In this document: positions 1 through 64,000 of the stretch, piece after piece
Layout: each line of letters starts with the position of its first letter
Position numbering within the stretch: the stretch's first letter is position 1
From: Catellatospora paridis
GTDB taxonomy: Bacteria > Actinomycetota > Actinomycetes > Mycobacteriales > Micromonosporaceae
NCBI RefSeq assembly: GCF_009720365.1
Contig: NZ_ML769313.1
Span: 1-64,000 of the forward strand
Reading direction: 5' to 3'
DNA: 64,000 nt
The notes under the pieces: generated by a model
Databases searched by the model: none
The model's input: only the letters and a program-made list of their open reading frames with translations
Told to the model about the DNA's origin: nothing
Program-made: the position numbers and the translations under genes

Positions 1-137
1 TGCCGCAGTACATGGGTCCGAAGTCTGGTGACATCAACACGGCGATTCAGAATGGTCTGACCCGTGTGGAGCAGGGCAAGCAGAAGCCTGACGAGGCCTG
101 GACGCAGTCCGTCAAGGACGTCAACGCACTCCTGTGA
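1..137 (+). CDS. ABC sugar importer substrate-binding protein, C-terminal end (partial)
   Basis: Only the last 44 codons are present; the gene enters from the left edge, in frame from base 3, and stops with TGA at 135-137. The tail (INTAIQNGLTRVEQGKQ, then DEAWTQSVKDVNALL) is the usual ending of family 1 extracellular carbohydrate-binding proteins, where the last helix packs on the N-lobe. Two permease genes follow at once, as in CUT1 importers. Partial gene, so substrate cannot be judged directly; the GH1 glucosidase at the operon end suggests a beta-linked oligosaccharide (inference). Confidence 0.85.
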   Translation, partial: PQYMGPKSGDINTAIQNGLTRVEQGKQKPDEAWTQSVKDVNALL

Positions 138-211
138 GCCGGAGGCGGGCCCGGTCATGGCAGCAGCCGTGACCGGGCCCGCCCGCACCGCCGCCTGAAG
201 GGACACCCCCG

Positions 212-1108
212 ATGAGAAACCTGATGTACCGCCTGGACGTGAAGGGTTCCCCATACCTTTACATCGTCCCGTTCTTCCTCCTCTTCGCCGCGTTCGGGAT
301 CTTCCCGCTGGCATACACCGCGTGGGTCTCCCTGCACGAGTGGAGCCTGTTGTCGGAGACGCACACGTTCCTGGGGTTGCAGAACTACCAGGAGTTGTTC
401 GCGGACGAGTATTTCTGGAACGCGTTGCGTAACACCGCCCAGATCTGGGTGCTGTCGACCGTTCCGCAGCTGTTGATGGCCCTGGTGTTGGCGCACGTGT
501 TGAATCAGCGGTTGCGGGCGCCGACGTTCTGGCGGATGACGGCGGTGCTGCCCAACATCACGTCGGTGGCCGCGGTGGCGATCATCTTCGGGCAGATCTT
601 CGGCAAGGACTACGGCCTGGTCAACTGGATCCTGGAGACCCTCGGCCTCGGGCGCATCGACTGGCAGGCTGGCACGGCGTCGTCGCAGATCGCCATCTCC
701 GTGATGATTCTGTGGCGGTGGACGGGCTACAACGCCCTGATCTATCTCGCCGCGATGCAGGCCGTTAACAAGGACCTGTACGACGCCGCGTCCCTGGACG
801 GCGCGTCCAGCTTCCAGCAGCTGACCCGGATCACCGTGCCCGCGATCCGCCCGACGATCATCTTCACGGTCATCGTCTCGACGATCGGCGGCATGCAGGT
901 CCTGGCCGAGCCGCTGCTGTTCGGCGGCGGTTCGATGACCGGTGGCAGTGACCGGCAGTTCCAGACGCTGTCGCTGTACCTGTACGAGGTGGCGTTCAGC
1001 AGGTTCGACTTCGGTTACGCCTCGACTGCGGCGTGGGCGATGTTCGGCATCATCGTGATCGTCGCGGCGATCAACTACTTCCTGACCAGCCGCCTGCGGA
1101 GGTCCTGA
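212..1108 (+). CDS. ABC sugar transporter permease, MalF-like
   Basis: 298 residues, integral membrane subunit of a CUT1-type importer. About six hydrophobic segments; the first (IVPFFLLFAAFGIFPLAY) is near residue 20. The cytoplasmic EAA loop that docks on the ATPase is at about residues 190-215, with core YDAASLDGASSFQQL then PAIRPT. It lies 74 bp after the binding-protein stop and its TGA overlaps the next permease ATG (TGATG). No ATPase gene is in the operon; actinomycetes commonly use a shared MsiK-type ATPase encoded elsewhere (known pattern, not shown here). Confidence 0.93.
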   Translation: MRNLMYRLDVKGSPYLYIVPFFLLFAAFGIFPLAYTAWVSLHEWSLLSETHTFLGLQNYQELFADEYFWNALRNTAQIWVLSTVPQLLMALVLAHVLNQRLRAPTFWRMTAVLPNITSVAAVAIIFGQIFGKDYGLVNWILETLGLGRIDWQAGTASSQIAISVMILWRWTGYNALIYLAAMQAVNKDLYDAASLDGASSFQQLTRITVPAIRPTIIFTVIVSTIGGMQVLAEPLLFGGGSMTGGSDRQFQTLSLYLYEVAFSRFDFGYASTAAWAMFGIIVIVAAINYFLTSRLRRS

Positions 1109-2000
1109 TGACCGACACGTTGACCCGTCCGAAGAGCGCCCCCGAGGCCCCTGTGCCTGCGCCGTCGCGACGCTACAAGGGGTTCGTGGAGCGCCGTCCC
1201 GGCAAGCTCACCTACCTGGCCCTGACCGGTCTGGCGCTGTTCTCGGCGTTCCCGCTGTACTGGTCGTTCGTCGTCGGCTCGCACGACAACGGCATCCTCG
1301 GCGAGGTCCCGCCGCCGCTGGGCCTGGGCCCGAACCTGTTCGAGAACATCGAGCGCGCCTTCGGCACGATCGACTTCGCCAAGGCGCTGGCCAACTCGTT
1401 CATGGTGTCGGGGGCGATCACGATCAGCGTGGTGCTCTTCTCCACGCTGGCCGGGTTCGCGTTCGCCAAGCTGCGCTTCCGGGGACGCAACGCGCTGCTG
1501 GTCATGGTCATCGCGACCATGATGGTGCCGACGCAACTGGGCATCATCCCGCTGTACATGCTCATGGCCAAGATCGAGTGGACCGGCACCATGTACGCGG
1601 TCATCGCGCCCGGCCTGGTCAGCGCGTTCGGCGTGTTCTTCATGACGCAGTACCTGGGCGAGGCGGTGCCGACCGAGCTGATCGAGGCAGCCCGTGCCGA
1701 CGGCTGCACCACGCTGCGCATCTTCTGGCATGTGGTGCTGCCGGTGTCGAAGCCCGCCGCGGCGGTGCTGGGCATGCTGACCTTCATGACGGCCTGGAAC
1801 GACTTCTTCTGGCCGCTGGTCGTGCTCACCCCGGAGGACCCGACCGTGCAGGTCGCGCTGTCCGCACTGGCCAGCGGTTACATCACGGACTTCTCGCTGT
1901 CGCTCACCGGAACGATCATCGCGACGGTCCCGTTGCTCATCGTCTTCGTGGCGCTGGGCAAGCACATCATCGGAGGCATCATGCAAGGGGCGATCAAGGG

Positions 2001-2004
<4 letters not shown>
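1108..2004 (+). CDS. ABC sugar transporter permease, MalG-like
   Basis: 298 residues, second permease of the importer. The ATG at 1108 overlaps the upstream stop and gives a family-typical N-terminus, so it is preferred to an upstream in-frame start at 1033. After a polar N-tail of about 35 residues there are six hydrophobic segments. The EAA loop is at about residues 190-217 (ELIEAARADGCTTLRIFWHV, then LPVSKP). Its stop overlaps the glucosidase start (ATGA), indicating translational coupling. Confidence 0.94.
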
Positions 2005-3392
<1,388 letters not shown>

Positions 3393-3465
3393 GCAGCCCG
3401 GTCTGAGCGCTGCCGTCCGTCGCGCTCAGGCAGTGTGTCGGTTGGGGGCGACCGTCACACATGAA

Positions 3466-3497
3466 CGCCCCGGCCCGCGAACTCGCGGGCCGGGGCG
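3466..3497. terminator. Bidirectional hairpin terminator between convergent genes
   Basis: Perfect 14-bp GC stem (CGCCCCGGCCCGCG and its complement) with loop AACT, in the 118-bp gap between the GH1 gene (+) and the convergent gene ending at 3511 (-). No T-tract, as usual for high-GC actinomycete terminators. Confidence 0.75.
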
Positions 3498-3510
3498 GCG
3501 TGCGTGCGGG

Positions 3511-4173
3511 TCAGTGCTGCGGGGCGTTCCACATCGCGGCGAAGCCGGCCGCCTCGCCGGTCAGCCAGCGGTCCACGTCCGCGCCCTTGGTGGCCTCGCT
3601 CTGGTAGGCGATGCCGCGCCGCACGTCGACCAGCACCGGCTCGGCGTGCGGCAGGATCTGGTCCATGTTCGCGCGCAGCAGGTGCAGCGTCGCCATGATC
3701 AGGTCGGCGGTCGGCGGGTCCTCGTCGAAGTGCAGCCGGACCGCCTCGTTGCGGCCGTCGTCGTAGCGCAGCCCGAAGTGGGCGCTGATGCGCACGGGCA
3801 GGGAGCCGATCATCGCGAGCGCGTCGTTGGTTCGCGTCACCCGGCAGCCCTGCCCCTCGATGGACGTCAGGTAGCTGGCCGCGCCCGCCGTCAGCGATGC
3901 GTAGAGCCGCTGCCAGCGGGGGTCGACGACGTCGTTGACCTCGACCAGGTGGGTGCCGGGCGTGTGCTGGTCGATGTCGGTCTTGAGGGCCTTGATGAGC
4001 CGGCTGTGCGGGTTGAACCCGCCTCCGGTCTCGCGCTGCTTGCGCAGCTTGCCGACGAAGGCGGCCTTGGCGGGCCCGGACCGGTCCACGTAGCGGGTGA
4101 ACGCCAGCAGTGTGGCGTAGGGCAGCAGGGGCTTGGCGGGGGTGTCGGCGACGGTCGCTTGAGGGGTAGGCAT
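3511..4173 (-). CDS. Conserved hypothetical protein
   Basis: 220 residues, soluble, no signal peptide or recognisable domain. GC3-rich codon use fits a real gene. A purine-rich site (ACGGAGCC) precedes the ATG at 4173. Features: central RLYASLTAGAASYLTSIEGQGC and an acidic VRLHFDEDPPTADL stretch. I do not recognise the family. It diverges from the K+ channel gene, sharing a 149-bp promoter region that is AT-richer than its surroundings. Confidence 0.75.
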   Translation of the reverse strand: MPTPQATVADTPAKPLLPYATLLAFTRYVDRSGPAKAAFVGKLRKQRETGGGFNPHSRLIKALKTDIDQHTPGTHLVEVNDVVDPRWQRLYASLTAGAASYLTSIEGQGCRVTRTNDALAMIGSLPVRISAHFGLRYDDGRNEAVRLHFDEDPPTADLIMATLHLLRANMDQILPHAEPVLVDVRRGIAYQSEATKGADVDRWLTGEAAGFAAMWNAPQH

Positions 4174-4322
4174 GTCGGCTCCGTTCGCAGCTCAGCGATT
4201 ATTTTTCGTACACACATTCTAATCGACGGCACCGACATTTCCGCCCCTCACTCCTGTCTGATCGGACGCCTTGCGAGCCGTCCGGTCGGCCACTGACGGG
4301 ACTTTGCGCGCGGCTGCACAAT

Positions 4323-4757
4323 GTGGCGGTGAACCTGCTCAAGCGCTTTACCAACTCGCCCAAGGCGCTGGTCTTCACCTACCTGCTGCTGATCTTGGTG
4401 TCCGGCATCCTCTACTGGCTGTTCGAGGAGGGCAAGTCGCCGGGTGACGCGGTCTGGTGGGCGGTGGTCACCGCCTCGACCGTCGGCTACGGCGACAGCT
4501 ATCCGCTCACCTGGCAGGGCCGGATCCTGGCCGGCTTCCTGATCTCGGTCATGGTGCTGTTCGTGATCCCGCTGATCACGGCGCACTTCGCGAGCAAGCT
4601 CATCGTCGACAACGACGCCTTCCAGCACGAGGAGCAGGAAGAGATCAAGAACCAGCTCCGGCAGATCCGCGCGATCGTGGAACGGCTGGCCCCGGCCGAC
4701 GCCGAGCGGGCGAGTGCCGCGCTGGACGCGGTCGAAGCACGCGAAGACCGCCGCTGA
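4323..4757 (+). CDS. Two-TM potassium channel
   Basis: 144 residues. Minimal Ion_trans_2 architecture: TM1 (about 15-35), pore helix (AVWWAVVTAS), selectivity filter TVGYGD at residues 53-58, TM2 (about 70-92), then a charged helical tail of about 50 residues (HEEQEEIKNQLRQIRAIVER) likely to form a tetramer coiled coil. No RCK, cyclic-nucleotide or voltage-sensor domain. Start is GTG 4323, or an equally possible GTG two codons later. Predicted to pass K+ across the cytoplasmic membrane. Confidence 0.92.
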   Translation: MAVNLLKRFTNSPKALVFTYLLLILVSGILYWLFEEGKSPGDAVWWAVVTASTVGYGDSYPLTWQGRILAGFLISVMVLFVIPLITAHFASKLIVDNDAFQHEEQEEIKNQLRQIRAIVERLAPADAERASAALDAVEAREDRR

Positions 4758-5152
4758 CCGCCGTCGGCCGCACGCCGGGGCGACGGCGAGCGCCGGCAGT
4801 CGCATGCGGCGATGCTGACGATGCCGGAGGGGCGGCCTGGTGGCCGCCGGTAGCATCGCGCCGGTGTGGGGGCTCGCGGGCTGCCCGCCTGAACCGGTTC
4901 GCGAACAGCCTCGGCGCGCTGGAGATCACCGTCGAGGCGCTGGGCGCGGGCCCGTGGCGCCGGACGGCGTTCGACCTGCCCGGTCAGGACCAGCGGGCGC
5001 CCGACAGGTCCTGACCGGAAGCAGCGATCTCCGCGACGGGACGGGTCCGCGTCGCATGGCGTGCGCTCTCCGGGCACCGGTTCGGCCTGCGAGAGCCTTT
5101 GCCGTGCTTGACGCCGGTGCCGCCGCCTCGGATCCAGGGGCGACACCGGCGA

Positions 5153-5168
5153 TGGAGAGCGCTCTCCA
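5153..5168. promoter_or_regulatory. LacI-family operator (distal copy)
   Basis: Perfect palindrome TGGAGAGCGCTCTCCA. Its centre AGCGCT matches the known CebR/LacI-type operators of actinomycete sugar-use genes (TGGGAGCGCTCCCA). An identical copy lies 228 bp downstream. Confidence 0.7.
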
Positions 5169-5380
5169 CAGCGGAGATGTTACGCGGATGTTGCCGCTCG
5201 TCAATACCTGCGTGGAATGAGTCCGAATTAAAGGGTTAGCGCCCACTTTCGGGCCAACGTCGTTGGTGCACAGCGCGATCCGGCGGGCCCGCCGATCCGC
5301 TCCAGGCGGCATGAGGGAAACGACAGAACGGTCAAAATGGACGGGACATTGACGGAAGCGCAACCGCGGCGTAACACTGT

Positions 5381-5396
5381 TGGAGAGCGCTCTCCA
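5381..5396. promoter_or_regulatory. LacI-family operator (proximal copy)
   Basis: Second perfect TGGAGAGCGCTCTCCA, 115 bp upstream of the ATG at 5512. Two identical sites 228 bp apart would allow DNA looping by a tetrameric repressor (inference). Likely control of the secreted discoidin/DUF1996 gene by a sugar-responsive LacI-family repressor encoded elsewhere. Confidence 0.72.
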
Positions 5397-5511
5397 TCGT
5401 ACTGCGGTGTGGAGACGCCATGCCCGTCATCGGCCCCGCGGTACGGACCCGTCCGTCCCGGCTCGCCGCACCGTTCCCGGTGCGCCGGGCCCCCATCCTC
5501 CGGGAGATTCG

Positions 5512-6897
5512 ATGACATCCATCGGCCAGAGCCGGCCGAGGCGCTCCAGGCTCGCGGGACTCGCTGCCGCGACCCTGCTGGCGTCACTGGTCACCGTCGT
5601 GCCCATGCAGTCCGCCCAGGCGGCCGTCACCCTGCTCTCGCAAGGCAGGCCGGCCACCGCGTCGTCCACCGAGAACGGCGGCACCCCCGCCACCGCGGCG
5701 GTCGACGGCAACCCCGCCACCCGCTGGTCCAGCCAGTTCAGCGACCCGCAGTGGCTGCGCGTCGACCTCGGTTCCACTGCCGCGATCACCCAGGTCGTGC
5801 TGCAGTGGGAGGGCGCTTACGCGACCGCGTACCAGATCCAGGTCTCCACCGACGGCAACAACTGGACCTCGATCTACAGCACCACCACGAGCACCGGCGG
5901 CACCCAGACGCTCAACGTCACGGGCAACGGCCGCTACGTGCGCATGTACGGCACGGCCCGCAACGGCGGCTACGGCTACTCGCTGTGGGAGTTCAAGGTG
6001 TACGGCGACAACGGCACCACGCCGCCCGCCACCGGATACGTGCTCGCGAACCCGCAGGTCACCGGCGTGACGCCGTCGACCTACAACCCGCCGCACGCAT
6101 ACTTCCACGAGTTCCAGGCCAACTGCGCGACCAGTCACGACCGGCCCGACGACCCGATCGTCTACCCGGGCCTGCCGGGCGCGTCGCACATGCACACGTT
6201 CATGGGCAACCGCACCACCAACGCGGCCAGCACGCTCACGTCGCTGAACGCGGGCGGCACGACCTGCCTGGCGCCCGGCGACAAGTCCGGGTACTGGATG
6301 CCGACCATGTACAACGGCACCCAGGTCGTCAATCCGGTCGGGCCGCAGGTCATCTACTACAAGACCGGTGTCAACGACTACACCAGCGTCCGGCCGTTCC
6401 CGCCGGGCCTGCGTTTCGTCGTCGGCAGCCCGAACGCCACGGCCGACCAGTTCATGTTCGGTTCGGTCGAGGGCTGGGAGTGCGGCGAGAGCTACCACAA
6501 CGCCGACTTCCCGGCGTACTGCCCGGTGGGCACCCAGGTCAACGTCCGCTACCAGGCCCCGAGCTGCTGGAACGGCCTCTACCTGGACACCCCCGACCAC
6601 AAGAGCCACATGGCGTACCCGGTGAACCTGGTCTGCCCGACCAGCCACCCGGTGGCGCTGCCGATGATCGAGTTCAAGATGGCGTTCCCGGCCAGCGGGG
6701 ACATGTCCCAGGTGCGGCTGTCGAGCGGGCGGGGCTACTCGTTCCACTACGACTTCTTCAACGCCTGGGACCCGGCCACCCAGGCCGCCCTGGTCAACCA
6801 CTGCGTACGCGGTGGCCTGCAGTGCAACGCCCGCGGCTACGACGAGACCCAGCCCGGTCGCGGCGCTGCCCTCAACGCCAACTACCAACTCCCGTAA
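5512..6897 (+). CDS. Secreted F5/8 type C (discoidin) + DUF1996 protein
   Basis: 461 residues. Signal peptide with Arg-rich start and AxA cleavage (QSAQA, about residue 37). Residues about 38-165: F5/8 type C carbohydrate-binding fold (RPATASSTENG, DGNPATRWSSQ, WLRVDLGS). Residues about 180-461: DUF1996, recognisable by FHEFQANCATSHDRPDDPIV and PGASHMHTFMGN, with many His and Cys. DUF1996 is common in fungal and actinobacterial secreted proteins; its activity is not known to me. Start ATG 5512 follows GGGAG. Likely repressed through the LacI palindromes upstream, so induced by a sugar. Confidence 0.9.
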   Translation: MTSIGQSRPRRSRLAGLAAATLLASLVTVVPMQSAQAAVTLLSQGRPATASSTENGGTPATAAVDGNPATRWSSQFSDPQWLRVDLGSTAAITQVVLQWEGAYATAYQIQVSTDGNNWTSIYSTTTSTGGTQTLNVTGNGRYVRMYGTARNGGYGYSLWEFKVYGDNGTTPPATGYVLANPQVTGVTPSTYNPPHAYFHEFQANCATSHDRPDDPIVYPGLPGASHMHTFMGNRTTNAASTLTSLNAGGTTCLAPGDKSGYWMPTMYNGTQVVNPVGPQVIYYKTGVNDYTSVRPFPPGLRFVVGSPNATADQFMFGSVEGWECGESYHNADFPAYCPVGTQVNVRYQAPSCWNGLYLDTPDHKSHMAYPVNLVCPTSHPVALPMIEFKMAFPASGDMSQVRLSSGRGYSFHYDFFNAWDPATQAALVNHCVRGGLQCNARGYDETQPGRGAALNANYQLP

Positions 6898-6906
6898 CCG
6901 CACCAT

Positions 6907-6934
6907 GGCCGGCCCCGACATGGCGGGGCCGGCC
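6907..6934 (+). terminator. Hairpin terminator after the DUF1996 gene
   Basis: Perfect 11-bp stem GGCCGGCCCCG/CGGGGCCGGCC with a 6-nt loop, 9 bp after the stop codon at 6897. Confidence 0.7.
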
Positions 6935-6940
6935 GCCCCC

Positions 6941-7019
6941 AAGATCATCCGACTTGCCTGGCAACCGGTCGTATCGCGGGTCAAGATACGCCCACCTGCC
7001 AGGCAAGTCCGACGATCTT
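6941..7019. repeat. Intergenic palindromic repeat, family B copy 1
   Basis: Two 23-nt arms (6941-6963 and 6997-7019) pair at 21 of 23 positions; the loop contains a second small inverted repeat (CGTATC/GATACG). The left arm shares 20 of 23 bases with the arm at 39392 upstream of lon, including a GACTTGCC[T/A]GGCA core. Confidence 0.8.
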
Positions 7020-7023
7020 GCGC

Positions 7024-7066
7024 GGGCGCGGGCGCGGGCGCGGGCTCGGGTCGGGTCGGGTCGGGG
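7024..7066 (+). other. G-quadruplex-capable G-run array upstream of the SARP gene
   Basis: Eight G-runs of three or four bases separated by loops of only 2-3 nt (CGC, CTC, TC), on the coding strand and 67 bp upstream of the regulator's ATG. It matches the G4 consensus several times over. Confidence 0.6.
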
Positions 7067-7132
7067 TGGCCCGGTCCACGTCGGCGATCGGCGGGATCGG
7101 CGGGCGGGCGCACGCCTGGAACACTGGGCGAC

Positions 7133-10100
7133 ATGCGCGTGGGGATCCTGGGTCCGCTGGAGGTGCACCTTGCTGGGGAGCCGGTCGAGGTGGCCGGGGC
7201 CCGGCTGCGCGCGTTGCTGATCCGGCTGGCCGTGGACGCGGGGCGCACCGTGCCGGTCAGCGGGCTCGCCGACGCGCTGTGGGGCGAGACGCTGCCCGCC
7301 GATCCGGCCAACGCGGTGCAGACCCTGGTCTCGCGGCTGCGCCGGGCGCTGCCCGACGGCGCGGTCAGCTTCGGCCCCGGCGGCTACCGGCTGGAGATCG
7401 TGCCCGAGTCCGTCGACGCACTGCACTTCGAGGACTTGGCCCGGCGCGGCCGTGCGGCACTGGCGGCCGGGCACCCCGCGGAGGCGGCCGAGCTGCTCGG
7501 GCGGGCCCTGGCACTGTGGCGCGGCGACGCGCTCGCCGAGGTCGCCGAGGTGGCGTATGCCGGCGCGGCGGCCGCGCGGTGGGGGGAGCTGCGGCTGCTC
7601 GCGATCGAGGACCGGATCGAGGCGGAGCTGGCGGTGGCCGCGCCCGACCGGATGGTGCCGGAACTGGAGCGCCTGGTCGCCGACCAGCCGCTACGGGAGC
7701 GCCCGCGAGCGCTGCTGATCCGGGCACTGCACGCCGCCGGGCGCACCGCCGACGCGCTGGCCGCCTACGAGGGCTTCCGGGGGCGGCTCGCCGGGGAGCT
7801 GGGCGTCGACCCGTCCGCCGAGCTGCGGCAGCTGCATCTCGCCGTGCTCCGCGACGAGCCCGCGGCCCGGACCTCCTTCACGCCGCCCGGCACGGCCCAG
7901 ACCTCGTCCGGGTCGCCCGGCACCGCGCTGACCTCCTCCGGGTCGCCTGGCATGGGGTGGCCCTCGTCCGAGCCGCCCGGAATGGTGGGAACGTCGTCCG
8001 AGCAGCGCAGCGCGTTCGCGACCGGCGCTCCGGCTCGTCGGGACAACCTGCGCACCGCGCTGACCAGCTTCGTCGGGCGGGCTGAGGAACTGGACCGCAT
8101 CGCGCGCCTGCTGGCCGGCAGCCGGCTGGTGACGCTGGTCGGGCCGGGCGGCGCGGGCAAGACACGCCTCGCGGTCACCGCCGCCGCGCGGCAGCGCAAC
8201 GACGACCCCGCGCTGCGGGTGTGCCTGGTCGAGCTCGCGCCCGTCATCGACCCGCTGACCCTGGTGCAGGCACTGCTCGGCGCGCTCGACCTGCGCGAGT
8301 CGGGATTCGGCGACAACGGCCAGCCGGTGCTGCCCCGCGACGCGATGTCGCGGCTGGTCGATGCGCTGTCCGCCGAGGACGTGCTGCTGCTGCTCGACAA
8401 CTGCGAGCACCTGGTCGAGCCGGTCGCGACGCTGGCCGAGGAGCTGCTCACCCGCTGCCCGCGGCTGCGCGTGCTGGCCACCACCCGCGAGCCGTTGAAC
8501 ATCCTCGGTGAGGCTTTGTGCCCGGTGCCGACGCTCGCCCTGCCCGAGCCGTCGGCGGGCGTGGCGGACGCGCTGGCGTACCCGGTGGTGCAGTTGCTGC
8601 GCGACCGCGCCGCCGCGGTGCGGCCGGACTTCGCGGTCACCGACGACAACGTCGCCGACGTGGTCGAGATCTGCCGCCGCCTCGACGGGCTGCCGCTGGC
8701 CGTCGAGCTGGCCGCCGCCCGGCTGCGGTTCATGTCCCCGGCGCACCTGGCCGACCGGCTCGGCGACCGGTTCCGGCTGCTGACCGGCGGCAGCCGCACC
8801 GCGATGGCCCGCCACCGCACCCTGCGCGCCGTCGTCGCGTGGAGCTGGGACCTGCTGCAGGAACCGGAACGCCTGCTCATCGAACGGCTCGCCGTGTTCC
8901 CGGCCGGGGCGACCGTCGACAGTGCGGTCGGCGTGTGCGCCGACGCCCTCGTCCCGGCCGCCGACGTCGCGGACCTGCTCGACGCGCTGGTCGACAAGTC
9001 GCTGCTGCAGGTCACCGGTGACGGCGAGCTCCGCTACCGGTTGCTCGACACCATCCGTGAGTACGGACTGGAACGGCTGGCCGACACCGACCTGCCCCGG
9101 GTGCGGGCCGCGCACACGGCGTACTTCCTGGAGCTCGCCGAGCAGGCCGAGCCGCACCTGCGCGGGGCCGAACAGCTGCACTGGATCCGGCTGGTGTCCA
9201 CCGAACGCGACAACATGCTGGCCGCGCTGAACGCCGCCGTCGACGCGGGCGACGCCGACACCGCGGTGCGCCTGGTCGCCGCGCTGGGCCTCTACTGGAC
9301 CGTGCTCGGCGCGAACGCCGAGGCCGCGAGCTGGCTCGGGCAGGCCCTCGCGGTGCCCGGCGAGGCGCCCGGCCCGCAGCGGGCCGTCGCCACCGCGTTC
9401 TACCTGATCAACACCGCGAACACGGACCAGCCCGGCGACGGCACCGAACTGATCAAGGAGATAGGCCGGCTGGCCGGCAGCCTCGACCCGGCCTGGGACC
9501 ATCCACTGCTGGCCCTGCTGGAGCCGGTCGCGGCGATGCTGACCGACGACACCGCCGCCGGGCTCGCCGCGATCGAGCGCAGGCTGTCCCACGCCGACCC
9601 GTGGGTGCGGTCGATGCTGCGCATGTCGCGGGCGTTCATCGCGGACAACGACGGTGACGGGCAGGCCATGTACGCCGACCTGCTCGCCGCCGTCGACGGC
9701 TTCCGCGAGGTGGGCGAGCGCGGTGGGCTGTCCATGGCGCTGACCGCGCTCGGCGAGGCCAGGTCGAACCGCGGCGACTTCGACGGCGCGGTGGCCGCGA
9801 TCACCGAGTCGATCGAGCTGACCCGGGAGCTGTCGGGCACGGACGACACCGAGTACCAGCGGGTGCGGCTGGCCGTGGTGCACGGGAACCGGGGCGAGGT
9901 CGCCGTGGCCGAGTCGATGCTGGCCGAGATCGCCGAGCACGGCTCGACCCGGCACGTGTGCGGCGCCCGCCTGGGTCTGGGCGAACTGGCTCGGCACCGC
10001 GGCGACCTGGCCGAGGCGACCCGGCAGTACGGGTACGCGCTGGCCCAGCTCAGTGATGCTGTGATGGCGTCACCGCAGTTCCGCGCGCTGATCATGACCG

Positions 10101-10444
10101 CCAAGGCGCACTTGGCCGTGGCGACCGGCGATCTTCAGGAGGCGACGGCCTGCCTGGTCGAGGCATACGCGGGTGCGCTCACCGTGAAGGACATGCCGGT
10201 GGTGGCCCGGGTCGGGGTCGGCGTGGCGGACGTGTGGCGGGCGCGCGGCGACCGGACGCGGGCGGCGCTGGTGCTCGGCGCGGTCGAGGCGCTGCGCGGC
10301 AGCCCCGATCTGGCCAGCCCTGACGTGGTCCGCCTGACGGCCTGGCTGACCGCGGACCCCGCTCTCGCTGCGCCCTTCGCCGAGGGCCGCCTGCTGGACC
10401 ACGCCGGATGCCTCGACGCCGTCGACCCCCACCACCTCAACTGA
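7133..10444 (+). CDS. SARP/AfsR-type regulator: OmpR-like wHTH, BTAD, NB-ARC, TPR
   Basis: 1103 residues. Residues 1-90: OmpR-type winged helix (MRVGILGPLEVHLAGEPVEV). About 95-245: BTAD with DALHFEDLARRGRAAL and the ELGVDPSAELRQLH ending. About 245-300: low-complexity linker of repeated SSGSPG units. About 305-600: NB-ARC ATPase, P-loop VGPGGAGKT near 336-344, Walker B VLLLLDNCEH at 417-426. About 600-1103: winged-helix-like and TPR region (TIREYGLERL). AfsR-like proteins activate secondary-metabolite or morphological genes after ATP-driven oligomerisation. It is the first + gene after the repeat and G-run; the DrrAB-type exporter lies just beyond, convergent. Target genes unknown. Confidence 0.93.
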   Translation: MRVGILGPLEVHLAGEPVEVAGARLRALLIRLAVDAGRTVPVSGLADALWGETLPADPANAVQTLVSRLRRALPDGAVSFGPGGYRLEIVPESVDALHFEDLARRGRAALAAGHPAEAAELLGRALALWRGDALAEVAEVAYAGAAAARWGELRLLAIEDRIEAELAVAAPDRMVPELERLVADQPLRERPRALLIRALHAAGRTADALAAYEGFRGRLAGELGVDPSAELRQLHLAVLRDEPAARTSFTPPGTAQTSSGSPGTALTSSGSPGMGWPSSEPPGMVGTSSEQRSAFATGAPARRDNLRTALTSFVGRAEELDRIARLLAGSRLVTLVGPGGAGKTRLAVTAAARQRNDDPALRVCLVELAPVIDPLTLVQALLGALDLRESGFGDNGQPVLPRDAMSRLVDALSAEDVLLLLDNCEHLVEPVATLAEELLTRCPRLRVLATTREPLNILGEALCPVPTLALPEPSAGVADALAYPVVQLLRDRAAAVRPDFAVTDDNVADVVEICRRLDGLPLAVELAAARLRFMSPAHLADRLGDRFRLLTGGSRTAMARHRTLRAVVAWSWDLLQEPERLLIERLAVFPAGATVDSAVGVCADALVPAADVADLLDALVDKSLLQVTGDGELRYRLLDTIREYGLERLADTDLPRVRAAHTAYFLELAEQAEPHLRGAEQLHWIRLVSTERDNMLAALNAAVDAGDADTAVRLVAALGLYWTVLGANAEAASWLGQALAVPGEAPGPQRAVATAFYLINTANTDQPGDGTELIKEIGRLAGSLDPAWDHPLLALLEPVAAMLTDDTAAGLAAIERRLSHADPWVRSMLRMSRAFIADNDGDGQAMYADLLAAVDGFREVGERGGLSMALTALGEARSNRGDFDGAVAAITESIELTRELSGTDDTEYQRVRLAVVHGNRGEVAVAESMLAEIAEHGSTRHVCGARLGLGELARHRGDLAEATRQYGYALAQLSDAVMASPQFRALIMTAKAHLAVATGDLQEATACLVEAYAGALTVKDMPVVARVGVGVADVWRARGDRTRAALVLGAVEALRGSPDLASPDVVRLTAWLTADPALAAPFAEGRLLDHAGCLDAVDPHHLN

Positions 10445-10526
10445 TCCCCGGTTCTCGCTGGTCGGGGGCATGCGCCGATCCTCCACCATCCACCGTGGAG
10501 ACCTGGTCTTCCTTCTGTGAAGGGAT

Positions 10527-10574
10527 GGGAAGGGCACCTTCTACGACGCGGAGCGTGGTGAAGGTGCCCTTCCC
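10527..10574. repeat. Intergenic palindrome, family A copy 1
   Basis: Inverted repeat with arms GGGAAGGGCACCTTC and GAAGGTGCCCTTCCC (15 bp, perfect) in the 134-bp gap between the convergent SARP and ABC-permease genes. Same arms occur at 20342 and 47810. Acts plausibly as a bidirectional terminator. Confidence 0.85.
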
Positions 10575-10578
10575 ACGC

Positions 10579-11397
10579 CTAGGTGCGGCGGCGGTAGGCG
10601 CGGACGGCGAGGGGGGCGAAGACGGCGAGCAGGCCCAGCGACCACAGCAGTGTGGACGTGATCGGGCCCGCGATGGGGCCGCCGAGCATGAGGCCGCGGG
10701 CCGCTTCCATGACGTCGGTGACCGGGTTGAGTTTGACCCAGGCCTGCAGCCAGCCGGGCAGGGTGTCGGTGGGGACCATCATGTTGGTGCCGAAGGTCAG
10801 CGGGAACATGATCAGGAACGAGATGCCCTGCACCGCGCCGGGCTCGCGGACCAGCATGCCGATCAGCACCGAGGTCCAGCTCAGGCAGAACGAGAAGACC
10901 AGTACTAGCAGGCAGGCGGCCAGGCCCAGCAGCGGGCCGTTGCCGAAGCGGAAGCCGAGCGCGGTGCCGAAGCCGATCAGCACCACCATCGCGACCACGA
11001 ACCGGATCACGTCGCCGAGCACCGCGCCGATCAGCGGGGCGGAGCGGGCGATGGGCAGGCTGCGGAAGCGGTCGAAGACGCCCTTCTTGATGTCGCTGTT
11101 GAGGTTGACGCCGATCGCGGTCGAGGCGAACATCGCCGTCTGCACCATGATCGCCGGAAGCAGGAACTGCAGGTACGCGTGCTGCGAGCCGGCGACCGCG
11201 CCACCCAGCAGGTACACGAAGATGACCACGAAGATGACCGGCTGCAGGGTGACGTCGAGCAGCTGCTCGGGGGTGCGGCGGGTCTTGGTCAGGCTGCGCG
11301 CGGCCAGCGCGAGGCTGTGCCGGATCAGGCGGAACGGACGCCGGGCCGGGGCCGTGGCGGCCACGGCCGGGGCGGGCGGGGTGAGGGTGGCGGTCAT
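10579..11397 (-). CDS. ABC-2 type permease, DrrB-like
   Basis: 272 residues. Polar N-tail of about 50 residues, then six hydrophobic segments; the ABC-2 signature region lies in the last third (LVREPGAVQGISFLIMFPLT, then MMVPTDTLPGWLQ). The ATG at 11397 overlaps the ATPase stop (ATGA), so subunits are translated together. With the ATPase it forms a drug or lipid exporter of the daunorubicin-resistance type. Substrate unknown. Confidence 0.93.
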   Translation of the reverse strand: MTATLTPPAPAVAATAPARRPFRLIRHSLALAARSLTKTRRTPEQLLDVTLQPVIFVVIFVYLLGGAVAGSQHAYLQFLLPAIMVQTAMFASTAIGVNLNSDIKKGVFDRFRSLPIARSAPLIGAVLGDVIRFVVAMVVLIGFGTALGFRFGNGPLLGLAACLLVLVFSFCLSWTSVLIGMLVREPGAVQGISFLIMFPLTFGTNMMVPTDTLPGWLQAWVKLNPVTDVMEAARGLMLGGPIAGPITSTLLWSLGLLAVFAPLAVRAYRRRT

Positions 11398-12350
11398 ACG
11401 CCGGCCTCCTGGCGGTCGTCGGCTCCGTGGCCGGTGAGGGTGAGGAAGACCTCGTCGAGACTGGGCAGGCGCAGCGACAGCTCGGTCATGGTGATCCCCG
11501 CGGCGGCCAGTCGGCGTACGGCCTCGGTGAACGCGGTGTCGTCCGGCACCGGCACGGTGAGCACGCCGCGGCTGGGCGACTCGGGCTGGTGGCCGGAGAC
11601 CGCGGCGAGGATCTGCCCGGTGTCGCCGAGGCGGGCCGGGTCGGCGGGGCGCGCGGCGATGGTCTGGCCGCCGACGATGCGCTTGAGGTCGGCGGGGGTG
11701 TCGTGGGCGATCACCCGGCCGTGGTCCATCACCGTGATCTCGTCGGCGAGCGCGTCGGCCTCCTCCAGGTACTGCGTGGTCAGCAGGACCGTGGTGCCGT
11801 CGGCGACCAGCGCGCGGACCATGTTCCAGACGTCGTCGCGCTTGGCCGGGTCGAGGCCGGTCGTCGGCTCGTCGAGGTAGATCACGTCGGGGCGGCCGAC
11901 CAGGCTCGCGGCGAGGTCGAGGCGGCGGCGCATACCGCCGGAGTAGGTGCGGGCGGGCCGGCCGGCGGCCTCGGTGAGGTCGAAGCGGGCCAGCAGTTCC
12001 GCGGCGCGGACCCGGGCGTCGGCGGTGCGCAGGTCCATCAGGCGGCCGATGAGCAGCAGATTCTCGGTGCCGGTGAGGTCGTCGTCGACGGAGGCGTACT
12101 GGCCGGTCAGCCCGATGCGGCGGCGCACCTGGTCGGCGTCGCGGACCACGTCGTAGCCGCCGACCACGGCGCGGCCGGCGTCGGGGCGCAGCAGCGTGGC
12201 GAGCACGCGTACCGCGGTGGTCTTGCCCGCGCCGTTGGGGCCGAGCACGCCGAGCACGGTGCCCGGTCGGGCGGCAAGATCCACGCCGTCCAGCGCGATG
12301 GTCTTGCCGTACCGCTTGACCAGGCCCTCGGCCTGGAAAGCGTAGGTCAT
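11394..12350 (-). CDS. ABC transporter ATPase, DrrA-like
   Basis: 318 residues. Walker A GPNGAGKTT near 40-48, signature YSGGMRRRLDLAASL, Walker B VIYLDEPTTGLDP, H-loop LLTTQYLEEAD. After residue 220 comes the C-terminal extension found in daunorubicin-type ATPases (SLRLPSLDEVFLTLTGHGAD). Start ATG 12350 is preceded by GGAAAC; in-frame upstream sequence is not protein-like. Diverges from a small gene at 12496. Confidence 0.95.
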   Translation of the reverse strand: MTYAFQAEGLVKRYGKTIALDGVDLAARPGTVLGVLGPNGAGKTTAVRVLATLLRPDAGRAVVGGYDVVRDADQVRRRIGLTGQYASVDDDLTGTENLLLIGRLMDLRTADARVRAAELLARFDLTEAAGRPARTYSGGMRRRLDLAASLVGRPDVIYLDEPTTGLDPAKRDDVWNMVRALVADGTTVLLTTQYLEEADALADEITVMDHGRVIAHDTPADLKRIVGGQTIAARPADPARLGDTGQILAAVSGHQPESPSRGVLTVPVPDDTAFTEAVRRLAAAGITMTELSLRLPSLDEVFLTLTGHGADDRQEAGV

Positions 12351-12495
12351 GATCGTTTCCTTCCCTGGTCTGACGGGACCAGGGTGCGCGGAGCCGCTGG
12401 CAGGGCGCGCACAGCTCGCTGGCACGCGCGCACACCTTGGGCACACGGCGGCCGCGGTGCTACCGTCGACAACCCCTGAACCCCGAGGTCAGCCC

Positions 12496-12705
12496 ATGTC
12501 TCACCGTTGCGGCAAGCACGTCCTCCTGTCCGCCCCCGCCTCCCCGCGCTCCGGCTGGGTGGCCTGCGCGGTCCACCGGATGGGCGACACCCAGCTCGAC
12601 CACATGTTCGGCCGCATCGTCGGCCTCGAATTCCACGGCGAAGAGGTCCTCGCCTTCGGCTGGATCATCCACCACGCCATGCTCGACGACCCCCACGCCG
12701 CCTGA
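12496..12705 (+). CDS. Small hypothetical protein
   Basis: 69 residues, MSHRCGKHVLLSAPASPRSG start, with WVACAVHRMGDTQLDHMFGR and a GLEFHGEEVLAFGWIIHHAM core. GC3-biased and preceded by GAGGTCAGCCC. No recognised domain. Short, so the call rests on codon bias and position (divergent from the ABC operon, convergent with the GH99 gene). Confidence 0.55.
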   Translation: MSHRCGKHVLLSAPASPRSGWVACAVHRMGDTQLDHMFGRIVGLEFHGEEVLAFGWIIHHAMLDDPHAA

Positions 12706-12733
12706 TCTCCCTGCACCGCTCCACGCGCTGCGC

Positions 12734-12820
12734 GCTGCAGTTTCGGGGAAAGTGCGGCTTCGGCGGCGCTGATTCGTGCACTTTCCCCGAAACTGCAGCC
12801 AATTTCCCCGAAACCGCAGC
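12734..12820. repeat. 22-bp perfect palindrome with an extra third arm
   Basis: Arms at 12734-12755 and 12778-12799 are exact complements over 22 bp (core TTTCGGGGAAAGTGC), loop 22 nt. A third, nearly identical right arm follows at 12803-12820 (TTTCCCCGAAACCGCAGC). Lies in the convergent gap before the GH99 terminator. Confidence 0.8.
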
Positions 12821-12834
12821 GCGGGTCGGGGAAG

Positions 12835-12878
12835 ACCCGTCCCCGGCGCTCACGTGGGGGGCGGCGCCGGGGACGGGT
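12835..12878 (-). terminator. Hairpin terminator of the GH99-like gene
   Basis: Perfect 15-bp stem ACCCGTCCCCGGCGC with its complement, 14-nt loop, ending 8 bp from the stop codon of the gene ending at 12886 (minus strand). Confidence 0.75.
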
Positions 12879-12885
12879 GGTTCGG

Positions 12886-15366
12886 TCAGGAGGCGTAGGC
12901 CTCCAGCTCGGAGAGCTGGCCGGCGGGCCAGCCGGTGTTGCCGGTAAAGACCACGCGGACGTACCGGGTGGGGGTCACCGTGAAGGTGATCGTGACCGTG
13001 TTGCCCATGCTCGGGTTGAAGGTGTAGGTCGCCGAGGGGACCAGGGTGCGCCAGGTGGTGCCGTCGTCGCTGCCCAGCACGGACAGGGTCTGGCTGCGGG
13101 TGGCCCAGGAGGCCGGGGCGGGCAGTTTCAGCACCAGCCGGGACACCGCGGTGCTCGACCCGAGGTCGACCTGTGCCCACTGCGGCCAGGCGTTGTTCGG
13201 GCTCTCCCAGTAGGTGTCGCGGTTGCCGTCGGTGATGTTGCCCGAGCCGTACGACTGGACGTGGCCGCTTTCGGCGGTCGGCCGCCCGGCGGCCAGGTTC
13301 ACGTTGCCCGCCGGGTCGGTGGTGACGGTGACCGCGTTCGACGGCCCGGAGACCAGGCCGGCGGCGTCCTGCGCCGTGACGGTGAACGTGTGCGTCGAGC
13401 CCGCGGCCAGCCCCGACACGGTGAACGACGTGCCGCTCGCGGTGCCGACCTGGGTGCCGTTGCGCAGCACCCGGTAGCCGGTGACACCGACGTTGTCGGT
13501 GGACGCGGTCCAGGCCAGCGACACCGAGGTCTGGGTCTTGCCGGTGACGGTCAGGTTGCCGGGCACGCTAGGCGGCTGGGTGTCGACGATGCCGCCCCCG
13601 TACACCTCGAATTCGGAGACCTGGCCCGCGGGCCAGCCGGTGTTGGACGTGATGGTCAGGCGCACGTAGCGCACCGTGGCCGAGGCCGCGATGGTTACGG
13701 TGTTGGCCGTGGCCGGGTCGAACAGGCGACCGGCGGCGGCCGACAGGGGCTGCCAGGTCACGCCGTCGGTGGAGCCGTGCACGGCGATCTGCTGGGTGCG
13801 TGCACCCCAGCTCGGCGGGAGCTTCAGCGCGACCCGGGTGACCGGCAGCGCGCTGCCCAGGTCGACGGTCAGCGTCTGCGGGAACGCGTTGTTGACGCTC
13901 TCCCAGTAGCTGCCCGCGTTGCCGTCGACGGCGTTGCCGGGCGGGAAGCCGCCGTTGGCGCTCGACGCGACGACGGGGCGGTTCAGGGCCAGGTTGACGG
14001 TCGGCGACGCCGGGTCGGTGGTGACGGTGACCGTGTTGCTCGGGCCGGAGATCGCCCCGGCGGCGTCGCGGGCGCGTACGTAGTAGGAGTAGGTCGTGGC
14101 CGGGGTGAGGCCGTTGAGGGTGACCGAGGTGCCGGTGGGGGACGCCACGACGTTGTCGACCGCGCCGAGCTCCTGATAGACGGTGTAGCCGACGACGCCG
14201 ACGTTGTCGGTCGACGCGGTCCAGGACAGCGAGACGCTGGTCGCGGTCTTGCCGGTGACGGTCAGGTTGCCGGGCACGGTCGGCGGCACGATGTCGCCGG
14301 GGCCGGACCGGTTGGCGAACTCGGTGGCCCAGTAGCGGGTCCGGGTCAGATAGGCGGTCTCGGCGGCGGCGCCGGTCAGGCCGTACGCCCCGTCGTAGGT
14401 CTGGTAGCCGAAGCCCCCCGGTGGGGTGGCGTGCGCGGGTTCGATGGACGAGCCCTCGTGCCACTCGTTGAACGAGGTGATCGACACCCAGTCGGGCAGG
14501 CCGCCGGTGGCGGGGTTGAGCGCGTTGTTCCACTGCAGGTCGTAGGTCGCCCCGTTGGCACGGCCCACGGTCGGCGTGGTGTTGCCGGGCACGGCGCGGT
14601 CGTCGAGGTAGCCGGGTGCGACCGACGGCGCCCAGATCAGGCCGTTGGCCTCGCAGAAGGCGCTCGCGTTGGCCCAGCCCGGTGCGGTGGAGCCGGCGAT
14701 GCCGTCGTAGGTGTACATGCCGCCGAAGTGGGCGACCTTCGAGGTGTCCGTGGTCTGCGCCAGGATGATGTTGCTGCCCTTGAGCGGCGCGATCGCCGAC
14801 CAGTCGCTGATCAGCAGGCTCTCGAAGACGTAGAACGCGGGGCGGTTGCCGTGCGCGGCGTCGCGGTAGTAGGCGGGGCTGGCGCCATACCGTGTGTTGA
14901 GGTAGTTGACGTCGGCGACCGTAGAGGCGGCGGTGCGCCCGGCGTAGGGCTCCAGGTGCCAGGCGACCTTGAGACCCTGCGCGGCGGCGGCGGCCAGCAC
15001 GCCGGTGGCCAGGTTGTCCTCGTAGGAGTTCTGCCCCCACCAGCTGTAGACGAGCACGCCCGCGCCGGACTGACGGATCCACTGCATGTGCTGCGCGACC
15101 GCGCCCGCGTAGTCGCCGGAGTCGTACGCGCCGAGCTTCGGGTACAGGTTCGCGCCGACGTCGGCAGGCGGGGTGTGGCCGCCCTGCTGCCAGTGGCGGT
15201 ACTGGCCGTACACCGCCGGGTTGCCGTACCAGGAGTAGTAGAAGACGTGCACGTTCGGCGACGGTGGCGGGTCGGCGGCCGACGCGCCCTGCGGCGCTGC
15301 CGTGAGCCCGGCGGCCACCACCAGCGCGGCGAGCACCACGCGTAGTGGTCGTGCCCAGACGGACAT
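12886..15366 (-). CDS. Secreted GH99-like glycosidase with Fn3 and discoidin modules
   Basis: 826 residues. Signal peptide 1-30 (ASA-AD). Residues about 37-350: GH99-like (endo-alpha-mannosidase/mannanase clan) barrel, with VFYYSWYGNP at the start and FNEWHEG at 299-305; Glu301 and Glu304 show the E-x-x-E spacing known for GH99 catalytic residues. Then Fn3 (about 362-450), F5/8 type C (458-590), Fn3 (598-683) and a second F5/8 type C (689-826). RBS GGAGAGG before ATG 15366. The carbohydrate-binding modules resemble those of the divergent GH87 gene, so both are likely secreted against the same cell-wall or biofilm polysaccharide (inference). Alternative family GH71 is less likely. Confidence 0.87.
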   Translation of the reverse strand: MSVWARPLRVVLAALVVAAGLTAAPQGASAADPPPSPNVHVFYYSWYGNPAVYGQYRHWQQGGHTPPADVGANLYPKLGAYDSGDYAGAVAQHMQWIRQSGAGVLVYSWWGQNSYEDNLATGVLAAAAAQGLKVAWHLEPYAGRTAASTVADVNYLNTRYGASPAYYRDAAHGNRPAFYVFESLLISDWSAIAPLKGSNIILAQTTDTSKVAHFGGMYTYDGIAGSTAPGWANASAFCEANGLIWAPSVAPGYLDDRAVPGNTTPTVGRANGATYDLQWNNALNPATGGLPDWVSITSFNEWHEGSSIEPAHATPPGGFGYQTYDGAYGLTGAAAETAYLTRTRYWATEFANRSGPGDIVPPTVPGNLTVTGKTATSVSLSWTASTDNVGVVGYTVYQELGAVDNVVASPTGTSVTLNGLTPATTYSYYVRARDAAGAISGPSNTVTVTTDPASPTVNLALNRPVVASSANGGFPPGNAVDGNAGSYWESVNNAFPQTLTVDLGSALPVTRVALKLPPSWGARTQQIAVHGSTDGVTWQPLSAAAGRLFDPATANTVTIAASATVRYVRLTITSNTGWPAGQVSEFEVYGGGIVDTQPPSVPGNLTVTGKTQTSVSLAWTASTDNVGVTGYRVLRNGTQVGTASGTSFTVSGLAAGSTHTFTVTAQDAAGLVSGPSNAVTVTTDPAGNVNLAAGRPTAESGHVQSYGSGNITDGNRDTYWESPNNAWPQWAQVDLGSSTAVSRLVLKLPAPASWATRSQTLSVLGSDDGTTWRTLVPSATYTFNPSMGNTVTITFTVTPTRYVRVVFTGNTGWPAGQLSELEAYAS

Positions 15367-16025
15367 GACGGTTCCTCTCCGTAACGAGGTCGGGACGGTG
15401 CTGTTGCCCCGGAGCGCCTGCGGCGCGGCCGAGGGAGCGGTGTAGGCAAAACCTTAGATACGTGTTCGCAAAAACTCTAGAGTTGCGTGCAAGTTTGCAA
15501 TGCCAATCGAAACGTTGCGGACGGTGACGGCGCAACGGTTGCTGTCGCAACTGGCGTGTGGGACGGGCTCGCCGGGTCTGCGGGCCGCCCCTGCTCATCC
15601 GCGCGTGACGATGCGCCCCGCCGTCCAAAACGGAGACTGCCGAGATCAGTGGTCATGAGTGGACGTCACCGGCGGTGACCGGCCCTGGTCGCGGACGGGT
15701 CGTGGCCGTACGCACAGGAAATGATCACTGTCCGTCCTCACCCGACGGTTGCTACGTTTTTTGCATTGCACTGTGGACTTCTAACTACCAAGGCTCTAAC
15801 GTTTTGCTACCACAGTCAGAAACACCGATGACTTGAGCTCGAAACAGTGCTTCAGGTGGCAGGTGGCTCCTCGGCCGTGGCGGCGTGTGCGCGCGAGCTG
15901 GCACGTCGCCGCAATCCGCTCCGGCCGGGTCGCCTTCCGCACCACGGGGTGGCCGTCGTTCGCGACGGCGACCGCGGATTCGCGGCGGGATGAAACGCAG
16001 GAGAGGTAATGCAGGGAGGAGTGCA
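15367..16025. promoter_or_regulatory. Shared control region of divergent GH99-like and GH87 genes
   Basis: 659 bp between two divergent secreted glycosidase genes, with AT-richer patches at about 15440-15515 and 15715-15835. It contains a perfect 12-bp palindrome AACTCTAGAGTT (15473-15484), overlapping TTGC/GCAA half-sites (TTGCGTGCAA 15483-15492; GCAAGTTTGC 15489-15498), and ACTGTGG/CCACAGT arms at 15770 and 15810. No gene is credible here. The half-sites recall LacI-family MalR-type operators, but this is only similarity by eye. Confidence 0.5.
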
Positions 16026-19000
16026 GTGAAAATCAGAAACGTCCGGATCAGACTGCTCGCGGCGGTAGTCGCCGCCAGCCTGGCCGTCGTGGCGGGGCCG
16101 ACGTCACCGGCCTCGGCCGCCGGAGGGCCCAACCTGGCCGCCGGCAAGGCGACCGCGGCGAGCAGCGTCAACGGACCCTACGTGACCGGCAACCTCGTCG
16201 ACTCCAACGCGGGGTCGTACTGGGAGAGCTCCGGTGCCTTCGCCCAGTGGGCGCAGGTCGACCTCGGCAGCACCGTCAGCATCGACCAGGTCGTGCTGAA
16301 GCTGCCCGCGGGCTGGGGCGAGCGCACCCAGACGCTGTCCGTGCAGGGCAGCACCAACGGCACCTCGTTCAGCACGATCGTGGCCTCGGCCGGGTACAAC
16401 TTCCAGCCCGGCTCCGGCAACGTGGTGACCATCAACTTCACCGCCGCCAGCACCCGGTACGTGCGGATCAACATCACCGCCAACACCGGCTGGGCGGCCG
16501 CGCAGCTGTCCGAGCTGGAGGTGTACGGCGCGGGCGGCGGCTCGTCCGGCAACCTCGCCATCGGCAGGTCGATCACCGAGAGCGGCCACGCCGACGTCTA
16601 CGGGGCGGGCAACGCCAACGACGGCAACCAGGGCACCTACTGGGAGAGCGTGAACAACGCGTGGCCGCAGTGGCTGCGCGTCGACCTCGGCTCCACGGTC
16701 AGCGTGAACCGGGTCGTGCTGAAGATCCCGACCGGCTGGGGCGCGCGTACGCAGACCCTCGCCGTGCAGGGCAGCACCAACGGCACCACGTTCGCCGACA
16801 TCGTGGCCTCGACCGGGTACAACTTCACCGGCTCGAACACGGTGACGATCAACTTCGCCACCGCGTCCACCCGGTACGTGCGGATCAACATCACCGCCAA
16901 CACCGCGTGGCCGGCGGGGCAGATCTCCGAGTTCGAGATCTACGGCCCGACCACCGGTGACACCCAGGCGCCGACCACGCCGGGCAGCCTGGCCTACACG
17001 CAGCCCGCGTCCGGCCAGATCCGCCTGACCTGGAACGCGTCCACCGACAACGTCGGCGTCACCGCGTACGACATCTACGCCAACGGCGACCTGCTGACCA
17101 GCGTGAACGGCTCGACGCTGACCTACACCGACAGCCGGCCGGACAGCCAGACGGTCAGCTACTACGTGCGGGCCCGCGACGCGGCCGGCAACCAGTCGGG
17201 CAACAGCAACACCGTCACCCGCACCGGGCAGACCGGCGACACCCAGGCGCCCACCGCGCCCGGCAGCCTCGCCTACACCCTGCCCGCGTCCGGCCAGATC
17301 CGTCTGACCTGGACCGCGTCGACCGACAACGTCGGCGTGACCGGCTACGACATCTACGCCAACAGCGCGCTGCGCGGCAGCGTCAACGGCTCCACCCTGG
17401 TCTACACCGACAACCAGCCGGACACGGCGACGGTCAGCTACTTCGTCCGGGCCAAGGACGCGGCGGGCAACACCTCGCCGATGAGCAACATCGTCACCCG
17501 CAACGGCTCCGGCGGCGGCGGCACCAACCAGGCGCTGAACAAGCCGATCACCGACAACGGCCACACGCACATCTTCGCGCCGGAGAACGCCAACGACGGC
17601 GACCTCACCACGTACTGGGAGGGCAGCACGTCGCCCAACCAGCTCACCGTGGCGATGGGCTCCAACGTCGGCGTGTCCTCGGTCGTCGTCAAGCTGAACC
17701 CGGACGGCGCGTGGGGCGCGCGTACCCAGACCATCCAGGTGCTGGGCCGCGACCAGGGCTCGTCGTCGTTCGTCAACGTGGTCTCCGCGCAGGCGTACAG
17801 CTTCAACCCGGCCACCGGCAACACGGTGACCATCAACGCCTCCGGCAACTACGCCGACATCCGGCTCCAGTTCACCGGCAACTCCGGCGCCCCCGGCGGC
17901 CAGGTCGCCGAGCTCCAGGTCATCGGCACCCCGGCGCCGAACCCGGACCTCACGGTCACCTCGGTCACCTGGTCCCCGGCCTCCCCGGTGGAGACCGACG
18001 CGATCACGGTGAGCGCGGTCGTGCGCAACGCGGGCACCAACACCTCGGGCGCGACCAACGTCAACTTCTACCTGGGCACCACCCTGGTGGGCACCGGCTC
18101 GGTCGGCTCGCTGGCCGCCGGCGCGCAGACGACGGTCAACGCCAACATCGGCACCCGCAACGCCGGCACCTACGCGGTCACCGCGAAGGTCGACGAGGCC
18201 AACACCGTCGTCGAGCAGAGCGAGACCAACAACAGCTTCACCGCAGCGAGCAGCCTCACGGTCAGCCCGGTGCAGAGCTCCGACCTGGTGGCGAATCTGA
18301 GCTGGACGCCGAGCAACCCGTCGGCCGGCAACAACGTCACCTTCTCGGTGGCCATCAAGAACCAGGGCACCATCGCCTCGGCGAGCGGCGCGCACGGCAT
18401 CACGCTGACCGTCCTCAACGAGGCCGGCACCGTGATCCGGACGCTGACCGGCTCGGTCTCCGGCGTGATCAACGCCGGTGCCACGTCGGCGGCGCAGAAC
18501 CTGGGCACCTGGACCGCGGCCAACGGCAAGTACACCGTCCGCGTGGTGCTGGCCAACGACGCCAACGAACTGGCGGTCAAGCAGGCCAACAACACCAGCA
18601 ACACGCCGCTGTTCGTCGGGCGTGGCGCGAACATGAACTACGACATGTACGAGGCCGAGGACGGCTCGACCGGTGGCGGCGCGTCCGTCGTCGGCCCGAA
18701 CCGCATCATCGGCGACCTCGCCGGTGAGGCCAGCGGCCGCAAGGCCGTGACGCTGAACAGCAACGGCCAGTACGTGCAGTGGACCACCAAGTCCGCGTCC
18801 AACGCGCTGGTCACCCGGTTCTCCATCCCGGACAACGCGGGCGGCACGGGCACGACGTCGACGCTGAACATCTACGTCAACAACGTGTTCCACAAGGCGA
18901 TCACGCTGACCTCGAAGTACTCGTGGCTCTACGGCGCGGAGGCGGGGCCGAGCAACTCGCCCGGCGCCGGCGCGCCGCGTCACCTGTACGACGAGGCCAA

Positions 19001-20294
19001 CATCCTGCTGGACTCCACCATCCCGGCGGGCGCCACGATCAAGTTGCAGAAGGACTCCGCCAACAGCGGCACCTTCGCGATCGACTTCATCAACCTGGAG
19101 CTGGTCAGCCCCCGGGCGAACCCGGACGTGACCAAGTACAAGGTCCCGACCGGCACCTCGCACCAGGAGGTCCAGAACGCGCTCGACGCGGTCCGGATGG
19201 ACACCACCGGCGCCTTCATCGGCGTCTACCTGCCCGCCGGCAACTACGAGACGGCGCAGAAGTTCCAGATCTACGGCAAGCCGATCAAGGTCGTCGGCGC
19301 GGGCATGTGGTACACCCGCTTCGCCACCCCTGCCGGCCAGGAGAACACCGACGCCGGCTTCCGGGTGGAGAACACCGCCAGTGGCTCCTCCTTCGAACAC
19401 CTGGCGTTCTTCGGCAACTACGTCACCCGTATCGACGGCCCCGGCAAGGTCTGGGGCGAGCTGAGCCAGGTGAACAACCTGACGTTCGACAACGTCTGGG
19501 TCGAGCACACGGTCTGCGGCTGGTGGGGCGTCAAGGTCAGCGGCTGGAACGTCAAGAACAGCCGGGTCCGCGACACCTTCGCCGACGGCATCAACCTGAC
19601 CAACGACTCCACCAACAACACCGTCAGCAACGTCGAAGGACGCGGTAACGGCGACGACGCGTTCGCGCTGTTCTCCGCGATCGACTCCGGTGGCTCGGTC
19701 GGCAACCACGGCAACATCTTCGAGAACATCTCGGCGACGCTGACCTGGCGTGCCGCGGGTCTGGCCGTGTACGGCGGCTACGACAACGTGTTCCGCAACA
19801 TGTACATCGCGGACATGCTGACGTACTCCGGCATCACGATCAGCTCGCTGGACTTCGGATACCCGTTCGTCGGGTTCGGCACGACACCCACGCGGTTCGA
19901 GAACATCTCGCTCGTGCGGGCCGGCGGCCACTTCTGGGGCCAGCAGACCTTCGGCGCCATCTGGGTCTTCGCGGCCTCGAAGGAGTTCCGCGGGATCCGG
20001 GTCACCGATGTGGACATCGTCGACCCGACGTACTCCGGCATCATGTTCCAGTCGAAGTACCCGGAGCAGCAGCTGGTCACCGACACCATCTTCACCAACG
20101 TCACCATCAGCGGCGCGCAGAAGAGCGGTGACGCGTTCGATGCCAAGTCCGGCATCGGCATCTGGGTCAACGAGCTGCCCGAAACGGGTCAGGGTCCGGC
20201 GAGGGGTTCGGCCACCTTCAACAACCTGACCTTCAGCAACAACTTCCAGAACATCCGCAACACGACCACCACCTTCACCCTCAACATCAGCTGA
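16026..20294 (+). CDS. Secreted GH87 alpha-1,3-glucanase (mycodextranase-like), multimodular
   Basis: 1422 residues from GTG 16026, chosen for the GGGAGGA site 5 bp upstream; ATG 15990 is an alternative. Signal peptide 1-32. F5/8 type C modules at about 36-170, 176-310 and 500-637; Fn3 at about 313-400 and 405-497; CARDB-like at 640-750 and 752-865; CBM35-like at 870-1020; right-handed beta-helix catalytic domain 1032-1422. Asp1187 (FADGIN) and Asp1210-Asp1211 (GNGDDAFA) have spacing 23/24, the same as the catalytic aspartates of a characterised GH87 alpha-1,3-glucanase as I recall them (Asp1045, 1068, 1069). Expected to cut alpha-1,3-glucan of fungal walls or dental-type biofilms. Confidence 0.88.
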   Translation: MKIRNVRIRLLAAVVAASLAVVAGPTSPASAAGGPNLAAGKATAASSVNGPYVTGNLVDSNAGSYWESSGAFAQWAQVDLGSTVSIDQVVLKLPAGWGERTQTLSVQGSTNGTSFSTIVASAGYNFQPGSGNVVTINFTAASTRYVRINITANTGWAAAQLSELEVYGAGGGSSGNLAIGRSITESGHADVYGAGNANDGNQGTYWESVNNAWPQWLRVDLGSTVSVNRVVLKIPTGWGARTQTLAVQGSTNGTTFADIVASTGYNFTGSNTVTINFATASTRYVRINITANTAWPAGQISEFEIYGPTTGDTQAPTTPGSLAYTQPASGQIRLTWNASTDNVGVTAYDIYANGDLLTSVNGSTLTYTDSRPDSQTVSYYVRARDAAGNQSGNSNTVTRTGQTGDTQAPTAPGSLAYTLPASGQIRLTWTASTDNVGVTGYDIYANSALRGSVNGSTLVYTDNQPDTATVSYFVRAKDAAGNTSPMSNIVTRNGSGGGGTNQALNKPITDNGHTHIFAPENANDGDLTTYWEGSTSPNQLTVAMGSNVGVSSVVVKLNPDGAWGARTQTIQVLGRDQGSSSFVNVVSAQAYSFNPATGNTVTINASGNYADIRLQFTGNSGAPGGQVAELQVIGTPAPNPDLTVTSVTWSPASPVETDAITVSAVVRNAGTNTSGATNVNFYLGTTLVGTGSVGSLAAGAQTTVNANIGTRNAGTYAVTAKVDEANTVVEQSETNNSFTAASSLTVSPVQSSDLVANLSWTPSNPSAGNNVTFSVAIKNQGTIASASGAHGITLTVLNEAGTVIRTLTGSVSGVINAGATSAAQNLGTWTAANGKYTVRVVLANDANELAVKQANNTSNTPLFVGRGANMNYDMYEAEDGSTGGGASVVGPNRIIGDLAGEASGRKAVTLNSNGQYVQWTTKSASNALVTRFSIPDNAGGTGTTSTLNIYVNNVFHKAITLTSKYSWLYGAEAGPSNSPGAGAPRHLYDEANILLDSTIPAGATIKLQKDSANSGTFAIDFINLELVSPRANPDVTKYKVPTGTSHQEVQNALDAVRMDTTGAFIGVYLPAGNYETAQKFQIYGKPIKVVGAGMWYTRFATPAGQENTDAGFRVENTASGSSFEHLAFFGNYVTRIDGPGKVWGELSQVNNLTFDNVWVEHTVCGWWGVKVSGWNVKNSRVRDTFADGINLTNDSTNNTVSNVEGRGNGDDAFALFSAIDSGGSVGNHGNIFENISATLTWRAAGLAVYGGYDNVFRNMYIADMLTYSGITISSLDFGYPFVGFGTTPTRFENISLVRAGGHFWGQQTFGAIWVFAASKEFRGIRVTDVDIVDPTYSGIMFQSKYPEQQLVTDTIFTNVTISGAQKSGDAFDAKSGIGIWVNELPETGQGPARGSATFNNLTFSNNFQNIRNTTTTFTLNIS

Positions 20295-20300
20295 CGCTGA

Positions 20301-20332
20301 CAGGCGCCGAGCGGCCTCCCCGCTCGGCGCCT
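20301..20332. terminator. Strong hairpin terminator after the GH87 gene
   Basis: Perfect 14-bp stem CAGGCGCCGAGCGG with complement and 4-nt loop CCTC, 6 bp after the stop codon. Confidence 0.85.
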
Positions 20333-20341
20333 GGGATGAAG

Positions 20342-20385
20342 GAAGGGCACCTTCTTGTCGCAATACGATGTAGAAGGTGCCCTTC
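20342..20385. repeat. Intergenic palindrome, family A copy 2
   Basis: Arms GAAGGGCACCTTCT and AGAAGGTGCCCTTC (14 bp, perfect), same core as the copies at 10527 and 47810, with a different loop (TGTCGCAATACGATGT). Convergent gap between GH87 (+) and the hydrolase (-); second hairpin in tandem with the terminator at 20301. Confidence 0.85.
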
Positions 20386-20432
20386 TCGACATTTGAGGGC
20401 GTTGAGCTGCGTGTTCGAGGCGGCGAACGCGG

Positions 20433-21515
20433 TCAGAGCCGGTCGGCGTCCATGACGGCCTGCGCGAAAGGCTCCGGGGCCTCCTGGGGCACGTTATGGC
20501 CGATGCCTTGCAGTGCTCGGTGCTCGTAGGCGCCGGTGAACTTCGCGCGGTAGGCCGCGCCGTCGCCGGGCGGCACGAACGGGTCCTCCTGCCCGTCGAT
20601 CGTGATCGTGGCGACCCCGATCGTCGGGCTCTTCGCCAGCTGCGCCTCCAGCTCGTCGTGGCGCGGGTCGCCCTGCGCCAGGCTCAGCCGCCAGCGGTAG
20701 TTGCCGATCACGATCGGCACGTAGTCCGGGTTGTCGAAGGCCGCCGCGGTGCGGTCGAAGGTCGCGTCGTCGAACTTCCACGTCGGGGAGGCGTAGGCCC
20801 AGATCAGCTTCGCCAGGTCGTGCCGGTTCCTGTCGAGGCCCAACCGGCCACGCTCGGTGCTGAAGTAGTACTGGTACCACCACGCCCACTCGGCCTTCGG
20901 GGGCAGCGGCTGCTTGTTGGCCTCCCGGTTCGTGATCAGGTAGCCGGACACCGAGACCAGCGCCTTGACCCGCGCCGGCCACAGCGCGGCCACGATGTCG
21001 GCGGTACGCGAACCCCAGTCGAACCCGGCCAGCAGCGCCTGCCGGATGCCGAGGGCGTCCATCAGCGCGACCAGATCGAGGGCGAAGGCCGACTGCTCCG
21101 CGGTGCGGGGCGTCGCCGCATCCCGGAACCGCGTCGTGCCGTGGCCGCGCAGGTACGGCACGATCGCCCGGTAGCCCTTGGCGGCCAGCAGCGGCGCGAC
21201 GGCGGTGTAGCTGTGGATGTCGTACGGCCAGCCGTGCAGCAGGAACACCGGGCGACCGTCGGCGGGGCCGGTCTCGACGTAGCCGACGTTCAGCTCGCCC
21301 GCGTCAATCTGGCGCACCGGGCCGAACTCGGGCTGCGTCGGCGTCGTCGCGTCGGCCGTGAGACCGCTCGCGCCGAACCCACCGGCCGCGTGCGCGGTGC
21401 CCTCGGCGCGGGCCGGATCCGCCGCGCGTGCCGTGGCCGGCGGCACCGCGAGGCCGCCCAGGGCGGCCACCGCCCCGGAGCCGAGGATCTTGCTGAACGT
21501 GCGCCGGTCGACCAT
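20433..21515 (-). CDS. Tat-exported alpha/beta hydrolase, epoxide-hydrolase-like
   Basis: 360 residues from ATG 21515 (GGGAGG 6 bp upstream); upstream in-frame codons are not needed. Tat signal DRRTFSK followed by a hydrophobic run ending ATARA-AD. Oxyanion motif HGWP at 94-97; nucleophile elbow AGFDWGS with Asp166, so an ester intermediate on Asp as in epoxide hydrolases and haloalkane dehalogenases rather than a Ser esterase; catalytic His about 340 in GIGHNVP. Acts outside the membrane after folded export. Substrate unknown; epoxide hydrolase is favoured by the GxDxG motif. Confidence 0.88.
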   Translation of the reverse strand: MVDRRTFSKILGSGAVAALGGLAVPPATARAADPARAEGTAHAAGGFGASGLTADATTPTQPEFGPVRQIDAGELNVGYVETGPADGRPVFLLHGWPYDIHSYTAVAPLLAAKGYRAIVPYLRGHGTTRFRDAATPRTAEQSAFALDLVALMDALGIRQALLAGFDWGSRTADIVAALWPARVKALVSVSGYLITNREANKQPLPPKAEWAWWYQYYFSTERGRLGLDRNRHDLAKLIWAYASPTWKFDDATFDRTAAAFDNPDYVPIVIGNYRWRLSLAQGDPRHDELEAQLAKSPTIGVATITIDGQEDPFVPPGDGAAYRAKFTGAYEHRALQGIGHNVPQEAPEPFAQAVMDADRL

Positions 21516-21689
21516 CCGGAACCTCCCGTGAGGTGTCGACGGAGGTGAGCGCGTGCCGCAGACCACCGCGGCGTGGACGCGCGCGGACTCGTATACCCAG
21601 CTCGGACGCTACCGGTCGGCGCGGCGGGCCGGACCGGTTCTGCGGGAAGTCGGATCGACGCCCGACGGTGCGGGCGCAATGATGTAGGC

Positions 21690-22655
21690 ATGTCGCTGGA
21701 ACGGCTCGACCTGAGCAGCCCCGTCGCCCGGCTCGGGTTCGGGCTGGCCGCGGTGGGGCGGCCGGGATACATCAACCTGCACCGGGAGCGGGACCTCGTC
21801 GAGCGGACCGTCGAGGCGCTGCGGGAACGTACGTACGAGCTGCTCGACGCGGCGTACGCCGCCGGGGTGCGGTACGCCGACGCGGCGCGCTCGTACGGCC
21901 TCGCCGAGGAGTTCCTCGCCGGGTGGCTGAGCACGCGGGACGTGCCCGACATGGTGGTCGGGAGCAAGTGGGGTTACACGTACACCGGGGACTGGCGGGT
22001 CGACGCCGAGGTGCATGAGACCAAGGACCACGGGCTCGCCGTGTACGAACGCCAGCTGGCCGAGACGCGGGAACTGCTGGGGGAGCGGCTGGACCTGTAC
22101 CAGATCCATTCGCTGACCGTGGAGAGCCCGGCGCTGGCCGATACCGCGTTGCACCGGCGCCTGGCCGACCTGGCCGCGACCGGCGTGACCGTGGGCTTCT
22201 CCAGCAGCGGACCCCGGCAGGCGGACGCGATCGACGCGGCGCTGCGGATCGAGGTCGACGGGATGCCGCTGTTCCGCAGCGTGCAGGCCACCTGGAACGT
22301 GCTCGAACCGTCCGCCGGCCGGGCGCTGGCTGCCGCCCGTGCCGCCGGGTGCCACGTGATCGTCAAGGAGGCGATGGCCAACGGACGGCTGGCCGAGCCG
22401 TCGCCGGAGCTGGGTGCGCTGGCAGAGGTGGCGGCAGAGGTGGGCGCGCCGCAGGACGCGGTGGCGCTGGCGGCCGTGCTGCACCAGCCGTGGGCCCAGG
22501 TCGTGCTGTCGGGCGCGGCCACTACCGCGCAGCTGGCGACTAACCTGGTCGCGGCCCGTCTGGAACTGTCCGACGACCAGCTCGCGCGGTTGTCGACGCC
22601 GGCCGAGCCCGCCGAGCAGTACTGGAAACATCGCGCCACGCTGCCCTGGCAGTGA
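21690..22655 (+). CDS. Aldo/keto reductase family protein
   Basis: 321 residues. Catalytic tetrad visible: Asp64 and Tyr69 (YADAARSYG), Lys93 (VGSKWGY), His140 (YQIHS). NAD(P)H-dependent (alpha/beta)8 barrel. The last third (VALAAVLHQPWAQVVLSGAATTAQ) is the cofactor-binding part. Stands alone, divergent from the hydrolase by 174 bp. ATG 21690 is the first good start; substrate cannot be inferred. Confidence 0.92.
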   Translation: MSLERLDLSSPVARLGFGLAAVGRPGYINLHRERDLVERTVEALRERTYELLDAAYAAGVRYADAARSYGLAEEFLAGWLSTRDVPDMVVGSKWGYTYTGDWRVDAEVHETKDHGLAVYERQLAETRELLGERLDLYQIHSLTVESPALADTALHRRLADLAATGVTVGFSSSGPRQADAIDAALRIEVDGMPLFRSVQATWNVLEPSAGRALAAARAAGCHVIVKEAMANGRLAEPSPELGALAEVAAEVGAPQDAVALAAVLHQPWAQVVLSGAATTAQLATNLVAARLELSDDQLARLSTPAEPAEQYWKHRATLPWQ

Positions 22656-22690
22656 CACCGCCTCACCCGGCCGACCCGGGCACCGTTCCT

Positions 22691-22951
22691 TCAGGCAGTG
22701 GTGCGGAGGGCGGTGGCCACGGCTTCGGCGGCTTGGGGGGCGTCGGGGCCGGTGGCGCGGACGGTGACGGTTTCGCCGGCGGTGGCGCCGAGGGCCAGGA
22801 GGGCGAGGACGCCGCGGGCGTTGGCGGTCTTGGCGCCGTAGACGATCTCCACGGCGCTGGTGAACTTGGCGGCGGTGACGACGACCTGGCCGGCGGGGCG
22901 GGCGTGCAGGTGGGCGGGCAGGACCACGGTGGTCTCAGAGCTTTCTGGCAT
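22691..22951 (-). CDS. ptsH: HPr phosphocarrier protein of the dihydroxyacetone PTS
   Basis: 86 residues. Phosphoryl-accepting His16 in HLHARPAG. The region that carries regulatory Ser46 in low-GC Gram-positive HPr reads ANARGVLALLALGA here, with no Ser, so no HPr-kinase control is expected. Start overlaps the end of dhaM by 17 bp, so the two are translated together. Predicted to pass phosphate from the EI encoded at 25119 to DhaM. Confidence 0.92.
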   Translation of the reverse strand: MPESSETTVVLPAHLHARPAGQVVVTAAKFTSAVEIVYGAKTANARGVLALLALGATAGETVTVRATGPDAPQAAEAVATALRTTA

Positions 22952-23327
22952 GCCAGGCCTCCTCCGCGGCGTCGACGACCGCGTCCAGGTCGGCGCCGGT
23001 GGCCGCGATGACGGCGGCGGCGACCGCGCCCTCCACGAAGGGGGCGTCGACCAGGCGCACCTTGGGGTCCGGGTGCTGCTCCAGCAGGGCCTTCGCGGTC
23101 AGCACCGAGCTGCCCAGGTCGGGCAGGACGACCACGCCCTCGCCGGAGCCGGCCTCGGCGATCGCGTCGCGGATCAGCTCGTACGAGGTGCCCAGGCCGC
23201 CGTCGTCGTCGCCGCCCGCGACGGTGACCGCGACCGCGTCGCCGGCCACCTGGCGGAGCAGGTCGCGCAGACCGGCGGCCAGATCGGGGCTGTGCGAGAC
23301 GAGGACCAGGCCCACGGTGCCGCTCAT
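22935..23327 (-). CDS. dhaM: Dihydroxyacetone kinase phosphotransferase subunit DhaM (EIIA-like)
   Basis: 130 residues, the EIIA-Man-like fold only; in E. coli DhaM this is fused to HPr and EI-like domains, here those are separate genes nearby. Active His12 in [26 protein letters not shown] and the [12 protein letters not shown] stretch are family signatures. Rephosphorylates ADP bound to DhaL. First gene of the minus transcript dhaM-HPr, 155 bp from divergent dhaK. Confidence 0.94.
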
Positions 23328-23482
23328 GTGGGGATGGTAGCCCGCGGGCCGGTAAACCGGGCGCAGTGCCGCCGGTCGGGGCAGGATGGACTTACGACGC
23401 CCACCGGCGGCGCGACGGTCGCGCCCCGGGCCGCTGGGATGCGCCCGGGACGAGCCACCAGCGCAGTGAAGGGAGCCCGGCC

Positions 23483-24481
23483 GTGAAGAAGTTCATCAAC
23501 CACCCCGATGCGGTGGTCCGTGAGGCGCTGGTGGGCCTGGCCGCCGCCCACCCGGAGCTGCGGGTGGACCTGGAGCAGCAGATAGTGGTCCGGGCCGACG
23601 CGCCCCGGGCCGGCAAGGTCGGCCTGATCTCCGGCGGCGGGTCGGGCCACGAGCCCCTGCATGCCGGATTCGTGGGGCTGGGCATGCTCGACGCGGCGTG
23701 TCCCGGTGAGGTGTTCACCTCGCCCGTGCCCGACCAGATCCTCGCCGCGGCGAAGGCGGTCGACGGCGGGTCGGGCGTGGTGCACATCGTGAAGAACTAC
23801 ACCGGCGACGTCATGAACTTCCAGATGGCCGCGGAGCTGTCCGCTGACGAGGGCATCGAGGTGCACTCGGTGCTGGTCGACGACGACGTGGCGGTGGAGG
23901 ACTCCACCTGGACCGCGGGCCGCCGCGGCACCGGCGCGACGATGCTGGTCGAGAAGATCGCCGGTGCGCTGGCCGAGGAGGGCGGCGACGCGGTGTCGGT
24001 CGCCGCGCTGGGCACCCGCGTCAACGAGGCCAGCGCCTCGTTCGCGATCGCGCTGACCCCGTGCACCACGCCCGCTGCGGGACGGCCCGGGTTCGAGCTG
24101 GGCGAGGACGAGATGGAGGTCGGCGTCGGCATCCACGGCGAGCCCGGCCGCCGCCGCGAGAAGCTGCTGCCCGCCCGCGACATCGCCACGATGACGCTGG
24201 AGGCGATCCTCGCGGCCAAACCGGTCGCCGCGGGCGAGGACGCGATCGTGCTGATGAACGGGCTGGGCGCGACTCCGCTGATCGAGCTTTACCTGCTCTA
24301 CGGCGAGTTCGCCGGGCTGCTGGAGTCGGCCGGGGTGCGCATCGCGCGCAATCTCGTCGGCAACTACGTGACCAGCCTGGACATGGCCGGCATGTCGTTG
24401 ACGGTGTGCCGGGCCGATCCGGAGCTGCTGCGGCTGTGGGACGCCCCGGTGCGTACGCCGGCGCTGCGCTGGGGCGTCTGA
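23483..24481 (+). CDS. dhaK: Dihydroxyacetone kinase subunit DhaK
   Basis: 332 residues from GTG 23483 (GAAGGGAG upstream). GGGSGHEP with His56, NYTGD with Asp109 and VGIHGEPG with His218 match the general acid/base and the substrate-binding His that holds dihydroxyacetone covalently in the E. coli enzyme. Binds dihydroxyacetone for phosphorylation by DhaL. Stop overlaps dhaL start (TGATG). Confidence 0.96.
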
Positions 24482-25122
24482 TGGACGTCGCGCTCGCCAA
24501 GGCCTGGCTGGACACGGCCGCGGATGCCATCGCGGCCGAGGCCGATCAGCTGACCACGCTGGACGCCGCGATCGGCGACTCCGATCACGGCGTCAACATG
24601 AACCGCGGCTTCGGCGCGGTGCGCACCGCGCTGGCCGGGGCCGCGCCCGACGGGGTCGGCGCGGTGTTCACGCTGGCCGGATCGACGCTGGTGTCGAAGG
24701 TCGGCGGCGCGGCGGGGCCGCTGTACGGCAGCGCGCTGCGGGCGCTGGGCAAGTCGCTGCCGGAGGGTCCCGAGGTGGACGCCGCGGCGTTCGGGGCCGG
24801 GCTGCGCGCGGGCCTGGACGCGCTGCGCAAACTGGGCGGGGCCGCGCCGGGCGACAAGACCATCGTGGACGCGTACCTGCCGGCGGTGGACGCCTACGAC
24901 GCGGCGCTGCGCCAGCACGGGCAGGACGGTGACGGCGGGCTGGCCGCGGCCGCCCGGGCCGCCGCGGAGGCCGCTGCCGACGGCGTGCGGGCCACGGTGC
25001 CGCTGCAGGCCCGCAAGGGGCGCGCGTCGTATCTCGGCGAGCGCAGCATCGGGCACCAGGACCCGGGCGCGACCTCGACCTGGCTGATCTTCCAGGCCCT
25101 GGCCGACGCCACCGCGCCATGA
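24481..25122 (+). CDS. dhaL: Dihydroxyacetone kinase ADP-binding subunit DhaL
   Basis: 213 residues, all-helical barrel. Asp28, Asp33 and Asp35 in DAAIGDSDHGVNMNRG bind Mg-ADP; APGDKTIVDAYLPA and GRASYLGERSIGHQDPGA are further family motifs. In the PTS form ADP is a bound coenzyme that is phosphorylated by DhaM. Stop overlaps the EI start (ATGA). Confidence 0.96.
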   Translation: MDVALAKAWLDTAADAIAAEADQLTTLDAAIGDSDHGVNMNRGFGAVRTALAGAAPDGVGAVFTLAGSTLVSKVGGAAGPLYGSALRALGKSLPEGPEVDAAAFGAGLRAGLDALRKLGGAAPGDKTIVDAYLPAVDAYDAALRQHGQDGDGGLAAAARAAAEAAADGVRATVPLQARKGRASYLGERSIGHQDPGATSTWLIFQALADATAP

Positions 25123-26723
25123 GGCCCGAGGTCTACTGCGGGGTCGCGGGCGCGCCCGGCGTCGCGGTGGGCCGGCTGCGCCATCTGGCGTACGGGACCA
25201 ACGGCGAATCGGTGTCCGCCACCCCGGACCAGGTCGGGGCGGCGTTCGACGCGGTCGCGGCCCGGCTGCGCTGCACCGCGCAGAACATGCGCGCCCGTGG
25301 CGATAGCGGCACGCCCGCCGACATCCTGGAGGCGACCGCGCTCATCGCCGACGACCCCGATCTGCGTTCCGCCGCGATCGGCGGGGTCGAGAACAACACC
25401 CCGGCGGACCGGGCGGTGCTCGACGCGGCGGAGCGGTACGCGGGGGTGCTGGCCGCGCTGTCGGACCCGACGCTGGCCGCGCGCGCCGCCGACGTACGCC
25501 AGATCGGCCGCCGTGTGGTCGAGCAGCTGCGGTCCGGGGTCGGGCAGCCCACGGGGCCGGGCGACGAGCCGGTGATCCTGGTCGCCGAGGAGCTGGGCGC
25601 CGACGACCTGCTCGACCCGGCGGTGCCGGTGGTGGGCGGGGTGTCGCGGCTGGGCGGGCCGAACGCGCACGTGGCGATCGTGGCGCGGGCGCTGGGGGTG
25701 CCGCTGCTGTTCGGGGTGAACGTGCCGGCGTCGTCGGCGGGCCGGGAGGCGGTGCTCGACGCGGTCGTGGCGACGCTGACCGTGTCGCCGACGACGCACC
25801 GGGTGGAGGCCGCCCGGCGGGCCGCCACGGCGGCGCGGCTGCGCCGCGAGGAGCTGGCGGCGCTGCGCGACCAGCCCGCGGTGACCAGGGACGGCACCCC
25901 GGTGACGCTGCTGGTCAACGTGTCGACCGCGGCGGACGCGGTCGCGGGCCTGGCCGCCGGGGCGCAGGGGTCCGGGCTGATCCGCACCGAGGTGGCCTTC
26001 CTGCACACGGCGCACTGGCCGACCCGGTCCGAGCACGCGGCGGCGCTGCGGCCGGTGCTGGCGGCGCTGGCCGGGCACCGGGCCACCGTGCGCACCCTCG
26101 ACTTCGCACCGGACAAGCTGCCGCCGTTCCTGTGGGGCACCTCGTCGCGTCACCGCGGGCTGGAACTGATGCTGGACACCCCGCAGACGCTGGCGGACCA
26201 GTTCGCGGCGATCCTGGACGAGGCCGACGGCGCGCTGCTGCGCGTCATGATCCCGATGGTCGTCTCGGTGGCCCAGCTGGACCGGTGCCGCGAGCTGCTG
26301 GACGCCGCGGCGGCCGAGCGCGGGGTGCCGTCGCCGCCGCTGGGCGCGATGATCGAGTTGCCGGAGGCGGTGGTGGTGATCGACGAGCTGGCGGCCGCCG
26401 CCGACTTCCTGTCGATCGGCAGCAACGACCTGACCGCGTCGCTGCTCGGGCTGGATCGGCGCGATCCGGCGCTGACCCCCGGCCGGATCGCGGACCCGGT
26501 GGTGCTGGCCGCGGTCGTGGCGGTGGTGCGCGCGGGCCGCAGGCACGACCGGGACGTGTCGGTGTGCGGCGACGCCGCCGGTGACCCGGCCCTGGTGCCG
26601 CTGCTGCTGTCTACGGGCTGCCGGACCCTTTCTGCCGCGCCGACGGCGCTGGACGAGGTGCGGGCGGTCGTTCGTGACACGACGCTGGACCCGTCCCGGC
26701 CGGACGACATAAAACCCATTTAG
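25119..26723 (+). CDS. ptsI: PTS enzyme I (PEP-protein phosphotransferase) of the Dha operon
   Basis: 534 residues, near the usual 550-575. Phosphohistidine domain with His184 in GGPNAHVAIVARALGVP (Asn-Ala replaces the common Thr-Ser before His). C-terminal PEP barrel: GSGLIRTEVAFL, VRTLDFAPDK, SIGSNDLTASLLGLDR, and Cys483 in VSVCGDAAGD. Starts the chain PEP to EI to HPr to DhaM to DhaL. Last gene of the dhaK-dhaL-EI transcript; whether the cell has another EI for sugars cannot be told from the window. Confidence 0.93.
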   Translation: MRPEVYCGVAGAPGVAVGRLRHLAYGTNGESVSATPDQVGAAFDAVAARLRCTAQNMRARGDSGTPADILEATALIADDPDLRSAAIGGVENNTPADRAVLDAAERYAGVLAALSDPTLAARAADVRQIGRRVVEQLRSGVGQPTGPGDEPVILVAEELGADDLLDPAVPVVGGVSRLGGPNAHVAIVARALGVPLLFGVNVPASSAGREAVLDAVVATLTVSPTTHRVEAARRAATAARLRREELAALRDQPAVTRDGTPVTLLVNVSTAADAVAGLAAGAQGSGLIRTEVAFLHTAHWPTRSEHAAALRPVLAALAGHRATVRTLDFAPDKLPPFLWGTSSRHRGLELMLDTPQTLADQFAAILDEADGALLRVMIPMVVSVAQLDRCRELLDAAAAERGVPSPPLGAMIELPEAVVVIDELAAAADFLSIGSNDLTASLLGLDRRDPALTPGRIADPVVLAAVVAVVRAGRRHDRDVSVCGDAAGDPALVPLLLSTGCRTLSAAPTALDEVRAVVRDTTLDPSRPDDIKPI

Positions 26724-26935
26724 TACGCATCACCCCCGACGATCGCATACCCGGCAGCGGGTATCGGAGAGCGATCTAGGCTGGACGCGATTCGTTCTAT
26801 GCTGGACACGTAGCGCGAGTGGATCGCCGTTTTCGGTGGTCGGCGGCGGTTTTCCTGCCGCGACGGCACACGACGTACGCGCGCCGCACGGCCTCGCCGC
26901 CCCTACCCGCGGACACCTCTGGGGGGCGGACAGAC
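26724..26935 (+). promoter_or_regulatory. glp operon promoter region with inverted repeat
   Basis: 212 bp, AT-richer than neighbours. An inverted repeat ATACCCG-GCAG-CGGGTAT lies at 26747-26764, and two direct GCTGGAC elements follow at about 26780-26820. Position just upstream of glpF suggests an operator for a glycerol regulator (IclR-type GylR is the usual one in actinomycetes; assignment inferred). Confidence 0.5.
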
Positions 26936-27802
26936 ATGGCAAGTTCCGGGACGGCAGAGAAGGTGAGCGCCACCAAGTGTCTGTGGCGCGAGCTGAGCGC
27001 GGAGTTCGCCGGCACCATGATCCTGATTTTGTTCGGCGTCGGCGTGGTGGCCCAGGTCGTCGGCGGCGGCCTCGGCGACCACGACAGCATCGCCTGGGCG
27101 TGGGGCCTGGGCGTGACCATGGGTGTCTACGTCGCCGCGCGCATCAGCGGCGGGCACCTCAATCCGGCGGTGACGTTCTCGCTGGCACTCTTCAAGGGGT
27201 TCCCCTGGGTTAAGGTGCTGCCCTACATCGTCGCGCAGTTCCTGGGCGCGTTCGTGGCGGCGCTCATCGTCCGGTGGAACTACACCGAGGTGCTGCACAA
27301 GGTCGACCCCGGCCTCACGATCAAGACGCAGGGCGTCTTCTCCACCCTGCCCGGCAACGGCTCGCTGCCGATCGGCACCTGGGGCGCGTTCCGCGACCAG
27401 GTCATCGGCACGGCGATCCTGCTGTTCGTGGTGCTGGCGCTGACCGACCTGCTCAACCTGCCACCGCTGGCCAACCTGGCCCCGCTGATGATCGGTCTGC
27501 TGATCGTCGGGATCGGCATGGCCTGGGGCACCGCGGCCGGCTACGCGATCAACCCGGCCCGTGACTTCGGGCCCCGGGTGGCGTCTTATCTGACCGGTTA
27601 CGAGTCCGCCTTCAGAGATCAGTATGGGAATCTGTATTTCTGGGTGCCGATCGTCGCGCCACTCATCGGCGGGGCCCTGGGCGCCTGGCTGTACCAGGTT
27701 CTGATCGGCCGGTATCTCACGGTGGAGCAGGTGGAAGAGGCGACCACGCCGGTCGGCACGGTCGGGGTGAAGGAGTCGGGCACGTCCGAGAACGACGCGT
27801 GA
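26936..27802 (+). CDS. glpF: Glycerol uptake facilitator (aquaglyceroporin)
   Basis: 288 residues from ATG 26936 (GGGGGG upstream). Six transmembrane segments and two NPA half-helices: [10 protein letters not shown] (Asn76) and [11 protein letters not shown] (Asn206). The Asp after the second NPAR marks the glycerol-conducting branch. Passive glycerol entry, trapped by GlpK encoded 40 bp downstream. The C-terminal tail of about 30 residues is polar. Confidence 0.96.
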
Positions 27803-27842
27803 GCCGTGCCGACCGAGACGACGTTCAGGGAGAGGACGCGAG

Positions 27843-29360
27843 ATGGCTGACTTCGTGGGTGCGATCGATCAGGGGACGACGAGCACACGGTTCATGATCT
27901 TCGACCGGGGCGGCAACGAGGTCGGCAAGCACCAGCTGGAGCACAAGCAGTACCTGCCGCAGGCGGGCTGGGTGGAGCACAACCCGCTGGAGATCTGGGA
28001 GCGCACCAGCGCCGTCATCCGCACGGCGCTGGCCCAGCGCAAGCTGCAGGCCTCCGACCTGGCCGCGGTCGGCATCACCAACCAGCGGGAGACCACCGTG
28101 GTGTGGGACCGCAGGACCGGGCGGCCCTACTACAACGCCATCGTGTGGCAGGACACCCGCACCGACCGCATCGCCTCCGCGCTGGACCGCGACGGCCGTG
28201 GCGACACCATCCGGCGCAAGGCGGGGCTGCCGCCCGCGACGTACTTCTCCGGCGGCAAGATCCAATGGATCCTGGAGAACGTCGACGGCGTACGCGAGGC
28301 CGCACAGCGCGGCGACGCCCTGTTCGGCAACACCGACACCTGGACGCTGTGGTACCTGACCGGCGGCTCCGACGGCGGCGTGCACATCACCGACGTGACC
28401 AACGCCAGCCGCACCATGCTGATGGACCTGGAGACCCTCGACTGGGACGACGAGCTGCTGTCGTTCTTCGACATCCCGCGCGCGATGCTGCCGGAGATCC
28501 GGCCGTCGTCGGACCCGTCGTTGTACGGCATGACCAGGGCCGGCGGACCGTTCGCGGGGGAGATCCCGCTGCCCGCGTCGCTGGGCGACCAGCAGGCGGC
28601 CACGGTCGGGCAGGTGTGCTTCGCGCCCGGCGAGGCGAAGAACACCTACGGCACCGGTAACTTCATGCTGCTCAACACCGGCACCGAGCTGGTGCGCTCG
28701 AAGTCGGGCCTGCTGACCACGGTCTGCTACAAGTTCGGCGACCAGCCCGCGGTGTACGCCCTGGAGGGCTCCATCGCGGTGACCGGCTCGGCCATCCAGT
28801 GGCTGCGCGACCAGCTCGGCATCATCAGCGGCGCCGCGCAGAGCGAGTCGCTGGCCCGGCAGGTCGAGGACAACGGCGGCATGTACTTCGTGCCCGCGTT
28901 CTCCGGCCTGTTCGCGCCGTACTGGCGCTCCGACGCCCGCGGGGTGATCGTGGGCCTGTCCCGCTTCAACACCAACGCGCACCTGGCCCGCGCGGCCCTG
29001 GAGGCGATCTGCTACCAGTCGCGCGACGTGGTCGAGGCGATGGAGAAGGACTCCGGGGTCAAGCTGGACTTCCTCAAGGTCGACGGCGGCATCACCGCGA
29101 ACAAGCTGTGCATGCAGCTGCAGGCCGACATCCTCAACGTGCCGGTGAGCAAGCCGGTGGTCGCCGAGACCACGGCGCTGGGCGCGGCGTACGCGGCCGG
29201 GCTCGCGGTCGGCTTCTGGCAGAACACCGACCAGCTGCGCGAGCAGTGGCACGAGGACCAGCGCTGGCTGCCGACGTGGACCGACGAGCAGCGCGAAGAG
29301 GGCTACAAGGGCTGGAAGAAGGCCGTCGAGCGGACCCTGAACTGGGTCGAGGTCGGGTAA
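27843..29360 (+). CDS. glpK: Glycerol kinase
   Basis: 505 residues, full length FGGY kinase. N-terminal ATP site [16 protein letters not shown]; substrate-binding [13 protein letters not shown] and later [19 protein letters not shown] (C-terminal FGGY signature region). RBS AGGGAGAGG before ATG. Converts glycerol to glycerol 3-phosphate. Middle gene of glpF-glpK-glpD. Confidence 0.97.
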
Positions 29361-29370
29361 GGGGCCCACG

Positions 29371-31071
29371 ATGGACGTCGTCGCGCTTTCCGCTGAGTCG
29401 CGCCGTCAGGCGCTGGCCGACATGGCCGCTCGTGAGCTGGACATCCTGGTGATCGGTGGGGGCGTGGTCGGCGCCGGAGCGGCACTGGACGCGGTGACCC
29501 GGGGCTTGACGACTGGGCTGGTCGAGGCGCGGGACTGGGCCTCGGGCACGTCCAGCCGGTCCAGCAAGTTGATCCACGGCGGCCTGCGCTACCTGGAGAT
29601 GCTGGACTTCGGCCTGGTCGCCGAGGCGCTGAAGGAACGGGCACTGCTGCTCACCCGCCTCGCCCCGCACCTGGTCAAGCCGGTGAAGTTCCTCTACCCG
29701 CTCACCCACCGCGTGTGGGAGCGGCCGTACGTCGGCTCGGGCGTGCTGCTGTACGACGTGATGGGCCTGGGCACCGGCAACGGCCGCGGGGTGCCGCACC
29801 ACCGGCACCTGAGCCACCGGCGGGCGCTGCGTGAGGCGCCGTGCCTGAAGAAGGCCTCGCTGGTCGGGGCAGTGCAGTACTGGGACGGCCAGGTCGACGA
29901 CGCCCGGCACACCATGACCGTGGTACGCACCGCGGCGTCCTACGGCGCGATGGTGGCCAACCGGGCCCGGATCACCGAGTTCCTGCGCGAGGGCGAGCGG
30001 GTCGTCGGCGCGACCGTCGAGGACGTCATCACTGGCGAGACCTACGACATCCGCGCCCAGCAGGTGATCAACGCGACCGGCGTGTGGACCGACGAGACAC
30101 AGCGTATGGCCGACACCCGCGGGCAGTTCCACGTGCGCGCCTCCAAGGGCGTGCACCTGCTGGTGCCGCGCGACCGCATCCAGTCGCGCACCGGGCTGAT
30201 CCTGCGCACCGAGAAGAGCGTGCTGTTCGTGATCCCGTGGGGCCGGCACTGGATCGTCGGCACCACCGACACCGACTGGAACCTGGACCTGGCCCACCCG
30301 GCGGCCACCGCGCGCGACCTCAAATACATCCTGGAGCACGTGAACTCGGTGTTGGTCACCAAGCTGACCATGGCCGACGTGGAGGGCGTCTACGCCGGGC
30401 TGCGCCCGCTGCTGGCGGGGGAGTCCGAGGAGACCAGCAAGCTGTCCCGCGAGCACCTGGTCGGGCACCCGGTGCCGGGCCTGGTGGTGATCGCCGGCGG
30501 CAAGTACACGACGTACCGGGTGATGGGCAAGGACGCGGTCGACGAGGCGGTGCGCAGCCTGGACCAGCGGGTGCCGGAGTCGATGACGCACGAGGTGCCG
30601 CTGGCCGGGGCCGAGGGCTACAAGGTGCTGTGGAACCGGCGGCACCTGCTGGCACAGGAGTCGGGACTGCACGTGGTGCGCATCGAGCACCTGCTCAACC
30701 GGTACGGCTCGATGATCCATGAGGTGCTGCGGCTGGTCGCCGATTATCCCGAGCTGGCCGATCCGCTGCCCGGAGCGGACGACTACCTGGGCGCGGAGGC
30801 TGTCTACGCGGCCTCGCACGAGGGCGCGCTGCACGTCGACGACGTGCTGGCCCGGCGCACCCGGGCGTCGATCGAGACCTGGTCGCGCGGGGTGCAGGCG
30901 GCCCCGACGGTGGCCCGCCTGATGGGCGGCGTGCTGGGCTGGTCCGACAAGGAGATCGAGGAGGAGATCGAGGTCTACACGGCGCGCGTGCAGGCCGAGC
31001 GGCAGTCGCAGCAGGAGCCCGACGACGAGTCGGCGGAGCAGGTTCGGCTGGCTGCCCCCGATCTTGGTTGA
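29371..31071 (+). CDS. glpD: FAD-dependent glycerol-3-phosphate dehydrogenase
   Basis: 566 residues. FAD motif VIGGGVVGAGAALDAV at about 27-42; SSRSSKLIHGGLRYLE is the GlpD/GlpO signature. C-terminal helical cap domain with IEEEIEVYTARVQAE. Oxidises glycerol 3-phosphate to dihydroxyacetone phosphate, linking with the Dha kinase product from the adjacent operon. Ten bases after glpK, so same transcript. Confidence 0.96.
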   Translation: MDVVALSAESRRQALADMAARELDILVIGGGVVGAGAALDAVTRGLTTGLVEARDWASGTSSRSSKLIHGGLRYLEMLDFGLVAEALKERALLLTRLAPHLVKPVKFLYPLTHRVWERPYVGSGVLLYDVMGLGTGNGRGVPHHRHLSHRRALREAPCLKKASLVGAVQYWDGQVDDARHTMTVVRTAASYGAMVANRARITEFLREGERVVGATVEDVITGETYDIRAQQVINATGVWTDETQRMADTRGQFHVRASKGVHLLVPRDRIQSRTGLILRTEKSVLFVIPWGRHWIVGTTDTDWNLDLAHPAATARDLKYILEHVNSVLVTKLTMADVEGVYAGLRPLLAGESEETSKLSREHLVGHPVPGLVVIAGGKYTTYRVMGKDAVDEAVRSLDQRVPESMTHEVPLAGAEGYKVLWNRRHLLAQESGLHVVRIEHLLNRYGSMIHEVLRLVADYPELADPLPGADDYLGAEAVYAASHEGALHVDDVLARRTRASIETWSRGVQAAPTVARLMGGVLGWSDKEIEEEIEVYTARVQAERQSQQEPDDESAEQVRLAAPDLG

Positions 31072-31090
31072 CCGGCTCTAATGTGATTTC

Positions 31091-32548
31091 ATGCGAATTG
31101 TCCCAGTGGTGCGTGATGTCAGGTTCTGGAGCGCCACGCTGCTGGCGGGCGCACTGCTGCTGGGCGGGTGCACGGGGTCGCCGCCGCCCGCCCAACCGGG
31201 GCCGATGGGCATCGAGCCCGGCCTGGAGGGCGACACCCCGGCCGAGGTCGACCTGGCCGGCATCGGCGACCCGTACTTCCCGAGCTACGGCAACGGCGGA
31301 TACGACGTCGCGTCGTACGCGCTGAAGGTGAAGTTCGACCCGGCCTCCGGGCGGCTCGACGGCACGGCCACCGTCAAGGCCAAGGCCACCGTGCCGCTGG
31401 ACCGCTTCCACCTGGACCTCATCGGCCTCACCGTGAACTCCGTCGTGGTCGAGGGGGATCCGGCCGAGGTCAAGCGGGACCGCGACGAGCTGGTGATCAC
31501 GCCGTCGAAGCACATCGACTCGGGGCAGGCGTTCACCGCCGTCGTCACGTACGGCGGCAACCCGGGGGAGACCCGCGAGCGCGACGCCGACCACAACGGC
31601 TTCTTCGTCGGGCGCGACGGCGCCGTCGCGGTCGGCGAGCCGCAGTCCGCGGCGGCCTGGTTCCCCGTCAACGACCACCCGCGGGACAAGGCGCTCTACA
31701 CCATCGACCTGACCGTGCCGAGCAAGCTCAGCGGGCTGAGCAACGGCGTGCTCAAGGGGAAGAAGACCGACGGCGACTGGACCACCTGGAGCTGGAACGT
31801 CACCTCCCCGATGGCCTCCTACCTGGCCACCATGGTCGTCGGCGACTACCGGGTGACGCAGACCGAGCACCGGGGCAAGCCGGTGATCTACGCGATCGCG
31901 TCGAGCGTCCCGGCCGGCGAGGCCGACCGCAACCTGGCGCGGACGCCCGAGGTCGCCGACTTCCTGGAGAGCCTGTTCGGGCCCTACCCGTTCGACGCGT
32001 ACGGCGGCATCGTGGTCGGCGACAACCGGGTCTCCGACGAGCTGGAGAACCAGACCCGCCCCATCTACCTGCCCAAGACCTGGCAGAAGGGGCCGGACAC
32101 GATCATCCTGGCGCACGAACTGGCGCACCAGTGGTTCGGCGACAGCGTCTCGGTGCAGAACTGGCGCGACATGTGGCTCAACGAGGGCTTCGCGACGTAC
32201 GCGGAGTGGCTGTGGGACGAGCACCAGGGCGGCCGCACCGTGCAGGAGCACTTCGACCGGCGCTACCGCGACCGCAAGGACCGGATGTGGCGGGTGCCGA
32301 CCGCCGACCCCGGCAGCGACGGCATCTTCTCCAGCAGCGTCTACGAGCGCGGCGCGATGACCCTGCACGCCCTGCGCAAGCTCGTCGGCGACGAGAAGTT
32401 CTTCACCATCATGCGCACCTGGACCGCCGAGCAGCGCGACGGCAACGCCAGCACCGCCGAGTTCGTGACCCTGTCCGAACGCATCGCCGGCCGCCCCCTC
32501 GACGCCTTCTTCCAACCCTGGCTCTACGGCAAGACCCGCCCCGAATAG
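31091..32548 (+). CDS. M1-family zinc metallopeptidase, lipoprotein
   Basis: 485 residues. Lipobox LLGGC with lipidated Cys27. Beta-sheet N-domain, then zinc site HELAHQWFGDS with His342 and His346 and the third ligand Glu365 (WLNEGFATY), 18 residues on, as in gluzincins. ELENQ near 315 corresponds to the GAMEN exopeptidase loop. It ends soon after the catalytic domain, lacking the large helical C-domain of PepN-type enzymes. Anchored on the outer membrane face, likely an aminopeptidase. Only 19 bp after glpD but functionally unrelated. Confidence 0.93.
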   Translation: MRIVPVVRDVRFWSATLLAGALLLGGCTGSPPPAQPGPMGIEPGLEGDTPAEVDLAGIGDPYFPSYGNGGYDVASYALKVKFDPASGRLDGTATVKAKATVPLDRFHLDLIGLTVNSVVVEGDPAEVKRDRDELVITPSKHIDSGQAFTAVVTYGGNPGETRERDADHNGFFVGRDGAVAVGEPQSAAAWFPVNDHPRDKALYTIDLTVPSKLSGLSNGVLKGKKTDGDWTTWSWNVTSPMASYLATMVVGDYRVTQTEHRGKPVIYAIASSVPAGEADRNLARTPEVADFLESLFGPYPFDAYGGIVVGDNRVSDELENQTRPIYLPKTWQKGPDTIILAHELAHQWFGDSVSVQNWRDMWLNEGFATYAEWLWDEHQGGRTVQEHFDRRYRDRKDRMWRVPTADPGSDGIFSSSVYERGAMTLHALRKLVGDEKFFTIMRTWTAEQRDGNASTAEFVTLSERIAGRPLDAFFQPWLYGKTRPE

Positions 32549-32577
32549 GACCGTGCGCTGCGCGCTTCCCCTGGTGC

Positions 32578-32640
32578 CGCACCTCTTAAAGAGTCGCGGC
32601 ACCAGGCATCTCTGGAGGCCGCGACTCTTTAAGAGGTGCG
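32578..32640. repeat. 23-bp perfect palindrome in convergent gap
   Basis: Arms 32578-32600 and 32618-32640 are exact complements over 23 bp (core TTAAAGAGTCGCGGC), loop 17 nt. The AT-rich centre TCTTAAAGA is unusual here. Lies between the M1 peptidase (+) and ClC gene (-); may act as bidirectional terminator or be a mobile palindrome. Confidence 0.8.
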
Positions 32641-32687
32641 AACAGGGTGCGCCGGGCGCGGGCCGCGGCGCTCGGCTGGGCGTGAGG

Positions 32688-34007
32688 TCAGGGCTGGCGG
32701 CGGCGGGTGAGGCCGTGTTCGACGAGCTGTTCGGTCATGAAGGCGACCACGGTGGCGATGAGGACGACCGGGGTCATGCTGAAGCCGGCCGGGCCCAGCA
32801 GCAGGACGACCAGGACCACGGCGCTGACGGGCAGCGGCAGCATGGCGACGGTGGCCGCGGCCATGCCGGCCGCCATCGCCGGGACCGCGCCGAAGCCGGG
32901 CAGCGGGCCGGCCAGCACGCCGAGCACGCCGCCCAGGGTCACCGCCGGGAAGATGGGGCCACCGCGCAGCGCGGCCAGCGACAGCGCGTAGCCGAGGCCC
33001 TTGAGCAGGACCAGGGCCAGCAGCGCGGTCTCCGGCCAGACCGTGGGGTCGGCCGCCATCGCCGCGAGCGTCTGCTGGCCCGACAGCGCGACCTCCGCCG
33101 GGGACCGCCCGGTGATCAGCGCGTACGCGGCCGCGCACGCGCCCACGCCGAGCGCGGCGAGCACGGTCAACTCCACCGGCCGGGCGGCCACCCGCGGGGC
33201 GAGGTGCTTGGCGAGCCCGCGTACCAGCCGGATGCCGACCGCGGCGACGACCGCCAGCGGCAGCGCCCACAGCAGGTCGCCGAGGTCGGGCCGGACGGGC
33301 ACGGCGGGGATCGGCAGGTTCAGCGAGCCGATGGGCAGGCCTGACCACAGGCCCAGGCCGGTGAACACGATCGAGCCGACGCCCGCCGCCAGCAGGCACG
33401 GGATCACCACCGCCGACAGCGCCGCACCGCTGAGCTGCACCATCTCGATCAGCAGTACGGCGGCGACCACCGGGCTGCCGAAGATCGCGGCGATGGCGGC
33501 CGCCGCGCCCGCCCCGCTGACGACCATCGCCGGGCGGCTGCCGGGCTCGATGCCGAAGACGTGCGCGGCCAGCAGCGCCAGCCCGCCGCCGCCGGCGATC
33601 AGCGGCGCCTCTGGCCCGAGCACCGCGCCCAGCGGCAGGCTGATCAGCGCCGCCACCAGCACCCAGGGCAGTTGCGCGGGGGTCGGCGGCGGGCCGCCCA
33701 TGCCGTCGGCTGGGGTGTGCCCGCCGTGGCCAGGGGCCCAGCGGGCCACCGCGCCGACGCCGAGGCCGGCGAGCGCCAGCAGCGGCAGCGGCCACCACCA
33801 GGGCGGGGTGTCCCCGCCGGTCAGCGCGTACGGGAGGTCGTGCCAGAGCCGGTGCTCGGCCCCGTGCAGCACGGCCAGGAAACCGAAGGCCACCAGCGAC
33901 ACCGGCACGCCCAGCAGCCCGGCGATCGCCAGGACCCGCAGATACTCCGGCCGCCGGACCAGCGCCGTCTCACGATCCGCTGACTCCTGCTGCGCCAAGT
34001 CCGACAT
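32688..34007 (-). CDS. ClC-family chloride channel/transporter
   Basis: 439 residues, about ten to twelve hydrophobic segments. ClC signatures: LGPEAPLIAGGGG (GxxGP helix N region) near 127 and GGPIFPAVTLGG (anion-site GxFxP) near 330. No cytoplasmic CBS domains. Membrane anion channel or Cl-/H+ antiporter; the gating Glu of the GKEGP motif aligns with Glu in GPEAP, which favours antiport (inference). Confidence 0.9.
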   Translation of the reverse strand: MSDLAQQESADRETALVRRPEYLRVLAIAGLLGVPVSLVAFGFLAVLHGAEHRLWHDLPYALTGGDTPPWWWPLPLLALAGLGVGAVARWAPGHGGHTPADGMGGPPPTPAQLPWVLVAALISLPLGAVLGPEAPLIAGGGGLALLAAHVFGIEPGSRPAMVVSGAGAAAAIAAIFGSPVVAAVLLIEMVQLSGAALSAVVIPCLLAAGVGSIVFTGLGLWSGLPIGSLNLPIPAVPVRPDLGDLLWALPLAVVAAVGIRLVRGLAKHLAPRVAARPVELTVLAALGVGACAAAYALITGRSPAEVALSGQQTLAAMAADPTVWPETALLALVLLKGLGYALSLAALRGGPIFPAVTLGGVLGVLAGPLPGFGAVPAMAAGMAAATVAMLPLPVSAVVLVVLLLGPAGFSMTPVVLIATVVAFMTEQLVEHGLTRRRQP

Positions 34008-34031
34008 GTCACCACGCTAGGCGGTCCCACC

Positions 34032-34958
34032 TCAGGATCTGGCGTAGACGGCGGATGACACCTCCAGCGCGTGCCGGTCCCAGCCGGCGAGCTCGGCCGC
34101 GGCCTCGTAGGTGCACTGCAGGAACGCCATCAGGGTCGCGTCCGGATCGTCGGCGGTGCGCACGACCTCGTACGGGAGCAGGAACTCGCCCAGTTCCATG
34201 TCGTAGACGGCCTGCTCGGGCAGGACCGGCCAGGCCTGGAAGCCGGGCGGCTCGGGGTAGGCGTACGAGTAGAACGCGCCCTCCGCGCCGCCGCCCGGCC
34301 AGAATCCGCAGCTGCTCACCTCGTGGTCATAGGCCAGCCGGCCGACCCGGTCGGGGCAGTTGGGCACTCCGCCCGGGTGCGGTGGCGCCTCCTCGCCGGA
34401 GAACCGGGTCACCGCGAGGTCCAGCGCGCCCCAGAACAGGTGCACCGGGCTCGCCTTGCCCTGGAAGCGGCCCCGGAACGCGGTGAACACCCGGTGCGCC
34501 TGCACCATCGCCAGCCAGAACCGGTGCGCGTACACCGGGTCGTAGGAGCAGTGCTGCTCGTCGTCGGCGAACGGGATCGCGACCGGCAGCTCCACCGGCC
34601 GGGCCATGATGTCGACCGGCATGCCGAGCGAGTCCAGCGCCTGCATCACGGCCGCGTAGAAGTCCGCGACGCTGCGCGGACGCAGCTCCACCTCACGGCT
34701 CTCGCCGCCGGTGGTGCGCAGGTCGAGCACGTGCCGCTGGAAGTCGAACGTGATCTCCAACCCGGCCGAGCCGTACGGCATCAGCGACGTGGTGAAGCCG
34801 CGCACGTCCACGTAGAGCGGCACCTGCCACCAGTGGTTGATCATCGGCTCCAGTGCCAGCCGCACCTTGCCCACCACCTGGGTCCACAGGTGCAGCGTGT
34901 CCCGTGTGTCCGACCACTCCGCCAGCGTCAAAGCCGGCCAGACGCCCTTGCTGGTCAT
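34032..34958 (-). CDS. DUF5996 family protein
   Basis: 308 residues, soluble. Family features: WPALTLAEWSDTRDTLHLWT start, NHWWQVPLYVDVRGF, SSCGFWPGG, and AFYSYAYPEPPGF. Occurs widely in actinobacteria and proteobacteria; function unknown. Monocistronic, 24 bp downstream of the ClC start on the same strand and divergent from the AAA ATPase (71 bp). Confidence 0.85.
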   Translation of the reverse strand: MTSKGVWPALTLAEWSDTRDTLHLWTQVVGKVRLALEPMINHWWQVPLYVDVRGFTTSLMPYGSAGLEITFDFQRHVLDLRTTGGESREVELRPRSVADFYAAVMQALDSLGMPVDIMARPVELPVAIPFADDEQHCSYDPVYAHRFWLAMVQAHRVFTAFRGRFQGKASPVHLFWGALDLAVTRFSGEEAPPHPGGVPNCPDRVGRLAYDHEVSSCGFWPGGGAEGAFYSYAYPEPPGFQAWPVLPEQAVYDMELGEFLLPYEVVRTADDPDATLMAFLQCTYEAAAELAGWDRHALEVSSAVYARS

Positions 34959-35029
34959 GTTCCCAGCATGCCGGAGCCGGTGCGGGCGCGGCGGCCGTTC
35001 GGCCGGGTCGGCGGCGTTACGGTCGGACG

Positions 35030-35779
35030 ATGGCGAAGGCGGCGGGCGGGTTCCTGCGGTGGGTGGAGCTGGACGACGACGGGGTGGATGCGGCGGCGTA
35101 CCCGTTCGCGCTGCCGGCGGTGGCGGGGCTGCGCAAGGCGGGGCGGCTGGAGCTGGACCCGAAGGTGACGTTCCTGGTCGGCGACAACGGCACCGGCAAG
35201 TCGACCCTGATCGAGGCGATCGCCGTGGCGGCCGGATTCAACCCCGAGGGCGGCTCGCAGAACTTCGACTTCGCCACCCGGGCCAGCGAGTCCGTGCTCG
35301 GCGAGCACCTGACGCTGGTCCGCGGGCTGCGCAAGCCGCGCACCGGGTTCTTCCTGCGGGCGGAGTCGTTCTACAACGTCGCCACGGAGATCGAGCGGCT
35401 GGAGGTGCAGGGCTCCTACGGCGGGCGCAGCCTGCACGAGCGCTCGCACGGCGAGTCGTTCCTGGACCTGGTCACGTTCCGGTTCGGGCCGCAGGGGCTG
35501 TACCTGCTCGACGAGCCGGAGGCCGCGCTGTCGGTGTACGGCTGCCTGGCCGTCATCGCGCGCATCCAGGAGCTGACGGCGCAGGGCTCGCAGTTCGTGA
35601 TCGCGACTCATTCGCCGATCCTGCTGGCCGTGCCGGGGGCACGGATCCTGCAGCTCGACGCCGGGGGCGGGATCACCCAGGTCGGGTTCGACGAGGCCGA
35701 GCCGGTGTCACTGACCCGCTCGTTCCTCGCCGAGCCGCAGCTCTACCTGCACCACCTGCTGTCCGGGCCGGACGCCTAA
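35030..35779 (+). CDS. AAA ATPase, ABC/SMC-like single protein
   Basis: 249 residues. P-loop VGDNGTGKST at 50-59, Walker B GLYLLDEPEAALS near 158-170, H-loop IATHSPILLA. No zinc hook or long coiled coil, so a compact OLD/ABC-like cytoplasmic ATPase (COG3910-type). Such ATPases occur in many contexts including defence, but there is no nuclease partner here. Its TAA overlaps the convergent methyltransferase stop by 4 bp. Confidence 0.88.
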   Translation: MAKAAGGFLRWVELDDDGVDAAAYPFALPAVAGLRKAGRLELDPKVTFLVGDNGTGKSTLIEAIAVAAGFNPEGGSQNFDFATRASESVLGEHLTLVRGLRKPRTGFFLRAESFYNVATEIERLEVQGSYGGRSLHERSHGESFLDLVTFRFGPQGLYLLDEPEAALSVYGCLAVIARIQELTAQGSQFVIATHSPILLAVPGARILQLDAGGGITQVGFDEAEPVSLTRSFLAEPQLYLHHLLSGPDA

Positions 35780-36441
35780 CCGCCGAGCCGGAACACGTTG
35801 ATGCGGCTCAGCTGCGCGTCGATGAAGGTCAGCGCGCTGCCCGCGTCGTAGGTCGCCACCTGGACCAGCTCCTTGGCGGGCAGGTAGTCCCGGCCCGGGT
35901 CGCCGACGTACACCGCCGCGCCCCGGTCGGCCGCCCGCCGCAGGAACGGCAGCACCCGCTCGGCCATCTCGTCGCTGTAGAAGACGTCGCCGGCCAGCAC
36001 CAGGTCGGCGTCGCCGCCGTCGCCGTCGAGCAGGTCGCCCTGTCGGCCTGTCACGGTCACCCCGTTGGCCCGCGCGTTGAGCTCGACCGCCGCGATGGCG
36101 TACGGGTCGATGTCGTTGGCGGTCACCGTGGCCGCGCCGGCCAGCCCGGCCGCGATCCCGACCAGGCCGGAACCCGCGGCGAGGTCGAGCACCCGGCGTC
36201 CGCGCGCCACCTCGGGATTGTCGAGCACATACCGTGCCACGCCCTGGCCGCCGGCCCAGGCGGACGCCCAGAACGGGGTGGGCATGGCCTGCCCTGCCTC
36301 GGCTTCCATCCGGGCCCACCACACGATCGCGTCGACCGCGAGGTGCAGGCGGATCTCGGGCACGAGGGGCACCGGAGTCAGCGAGAGCCGGTCGAGCGCG
36401 TCGCTGTGCGCCGGAAGTGTTTTGTCCTTGAGGTCATGCAT
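35776..36441 (-). CDS. Class I SAM-dependent methyltransferase (ETFB-type)
   Basis: 221 residues from ATG 36441 (MHDLKDKTLP); a longer start at 36525 is possible but adds non-conserved residues. SAM motif I VLDLAAGSGLVGIAAG, acidic AND at end of strand 2, motif IV LVLAGDVFYSDEM. Resembles nicotinamide N-methyltransferase/ETF-beta lysine methyltransferase-like proteins (PFWASAWAGGQGVARYVLDN). Target unproven. Ends tail to tail with the AAA ATPase. Confidence 0.85.
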   Translation of the reverse strand: MHDLKDKTLPAHSDALDRLSLTPVPLVPEIRLHLAVDAIVWWARMEAEAGQAMPTPFWASAWAGGQGVARYVLDNPEVARGRRVLDLAAGSGLVGIAAGLAGAATVTANDIDPYAIAAVELNARANGVTVTGRQGDLLDGDGGDADLVLAGDVFYSDEMAERVLPFLRRAADRGAAVYVGDPGRDYLPAKELVQVATYDAGSALTFIDAQLSRINVFRLGG

Positions 36442-36629
36442 TGCGTAATCAACGCGACCTGTCACTCGCCCAGCATGCCCGATGCGGCGCTCGATCGGTC
36501 GCAGAATCGCCCTGTTCGTCGGCAAAAGTCATCCTTCCCGTGCATGGCGCGCTAGGGTCAGCGGTTGTGGGGCAATGGCCGCACCGCGCAGTGCGGTGCG
36601 GGGAGTCGACGGCCCCGTGAGAGGGATTC

Positions 36630-36833
36630 ATGGCAACCGGCACCGTCAAGTGGTTCAACGCTGAGAAGGGCTTCGGCTTCATCGAGCAGGACGGCGGGGG
36701 TGCGGACGTATTCGTCCACTACTCCGCCATCTCCGGTGGCGGATACCGCGAGCTCCAGGAGGGCCAGCAGGTCGAGTTCGAGGTCACCCAGGGCCAGAAG
36801 GGCCCGCAGGCGGCCAACGTCCACCCGCTCTGA
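36630..36833 (+). CDS. cspA: Cold-shock protein (CspA family)
   Basis: 67 residues. RNP1 KGFGFI and RNP2 VFVHYSAI in a five-strand OB fold; start [14 protein letters not shown] is invariant. RNA chaperone, single-strand nucleic-acid binding. GAGAGGG before ATG. About 100-bp leader upstream. Ends at a strong 18-bp hairpin. Confidence 0.97.
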
Positions 36834-36844
36834 TCAGTGCAGCA

Positions 36845-36885
36845 AAGGGCGTCCCCGTCACCGTACAGGTGACGGGGACGCCCTT
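36845..36885. terminator. 18-bp hairpin terminator between cspA and lon
   Basis: Perfect 18-bp stem AAGGGCGTCCCCGTCACC with complement, loop GTACA, 11 bp after the cspA stop and 18 bp from the lon stop; serves both convergent genes. Confidence 0.88.
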
Positions 36886-36903
36886 CCCGTTCGCCCCCGA
36901 GCG

Positions 36904-39267
<2,364 letters not shown>

Positions 39268-39289
39268 CGTCGACACCTGCCATTCTGAA

Positions 39290-39310
39290 CTTGAGTCTTA
39301 CCCACTCAAG
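39290..39310. promoter_or_regulatory. HAIR operator (HspR binding site) of lon
   Basis: CTTGAGT-N7-ACTCAAG, an exact match to the HspR-associated inverted repeat consensus, 23 bp upstream of the lon ATG. Indicates heat-shock derepression by HspR. Confidence 0.92.
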
Positions 39311-39391
39311 TCCAGGACGACCTTGGTTGTTCCCTCAACCAAACGGTGTGATCTACGCCACTCCCACATCGCGCACCCCGCGCGCCGCTTC

Positions 39392-39470
39392 AAGGTCATC
39401 CGACTTGCCAGGCAGTCGTGCGTATCTTGAAGCGGCTTTCGCGCAGGTGCCTGGCAAGCCGGACGTCAAG
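39392..39470. repeat. Intergenic palindromic repeat, family B copy 2
   Basis: 79 bp, same length as copy 1 (6941-7019). Arms 39392-39414 and 39448-39470 pair at 17 of 23 positions with core GACTTGCCAGGCA. Lies upstream of the lon promoter and downstream of the membrane protein gene ending at 39543. Confidence 0.75.
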
Positions 39471-39542
39471 GGCCACGCGGCGGTCGAGGCCGCGCGCCCC
39501 CGGCCGGATCGCGGGCTCGACTTCGCCAACTCCGGACGCGGG

Positions 39543-40334
39543 TCAGCAATTCCCGCGCGGGATGTACAGCGGGCGGTCGGTTTCCTCGGCGGCGTGGGAC
39601 GATGCCGCCGCGCCGACGAGCGTGGCCTCCGCGTGACTCGCCACGGCGGGCGACGGGACCACAGGCGCAGCGGCCTCGGGCGCGGAGTGGATCTCGGGAC
39701 CGCCCTGGATCTCGGCTTCGGCCTGGACCTGGGACGCGGCGTGCGGCTCGGGACGTGCGTCGGCGTAGGTCGTGGGGCTGACCCCGGTGATCGTGTGAGT
39801 CTCGGCCACCGCGTCGGTCTCGGCCGTGCTCGCAGCGGGGGAGGCGGTCGGTTCCGCCGCACCGGCCGCGGCCATCATCGCGGCGAACTCGTCGGTGTCG
39901 GAGTGCCCGGCGGGCTGAGCGGCGGCCAGTGCCGCGCCGTACGCCTCGGCGCTCAGGATCCCGGTGGGCTTCGGGGCGAGCAGGCCGATGGCCAGGCCGG
40001 TGATCACGGGCATCACCGAGTACGAGGAGGCGACGTCGGTGAAGTAGACGTCCAGCCCGATGTTGAACGCGCCGCCCAGGTAGAGGCCAAGGTCGCCGGC
40101 GGTGGTGACGGCGGCCCAGACGAGGCCGACGAGCACGCCCTCGGGGGCTGCCGCGATCGGGCGCTTGCGCAGGTAGCGGATGGCGAAGCCGAGTACCAGT
40201 GCCACCATCGTGGTCAGCTTGATCGACTCGTACAGGGCCTCGTGCTTGCCCTCGGCGGGCAGCAGCATCAGCGAGATGCCGACCATGCCCAGCCACACCG
40301 CCAGTCCGTAACCGAGCACGCGCGACGACCTCAT
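39543..40334 (-). CDS. Membrane protein with long Ala/Glu-rich cytoplasmic tail
   Basis: 263 residues. Four hydrophobic segments within residues 5-120 (VLGYGLAVWLGMVGISLMLL; TTMVALVLGFAIRYL; GVLVGLVWAAVTTAG; VMPVITGLAIGLLAP), then about 130 residues of low complexity (Ala, Glu, Pro, Thr). Very strong RBS GAGGAGGAA 7 bp before ATG 40334. No known family; role unknown. Confidence 0.8.
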   Translation of the reverse strand: MRSSRVLGYGLAVWLGMVGISLMLLPAEGKHEALYESIKLTTMVALVLGFAIRYLRKRPIAAAPEGVLVGLVWAAVTTAGDLGLYLGGAFNIGLDVYFTDVASSYSVMPVITGLAIGLLAPKPTGILSAEAYGAALAAAQPAGHSDTDEFAAMMAAAGAAEPTASPAASTAETDAVAETHTITGVSPTTYADARPEPHAASQVQAEAEIQGGPEIHSAPEAAAPVVPSPAVASHAEATLVGAAASSHAAEETDRPLYIPRGNC

Positions 40335-40573
40335 GGGCGATTCCTCCTCGAAAACGGGGTTCCTACCCTGCTAACCGCGCGGAGCGTGTCGAGGTCGCTA
40401 CCAACGAACACGCGGCCGCCAGTGTCGCTGCGGCGAGCCTGCCCCCACAGCGGACAGGACCGCTGGTGAGCAGCGTTCTCGGCACCGCCGGGTCGACCGC
40501 CGTGCTCATGCTGCTGGACAGTTGGAAACGCGACAGTTGCGCGATCAGCGACACGATGACGCTTCTGTGTCAC
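40331..40573 (-). CDS. Possible small ORF linking the STAND gene and membrane protein
   Basis: 80 codons from GTG 40573, overlapping the STAND stop (GTGA) and ending at TGA that overlaps the next ATG (ATGA). These junctions resemble an operon, but third-position GC is clearly lower than in neighbouring genes and the product is Arg-rich without a domain. Its end encodes the strong RBS of the following gene. Weak candidate. Confidence 0.25.
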   Translation of the reverse strand: MTQKRHRVADRATVAFPTVQQHEHGGRPGGAENAAHQRSCPLWGQARRSDTGGRVFVGSDLDTLRAVSRVGTPFSRRNRP

Positions 40574-42807
40574 CCGTCAGACGCACTTCCTAGCGAGGTC
40601 AGCTCTGACTGTGTCCTAAGTGTGTCCGGATGTTGGGTTCCGAGGAGTCGAGACTGCTCGGCGAGAGTTTCTCTCAGCAGTGTCCGGGCTTCATCCAGTC
40701 GACCCACCATCCGCAGGGTGCAGGCGGTGAGATACGCCGAGCGCAACGTGTCGGGATCTTGGGCACCGAGCAGTGCCTGCTTCTCACTCAGTACCCTCTG
40801 GTGGATGTCAAGGCCACGGTCGATCTCACCCTGCTTGACGAGCACCAACGCAAGGTTGGTCCGGGCGGCCAACGTGTTCTGGTGAGGTTGCCCGAGGTGA
40901 GCCTCGGGGAAGTCGCGAACTGCGTGCTCGAGCAGCGCGCGAGCTTCGTCGAGTTCGCCCAGATCATATTTGACGCGCCCGAGGTTGTTCATCGACACCA
41001 GTGCGTCCGGATGTTTTGGGCCGAGAGTACGTTGTCGCACATTTAGAGTTCGCTGGTGGAGCTCCCCGGCCTCTTCGAGCAGGCCCGTTCGCCGGAAAAC
41101 GGTCGCGAGATTGTTCATGGCATTCAAAGTGTCGGGGTGCTCAGCGCCCAGAAGCTCTGTGCGGAGCGCGATGCACTCGGCATGAAGTGGTGCGGCGCTG
41201 TCAAAGTTGCCGATGTCGTCCAGGTAGTAGGCAAGCCAGTAGGTGAGGTCGGCTACTGTGCGTGTCCGCAGATCCACGCGTCTGCAGTGTTCCAGAACCG
41301 TCTCGGCGTGCGGCCGGAGCTTGGCACAACGCTCCCACTCATGCGTCTGGCTACCTACCCAGCGCGGCCGCGGAAACGTGGCTTCCAGGAGTGTGGCTGC
41401 GCGTTTGATGAAGGCGCTCCTGCGCCGGGAGTGGCTGACCTCGGTCGTCACTACCAGTTGCAGCATGACGTGCATTTGGATGGTGCTGCCGGGTTGATCT
41501 ATCTGGACCAATGACAGGTCGTTGAGCACCGAGATCACCCTGTCGACCGAGTCAGGGTTGCGGAGCATCCCAGGCAGTAGATCGGTCGGTAGAGGTGCTG
41601 ATGCGAAATGTGCTAGCAGGTACAGCAGGTCGACTGCGTCAGTGTTCTGACTCTCTGCCTCTTCGATGCTCATGGACCACGTGCGGAATACGGGCAGCGG
41701 GTAGTTCGGCGGCTTCTTCGCCATGAATACCTGCTCCAGGCGGGTGGTTAGCCGAGAGAGGTATGCGACGTAGTCAATACCGGTGCTGTTGCAGTAGGCG
41801 GCTGCTTGTTCAAGGGCCAGCGGAAGGCCGCCGAGCTGTTCGGCGAGTTGCGCGGCACCTAGGGGGTTCCGCTGACCAGCGCGCCGTGCGAGGAACTCGG
41901 CTGACGACGTCGGGTCCAATGGTGCGACTCTGTGAGGTTGTACGGCGCCGCGCCAGTCCGCGTGGCGGGAGGTTATGAGTGTCACGCCACTGCCAGTGGT
42001 GGGCAACAGGCCTTCGATGGTCGTCGGGTCGCGGACATCGTCGTACACGAGGACGAATCCGGACAAGTTTCCGAGATGCATCAAGCACCTCTTTGCGTCT
42101 TCGGGCTTGTCGTCAGTGCTGGCGAGTCCCAGGTGTGCCAGGAGCTCGGTCAGCCCAGTGATCAGATATTCGCGGCGCGCAGCGTTGATAAACCACCCGA
42201 CTTCCACATCGGGTCGACTTAGATGGGCATGACGGAGTGCCAGTTGGGTCTTTCCGACACCGCCCATGCCGTGGATCGCTATCGCGCATGGTGACTGCTC
42301 TTCGGAGTACTTGCTGATCTCCTCCAGATCCGTCTCGCGTCCGGTGAAACTCCTGCACGGCTGGGGGATGTCCCAGATCCGGGCCAGCGAAGCGGGTGCA
42401 GCTGTGGCGGGCCGTGTTCTTGACTTTTCGAGCTGGTCCAAGGTTCCCTTCGCCACGAGCCCGGCCCCAAGGGTGGATACCGGAATCGCCAGGAACCACC
42501 ATGGATTGAGCAAACCGGCTATTCCGCTCGCCAATGCGCCGAGCCCCATGACAACAGCTATTCGAGTATTACGGCTGATCTTCAACAGAACCTCTGTGAT
42601 CACAGGTTTGCCGGAATGGCCGCTCGCTCCCGACAGGAAGGAGGCACCGATTCGGGTAAACGGCGGGGGCGAACGGGAGTCGCTATGGAAACGCTGCAGT
42701 ATCGGCTTCACGACTGTCAACGCAGAGGTATCGAGCAGGTGATTCTTGGCCGCAATGTGGGAACTGCTTGTGTTCGGTGTTCGGTGCTCGTCCCGGACCG
42801 GATTCAT
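40570..42807 (-). CDS. STAND NTPase: membrane hairpin, NB-ARC, kinesin-light-chain-type TPRs
   Basis: 745 residues from ATG 42807; start uncertain (TTG 42837, GTG 42603 also possible because the first 70 residues look unstructured). With ATG numbering: two hydrophobic segments at about 83-100 and 103-120, P-loop GMGGVGKTQ near 180-188, Walker B VLVYDD near 252-257, TLITSRHADW sensor; AAA lid; then from about 535 four 42-residue TPR_10/12 repeats (LGAEHPDTLNAMNNLATVF, LGPKHPDALVSMNNLG). Similar to TPR proteins of the FxSxx-COOH type and to STAND immunity proteins, but no known effector domain or FxsA partner. Markedly lower GC than its neighbours, suggesting acquisition. Function unproven: sensor/signal ATPase. 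Confidence 0.85.
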   Translation of the reverse strand: MNPVRDEHRTPNTSSSHIAAKNHLLDTSALTVVKPILQRFHSDSRSPPPFTRIGASFLSGASGHSGKPVITEVLLKISRNTRIAVVMGLGALASGIAGLLNPWWFLAIPVSTLGAGLVAKGTLDQLEKSRTRPATAAPASLARIWDIPQPCRSFTGRETDLEEISKYSEEQSPCAIAIHGMGGVGKTQLALRHAHLSRPDVEVGWFINAARREYLITGLTELLAHLGLASTDDKPEDAKRCLMHLGNLSGFVLVYDDVRDPTTIEGLLPTTGSGVTLITSRHADWRGAVQPHRVAPLDPTSSAEFLARRAGQRNPLGAAQLAEQLGGLPLALEQAAAYCNSTGIDYVAYLSRLTTRLEQVFMAKKPPNYPLPVFRTWSMSIEEAESQNTDAVDLLYLLAHFASAPLPTDLLPGMLRNPDSVDRVISVLNDLSLVQIDQPGSTIQMHVMLQLVVTTEVSHSRRRSAFIKRAATLLEATFPRPRWVGSQTHEWERCAKLRPHAETVLEHCRRVDLRTRTVADLTYWLAYYLDDIGNFDSAAPLHAECIALRTELLGAEHPDTLNAMNNLATVFRRTGLLEEAGELHQRTLNVRQRTLGPKHPDALVSMNNLGRVKYDLGELDEARALLEHAVRDFPEAHLGQPHQNTLAARTNLALVLVKQGEIDRGLDIHQRVLSEKQALLGAQDPDTLRSAYLTACTLRMVGRLDEARTLLRETLAEQSRLLGTQHPDTLRTQSELTSLGSASDG

Positions 42808-42926
42808 AATTTGGCGCAAGGGTATGAATGCGCGCAAGTCGTCAGCGGTCGCCGGCTCCTATGACGGGCAGTCAGGTGACAGGCGATCGCGCCTGCCACC
42901 TGAGCCCACCGTTCGTTATCCGGGCC

Positions 42927-44159
42927 TCACCCAAGATCTGCTGCGCGCGCATCCACGGCACCGCATATCGCAGCCAAGGCTTGGGCGTACGGCATCGGCG
43001 GCAGCTGCCGCCCGTCGCGCAGCCGCAGCGAGACCTCGCCGGAGTCCGCCTCGCGGGCGCCGATGACGGCCAGGTAGGGCACCCGGCGCTGGGCGGCCTC
43101 GCGGATGCGCAGCCCCAGCGACCCGTCGAGGCTCAGCGACGCCCGCAGACCGGCGCGCAGTGCCTGCTCGGCGAACAGCCGTGCCGCCGCGTCCTGCGCC
43201 TCGCCGACCGGGGCGACGGCCAGCTGCACGGGGGCGTACCAGACCGGGAACGCGCCCTGGTGCACCTCCAACAGGTGGGCCAGCAGCCGTTCCATGCTGC
43301 CGACGATGCTGCGGTGCACCATCACCGGCCGGGCCGGGTTGCCGTCGCGGCCGGTGTACGACAGGTCGAAGCGCTCCGGCTGGGCGAAGTCCACCTGCAC
43401 GGTGGCCAGGGTCGACTCCCGCCCGGCGAGGTCGCGCACCTGGATGTCGATCTTCGGCCCGTAGAACGCGGCCTCGCCCGGAGCCTGTTCGAACGGCACC
43501 CCGGCCTGCACCAGGGCGTCGCGCAGCAGCGCCTCCGCGCGGGCCCAGTCGGCATCCGCGCCGAGGTAGCCCGCGCCCGGCCCGCGCAGCGACAGCCGGT
43601 AGCCGTCGGCGGCGAAGCCGAGCGCCGGGTGGATCCGCGCGCACATGGCCAGCACCAGCGCGACCTCCGCGCCGACCTGGTCGAGCGAGCAGAACACGTG
43701 CGCGTCGTTGAGCGAGATCGCTCGCACCCGGCTCAGCCCGCCGACGACGCCGGAGCGTTCGGCGCGGTACATGCCGCCCAGCTCGGCGATGCGGACCGGC
43801 AGCTCGCGGTAGGAGCGACCGCGGGAGCGGAACACCATCGCGTGGTGCGGGCACAGGCTCGGGCGCAGCATCAGCGCCTCGGCGTCGTCGGCGGGCGCGG
43901 CGGGATCGTCGGACATCGCCGGGAACATGTCGTCGGCGAACTTCGCCAGATGCCCGGACCGCTCGTACATCTGGCGTTTGGCCATCGGCGGGGAGTAGAC
44001 GTGCTGGTATCCGGCGAGGCGTTCCTCCTCGCGGACGAACTCCTCGATGGCGTGGCGGGCGGCGGCGCCGGCGGGCAGCCACAGCGGCAGGCCCGCGCCG
44101 ATCATCGGGTCGGAGTGGTAGATCTCGAGTTCGCGGCCGAGGCGGCGGTGGTCCTTCAC
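42927..44159 (-). CDS. thrS: Threonyl-tRNA synthetase core lacking TGS and editing domains
   Basis: 410 residues versus about 640-690 for bacterial ThrRS. It starts directly at the class II core (LEIYHSDPMIGAGLPLWLPA) and keeps motif 1, motif 2 (YRAERSGVVGGLSRVRAISL), motif 3 (HRSIVGSMERLL) and the zinc ligands Cys103, His154 and His282, followed by the anticodon-binding domain. The N1/TGS and N2 editing domains are absent from the sequence upstream, which instead holds a regulatory leader. GTG 44159 has GGGAG 7 bp upstream. Probably a second, non-editing ThrRS; auxiliary synthetases of this kind can confer resistance to synthetase inhibitors (inference). Confidence 0.9.
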   Translation of the reverse strand: MKDHRRLGRELEIYHSDPMIGAGLPLWLPAGAAARHAIEEFVREEERLAGYQHVYSPPMAKRQMYERSGHLAKFADDMFPAMSDDPAAPADDAEALMLRPSLCPHHAMVFRSRGRSYRELPVRIAELGGMYRAERSGVVGGLSRVRAISLNDAHVFCSLDQVGAEVALVLAMCARIHPALGFAADGYRLSLRGPGAGYLGADADWARAEALLRDALVQAGVPFEQAPGEAAFYGPKIDIQVRDLAGRESTLATVQVDFAQPERFDLSYTGRDGNPARPVMVHRSIVGSMERLLAHLLEVHQGAFPVWYAPVQLAVAPVGEAQDAAARLFAEQALRAGLRASLSLDGSLGLRIREAAQRRVPYLAVIGAREADSGEVSLRLRDGRQLPPMPYAQALAAICGAVDARAADLG

Positions 44160-44212
44160 GGTGTGCTCCCTGGGAGTGAAACGGCCCGGCCACCCGTGGG
44201 GCGGATACGCGC

Positions 44213-44240
44213 CGGCCCCGGGGCGTGTGCCCCGGGGCCG
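44213..44240 (-). terminator. Attenuator terminator hairpin upstream of thrS
   Basis: Perfect 12-bp stem CGGCCCCGGGGC with complement and 4-nt loop, between the leader ORF stop (44265) and the thrS start (44159). Placed as an intrinsic terminator in a transcription attenuator. Confidence 0.72.
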
Positions 44241-44264
44241 ACGGTCGACTGAAAGATCAGCAGG

Positions 44265-44324
44265 TCAACGCGTACGAGCGCCGGGACGTCCCGGCGTCGT
44301 CGTGCTGACCATGTGCTGATGCAT
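44265..44324 (-). CDS. Threonine-rich leader peptide of thrS
   Basis: 19-codon ORF MHQHMVSTTTPGRPGARTR. Three consecutive Thr codons (ACG ACG ACG) at positions 8-10 and a fourth at 18. An in-frame ATG at 44336 would add four residues (MVLG). It ends 105 bp before thrS. Ribosome stalling at the ACG run under low charged tRNA-Thr would change folding downstream and prevent terminator formation, as described for auxiliary trpS1 of Streptomyces with Trp codons. RBS is weak. Confidence 0.65.
   Translation of the reverse strand: MHQHMVSTTTPGRPGARTR
44279..44296 (-). promoter_or_regulatory. Leader palindrome directly after the Thr codon run
   Basis: CGCCGGGACGTCCCGGCG, an 18-nt perfect palindrome inside the leader ORF whose 5' side overlaps the last ACG codon of the Thr run. 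Probably the first hairpin that a stalled ribosome would block. Confidence 0.6.
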
Positions 44325-44420
44325 ACCGAGCACCATAGCGTGGCCGCCGCACCCTGGGGCAAGCGATATCGGTCACCGAGGTACCTTCGGATCGAGGAGT
44401 CGATCACCCGGGGGTGAACG

Positions 44421-44807
44421 GTGGCGCACTGGTACGAGTCGAGCATCGACAGGCAGATCCGTGAGGCGCAGGAGCGCGGCGAGTTCGACGACCTGCCCGG
44501 CGCGGGCAAGCCGCTGCCCGGGGCGGGCGAGACGCTGCACGACGACTGGTGGCTGCGCGACCTCGTCCAGCGGGAGAACCTGTCCGGGGCCATCCCGGCC
44601 ACCCTGCTGCTGCGCCGCGACGTCGAAGACCTCCCTGACGCGCTCGCGAACAAGAACTCCGAGCAGGCGGTACGCGCATACGTCGCGGAACTGAACGCGC
44701 GGGTGGTCCGCGCGCACCGGGGCGAACTGGCCGGTCCCGCGGTGGCCCTCGCCCTGGTCGACGCCGACGACGCGGTGCGCCAGTGGCGCGCCCGCCGCAC
44801 CCGCTGA
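44421..44807 (+). CDS. DUF1992 (DnaJC28-like) protein
   Basis: 128 residues. The DUF1992 signature covers residues 5-75: YESSIDRQIREAQERGEFDD, LPGAGKPL, then DDWWLRDLV. Found as a stand-alone bacterial protein (YhdN-like region of DnaJ homolog C28); function unknown. GTG 44421 has GGGGGTG upstream. Divergent from the thrS leader; stops 4 bp from the convergent hydrolase stop. Confidence 0.9.
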   Translation: MAHWYESSIDRQIREAQERGEFDDLPGAGKPLPGAGETLHDDWWLRDLVQRENLSGAIPATLLLRRDVEDLPDALANKNSEQAVRAYVAELNARVVRAHRGELAGPAVALALVDADDAVRQWRARRTR

Positions 44808-44811
44808 CCGG

Positions 44812-46377
44812 CTAGTCGAACGGCTGCTGGTCGGGCTGGCAGACGGTGCCCCTCGGCGGGGTCACCAGGTCGACCAGGTAGCGCTCGCGTGCCTGGTCGA
44901 TGCACTTGCTGGGGACCTGGTAGCTCGGGTGGCCGTAGCCGTTCAAGGTGAGCAGCACGGCGTTGGCGAGCAGCTTCTCGGTGGCCTGGGCGTTGTGGTA
45001 CGGCGTGCCGGGGTCGTACCGGGCGCTGATCAGCAGCACCGGCGTCTGCGTCGGGGCGCTCCACGGCCCGGCGTAACGGTCCGCGTCGTCGGCGGGCCAG
45101 TTCGCGGCACACGGCGCCCACAGCCACCAGCCAAGCACCGCGCCCCACAGTTTGCCCGCCTCGGTGAACCGGGCGATCTCCTGCGGCCACTGCGACACCG
45201 GGTTGCGGGCGCGGCCGTCCACACAGCTGATCGCGGCCGACGTGGTCGCCCCGGCGAACCCCGCGGGGCTCTGCATCTGCCGGGCCGAGGTCAGCAGGGC
45301 CGAGGCGTCTCCACCGGCGGCGGCGTCGAGGTCCTTGGCGAACTGCGGCCAGGTCAGCGGCAGGCGCAGCGGGTTGAACGTGGACAGCTGCAGGTCGCCG
45401 TAGCTGAGCGTGCCGGGCGGATCGGCGTGCGGGGCCGGGATCGGCGCGCGGCGCGCCATGGCGAACAGGGTCTCCACCCGCTGCGCGACCGGCTCGCCGT
45501 GCCCGGCGAGCGCGCACCGGCCCGCGGCGGCCTCCTGGCACAGCTTGACGAACTGCGCGAACACCTCGTCGGCCGACGACACGTTGTCGGCGGTCCGGCT
45601 CTCGGCGCTGGTGGTGTACTCGACCGCGTCGACGATGCCGTCGAGCATCATCGCCCTGGTCCGGCCTGGGAACAGGTTGAGGTACGTCTGGCCGATCATC
45701 GAGCCGTAGGACAGACCCACGTAGGTGAGCTGCCTGTCGCCGACGAGTTCGCGCAGCGCGTCGAGGTCGCGGGCGGTGTCCGCGGTGGAGATGTGCGACA
45801 GCAGCTTGCCGCTCACCTCGCCGCACCGCCGCGCCAGCTCGACGGCCCTGGCCTCGTACGCCGCCGACTCGGCGGCGGTGGACGGGATCGTCACACCCTG
45901 CCAGAACTTCGTCTCGTCCGCCTCGCTGGGGAAACACCTGACCGGGGAGCTGCCCTCGGTGCCGCGCGGATCCCAGCCGACCACGTCGAAGCGCCCGCCG
46001 CCCCACGCATCGAAGTCTTCCCCGCCGCCGCGCACCAGCTCGACGCCGCTCTGACCGGGACCGCCGGGATTCATGAACATCGACCCGATGCGCTCCTGCG
46101 GACGGCTCGCCAGGTGGCGGATCACCGCGAGCTCGATGCGCGGCCCGTCGGGTTCGGACCAGTCGAGCGGCACCGGCACCTCGGCGCACTGGAACTTCGC
46201 GTCCAGACCTTCGCAGCCGGTCCACGCGATGCCCGGCTGGGCACGTCCGGGGCCGGGTGTCGGCGCCGCCGTCTGCTGCGTCGTCGCGCACGCTGCCGCC
46301 AGGCACAGCACGGCCACGGCCGCGGCCATGCGACCCCGTGGACGGCGACGCCGCGCGGTGCCACCCTGCGACATCAT
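44812..46377 (-). CDS. Secreted alpha/beta-hydrolase lipoprotein, tripeptidyl-aminopeptidase-like (TAP family)
   Basis: 521 residues. Arg-rich N-region and lipobox LAAAC with Cys30. Mature part: oxyanion FMNPGGPGQSG, WDPRGTEGSSPV, nucleophile elbow GLSYGS near 225, and the TAP C-terminal domain with PVLLISARYDPGTPYHNA (Asp) and GYGHPSY (His). Matches Streptomyces Slp/tripeptidyl aminopeptidases; membrane-anchored on the outside, releasing short peptides. Start ATG 46377 or 46374. Confidence 0.92.
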   Translation of the reverse strand: MMSQGGTARRRRPRGRMAAAVAVLCLAAACATTQQTAAPTPGPGRAQPGIAWTGCEGLDAKFQCAEVPVPLDWSEPDGPRIELAVIRHLASRPQERIGSMFMNPGGPGQSGVELVRGGGEDFDAWGGGRFDVVGWDPRGTEGSSPVRCFPSEADETKFWQGVTIPSTAAESAAYEARAVELARRCGEVSGKLLSHISTADTARDLDALRELVGDRQLTYVGLSYGSMIGQTYLNLFPGRTRAMMLDGIVDAVEYTTSAESRTADNVSSADEVFAQFVKLCQEAAAGRCALAGHGEPVAQRVETLFAMARRAPIPAPHADPPGTLSYGDLQLSTFNPLRLPLTWPQFAKDLDAAAGGDASALLTSARQMQSPAGFAGATTSAAISCVDGRARNPVSQWPQEIARFTEAGKLWGAVLGWWLWAPCAANWPADDADRYAGPWSAPTQTPVLLISARYDPGTPYHNAQATEKLLANAVLLTLNGYGHPSYQVPSKCIDQARERYLVDLVTPPRGTVCQPDQQPFD

Positions 46378-46431
46378 GGACCCCCTTCGCCGATGACGTG
46401 TCCGCCGTCCGGCGCTCCGGCCGCGCCGTTG

Positions 46432-47706
46432 TCAGGCGTCGCGCAGCAATGGGCAGGTCATGCAGTGGCCGCCGCCGCGGCCCTTGCCGATCTCGAACCC
46501 GTCGATCTCGACGACCTCGATGCCCGCCTCGCGGTACTTGCGGTTGCTGTAGACGTTCTTCGAGTACGCCACGACCACGCCGGGGGACAGCGCGACCACG
46601 TTGTTGGCGCAGTCCCACTGCTCGCGTTCCTGCTGGGCCTCGTCGCCGCCGGTGGTGATGACCCGCAGTTCCTTCTCGTGGGACAGCCCGATGGCGTGCG
46701 CGACGGCGGCCAGGAAGCTGTCCTCGGCGGTGACGTCGAGCGTGCCCGCTTTGTCGCCGGGGCGGATGCTGTACGCCGTGGTGCCGTCGACGACCTTCGG
46801 GTAGACGGTGACCGTGTCGCGGTCCATGAACGTGAACACCACGTCCAGGTGCATGAACTGGCGCTTGCGCTCCAGCTGCACCGCGATGATCCGTTCGGCC
46901 GCGCCCTTGGCGAACAGCCGCTGCGCCAGGATCTCCACCATCTGCGGGGTGGTGCGCTCGCTGATCCCGATCAGGACGGTGCGGTTGCCGACTGGCATCA
47001 CGTCCCCACCCTCGATCGACGAGCGCCCGAAGGACTGTATGTCGAACTCGTCGTGCTCGTCCTTGCCCGCGTCCGGGAACCAGAAATTGATCTTCTCTTG
47101 CCGGAACATCGGGTGGAAGCGGTACACCGTGCCCAGGTTGACGGTCTCCAGCTGGCGCGACGGCCAGTACATCGGGTTCAGCGAGACGCCCTCGTAGATC
47201 CAGCACGAGGTGTCCCGGGTGAACAGGTGGTTGGGTAGCGGCGGCAGGATGAACGACGAGCCGACCGTGGTCGCCACGGCCAGTGAGCGCGCCGCGAGCC
47301 GGTCGTCGTCGGCGAACTGCATCAGCTCGGCCCGGGTCACCCCGCCGGTCAGATGCGTCGCGAGGGTCTTGGGGTCCATGTTGGCCAGCGCCTCGCGCAC
47401 CGCGTCGACCATGGCCGGACCCACCGTGTACGGGCTGACGGTGTGCCCGATGACCCACTCGCGCGCCTCGGGCGAGGACAGGGCCTCGGTGAGCAGGTCG
47501 TGCAGCAGGAACACCTCGATGTCGCGGGCCCGCAGCTCGGCGACGAACTGGTCGTGCTCCTGCTGCGCCCGCTCCACCCACAGCACGTCGTCGAAGAGCA
47601 GCTCGCCCCGGTTGGACGGGGTGAGCCGGCGCAGCGCCAGGTCGGGGCGGTGCACCAGCACCTTGCGCAGCCTGCCGACCTCCGAGTGGACTCCGAATCC
47701 GGTCAT
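46432..47706 (-). CDS. arcA: Arginine deiminase
   Basis: 424 residues, full length. Guanidino-modifying enzyme motifs: LFTRDTSCWI (Asp), SIEGGDVM (Glu), FMHLDVVFTF (His, Asp) and catalytic Cys415 in GGGHCMTCPL. Converts arginine to citrulline and ammonia. No arcB or arcC next to it, so a solitary enzyme here. Start ATG 47706 preceded by GAAGGAG. Confidence 0.95.
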   Translation of the reverse strand: MTGFGVHSEVGRLRKVLVHRPDLALRRLTPSNRGELLFDDVLWVERAQQEHDQFVAELRARDIEVFLLHDLLTEALSSPEAREWVIGHTVSPYTVGPAMVDAVREALANMDPKTLATHLTGGVTRAELMQFADDDRLAARSLAVATTVGSSFILPPLPNHLFTRDTSCWIYEGVSLNPMYWPSRQLETVNLGTVYRFHPMFRQEKINFWFPDAGKDEHDEFDIQSFGRSSIEGGDVMPVGNRTVLIGISERTTPQMVEILAQRLFAKGAAERIIAVQLERKRQFMHLDVVFTFMDRDTVTVYPKVVDGTTAYSIRPGDKAGTLDVTAEDSFLAAVAHAIGLSHEKELRVITTGGDEAQQEREQWDCANNVVALSPGVVVAYSKNVYSNRKYREAGIEVVEIDGFEIGKGRGGGHCMTCPLLRDA

Positions 47707-47809
47707 CGCGCGCTCCTTCGCCGCAGCCCTCCCGCCGCCCTCGCCGCTGCCCCGAATGCTACGTCCGTTTCACCTCCTTCGCGCCGAATCGACGCTTCGC
47801 GCACAACGA

Positions 47810-47857
47810 GGGAAGGGCACCTTCACGACGCTATGCGTCGTAGAAGGTGCCCTTCCC
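47810..47857. repeat. Intergenic palindrome, family A copy 3
   Basis: Arms GGGAAGGGCACCTTC and GAAGGTGCCCTTCCC plus an inner ACGACGC/GCGTCGT pair, so the stem extends to about 22 bp with one unpaired A. Located between two minus-strand genes (arcA and the lysozyme), unlike the other two copies, which sit between convergent genes. Confidence 0.87.
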
Positions 47858-47882
47858 GTCATTGCCGGGCTCCGGCCAGGCG

Positions 47883-49802
47883 TTATGGACGCGGGGCGGT
47901 GCGGGTCGCCGGGTGGGTGTGCCCCGCGGACGGAGTCGGGCGCGGGGTGGGGCTTGCGCCCACGACGGCGGCGCGGCTCGGGGACGGGCTCGGGGCGGCC
48001 GCAGGAGTGCGGTTCGGGGATGGGCTCGGCGCGGCGGTCGGTGTGCGGCTCGGCGAGGCCGACGGGCGGGCGCCGGCCGCGGCGGGGGCCGACGGCGAGG
48101 TGCTCGGCGACGGTGCGGTCGAGGGCGAGGCGCTCGGTGCGGCCGACGGCGCCGGGTTCGCGGCGGGCGCCGGGACCGCGGTCGAGCCGGTGCTGCCGTA
48201 GGTGAAGGTGACCTCGGCCGTGTCGCTCCCGGTCAGGCTGTTGGTCAGCTGCCAGACCAGGCCGGCGTCGCCGGAGGCGTCGATGGCGCCCGGCGTGAAG
48301 ACCTTGTCGCCGTTCCAGTCGCCGATCAGCGGCACCGTGTACACCGCACCGAAGCCCACGTGGATCTGGGTCGGACCGGCCATGTTGGCGTTGCTCAGGT
48401 AGTAGTCGTGGCGCTCGCCGTCCATGTCGACGGTGCCGGGCGTGAAGGTGCGGTTGCCGTCCCAGTCGCCGACGATCGGCGTCTTGGCGGCGTCGCCGTA
48501 CTCGAACTCGACCTCGGTCAGCGGCTTGGCGAACGTGTTCGTGAGCTGCCACTCGTGCAGCTTGCCGCTGCTGTCCACCGCGCCCGGGGTGAACGTGCCG
48601 TTGCCGTCCCAGTCGCCGACGACCGGGATGTCCTCGATGTCACCGAAGCCGGTGTGGATGTCGGCGGGCCCACTGCGGAAGCCGTTGGCCAGGTAGAAGT
48701 CGCGGCGTTTGCCCTCGGCGTCGACCGTGCCCGGCGTGTACGTGCCGTTGCCGTCCCAGTCGCCCACGATCGGCGTCTTCTCCGCGTCGCCGTACGTGAA
48801 GTCCAGCGCCGGATCGGGGGTGCCGTCCAGCGTGTTGGACAGCCGCCAGCGCCAGGTCTCGCCCTCGGCGCTGACCAGGCCGGGGGTCATCGTGCCGTTG
48901 CCGTCCCAGTCGCCGACGACCGGGCGGGGCAGCGGCCCGGCCGGGTTCGCGGCGAGGCTCGCCAGGTCGGCCAGGTTGCCGTTGAAGACGTTCTGGTCGC
49001 CGGGGAGTTTGCCGTGGTTGGCGTACTGCCACAGCGTCCAGCGGTCCCACCCGGCGGGCAGCCCGCGCACCTTGTCGGTGTAGCTGGACACGAACAGGTA
49101 GTGGTCGCCGAAATCGGCGTTGCGCCCGGTGCACGGGTTCCACCAGTTCGGGTTCGTGTAGATCATCGTGGCGCTGCCGGTGCGCTCGCGTACCCGCTGG
49201 GTGAAGTCGCGGATGAAGCGGACCAGCTCGCTCTTGGACTTGCCCCAGCACGGACCCGGCGCGACGAGTTTGCCGCCCAGCTTGTACGGCCACTCGATGT
49301 CGAGCATGGGCGGCAGGCTGCGCCCGTCGTTGCGGTACTGCGCCCGGTCCAGGAAGAAGTCGGCCTGGGTGCGCCCGTTGGTCTTGTCCGGCCGGGCGAA
49401 GTGGTACGCCCCGAAGAGGATGCCGTTCTTGCGCGCCCCGCTGTAGTTGTCCTTGAACGAGGAGTCGACGTAGTGCACGCCCTCGGTCGCCTTGGCGTAG
49501 ACGAACTTCGCGCCCTTGTCGGCGACCTTCCCCCAGTCGATGTTGCCCTGGTGGTGCGACACGTCGATGCCGGTGACCGGATACCCGCCGGGCGCGGCGG
49601 CCATCACCCGGGCCGCCGCGGACGGTGCCGCCAGCTCCGACGGGGTGCCCGCGCCCGCCCAGCCGTCGGTGATCGGCTTGCCGTCGGGCCCGAGTGGGTC
49701 CGGGGGCGGCGCGGCCCCGGCCGGCAGCGCGGTCAGGGACAGGAGCAGTCCGGCCGCGGCGAGGACGACGCGGCGGGCTCCGGCGGTGCGGTGACGGTTC
49801 AC
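47883..49802 (-). CDS. GH25 lysozyme with five GDWDGNG repeats and Pro/Ser-rich tail
   Basis: 639 residues from GTG 49802 (GGAGAGCC upstream). Signal peptide ends at about ALPAGA-A. GH25 domain about 60-290: GIDVSHHQGNIDW (Asp) and PPMLDIEW (Glu). Then five 48-residue repeats, each starting P[VI]VGDWDGNG, about 295-535, then a Ser/Pro/Ala tail of about 100 residues ending basic (RTAPRP). Cuts N-acetylmuramic acid linkages of peptidoglycan. The gene 7 bp upstream encodes an NlpC/P60-like protein with the same repeats, same operon. The acidic DxDxDG loops could bind calcium (inference). Confidence 0.9.
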   Translation of the reverse strand: MNRHRTAGARRVVLAAAGLLLSLTALPAGAAPPPDPLGPDGKPITDGWAGAGTPSELAAPSAAARVMAAAPGGYPVTGIDVSHHQGNIDWGKVADKGAKFVYAKATEGVHYVDSSFKDNYSGARKNGILFGAYHFARPDKTNGRTQADFFLDRAQYRNDGRSLPPMLDIEWPYKLGGKLVAPGPCWGKSKSELVRFIRDFTQRVRERTGSATMIYTNPNWWNPCTGRNADFGDHYLFVSSYTDKVRGLPAGWDRWTLWQYANHGKLPGDQNVFNGNLADLASLAANPAGPLPRPVVGDWDGNGTMTPGLVSAEGETWRWRLSNTLDGTPDPALDFTYGDAEKTPIVGDWDGNGTYTPGTVDAEGKRRDFYLANGFRSGPADIHTGFGDIEDIPVVGDWDGNGTFTPGAVDSSGKLHEWQLTNTFAKPLTEVEFEYGDAAKTPIVGDWDGNRTFTPGTVDMDGERHDYYLSNANMAGPTQIHVGFGAVYTVPLIGDWNGDKVFTPGAIDASGDAGLVWQLTNSLTGSDTAEVTFTYGSTGSTAVPAPAANPAPSAAPSASPSTAPSPSTSPSAPAAAGARPSASPSRTPTAAPSPSPNRTPAAAPSPSPSRAAVVGASPTPRPTPSAGHTHPATRTAPRP

Positions 49803-49809
49803 GGCTCTC

Positions 49810-51600
49810 CTAGTGCAGAACGGTGGGCTGGTCCAGCGGTGGCACCCCGGGCGGCGGCGCGAACTCGGCGGCCGCACCGGCCGACGGGGTCGACGACGAC
49901 CCGCCCGGCGGTGGCGCGGCGTCCGCACCCGGGGCCGCGGAGGGCGCGTCCGGGTTCGGGGACGGCCCGACGGACGCCCCCGGCGTGGGGGCGGGGCTCG
50001 GCACGGGTCCGGTGGGCAGCGGCGTGCCGGGCAGGACTACGCCCGGCAGGACCGCGCCGGTGGGTGCCGTGCCAGGGGACGGGGTGCCGGGCACGGGCGC
50101 GGCCGGGGACAGGCTCGCCGAGGGGCGTGGCCTGGGGAGCATGCTCGGCGAGGCGGACGGGGACGGGCTCGCGCCGCCGCTCGGGGCCGTCGGCGCGCCG
50201 GCATACGCGAAGACGGTGTCGGCGATCCCGCTGATCAGCGCGTTGGACAGCCGCCACTCGTGGCCCGCGGCGGGGTCGGCGACACCGGGGGTGACGAAGC
50301 CGTCGCCGTCCCAGTCGCCGGTCACCGGCAGCTGCGCCATGTCCCCGAAGGACACCTCGGCGTCGGTCGCCGGGTCGTCGAGGCTGTTGGTGAGCGCCCA
50401 GTCCCGGTGCTCGCCGTCGGTGTCGACGACGCCGGGCGTGCTCACCCGGTCGCCGTTCCAGTCGCCGACCACCGGCGCGGAGTCCACGTCGCCGAACCCG
50501 AGGTGCAGGTCGTGGTCGCCGCCGGTCAGGCTGTTCGCGAGATACCAGTCGCGCACGTCGCCCTCGGCGTCGACCACGCCCGGGGTGTAGGTGCCGTCAC
50601 CGTCCCAGTCCCCGACGACCGGCGTCTTCTCCACGTCCCCGTAGCCGACCCGCACGTCGGGCTCGCCGCCGCGCAGCGAGTTGGACAGATACCAGTCGTG
50701 GTGGTCGCCGGTCAGGTCGACGGTGCCGGGCGTCCACCGGCCGTCGCCGTCCCAGTCCCCGACGATCGGCAGTTTGCGCACGTCGCCGAAGAGGAAGTCG
50801 GCGTCGGTCGACGCGCCCCGCGGGTCGTCGGACAGCCGCCAGCGCCACGCGTCGCCCTCCGGCACGGCGGTCCCGGCGGTGACCCGGCCGTCGCCGTCCC
50901 AGTCGCCGGTCACCGGATACCAGACCGCCTCGTTCTCGATCACGTTGCGGTAGCGGTAGGACTTGTACCTCTTCGTGCTGTAGCCCGAGTCCGACCAGGT
51001 GCGGTGCTTGACCGAGGGCGGCGTCTGCTCGTACATGACGAAGTCGCCGCCGGGCTCGTCGATCCAGCGCTCGAACAGCACCACGTGCGAGCCGTCCTTC
51101 GGCCGCGCCCGGTTGTGGTAGAGCAGCATGTCGCCGGGGCGCATCTGCTCGAAGTCGACGCGCTCGCCGACCTGGTGCAGGTCCCCGGTCCAGTGGTTGC
51201 GGCCGAGTTCCCAGGCCATCGAGACGTATCCGGAGCAGTCGGTGCGCCAGCCCTTGCGGAACTTCAGCTGGCTGTAGCCGACCTGCGCGTCGGCCCAGAT
51301 CGCGGCGCGGGCGAGGATCTGCATGCGGGTGATCGGGCGGCCGAGGCCGCGTGACGGCCCGGCCAGGCCGTCGGGCTGCAGCGGCAGGCCCTGCGCGTCG
51401 ACGCCCTGCGGGCGGAGCACGTCCGGGTCGTCGGCGCCGTCGGGCACCCCCGCCGCGGGTGCGGCCAGCGCGAGTGCCGCGGCGACGGCCAGCAGGCCCG
51501 CGGCGGCCCGGTGCAGCGGACCGCGTGCCCGCTCGCCGTGCCGCAGGGGCCTGCGGGCCAGGACGTTCCCGCTCTCCTCGCATGATCCGCAATGCCGCAT
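49810..51600 (-). CDS. NlpC/P60-like cell-wall hydrolase with five GDWDGDG repeats
   Basis: 596 residues. Signal peptide with hydrophobic core about 33-50 (AAAGLLAVAAALALAAP). Catalytic Cys122 in DCSGYVSMAW and His172 in DGSHVVLFE, as in NlpC/P60/CHAP-like cysteine peptidases. Then five repeats of about 48 residues (GDWDGDGRVT, GDWDGDGRWTPG, etc.), and a long Pro/Ser/Gly tail. RBS before ATG 51600 is weak, and a shorter start is possible. First gene of a two-gene operon with the GH25 lysozyme. Predicted to cleave peptide cross-links while its partner cuts glycan. Confidence 0.85.
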   Translation of the reverse strand: MRHCGSCEESGNVLARRPLRHGERARGPLHRAAAGLLAVAAALALAAPAAGVPDGADDPDVLRPQGVDAQGLPLQPDGLAGPSRGLGRPITRMQILARAAIWADAQVGYSQLKFRKGWRTDCSGYVSMAWELGRNHWTGDLHQVGERVDFEQMRPGDMLLYHNRARPKDGSHVVLFERWIDEPGGDFVMYEQTPPSVKHRTWSDSGYSTKRYKSYRYRNVIENEAVWYPVTGDWDGDGRVTAGTAVPEGDAWRWRLSDDPRGASTDADFLFGDVRKLPIVGDWDGDGRWTPGTVDLTGDHHDWYLSNSLRGGEPDVRVGYGDVEKTPVVGDWDGDGTYTPGVVDAEGDVRDWYLANSLTGGDHDLHLGFGDVDSAPVVGDWNGDRVSTPGVVDTDGEHRDWALTNSLDDPATDAEVSFGDMAQLPVTGDWDGDGFVTPGVADPAAGHEWRLSNALISGIADTVFAYAGAPTAPSGGASPSPSASPSMLPRPRPSASLSPAAPVPGTPSPGTAPTGAVLPGVVLPGTPLPTGPVPSPAPTPGASVGPSPNPDAPSAAPGADAAPPPGGSSSTPSAGAAAEFAPPPGVPPLDQPTVLH

Positions 51601-51733
51601 GCCGTGTCAACGAGCGGTGCGAGATGGCGTTGCGCCTGCTCGGGCGCGCCGTGAGGCGATCTTCCGGGCGCGTCGGACGTTTCGGTCCGCGCGGCGGCGG
51701 GAATCCCCACAGCAGCCTGAAAGGAGATCGACC

Positions 51734-52060
51734 ATGCCTCAGCAGGCCTGGAGCGACAAGCGTGAGCGCCAGTACAAGCACATCAAGGCCAGCGCCGAGG
51801 AACGCGGCAAGTCCGAGGACGTCGCCGAGGAGATCGCCGCCCGCACCGTGAACAAGGAACGGGCCCGTGCCGGCGAGGCCAAGCAGTCCAGCGCGCTGTC
51901 GAAGAAGGACATCTCCTCGGGGCGGCGTGGCGGGCTGCGCTCGCACCGCGGCGAGGGCGGCCGCACCCGCGACCAGCTCTACGAGGAGGCCAGGAAGAAG
52001 AACGTCAAGGGTCGCTCGACCATGACGAAGGCGGAGCTCCAGCGCGCCGTCGACCGCTGA
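51734..52060 (+). CDS. Small basic Rho-N/SAP-like protein
   Basis: 108 residues, highly charged. N-half resembles plasmid-stabilisation-type small proteins (DKRERQYKHIKASAEERG); C-terminal YEEARKKNVKGRSTMTKAEL resembles a Rho N-terminal/HeH nucleic-acid-binding motif. Excellent RBS AAGGAG 6 bp before ATG 51734. Likely stress-related nucleic-acid-binding protein (inference). Confidence 0.8.
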   Translation: MPQQAWSDKRERQYKHIKASAEERGKSEDVAEEIAARTVNKERARAGEAKQSSALSKKDISSGRRGGLRSHRGEGGRTRDQLYEEARKKNVKGRSTMTKAELQRAVDR

Positions 52061-52105
52061 GCCCGCCGGTCACCGTGGACCGCGTCCTGGTTGCTCCGGG
52101 CTCAG
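52057..52105. terminator. Inverted repeat containing both convergent stop codons
   Basis: CTGAGCCCG (52057-52065) and CGGGCTCAG (52097-52105), 9-bp arms with a 31-nt loop; each arm contains the TGA of one of the two converging genes. Possible weak terminator. Confidence 0.35.
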
Positions 52106-52326
52106 GTCGCGGGCGGTGTCATCACGGCGTGCGTGTGCAGCGCATCGAGGACCTCGTCCTGGGCGTACTCGCCTTCGGGCAGGGTGTCGATGGACAGCAG
52201 CACGTCCGAGGGCATGTCCTCGGCGACCGCCCGGCGGCGCAGTTCGGCGACGCTGAGCCGCTCCTCTCCGATGAACAGCGTGTCCAGCAGCGTCTCCAGC
52301 ATCTCGCCGGAGGTGTTCTCGGTCAT
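52102..52326 (-). CDS. Small protein, DUF2795-like
   Basis: 74 residues. LSVAELRRRAVAEDMPSDVL and the IDTLPEGEYAQDEVLDAL ending resemble the DUF2795 pattern (helix, LP..Y, helix). Start ATG 52326. Same fold type appears in the next gene (52465). Function unknown. Confidence 0.7.
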   Translation of the reverse strand: MTENTSGEMLETLLDTLFIGEERLSVAELRRRAVAEDMPSDVLLSIDTLPEGEYAQDEVLDALHTHAVMTPPAT

Positions 52327-52464
52327 CGCCCCGCCCCCTCCCGTACGCGATCCGGCAGCAGTCCTACCCAGTGTCCGCCTGGTCGCACCCGCGCGCGGCG
52401 GTTCCGCCGGGACAAACCGGGTGAAGACGTTTCAGTTCGCCGGTCTGCGGGAACCCGGGACCGT

Positions 52465-52794
52465 ATGACGCACACACCGTATGGCAGCAGGCAAGCCATC
52501 GACCCGGTCGAGGACGACCTCGATGCGCGGTCCTGGGACACGCCCGGCCGCGACGGCGTCGTGGGCGACGACGAGCGCGACCCCGACCGGCGCGAGCTGC
52601 GCGCCCGGATCGGCCAGCAGGTGTCGCTGGCGACGTTCCCCGCCACCGCCGAGCAGCTGCTCGAGGTGGCACGCCGCGGCGACGCCCCCGACGAGGTGCT
52701 CGACGAACTGGGCACGCTGGAGTCCGGGCGCACCTTCGAGAACGCGCGGGAGCTGTGGCAGGCCCTCGGGCTCGAGGTCGAGGAGCGCTTCTGA
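52465..52794 (+). CDS. DUF2795-like protein with acidic N-tail
   Basis: 109 residues. N-terminal 45 residues acidic and disordered (DPVEDDLDARSWDTPGRDG). Then RIGQQVSLATFPATAEQLLE and DEVLDELGTLESGRTFENAR, DUF2795-like. Function unknown. Confidence 0.72.
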   Translation: MTHTPYGSRQAIDPVEDDLDARSWDTPGRDGVVGDDERDPDRRELRARIGQQVSLATFPATAEQLLEVARRGDAPDEVLDELGTLESGRTFENARELWQALGLEVEERF

Positions 52795-52876
52795 CGCGTA
52801 GCCCGGCGCGCGGCGACCGGACCCCGCACGGGCGGAACACCCGCGCGGAGGCGGTCCGGCATGGTGAGGTCATCAC

Positions 52877-53275
52877 ATGGCCGACGAGGGCGGCACGGGA
52901 CTGGTGCCCGGGATCGACGATCCCGGGCCGATCGGCGCCGTCCGCGAGGGCATGCATGTCGTCGACAGCACCGGGGCCGAGCTGGGCACCGTGCAGGACG
53001 TCAAGATCGGTGACCCGGCCGCGGTCACCACGCAGGGCCAGCGGATGAGCGAGTCGGTGAGCCTGTTCGGGCGGATCGCCCAGGAGGCGGCCGGTCCGGA
53101 ACCGGACGTCGAGCAGGAGCTCGCCGACCTGCTGCTGCGCGAGGGCTACGTGAAGATCAAGAGCAGGGTGCCACTGCGGCGCGGCCGTTATGCCGGGGCC
53201 GCCCAGATCGCCGGCGTACGAGACGGGGTGGTGACGCTGAACGTGCCGGCCGAGCACCTCGCCGCCGAGGTGTGA
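52877..53275 (+). CDS. DUF2171/PRC-barrel-like protein
   Basis: 132 residues. REGMHVVDSTGAELGTVQDV KIGDP is the DUF2171/PRC-barrel-like start, followed by a helix-rich acidic middle and VKIKSRVPLRRGRYAGAAQI. Often encoded near stress genes in actinomycetes. GTGAGG precedes the ATG by about 10 bp. Confidence 0.8.
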   Translation: MADEGGTGLVPGIDDPGPIGAVREGMHVVDSTGAELGTVQDVKIGDPAAVTTQGQRMSESVSLFGRIAQEAAGPEPDVEQELADLLLREGYVKIKSRVPLRRGRYAGAAQIAGVRDGVVTLNVPAEHLAAEV

Positions 53276-53315
53276 TCGGTTCCGATCGGGCGGATCTTGA
53301 AGGGAGTCGGTTCGG

Positions 53316-53558
53316 GTGGACAGGATCGCCGCGAAGTTCGTGCACGGCGCTGCCGAGATCACGCGGGAGATAGAGGTGGACTCGGCCGTCGATCCGCCGG
53401 AGACGTACTCGATCTGGCTGCCGACCGGGCTGGACGCCGACCGGGACCGCTGGGTCGGGGACGACCCGTGGGAGGCCGTGTACGTGCGCGAGGCCAACCC
53501 GGCCGGGGAGCCGGCCTGGATCTACCGCTTCCGGGCGCTGGTCGACCCGGAGGAGTGA
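53316..53558 (+). CDS. Small hypothetical protein
   Basis: 80 residues from GTG 53316 (GAAGGGAG upstream). TYSIWLPTGLDADRDRWVG and AWIYRFRALVDPEE; no family recognised. Same-strand neighbour of the DUF2171 gene, 40 bp apart; GC3-biased. Confidence 0.68.
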   Translation: MDRIAAKFVHGAAEITREIEVDSAVDPPETYSIWLPTGLDADRDRWVGDDPWEAVYVREANPAGEPAWIYRFRALVDPEE

Positions 53559-53592
53559 CCCGCCGCCGCGCCCGGGCGGTGCCGGCTGCCGC

Positions 53593-55176
53593 TCACGGCC
53601 GGGTCCGGGCCAGCAGTTCCACGGCGGCGACCACCTCGGCGGGGTCGACCTCGCCGAGGCAGGGGTGGCCGGGCTGGGCGCAGGTGAGCGCGCGGGTGTC
53701 GCGGCACGGCGCGTCGGGGTCGCCCAGCCGTACGTGCGGCACGCCCTGCGGACCCCACCGGGCGAACGGCACCGTCGGCGCGAACATGCTCACCACCGGG
53801 GTGCCTACGGCCGCGGCCAGGTGCGCCGGGCCGGTGTTGCCGACGACCAGGCACGCCGAACCGGCCAGCAGCCGGCCGAGCATGGCGAGGTCGGTGTGCC
53901 CGCCGAGGTCGCCCGCCACGTCACCGGCCACCTCGGCGGTCAGCTCGGTCTCCTCGGGGCCCCCGGTGACCAGCACCTCCCGGCCGGAACGCACCAGCTC
54001 GCGCACGATCTCGACGGCGATCTTGCGGGGCAGCCCGCGGGCCGAGGCGTCCGCGCCGGGATGCACGACGACGCGGCCGGTACGCGCTCCCGTCGCCGCC
54101 AGCACCGTGCGCAGCCGCCCGTCGTCACCGGGCGGCAGGCCGTAGCCGGCCGCGGCGGCCAGCGACAGCGCGCGCTGCGCCTCGGGCAGGTCGTCGGGCA
54201 CGCGGTGGCGGACGTCGAGCAGCGCCCCGGGATAGTCCTCACACACGGCGCTGATCCGGCCGACCCCGGCCAGCCGCAGCAGCAGCGCGGTGGGCAGCGG
54301 CGACTCGGCCGCCGAGGTGAAGACGACGGCCTCGTCGATCTGCCAGCAGCGCACCGTGTCGATGAGGCCGTTCACGGCCGACCGGTCGACCGGCGACGGA
54401 TCGCGTTCGGCCCAGGGCGTGCGCCACTCCAGGACCCGGGTCACGCCGGGCAGCAGCCGCCCGGCGGGCGCCCCCGGCGGCCCGGTGAGCAGGGTGACCG
54501 AGTGCGCCCGAGTGGCCAGCGCCCGCAGCGCGGGCCCGGTGAGCAGCACGTCTCCGGCCGAGCCGGCGCGTACCGCGAGCACGTTGCGGGGCTCGTCGGC
54601 ACCCGCCGGGCCGGGGCGCAGCAGCTGCCGGCGGTCGAGCACCCACTCGGCGGCGCCGAGCAGGCTGGACACGCGGTAGGGAGCCGCGGCGGCCTCGGCC
54701 ACGCAGGTCTGCCCGGTCGGCACCAGCAGACCGGTCGCCCCGGCCGCCGCCGCGGCCTGCAGGTCGGTGCCGAGGTCGCCGACCATGACGCAGCGGTGCG
54801 GGCCGATGCCGAGCGCGCGGGCCGCGGCGGTGATCAGGCCGGGAGCCGGTTTGCGGCAGGTGCACCCGTCGGCGGGCGTGTGCCAGCAGGTCTGCCACGT
54901 GTCGAAGGGGCCGAGCAGCTGCTCGATGCGGGTGTCGACCGCCTCGGCCTGCGCGCGGGTGACGAACCCGAAGCCGACCGCGGACTGGTGCGACACGACG
55001 CCGATCCGCAGGCCGGCGTCGCGCAGCAGGTCCAGCGCCGCGCGTACGCCGGGCATCGGCACGACCAGATCGGGGTCGCTGAGCCGGGGCACCTCGCGGA
55101 TCAGGGTGTTGTCGCGGTCGAACAGCACCGCGTCGTACAGGCTGGTGGGGCTGCTGTCGATCTCCGCTCTGCGCAC
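53593..55176 (-). CDS. Fusion of GmhB-like HAD phosphatase and GT9 heptosyltransferase-like protein
   Basis: 527 residues. Residues 1-190: HAD-IIIA phosphatase as in GmhB, with LFDRDNT (Asp20, Asp22) and zinc loop CWHTPADGCTCRKP. Residues 198-520: GT9 (ADP-heptose:LPS heptosyltransferase-like), with LAVRAGSAGDVLLTGPALRA start, VVVHPGADAS and VVGNTGPAHLAAAVGTP. An actinomycete has no LPS, so the product probably adds heptose or a similar sugar to another glycan or natural product. No gmhA or hldE nearby. Confidence 0.92.
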   Translation of the reverse strand: MRRAEIDSSPTSLYDAVLFDRDNTLIREVPRLSDPDLVVPMPGVRAALDLLRDAGLRIGVVSHQSAVGFGFVTRAQAEAVDTRIEQLLGPFDTWQTCWHTPADGCTCRKPAPGLITAAARALGIGPHRCVMVGDLGTDLQAAAAAGATGLLVPTGQTCVAEAAAAPYRVSSLLGAAEWVLDRRQLLRPGPAGADEPRNVLAVRAGSAGDVLLTGPALRALATRAHSVTLLTGPPGAPAGRLLPGVTRVLEWRTPWAERDPSPVDRSAVNGLIDTVRCWQIDEAVVFTSAAESPLPTALLLRLAGVGRISAVCEDYPGALLDVRHRVPDDLPEAQRALSLAAAAGYGLPPGDDGRLRTVLAATGARTGRVVVHPGADASARGLPRKIAVEIVRELVRSGREVLVTGGPEETELTAEVAGDVAGDLGGHTDLAMLGRLLAGSACLVVGNTGPAHLAAAVGTPVVSMFAPTVPFARWGPQGVPHVRLGDPDAPCRDTRALTCAQPGHPCLGEVDPAEVVAAVELLARTRP

Positions 55177-55302
55177 CAGCCCGGATTACCCTGTCTTACC
55201 TACACCAAACATCCCACAGTGTGGTTTCCCTCGTGAATGCCGCAAGCATCCTTTTCTCCAGCCCGAGACATCGGTCTAGCAGCCTAGGAAGATCTAGGCG
55301 CG

Positions 55303-55830
55303 GTGCCCCCGCAGACAGGTGGCGGCAGACCGGCGAATGAGCCCCGCGCGGTTCGGTCACGACGAGACTGGAAGGGGGTGGGGGAGCAGCTGGCCGGACG
55401 GACGATCCGCGACGTGATGACAGGCCGCCCGGTGTGCGTCGACGCCGGCACGACGCTGACCGAGGCGGCTCGGCTGATGCGAGATCACGGCATCGGCGAC
55501 GTCCTGGTGACCACCGCGGACGAACAGCTGATCGGCATCGTCACCAGCGGGGACATCGTGCGGGTGGTCGCCGCGGAACGCGATCCCGGCACCGTGCTCG
55601 CCGGCGAGCTGACGAACCGGGAACTGGTGACGGTGCACGCCGACGACGACACCGGGGAGGCCGCCCGGATCATGAAGGCGCGGTCGCTGCGCCGCCTGCC
55701 CGTCTGCGAACGCGACCGGGTCATCGGCGTCATCACCTGGAACGACCTGACCCGCGGCCAGCGGCCCCAGCCGCCCGAATCGGACGAGGGCGCGCCCGGG
55801 ATGGGCTGGTCCACGAGGCCGGACGGCTGA
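55303..55830 (+). CDS. CBS domain pair protein
   Basis: 175 residues from GTG 55303; GTG 55378 would give 150 residues starting just before the domain and may be the true start. Two CBS motifs: GRTIRDVMTGRPVCV to VTSGDIVRVVAAE and ELTNRELVTVHADDD to VITWNDLTRG. Usually binds adenosine ligands or regulates; stand-alone CBS proteins of this type are common dormancy/stress genes in actinomycetes. Confidence 0.88.
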   Translation: MPPQTGGGRPANEPRAVRSRRDWKGVGEQLAGRTIRDVMTGRPVCVDAGTTLTEAARLMRDHGIGDVLVTTADEQLIGIVTSGDIVRVVAAERDPGTVLAGELTNRELVTVHADDDTGEAARIMKARSLRRLPVCERDRVIGVITWNDLTRGQRPQPPESDEGAPGMGWSTRPDG

Positions 55831-55855
55831 TTCGGCGGCCTGCGCGGGGTGCGGG

Positions 55856-56794
55856 TCAGGCGTTGAGGCCGAGGCGGATCGTGCAGCCGTGCTCCGCCGC
55901 GTCGACGGTGAGGTCGTCGGTCATCTGGCGGGCCAGCCACAACCCCATGCCGCCCGCCCCGACCGGCCGGTCCGTCGGCACGTAGCCGCTGTACGGGCTG
56001 AAGCAGCGACCGCCGTCGGACACCGCGCACAGTGCCCGTTTGCCGTCGGACCACAGGCGTACCCGCACCGGGGGCGCGCCGTGCAGGAGCGCGTTGGTGG
56101 CGACCTCGCTGACGGCCAGCACGAACCCCTGCACGGCGTACGCGGACATGCCGTCGCCGAGCAGCGCCTGCTCCACGGCGGCGCGCAGTGCGGCCAGGTC
56201 GCGGGGGTCGGCGACGTCGAGCCTGGGCGGGCCGTCCTCCAGCGGGTCGGGCCAGCGCATGCGGGCCTCGCCGAGCAGGGTCGCCGGGTCGGTGTAGCCG
56301 GCGCTGGGCACCCGCCCGCCTTCGGCGAGCAGGTGGGAGTGGCTGCTTTCGCCCGCACGCAGGATCTCCGGGGGGACCCGGCGGCGGTCGTACAGGCACA
56401 GATTCCAGATCGGGTAGGCGGCCAGGGCCTGGCCGAGCGCGGCGTCGAAGCGGGCCCATTCCCACTGCCCGCTCGGGCGCGAGCCGAAGTCGATCTCGGT
56501 CACCACGCGGACCCGGCCGCTGCCGCGCCGCTGCTCGCGTTCGACGAGTTCGCGGTATGCGGTCAGGGCCGCCACGGTGCCGCCGTGGACGTCGTCGCGG
56601 GGCAGCTCGACGACCTGGTGGTCGCCCATCGCCGCGCGCAGTAGGGCGGCGTTGTCGGGGCGGCAGATCAGCACGACGCTGTCGCCGGCGGTCGCGCCGC
56701 CGCGCAGGAACGGCACCACCGCGTCCAGCAGCTGGTCGTCATGCTGGTACTGCAGGGCGTCGTGGCGGCTGGGGGGCTGGTGCGGGAGGTTCAT
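55856..56794 (-). CDS. MEDS domain + anti-sigma HATPase (sensor/serine kinase)
   Basis: 312 residues from ATG 56794 (GAGG 6 bp upstream); ATG 56806 overlapping the upstream stop is an alternative. Residues about 10-165: MEDS sensory domain (DDQLLDAVVPFLRGGATAGD). Residues about 195-312: HATPase_c of RsbW/SpoIIAB type (VSEVATNALLHGAPPVRV, GMGLWLARQM). Likely phosphorylates an anti-anti-sigma protein. Co-transcribed with the SpoIIE phosphatase. Confidence 0.88.
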   Translation of the reverse strand: MNLPHQPPSRHDALQYQHDDQLLDAVVPFLRGGATAGDSVVLICRPDNAALLRAAMGDHQVVELPRDDVHGGTVAALTAYRELVEREQRRGSGRVRVVTEIDFGSRPSGQWEWARFDAALGQALAAYPIWNLCLYDRRRVPPEILRAGESSHSHLLAEGGRVPSAGYTDPATLLGEARMRWPDPLEDGPPRLDVADPRDLAALRAAVEQALLGDGMSAYAVQGFVLAVSEVATNALLHGAPPVRVRLWSDGKRALCAVSDGGRCFSPYSGYVPTDRPVGAGGMGLWLARQMTDDLTVDAAEHGCTIRLGLNA

Positions 56795-56802
56795 GCCGCG
56801 CC

Positions 56803-58404
56803 TCATCGCTCGGCGTCGTTGCGGACGGCCATGATGGCCATGTCGTCGCGGGGCGGGTCGGTCGAGAAGTCCACGGCGGCGGTGCGCAGCCGGGCCGCGA
56901 TCACGTCGGCCGGGTGGCCGGCCAGGTACGTCAGTCGTTGCGCGAGCCGCTGGGTGCCGAAGAACTCCTGGCCGTTGCGGCGTTCGGTGACGCCGTCGGT
57001 GAAGAACACGAGGGTCTCGCCGGGGTGCAGGACGAGCCGGGCGGGCGGGCAGGTGACGGGGGAGACGAGGCCGAGGGCGGTGCCCCAGCGGCCGGCGGAG
57101 GAGACGCGGCCGTCGGCGTGCAGCACCAGCGGCCGGTCGTGGCCGGCCAGGTGCAGGGACACCTCGACGTCGGAGTCGCGGCTGCGGGTGTCGAAGGCGG
57201 CCAGGGCGAGGGTGCAGTAGCGCTCGGAGCGTTCGCTGAGGGTGTCGTTGAGGGTGGCGAGCACCGACTGCAGCGGCCGGCCGTCCTTGACGAGCACGCG
57301 GATGACCTCGCGGATCAGTCCGGTGACCGCGGCGGCGTGCACGCCCTTGCCGGAGACGTCGCCGACCATGACCAGCCAGCGGCCGTCGGGCATGGGCATG
57401 ATGTCGTACAGGTCGCCGCCGACCTCGACGCCGCGGCCCGCGGGCACGTATTCGGCGCCGATGCCCAGGCCCGGGATCATCGGCAGTTTCGCGGGCAGCA
57501 GGGCCTGCTGGAGGGTGTGCGAGACGGTCTGGCGTTCCTCGTGGATGCGGGCGTTGTCCATGGCCAGGGCGCAGCGGCGGGCGACCTCTTCGGCGACCGG
57601 GATCTCGTCGGGGTCGCGCGGGGAGTCGGTGTCGCGGCCGATGCTGAGCACGCCGAGCCATTCGCCGCGGGCGAACAGGGGCACGGCGATTCCGGACAGC
57701 GAGGTGGGCAGGGGGACGTTCTTCCCGGCGAGGAGGGCGTCGGCGACGGGCGGTGCGAGCAGCGAGCGGGCGAGGTCGTCACTGACGGCGTCGAGCCAGC
57801 CGCTGAGCGCCTCGTCGGCGTGGGCGGCGGCGGCGGGTTCGAGGCGGCGGCCAGGGGTGGCGCGGTGCAGGGTGCACCAGGTGCCGAGGCGAGGCACGAC
57901 GAGCCGGGGGATCAGCGCCAGGGTGAGGGTGAGGTCGAGGGACTGGGCGAGCAGTTCGCTGACTTCGGCGAGGAATGCCAGGGAGGTCTGGCGTCGGCGG
58001 TCGCTGTCGCGTAGCCGCTGGTGTTCGAGGGTCATGCCGAGCCGTTGCGTGGCCAGGTGGGTGAGGGTGTGTTCGCGCGGGGTGTCGGGCGCGTCCAGGC
58101 GCAGTTCGGCCGACCAGGGCAGGCTGACCGGGACGGCGATCCGCCGGGCGGTCGAGGCGGGGTGCAGCCGCTTGCCGTGGGCGGCCAGGAGCTGCGGGCC
58201 GGCGCCGTCGCCGCGGTCGAGCCAGACGGCGCTGCCGTTGGCACCGGTGTGCTCGGCGAGGGCGCGGAGCAGGTCGCCGGCGAATCCGTGCACGGTGCCC
58301 GTCTCGTCGGCGGTGGTGGCCACGTCGAGCAGGGCGTCGACGGCGGCCAGCGGCCCGGCGGCGTCGTGGGCGGTGGGCTCGGAGTCCGGAACGCGGTTCG
58401 GCAC
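56803..58404 (-). CDS. GAF-SpoIIE family PP2C phosphatase
   Basis: 533 residues. Two GAF-like sensor regions (about 20-130 and 145-300), then SpoIIE/PP2C catalytic domain about 320-528: EVGGDLYDIMPM, VGDVSGKGVHAAA, FFTDGVTERR, RDDMAIMAV, metal-binding aspartates kept. Dephosphorylates an anti-anti-sigma factor in a partner-switch. Divergent from the hybrid kinase by 169 bp. Confidence 0.93.
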   Translation of the reverse strand: MPNRVPDSEPTAHDAAGPLAAVDALLDVATTADETGTVHGFAGDLLRALAEHTGANGSAVWLDRGDGAGPQLLAAHGKRLHPASTARRIAVPVSLPWSAELRLDAPDTPREHTLTHLATQRLGMTLEHQRLRDSDRRRQTSLAFLAEVSELLAQSLDLTLTLALIPRLVVPRLGTWCTLHRATPGRRLEPAAAAHADEALSGWLDAVSDDLARSLLAPPVADALLAGKNVPLPTSLSGIAVPLFARGEWLGVLSIGRDTDSPRDPDEIPVAEEVARRCALAMDNARIHEERQTVSHTLQQALLPAKLPMIPGLGIGAEYVPAGRGVEVGGDLYDIMPMPDGRWLVMVGDVSGKGVHAAAVTGLIREVIRVLVKDGRPLQSVLATLNDTLSERSERYCTLALAAFDTRSRDSDVEVSLHLAGHDRPLVLHADGRVSSAGRWGTALGLVSPVTCPPARLVLHPGETLVFFTDGVTERRNGQEFFGTQRLAQRLTYLAGHPADVIAARLRTAAVDFSTDPPRDDMAIMAVRNDAER

Positions 58405-58573
58405 CTCAGTAGTGTCCGCCGATCAGGGCCGGGTTTCCAGCGCGGGCCTGTTGCCGCGTGCCGCTGGCTCGCATCCGGGGGCGGTACGGACGATGATGAA
58501 CCGTGCGTCGCGATCGTGTGGCGCGGCGGTGGGCCATGAGGCGCGAGTCGGCCATCGAGGGGAGTGGGTCCTG

Positions 58574-61500
58574 GTGACGGCGAATCGGACGACGGCGAGT
58601 CGGACGGCGGCACAGCGTGAGCAGGCGGATGACGCCGACGCGCGGTGGCATGAGGTCGCGGCGGCGCTGCGGGCGGTGCGCAACGGCGACTTCAAGGTAC
58701 GTCTGTCTCGTGGTTCGGGCATCGTCGGCGAGGTCGCGGACGCCTTCAACGAGGTCGTGATGATGCAGGAGCAGCGCAACCGCGAGTTCCTGCGGATCTC
58801 GCGGGTGGTCGGCCGGGAGGGCCGGGTGACCGAGCGCCTGGACGAGGAGGCGTACGAGGGGGCGTGGGCCGACGGCGTGCGCGCGGTCAACAGCCTGATG
58901 GACGATCTGGGGCGGCCCACCGCCGAGATCGCCCGCGTGATCGTGGCGGTGGCCGAGGGCGACCTGAGTCAGCACATGACGCTGGACATCGACGGACGGC
59001 CGCTGCGGGGCGAGTTCCTCACCATCGGCCGGACCGTGAACCGGATGGTCGACCAGCTGTCCTCGTTCGCGGACGAGGTGACCCGGGTGGCGCGTGAGGT
59101 CGGCACCGAGGGCAAGCTCGGCGGTCAGGCCGACGTGCGCGGCGTGTCGGGCACCTGGCGTGACCTGACCGACAACGTGAACTTCATGGCGTCTAACCTG
59201 ACCGCGCAGGTGCGGTCGATCTCACAGGTGACGACGGCCATCGCGCAGGGCGACCTGTCGCAGAAGATCGCCATCTCGGCGCAGGGTGAGGTCGCCGACC
59301 TGGCCGACACGATCAACTCGCTGACCGACACGCTGCGGGTGTTCGCCGAGCAGGTGACGCGGGTGGCGCGCGAGGTCGGCACCGAGGGCAAGCTCGGCGG
59401 CCAGGCCGAGGTGCCGAATGTGGCGGGCACCTGGAAGGACCTCACCGACGCGGTGAACTACATGGCGTCGAACCTGACCGCGCAGGTCCGCAACATCGCG
59501 CAGGTGGCGACGGCGGTGGCCCGGGGCGACCTGTCGCAGAAGATCGCGGTGGCGGCGCAGGGCGAGATCCTGGAGCTCAAGGACGTCGTCAACACGATGG
59601 TGGATCAGCTGTCCTCGTTCGCCGACGAGGTGACGCGAGTGGCGCGTGAGGTGGGTTCGGAGGGCAAGCTGGGCGGTCAGGCGCAGGTGGCCGGGGTGTC
59701 GGGCACCTGGCGGGACCTGACCGAGAACGTGAACCAGCTGGCGGGCAACCTGACCGCGCAGGTCCGCAACATCGCCCAGGTCACCACCGCCGTGGCCCGG
59801 GGCGACCTGAGCCAGAAGATCACCGTCGACGCGCGTGGCGAGATCCTGGAGCTGAAGAGCACGGTCAACACGATGGTGGACCAGCTGTCCTCGTTCGCCG
59901 ACGAGGTCACGCGTGTCGCCCGTGAGGTGGGTTCGGAGGGCAAGCTCGGCGGTCAGGCGCAGGTGGCCGGGGTGTCGGGCACCTGGCGGGACCTGACCGA
60001 GAACGTGAACCAGCTGGCGGGCAACCTGACCGCGCAGGTCCGCAACATCGCCCAGGTCACCACCGCCGTGGCGCAGGGCGACCTGAGCCAGAAGATCACC
60101 GTCGACGCGCGTGGCGAGATCCTGGAGCTGAAGAGCACGGTCAACACGATGGTCGACCAGCTGTCCTCGTTCGCCGACGAGGTCACGCGTGTCGCCCGTG
60201 AGGTGGGTTCGGAGGGCAAGCTCGGCGGTCAGGCGCAGGTGCGCGGCGTGTCGGGCACCTGGCGCGACCTGACCGACAACGTCAACGTCATGGCGTCGAA
60301 CCTGACCGCACAGGTCCGCAACATCGCGCAGGTGGCGACGGCGGTGGCCCGGGGCGACCTGTCGCAGAAGATCGCGGTGGCGGCGCAGGGCGAGATCCTG
60401 GAGCTCAAGGACGTCGTCAACACGATGGTCGACCAGCTGTCCGCGTTCGCCGACGAGGTCACCCGCGTGGCCCGTGAGGTGGGTTCGGAGGGCAAGCTCG
60501 GCGGCCAGGCGCAGGTGCCCGCGGTCGCCGGCACGTGGCGCGACCTGACCGACAACGTGAACTTCATGGCGTCGAACCTGACCGGCCAGGTCCGCAACAT
60601 CGCCCAGGTCACCACCGCCGTGGCCAAGGGCGACCTGTCGCAGAAGATCACCGTCGACGCGCACGGCGAGATCCTGGAGCTGAAGAACACCGTCAACACG
60701 ATGGTCGACCAGCTGTCCTCGTTCGCCGACGAGGTCACGCGTGTCGCCCGTGAGGTGGGCTCGGAGGGCAAGCTCGGCGGCCAGGCGCAGGTGCGCGGGG
60801 TGTCCGGCACCTGGCGGCACCTGACCGAGAACGTGAACCAGCTCGCCTCGACGCTGACCACGCAGCTGCGCGCCATCGCCCAGGTGTCCACCGCGGTGAC
60901 CCGCGGCGACATGACCCAGCGCATCTCGGTGGAGGCGCAGGGCGAGGTCGCCGAGCTGAAGGACAACATCAACCAGATGATCGTCACCCTGCGTGACACC
61001 ACGAAGAAGAACGCCGAGCAGGGCTGGCTGGACTCCAACCTGGCCCGCGCGGGCGAGCTGCTGCAGGGTCAGCGGGACCTGGAACAGGTCTCCCGCATGA
61101 TCATGTCGGATGTGACGCCGCTGATCGAGGCACAGATCGGCGCGTTCTTCCTGGCCGAGCCCGACGGCGAGGAGGTGCGCCTGCAGCTGACGGCGGCCTA
61201 CGGGTATGCCGGCGGCGGCACCGCGGCGCACTACGCCGCTGGTGAGGGGCTGGTCGGCCAGGCTGCCGTGGACCGGCGCACCATCCGGGTCGGATCGGGT
61301 CGCACGAAGATGACGGTGCGCTCGGGCATCGCCGACACGAAGGTGTCCGACCTGATCCTGGTGCCGATCGTGTTCGAGGGCGAGGCGCTGGGCGTCATCG
61401 AGTTCGGCAGCGTCACCCCGTTCTCGGAGCTGCACCTGGACTTCCTGGACCGGCTCGCCGGCACGCTGGGCATCGCGCTGAACACGATCCTGGCCAACCG

Positions 61501-63001
61501 GCGCACCGAGGAGCTGCTGGCCCAGTCGCAGCGGCTGGCGCAGGAGCTGCGCGACCGGTCGGTGGAGCTGCAGCGCACCAACAACGAGCTGGAGGAGAAG
61601 GCCGCCCAGCTGTCGGAGCAGAACCGCAACATCGAGATCAAGAACCGGGAGATCGAGCTGGCGCGCCTGGGTCTGGAGGACAAGGCCCGCCAGCTGTCGG
61701 CGGCGTCGCAGTACAAGTCGGAGTTCCTGGCCAACATGAGCCACGAGCTGCGTACGCCGCTGAACTCGCTGCTGCTGCTGTCGCGGCTGCTGGCCGACAA
61801 CCCGGAGGCCAACCTCACCCCGAAGCAGATCGACTTCGCGCGCACCATCCACAGCGCCGGGTCGGATCTGCTCGCGCTGATCGACGACATCCTGGACCTG
61901 TCGAAGATCGAGGCGGGGCGGATGGACGTCGAGCCGGGTGAGGTCCGCTTCCAGGACATCTGCGACTACGTGGAGCAGGCGTTCCGGCCCCAGGCCGAGG
62001 AGAAGCGTCTGGAACTGCAGCTGACCCTGTCGGAACAGCTGCCCGCCGGCATGATCACCGATGCGCAGCGGCTCCAGCAGATCCTGCGCAACCTGCTGTC
62101 GAACGCGGTCAAGTTCACCGACTCGGGCACGGTGCACCTCGAGATCGGGTCCGCGCCGGCCGACCTGGTGTTCGAGGAGCCGTCGCTGAGCCAGTCCGGC
62201 GAGGTGGTGATGTTCGCGGTGCACGACACCGGCATCGGCATCTCGGCCAGCAAGCTGGCGCTGATCTTCGACGAATTCCAGCAGGCCGACGGGACGACCA
62301 GCCGAAAGTACGGCGGGACCGGCCTGGGCCTGTCGATCAGTCGGGAGCTGGCGCGCCTGCTCGGCGGCACCATCACCGTCACCTCCGCCCCGGGGCAGGG
62401 TTCGACGTTCACCCTGTACCTGCCGGGCATGCTGACCGGGCCCACCACCGCGCCGACGCTGCCGCTGGTGCCGGCGCTGACCGGGGTGGGCGCACCGGCC
62501 GGGGCGGTGCCGGTCAGCCCGGCGGCGCAGGCGCACTACGCGACGCCGGTGTCGCGGCCGATCATCGGCCGGGCCGCGACCGACACGCTGGGCGACGAGG
62601 TGTCCTCGACCCTGGACGGGGCGCGGGTGCTCATCGTCGACGACGACGTGCGCAACGTGTTCGCGCTGGCCAGCGCGCTGGAGCACCACGGCATGCAGGT
62701 CCTGTACGCCGACAACGGCAACGACGGCATCCAGCTGCTGGCCGAGCACCCCGACATCCACATCGTGCTGATGGACGCGATGATGCCCGAGCAGGACGGC
62801 TACGAGACGACCCGGATCATCCGGCGCAACCCGCACCTGATCACGCTGCCGGTGGTGTTCCTGACCGCCAAGGCGATGCCCGGTGACCGGGAGGCCGCGC
62901 TCGGGGCGGGCGCCAGCGACTACATCACCAAGCCGGTCGACCTGGACGAACTGCTGCGGCTGATGGCCCGCTGGATCGGCCGACAGGGGCAGGCCTCATG
63001 A
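58574..63001 (+). CDS. Nik1-like hybrid histidine kinase: poly-HAMP, GAF, HisKA, HATPase, receiver
   Basis: 1475 residues from GTG 58574 (GAGGGGAG upstream); no transmembrane segment. Residues about 40-810: chain of HAMP units with a 92-residue period, seven GKLGGQA copies. About 830-985: GAF. About 985-1050: coiled coil ([16 protein letters not shown]). HisKA His1057 ([11 protein letters not shown]); HATPase with [13 protein letters not shown]; receiver Asp1401 ([11 protein letters not shown]). Very similar in design to fungal group III (Nik1/Os-1) osmosensing kinases. Probably cytoplasmic sensing of osmotic or envelope state (inference). Followed by two mini-ORFs and a receiver gene, all with overlapping start/stop. 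Confidence 0.93.
59111..60980 (+). repeat. 276-bp tandem repeat array encoding poly-HAMP units
   Basis: The GGCAAGCT segment recurs at 59111, 59387, 59663, 59939, 60215, 60491 and 60767, an exact 276-bp register seven times. Neighbouring units at 59663 and 59939 are almost identical in DNA, so gene conversion or recent duplication is likely. Confidence 0.93.
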
Positions 63002-63096
63002 TCGTGCGGGCGGGGTATGCCGTCGATGAGTACGGCGAGCGAAACGGTGGGCCGGGTGGTCACGCCGCCGGCGGCCGTGGCGAGGAGCAGGCATGA
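62998..63096 (+). CDS. Coupled mini-ORF A between kinase and receiver
   Basis: 32 residues ([18 protein letters not shown], then PGGHAAGGRGEEQA). ATG overlaps the kinase stop (ATGA); its own TGA overlaps the ATG of mini-ORF B. Its second half is encoded by the first copy of a 67-bp direct repeat. Could be a coupling leader rather than a functional peptide. Confidence 0.4.
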   Translation: MIVRAGYAVDEYGERNGGPGGHAAGGRGEEQA

Positions 63097-63172
63097 GCGA
63101 GCCACGCGAGCGAATCGGTGGGCTCGGTGGTCACGCCGCCGACGAGCGTAGCGAGGAGACGGCGTGAGCGAG
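63035..63172 (+). repeat. 67-bp tandem direct repeat (offset 71 bp)
   Basis: Unit 1 63035-63101, unit 2 63106-63172. Both begin GCGAGCGAA and contain GGTGGTCACGCCGCCG, and both end with [A/G]TGAGCGAG, which supplies the next start codon. Divergence is mainly in the middle. Confidence 0.85.
63093..63167 (+). CDS. Coupled mini-ORF B between kinase and receiver
   Basis: 24 residues, MSEPRERIGGLGGHAADERS then EETA. Its ERIGGLGGHAA matches ERNGGPGGHAA of mini-ORF A, a duplicated peptide. Starts on the ATGA of ORF A and its TGA overlaps the receiver GTG (GTGA). Confidence 0.4.
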   Translation: MSEPRERIGGLGGHAADERSEETA

Positions 63173-63736
63173 CTGGAGGCGGGTTTCCTGATGGCGAAGG
63201 TGCTGCTGGTCGACGACCGGCAGGACAACCTGATCGCGCTGGAGGCGATGCTGCAGGGGCTGCCCGTGGAGCCGGTCGCGGTCAGCAGCGGCGAGGCGGC
63301 GCTCAAACGGCTGCTCGTCGACGACTTCGCGGTGATCCTGATGGACGCGCAGATGCCGGGCCTGGACGGGTTCGAGACGGCGGGGCACATCAAGCGCCGT
63401 GAACGCACCCGGCACATCCCGATCATCTTCCTCACCGCGGCCGACCGGGACGCCCGGCTGGCGCTGCGCGGGTACGCCGCGGGTGCGGTCGACTACCTCA
63501 CCAAGCCGTTCGACCCGTGGGTGCTGCGGGCGAAGGTGGCCATCTTCGTGGACCTGTGGGTCAAGACCCAGCAGCTGCGCCAGCAGGCCCAGCAGTGGGC
63601 GCGGCTGTCCGGCGCGGCCCAGGACGCGGTGCGGCTGCTCGAGGAGCCCGGCCTCGACAACGTCGAACGCGCCCGTGAGGCGCTGCGCGCCGCCCTGCCG
63701 CACGACCCGGAACCGCTGACGCGCCGCGCCCGCTGA
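63164..63736 (+). CDS. Single-domain response regulator with helical tail
   Basis: 190 residues from GTG 63164; ATG 63191 (MAKVLLVDD) is an alternative. Receiver with acidic pair VDDRQDN, phospho-Asp61 in ILMDAQMPGLDGFE, Lys in YLTKPFDP. After about 135 residues a helical tail (WVKTQQLRQQAQQWARLSG), no DNA-binding domain. Probable phosphoryl partner of the hybrid kinase just upstream. Confidence 0.93.
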   Translation: MSELEAGFLMAKVLLVDDRQDNLIALEAMLQGLPVEPVAVSSGEAALKRLLVDDFAVILMDAQMPGLDGFETAGHIKRRERTRHIPIIFLTAADRDARLALRGYAAGAVDYLTKPFDPWVLRAKVAIFVDLWVKTQQLRQQAQQWARLSGAAQDAVRLLEEPGLDNVERAREALRAALPHDPEPLTRRAR

Positions 63737-63748
63737 CCCCGGTGCGGG

Positions 63749-64000
63749 TCAGCGCTCGGTGATCTCCAGGGCGAGCAGGCACGCCTCGTCGTCGCGTTCG
63801 GGTGGGGTGAGCTGCCACAGGCCCTCGGTGCCGTCCTTGCGGTAGGCGGCGCCGACCCGGGTCGCGAACTCGGCCAGCGGGTCGCGTTTGCGCTTGTGCA
63901 GCACCCCGTCGGTGAACGACACGAAACCGTCGCCCGGTTGCAGGCGCAGCGTGTGAGTATCGAAGCGCTGGCCGTCGAGCAGGCCCAGCAGCGGCCCGGC
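63749..64000 (-). CDS. SpoIIE-type PP2C phosphatase, C-terminal part (partial)
   Basis: About 83 residues before the stop TGA (TCA at 63749-63751 on +); the gene leaves through the right edge. GDGFVSFTDGVLHKRKRDPL and ERDDEACLLALEI are the end motifs of the SpoIIE/PP2C domain (metal-binding DG and DD). Second SpoIIE phosphatase of the locus, convergent with the response regulator. Confidence 0.85.
   Translation of the reverse strand, partial: AGPLLGLLDGQRFDTHTLRLQPGDGFVSFTDGVLHKRKRDPLAEFATRVGAAYRKDGTEGLWQLTPPERDDEACLLALEITER

Follow-up and report, generated by a model that had tools for sequence, protein, structure and literature searches.

Short threonyl-tRNA synthetases without editing domains behind a conserved threonine-codon leader in actinobacteria: a probable backup enzyme under attenuation

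In Catellatospora paridis a second threonyl-tRNA synthetase (ThrRS) gene was found, whose product lacks the editing domains and which is preceded by a leader open reading frame with a run of threonine codons and by two hairpins. It is located in the 64,000 nucleotides of contig NZ_ML769313.1 which were analysed here and are called the window in the following (Table 1). As read from the sequence, this anatomy is that of a classical attenuator. It is conserved in relatives and, in 61 genomes of the family Micromonosporaceae, linked exclusively to the short enzyme. We consider it probable that the short protein is a stress-inducible backup ThrRS under ribosome-mediated attenuation, by which charged tRNA-Thr would be sensed.

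Table 1 Features of the short ThrRS locus in the window
Feature	Position	Strand	Basis
Short ThrRS, 410 aa, GTG start, catalytic and anticodon-binding domains	42927..44159	-	open frame, Pfam, NCBIfam
Shine-Dalgarno-like GGGAG ahead of ThrRS start	44166..44170	-	read from sequence; placed by position of GGGAGCACACCGTG
GC hairpin core GGCCCCGGGGC-ACAC-GCCCCGGGGCC, terminator-like without U-tract, stem continuing outward	44214..44239	-	sequence, folding, covariation
Leader ORF including stop codon, 19 codons, MHQHMVSTTTPGRPGARTR	44265..44324	-	sequence reading; conserved in relatives
Hairpin P1 (CGCCGGGACGTCCCGGCG), 18-nt palindrome overlapping third Thr codon	44279..44296	-	sequence reading, relatives compared
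ACG ACG ACG, putative regulatory codons	44295..44303	-	sequence reading
-10-like element TATGGT, 7 nt before leader ATG	44332..44337	-	sequence reading; leaderless transcript probable
Putative -35-like TTGCCC, 19 nt before -10	44357..44362	-	read from sequence
GATATC, 5/6 match to WblC box GAAAWY, same position as in relatives	44365..44370	-	motif from PMC7157823

The initial annotation had described the gene product as an editing-less class II ThrRS core of 410 residues with all zinc ligands, and domain and motif searches agreed with this description. Only the Pfam domains tRNA-synt_2b and HGTP_anticodon were detected; TGS/N1 and N2 editing domains, which bacterial ThrRS usually carry, were absent, both by reading of the sequence and by Pfam search. 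With 431 bits against a cut-off of 384 the protein was recognized by the NCBIfam equivalog TIGR00418 (thrS); on its sequence we classify it as the core of a ThrRS and not as a complete bacterial enzyme. The zinc ligands C103, H154 and H282 are present and, like the motif 2 and motif 3 arginines of class II, invariant in all 32 aligned short forms. The top solved-structure match by sequence was the ThrRS of S. aureus. The predicted model is middling (mean pLDDT 72, pTM 0.70, residues 89-151 below 50), and its TM score of about 0.74 to ThrRS catalytic fragments confirms the ThrRS fold only.

A short protein of this kind might act outside translation and supply a different pathway with threonyl adenylate or Thr-tRNA. 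Other roles of truncated synthetases are described in PMC9437257, and no gene neighbour common to all loci, which would demand a role in translation, was found (the largest cluster of open reading frames, shadow frames included, occurred in 49 of 157 loci). Such a role is nevertheless very improbable, as the protein retains motif arginines, zinc ligands and anticodon-binding domain and passes the cut-off of TIGR00418. Furthermore, no neighbour, compared as clusters of open reading frames, recurred in most loci within 1.5-3 kb.

A search for a full-length thrS besides the short gene had been suggested as a check, and such a copy was detected elsewhere in the genome. Its open frame of 695 aa shares 37% identity with the short form over the core and carries the editing motifs HSTAH and CRGPH; this motif check covered the window's own genome only. 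Thus, the short form is a second, editing-less ThrRS, and the possibility that it is the only ThrRS of the genome is ruled out. In a tree of 108 ThrRS cores, calculated with a quick method and with long branches present, the 40 short forms grouped in a single clade (SH-aLRT 99), separated from the housekeeping gene. Short cores and rows below 49% identity without editing motif, including L196, were left out of this tree. A recent truncation of the housekeeping thrS is ruled out by the 37% identity together with the separate clade.

The existence of a 19-codon leader with ACG ACG ACG upstream of the ThrRS gene, as initially annotated, could be confirmed. It begins with an ATG at 44324, 165 nt upstream of the ThrRS, and its TGA ends at 44265. 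For the window alone, a mini-ORF with three consecutive Thr codons was obtained in 1.25% of the shuffles. In the family such a mini-ORF was present in 91 of 93 upstream regions of 260 nt, whereas shuffles gave an expectation of 0.63; a chance origin of the leader was rejected by this control. ACG accounts for 409 of the 432 codons of the Thr run and for 54 of 211 Thr codons (26%) in eight window ORFs, which were picked as likely genes for codon comparison. A search of the window in Rfam gave no match to a known element. Elsewhere in the window an open reading frame was seen at 46432-47706 on the minus strand, presumably that of an arginine deiminase.

For the comparison of relatives, 155 short-ThrRS loci of Micromonosporaceae, Streptomyces and other actinobacteria were used, a few of which had been fetched twice (L029/L104, L189/L222, L106/L224). 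The full-length L120 and L194 with editing motif were left out of the leader counts; L123-L126, L128-L136 and L138-L183 (distant, full-length or unclear) as well as L197-L213 were left out of the leader, hairpin and promoter counts. At least three Thr codons in succession were found in the leader of 149 of the 155 loci, and two in three further loci (L049, L080, L241). The run was missing in two loci, L106 and L224, which are identical over 600 nt and represent one Streptomyces sequence with the GC hairpin present and the leader missing. The remaining locus, L092, is cut by a contig end. In all 149 loci the leader ends ahead of thrS, and 133 distinct peptides are encoded. The conservation of leader, Thr codons and both hairpins, suggested initially as a check, was consequently found across actinobacterial families.

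Among 144 distinct leaders the first codon of the run is ACG in 127, ACC in 16 and ACT in one case, the second ACG in 139, ACC in four and ACT in one, and the third ACG in 143 and ACC in one. A synonymous non-ACG codon occurs in 22 of these leaders, compared with three loci in which one Thr was lost. This ratio is indicative only: the leaders were selected by their Thr codons, so that non-Thr codons are missing by construction and the two-Thr loci are the known losses. The run is followed by Pro in 145, Gly in three and Ala in one of the 149 loci. Hence, the proline can change while the Thr run stays.

A covariance model (R1) was built from 70 loci and searched in the 61 family genomes, yielding 39 matches with E below 1e-6. 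Upstream of the gene, 38 of them were found in 38 of 38 genomes with short thrS, many of which belong to the training set and match by construction. The 39th match, in genome G001, lies upstream of a frameshifted short thrS. At this locus (L248, G001:C1 near 5785968) an intact leader stands before a gene broken by a frameshift or an assembly error. In the 61 genomes no match below 1e-6 was detected outside short-ThrRS loci and none at a full-length thrS, whereby a leader shared with other genes was rejected. Weaker matches were numerous (E 5e-5 and up); two of them, L275 and L276, were inspected and neither is a Thr leader. In L276, at about 2180-2310 (G004:C1 near 2765198), a GTG-start leader with Phe-Tyr-Gly-Tyr-Tyr-Gly codons is followed by a GC hairpin with T-rich tail, as seen by eye. 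By its codons it is perhaps an attenuator for aromatic amino acids.

Short forms were identified in 94 of 150 Micromonosporaceae and 74 of 150 Streptomyces genomes, counted at an identity of 52% or more without second copies and without the frameshifted copy of G001 among the 94. They also occur in Kitasatospora, Nocardia, Amycolatopsis, Actinocrispum, Rhodococcus and Antribacter. In a phylum sample of 396 genomes short forms were rare; the window's own and at least 11 others were among the best 30 matches. In each of the 94 family genomes the query had one or more further matches, which may represent a ThrRS or a different class II synthetase.

The 121-nt leader RNA folds at z = -8.7 relative to shuffles. 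Its first hairpin, P1, corresponds to the palindrome which had been noticed to overlap the ACG run; in the window and in relatives the 5' arm of P1 overlaps the regulatory Thr codons. P1 is nearly invariant, with few compensated changes in 89 distinct segments, for example in L094 and at the loop end of the stem. Covariation is limited because P1 is so conserved. With RNAalifold P1 was not recovered on a mixed alignment, apparently due to a shift of its 3' arm by the aligner. In the window and its near relatives L017 and L020 (these by eye), TCAGCA before the Thr run is complementary to TGCTGA after the leader stop, which extends P1.

The second hairpin had been regarded as a GC stem terminator. 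A strong GC hairpin was indeed found, but it lacks a U-tract. Accordingly named terminator-like here, it has a core of 11 bp about 40 nt ahead of the Shine-Dalgarno-like GGGAG, so that the ribosome site is not covered by it. A consensus terminator scan of 42800-44700, which requires a U-tract, found none. The U-tract is mostly missing in relatives as well: the 9 nt behind the hairpin contain no more than 4 T in 138 of 149 loci and five or more in 11. In the 70 loci of the alignment, seven of eight consensus pairs of this hairpin showed changes on both sides. The motif CGTCGT, whose complement ACGACG is part of the Thr run, was observed at or just after the hairpin in 34 of 149 loci (background 0.8%); it lengthens the terminator stem in some loci, and not in the Streptomyces loci looked at.

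The pairing required for antitermination exceeded composition shuffles only modestly (mean z -1.27). Folded as stalled nascent RNA, 133 of 134 loci formed it, and so did 91% of the shuffled controls; this test therefore does not discriminate. When ten loci were folded at full length and the Thr run was masked, the terminator prevailed in every one. Hence, any antitermination would be kinetic, unless the mechanism differs in detail. Loci with long or distant terminators and near-copies were left out of the nascent-fold set.

Upstream of the leader, TAnnnT was present 6-8 nt before the in-frame start in 149 of 149 loci, a generous figure, as the starts were chosen with TAnnnT in view; with the farthest ATG taken as start it was present in 84 of 91. 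By this spacing the leader mRNA is probably leaderless. For thrL of S. lividans a leaderless transcript was reported by RNA-seq (PMC8079986). An A/T-rich box is found about 32-33 nt before the -10 element. The exact motif GAAAWY occurred between -36 and -28 from the -10 element in 41 of 149 loci, compared with 0.15% in shuffles and 2.5% before other TAnnnT of the same loci. Allowing up to one mismatch, the numbers were 97 of 149, 3.0% and 20%. Counted as distinct promoters, the latter motif was found in 58 of 91 Micromonosporaceae, 32 of 42 Streptomycetaceae and 4 of 13 others, and no exact GAAAWY was detected in these 13 promoters outside both families. The window's own genome encodes a WhiB-family protein with the C-terminal AT-hook RGRPRK (L282, contig C13, 155365-155511). 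We take the AT-hook as the hallmark of WhiB7 and this protein as a likely WblC/WhiB7.

The WblC site of S. coelicolor is GAAAWY, located 3 nt upstream of -35 (PMC7157823), compared with a 5/6 match in the window. According to Table 1 of that study thrS2 of S. coelicolor is activated by WblC, the regulon being defined under tetracycline, and the gene of WblC itself is subject to uORF attenuation (PMC7157823). We infer that thrS2 is a short form. The WblC-like box and the WblC-dependent thrS2 suggest a general stress by translation antibiotics rather than a ThrRS inhibitor. In one form of this idea, WblC would be the main control and the leader a general sensor of translation stress, triggered by any slow ribosome, such as one slowed by sub-inhibitory antibiotics, with the Thr run as a handy pause site. 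The box, the tetracycline-defined regulon with thrS2 and the attenuation of the WblC gene would all fit. However, a generic pause needs no cognate codon, and two or more consecutive Thr codons stand before the ThrRS in 152 of 155 loci, where the run persists when the next residue changes. We therefore consider a general sensor unlikely and prefer a stress-inducible enzyme whose leader responds to charged tRNA-Thr.

The initial annotation had suggested a role against a ThrRS inhibitor such as borrelidin or obafluorin. As in the producers of borrelidin or of obafluorin (ObaO), the short form would be an inhibitor-resistant second ThrRS, switched on when the housekeeping enzyme is blocked. Auxiliary resistant synthetases are known, e.g. 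TrpRS1 for indolmycin (PMC9437257). Residues of the fourth borrelidin subsite vary among the short forms (positions 73, 74 and 259). Furthermore, changes of L489 raise the Ki of borrelidin in E. coli (PMC4389257), and at the equivalent position all 32 short forms carry Gln, Lys or Arg. However, both ThrRS enzymes of the window's genome have Gln there, so that this residue does not separate them. Resistance to obafluorin and borrelidin was reported upon change of Gly463 to Ser or Ala (PMC11252418). ObaO, likewise a second ThrRS, carries Ser there (PMC11252418), whereas Gly was found in all 32 short forms, and also in the housekeeping enzyme; Ser and Ala were absent. The proposed role against an inhibitor was not supported by this unchanged position. 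With 94 of 150 genomes of the family and 74 of 150 of Streptomyces, the distribution is also wide for the self-protection of one producer. Resistance is quite unlikely as the function of the short form; judged by sequence, a backup enzyme for translation stress fits better.

For this backup enzyme the following course is proposed. From a promoter with a WblC/WhiB7-like box, an mRNA would start with the leader AUG or no more than two bases from it. If Thr-tRNA is plentiful, the ribosome would pass ACG ACG ACG and reach the stop codon, and the GC hairpin would halt RNA polymerase before thrS. If it is scarce, the ribosome would wait at the ACG codons and mask the 5' arm of P1. The freed 3' arm (CCCGG) could then pair with the 5' arm of the terminator (CCGGG) during transcription, and thrS would be read. 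The short ThrRS would charge tRNA-Thr without proofreading of its own, and the full-length ThrRS could clear Ser-tRNA-Thr in trans. We infer termination, antitermination and editing in trans, and for the window locus also leaderless start and control by WblC; that Thr-tRNA is sensed is suggested by the codons alone.

In Streptomyces the auxiliary TrpRS of the trpS1 type is controlled by attenuation. It is likewise a second synthetase behind a leader with its own cognate codon; the amino acid differs. The analogy drawn in the initial annotation is apt in the sense that both would work alike, and in the window's own genome the gene of a second TrpRS follows a leader that contains two Trp codons (L287, contig C3, about 31321-32073, minus strand). 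This leader, MRTTNTMWWLP, with a downstream GC-rich repeat (by eye), looks like a trpS1-type attenuator. Thus, the pattern is not unique to threonine. The second enzyme of the trpS1 type is resistant to indolmycin (PMC9437257); no parallel signature was found in the short ThrRS.

The closest known case is thrL-thrS of S. lividans TK24 (SLIV_19412/SLIV_19410), in which a leaderless leader MKRVRPFLETTPGFVPAR precedes a ThrRS gene as described here (PMC8079986). It resembles the leader MKRACSSLMTTPGTPAR of the short-ThrRS locus L241, and from this likeness SLIV_19410 is probably a short form. That report gives thrL as a single annotation, counts two Thr codons and leaves termination unclear, and its sections available make no mention of a lost editing domain, relatives, covariation or WblC (PMC8079986). 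Similarly, a Thr attenuator is not mentioned for thrS2 of S. coelicolor in the sections available of the WblC study (PMC7157823). ThrRS T2 of Anabaena is comparable as a second, editing-impaired ThrRS which is expressed under stress and whose partner edits in trans (PMC4787780). T2 keeps a damaged editing domain and is controlled by Zur (PMC4787780), whereas the short ThrRS of the window is without N1/N2.

Hence, thrL of S. lividans (PMC8079986) and the control of S. coelicolor thrS2 by WblC (PMC7157823) are already in print. As far as covered by the source, an actinobacterial survey of 2005 contained no conserved threonine element (PMC1262725). On Thr attenuators or editing-less actinobacterial ThrRS only thrL of S. 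lividans was found in the literature searched, with subscription papers mostly outside the search. In the same literature we found no report that the editing domain is missing, that leader and short enzyme are linked throughout the clade, or that a WblC box occurs together with a Thr leader.

In S. lividans leaders were described as thrL, trpL2 and alaL (PMC8079986), and in S. coelicolor thrS2, alaS2 and trpS are activated by WblC (PMC7157823). The synthetases linked to these leaders are presumably the same genes in both species. This points to a combination of stress control by WblC and cognate attenuation in several backup synthetases. Tentatively, and as a possibility we hold somewhat doubtful, thrS2, trpS1 and alaS2 may be members of a group of backup synthetases under a two-input gate, consisting of a WblC/WhiB7 stress promoter and a cognate-codon attenuator. 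If so, a synthetase would be made only where its tRNA is short. By making a ThrRS without proofreading, the cell would then give up fidelity to secure supply, except if the housekeeping enzyme takes over editing in trans. The ThrRS without proofreading form an entire clade, which is found in common antibiotic-making soil bacteria and, in nearly all loci seen, behind a likely sensor of its own product. It thus becomes testable whether Ser-for-Thr errors are tolerated under translation stress or are cleaned up by the old enzyme.
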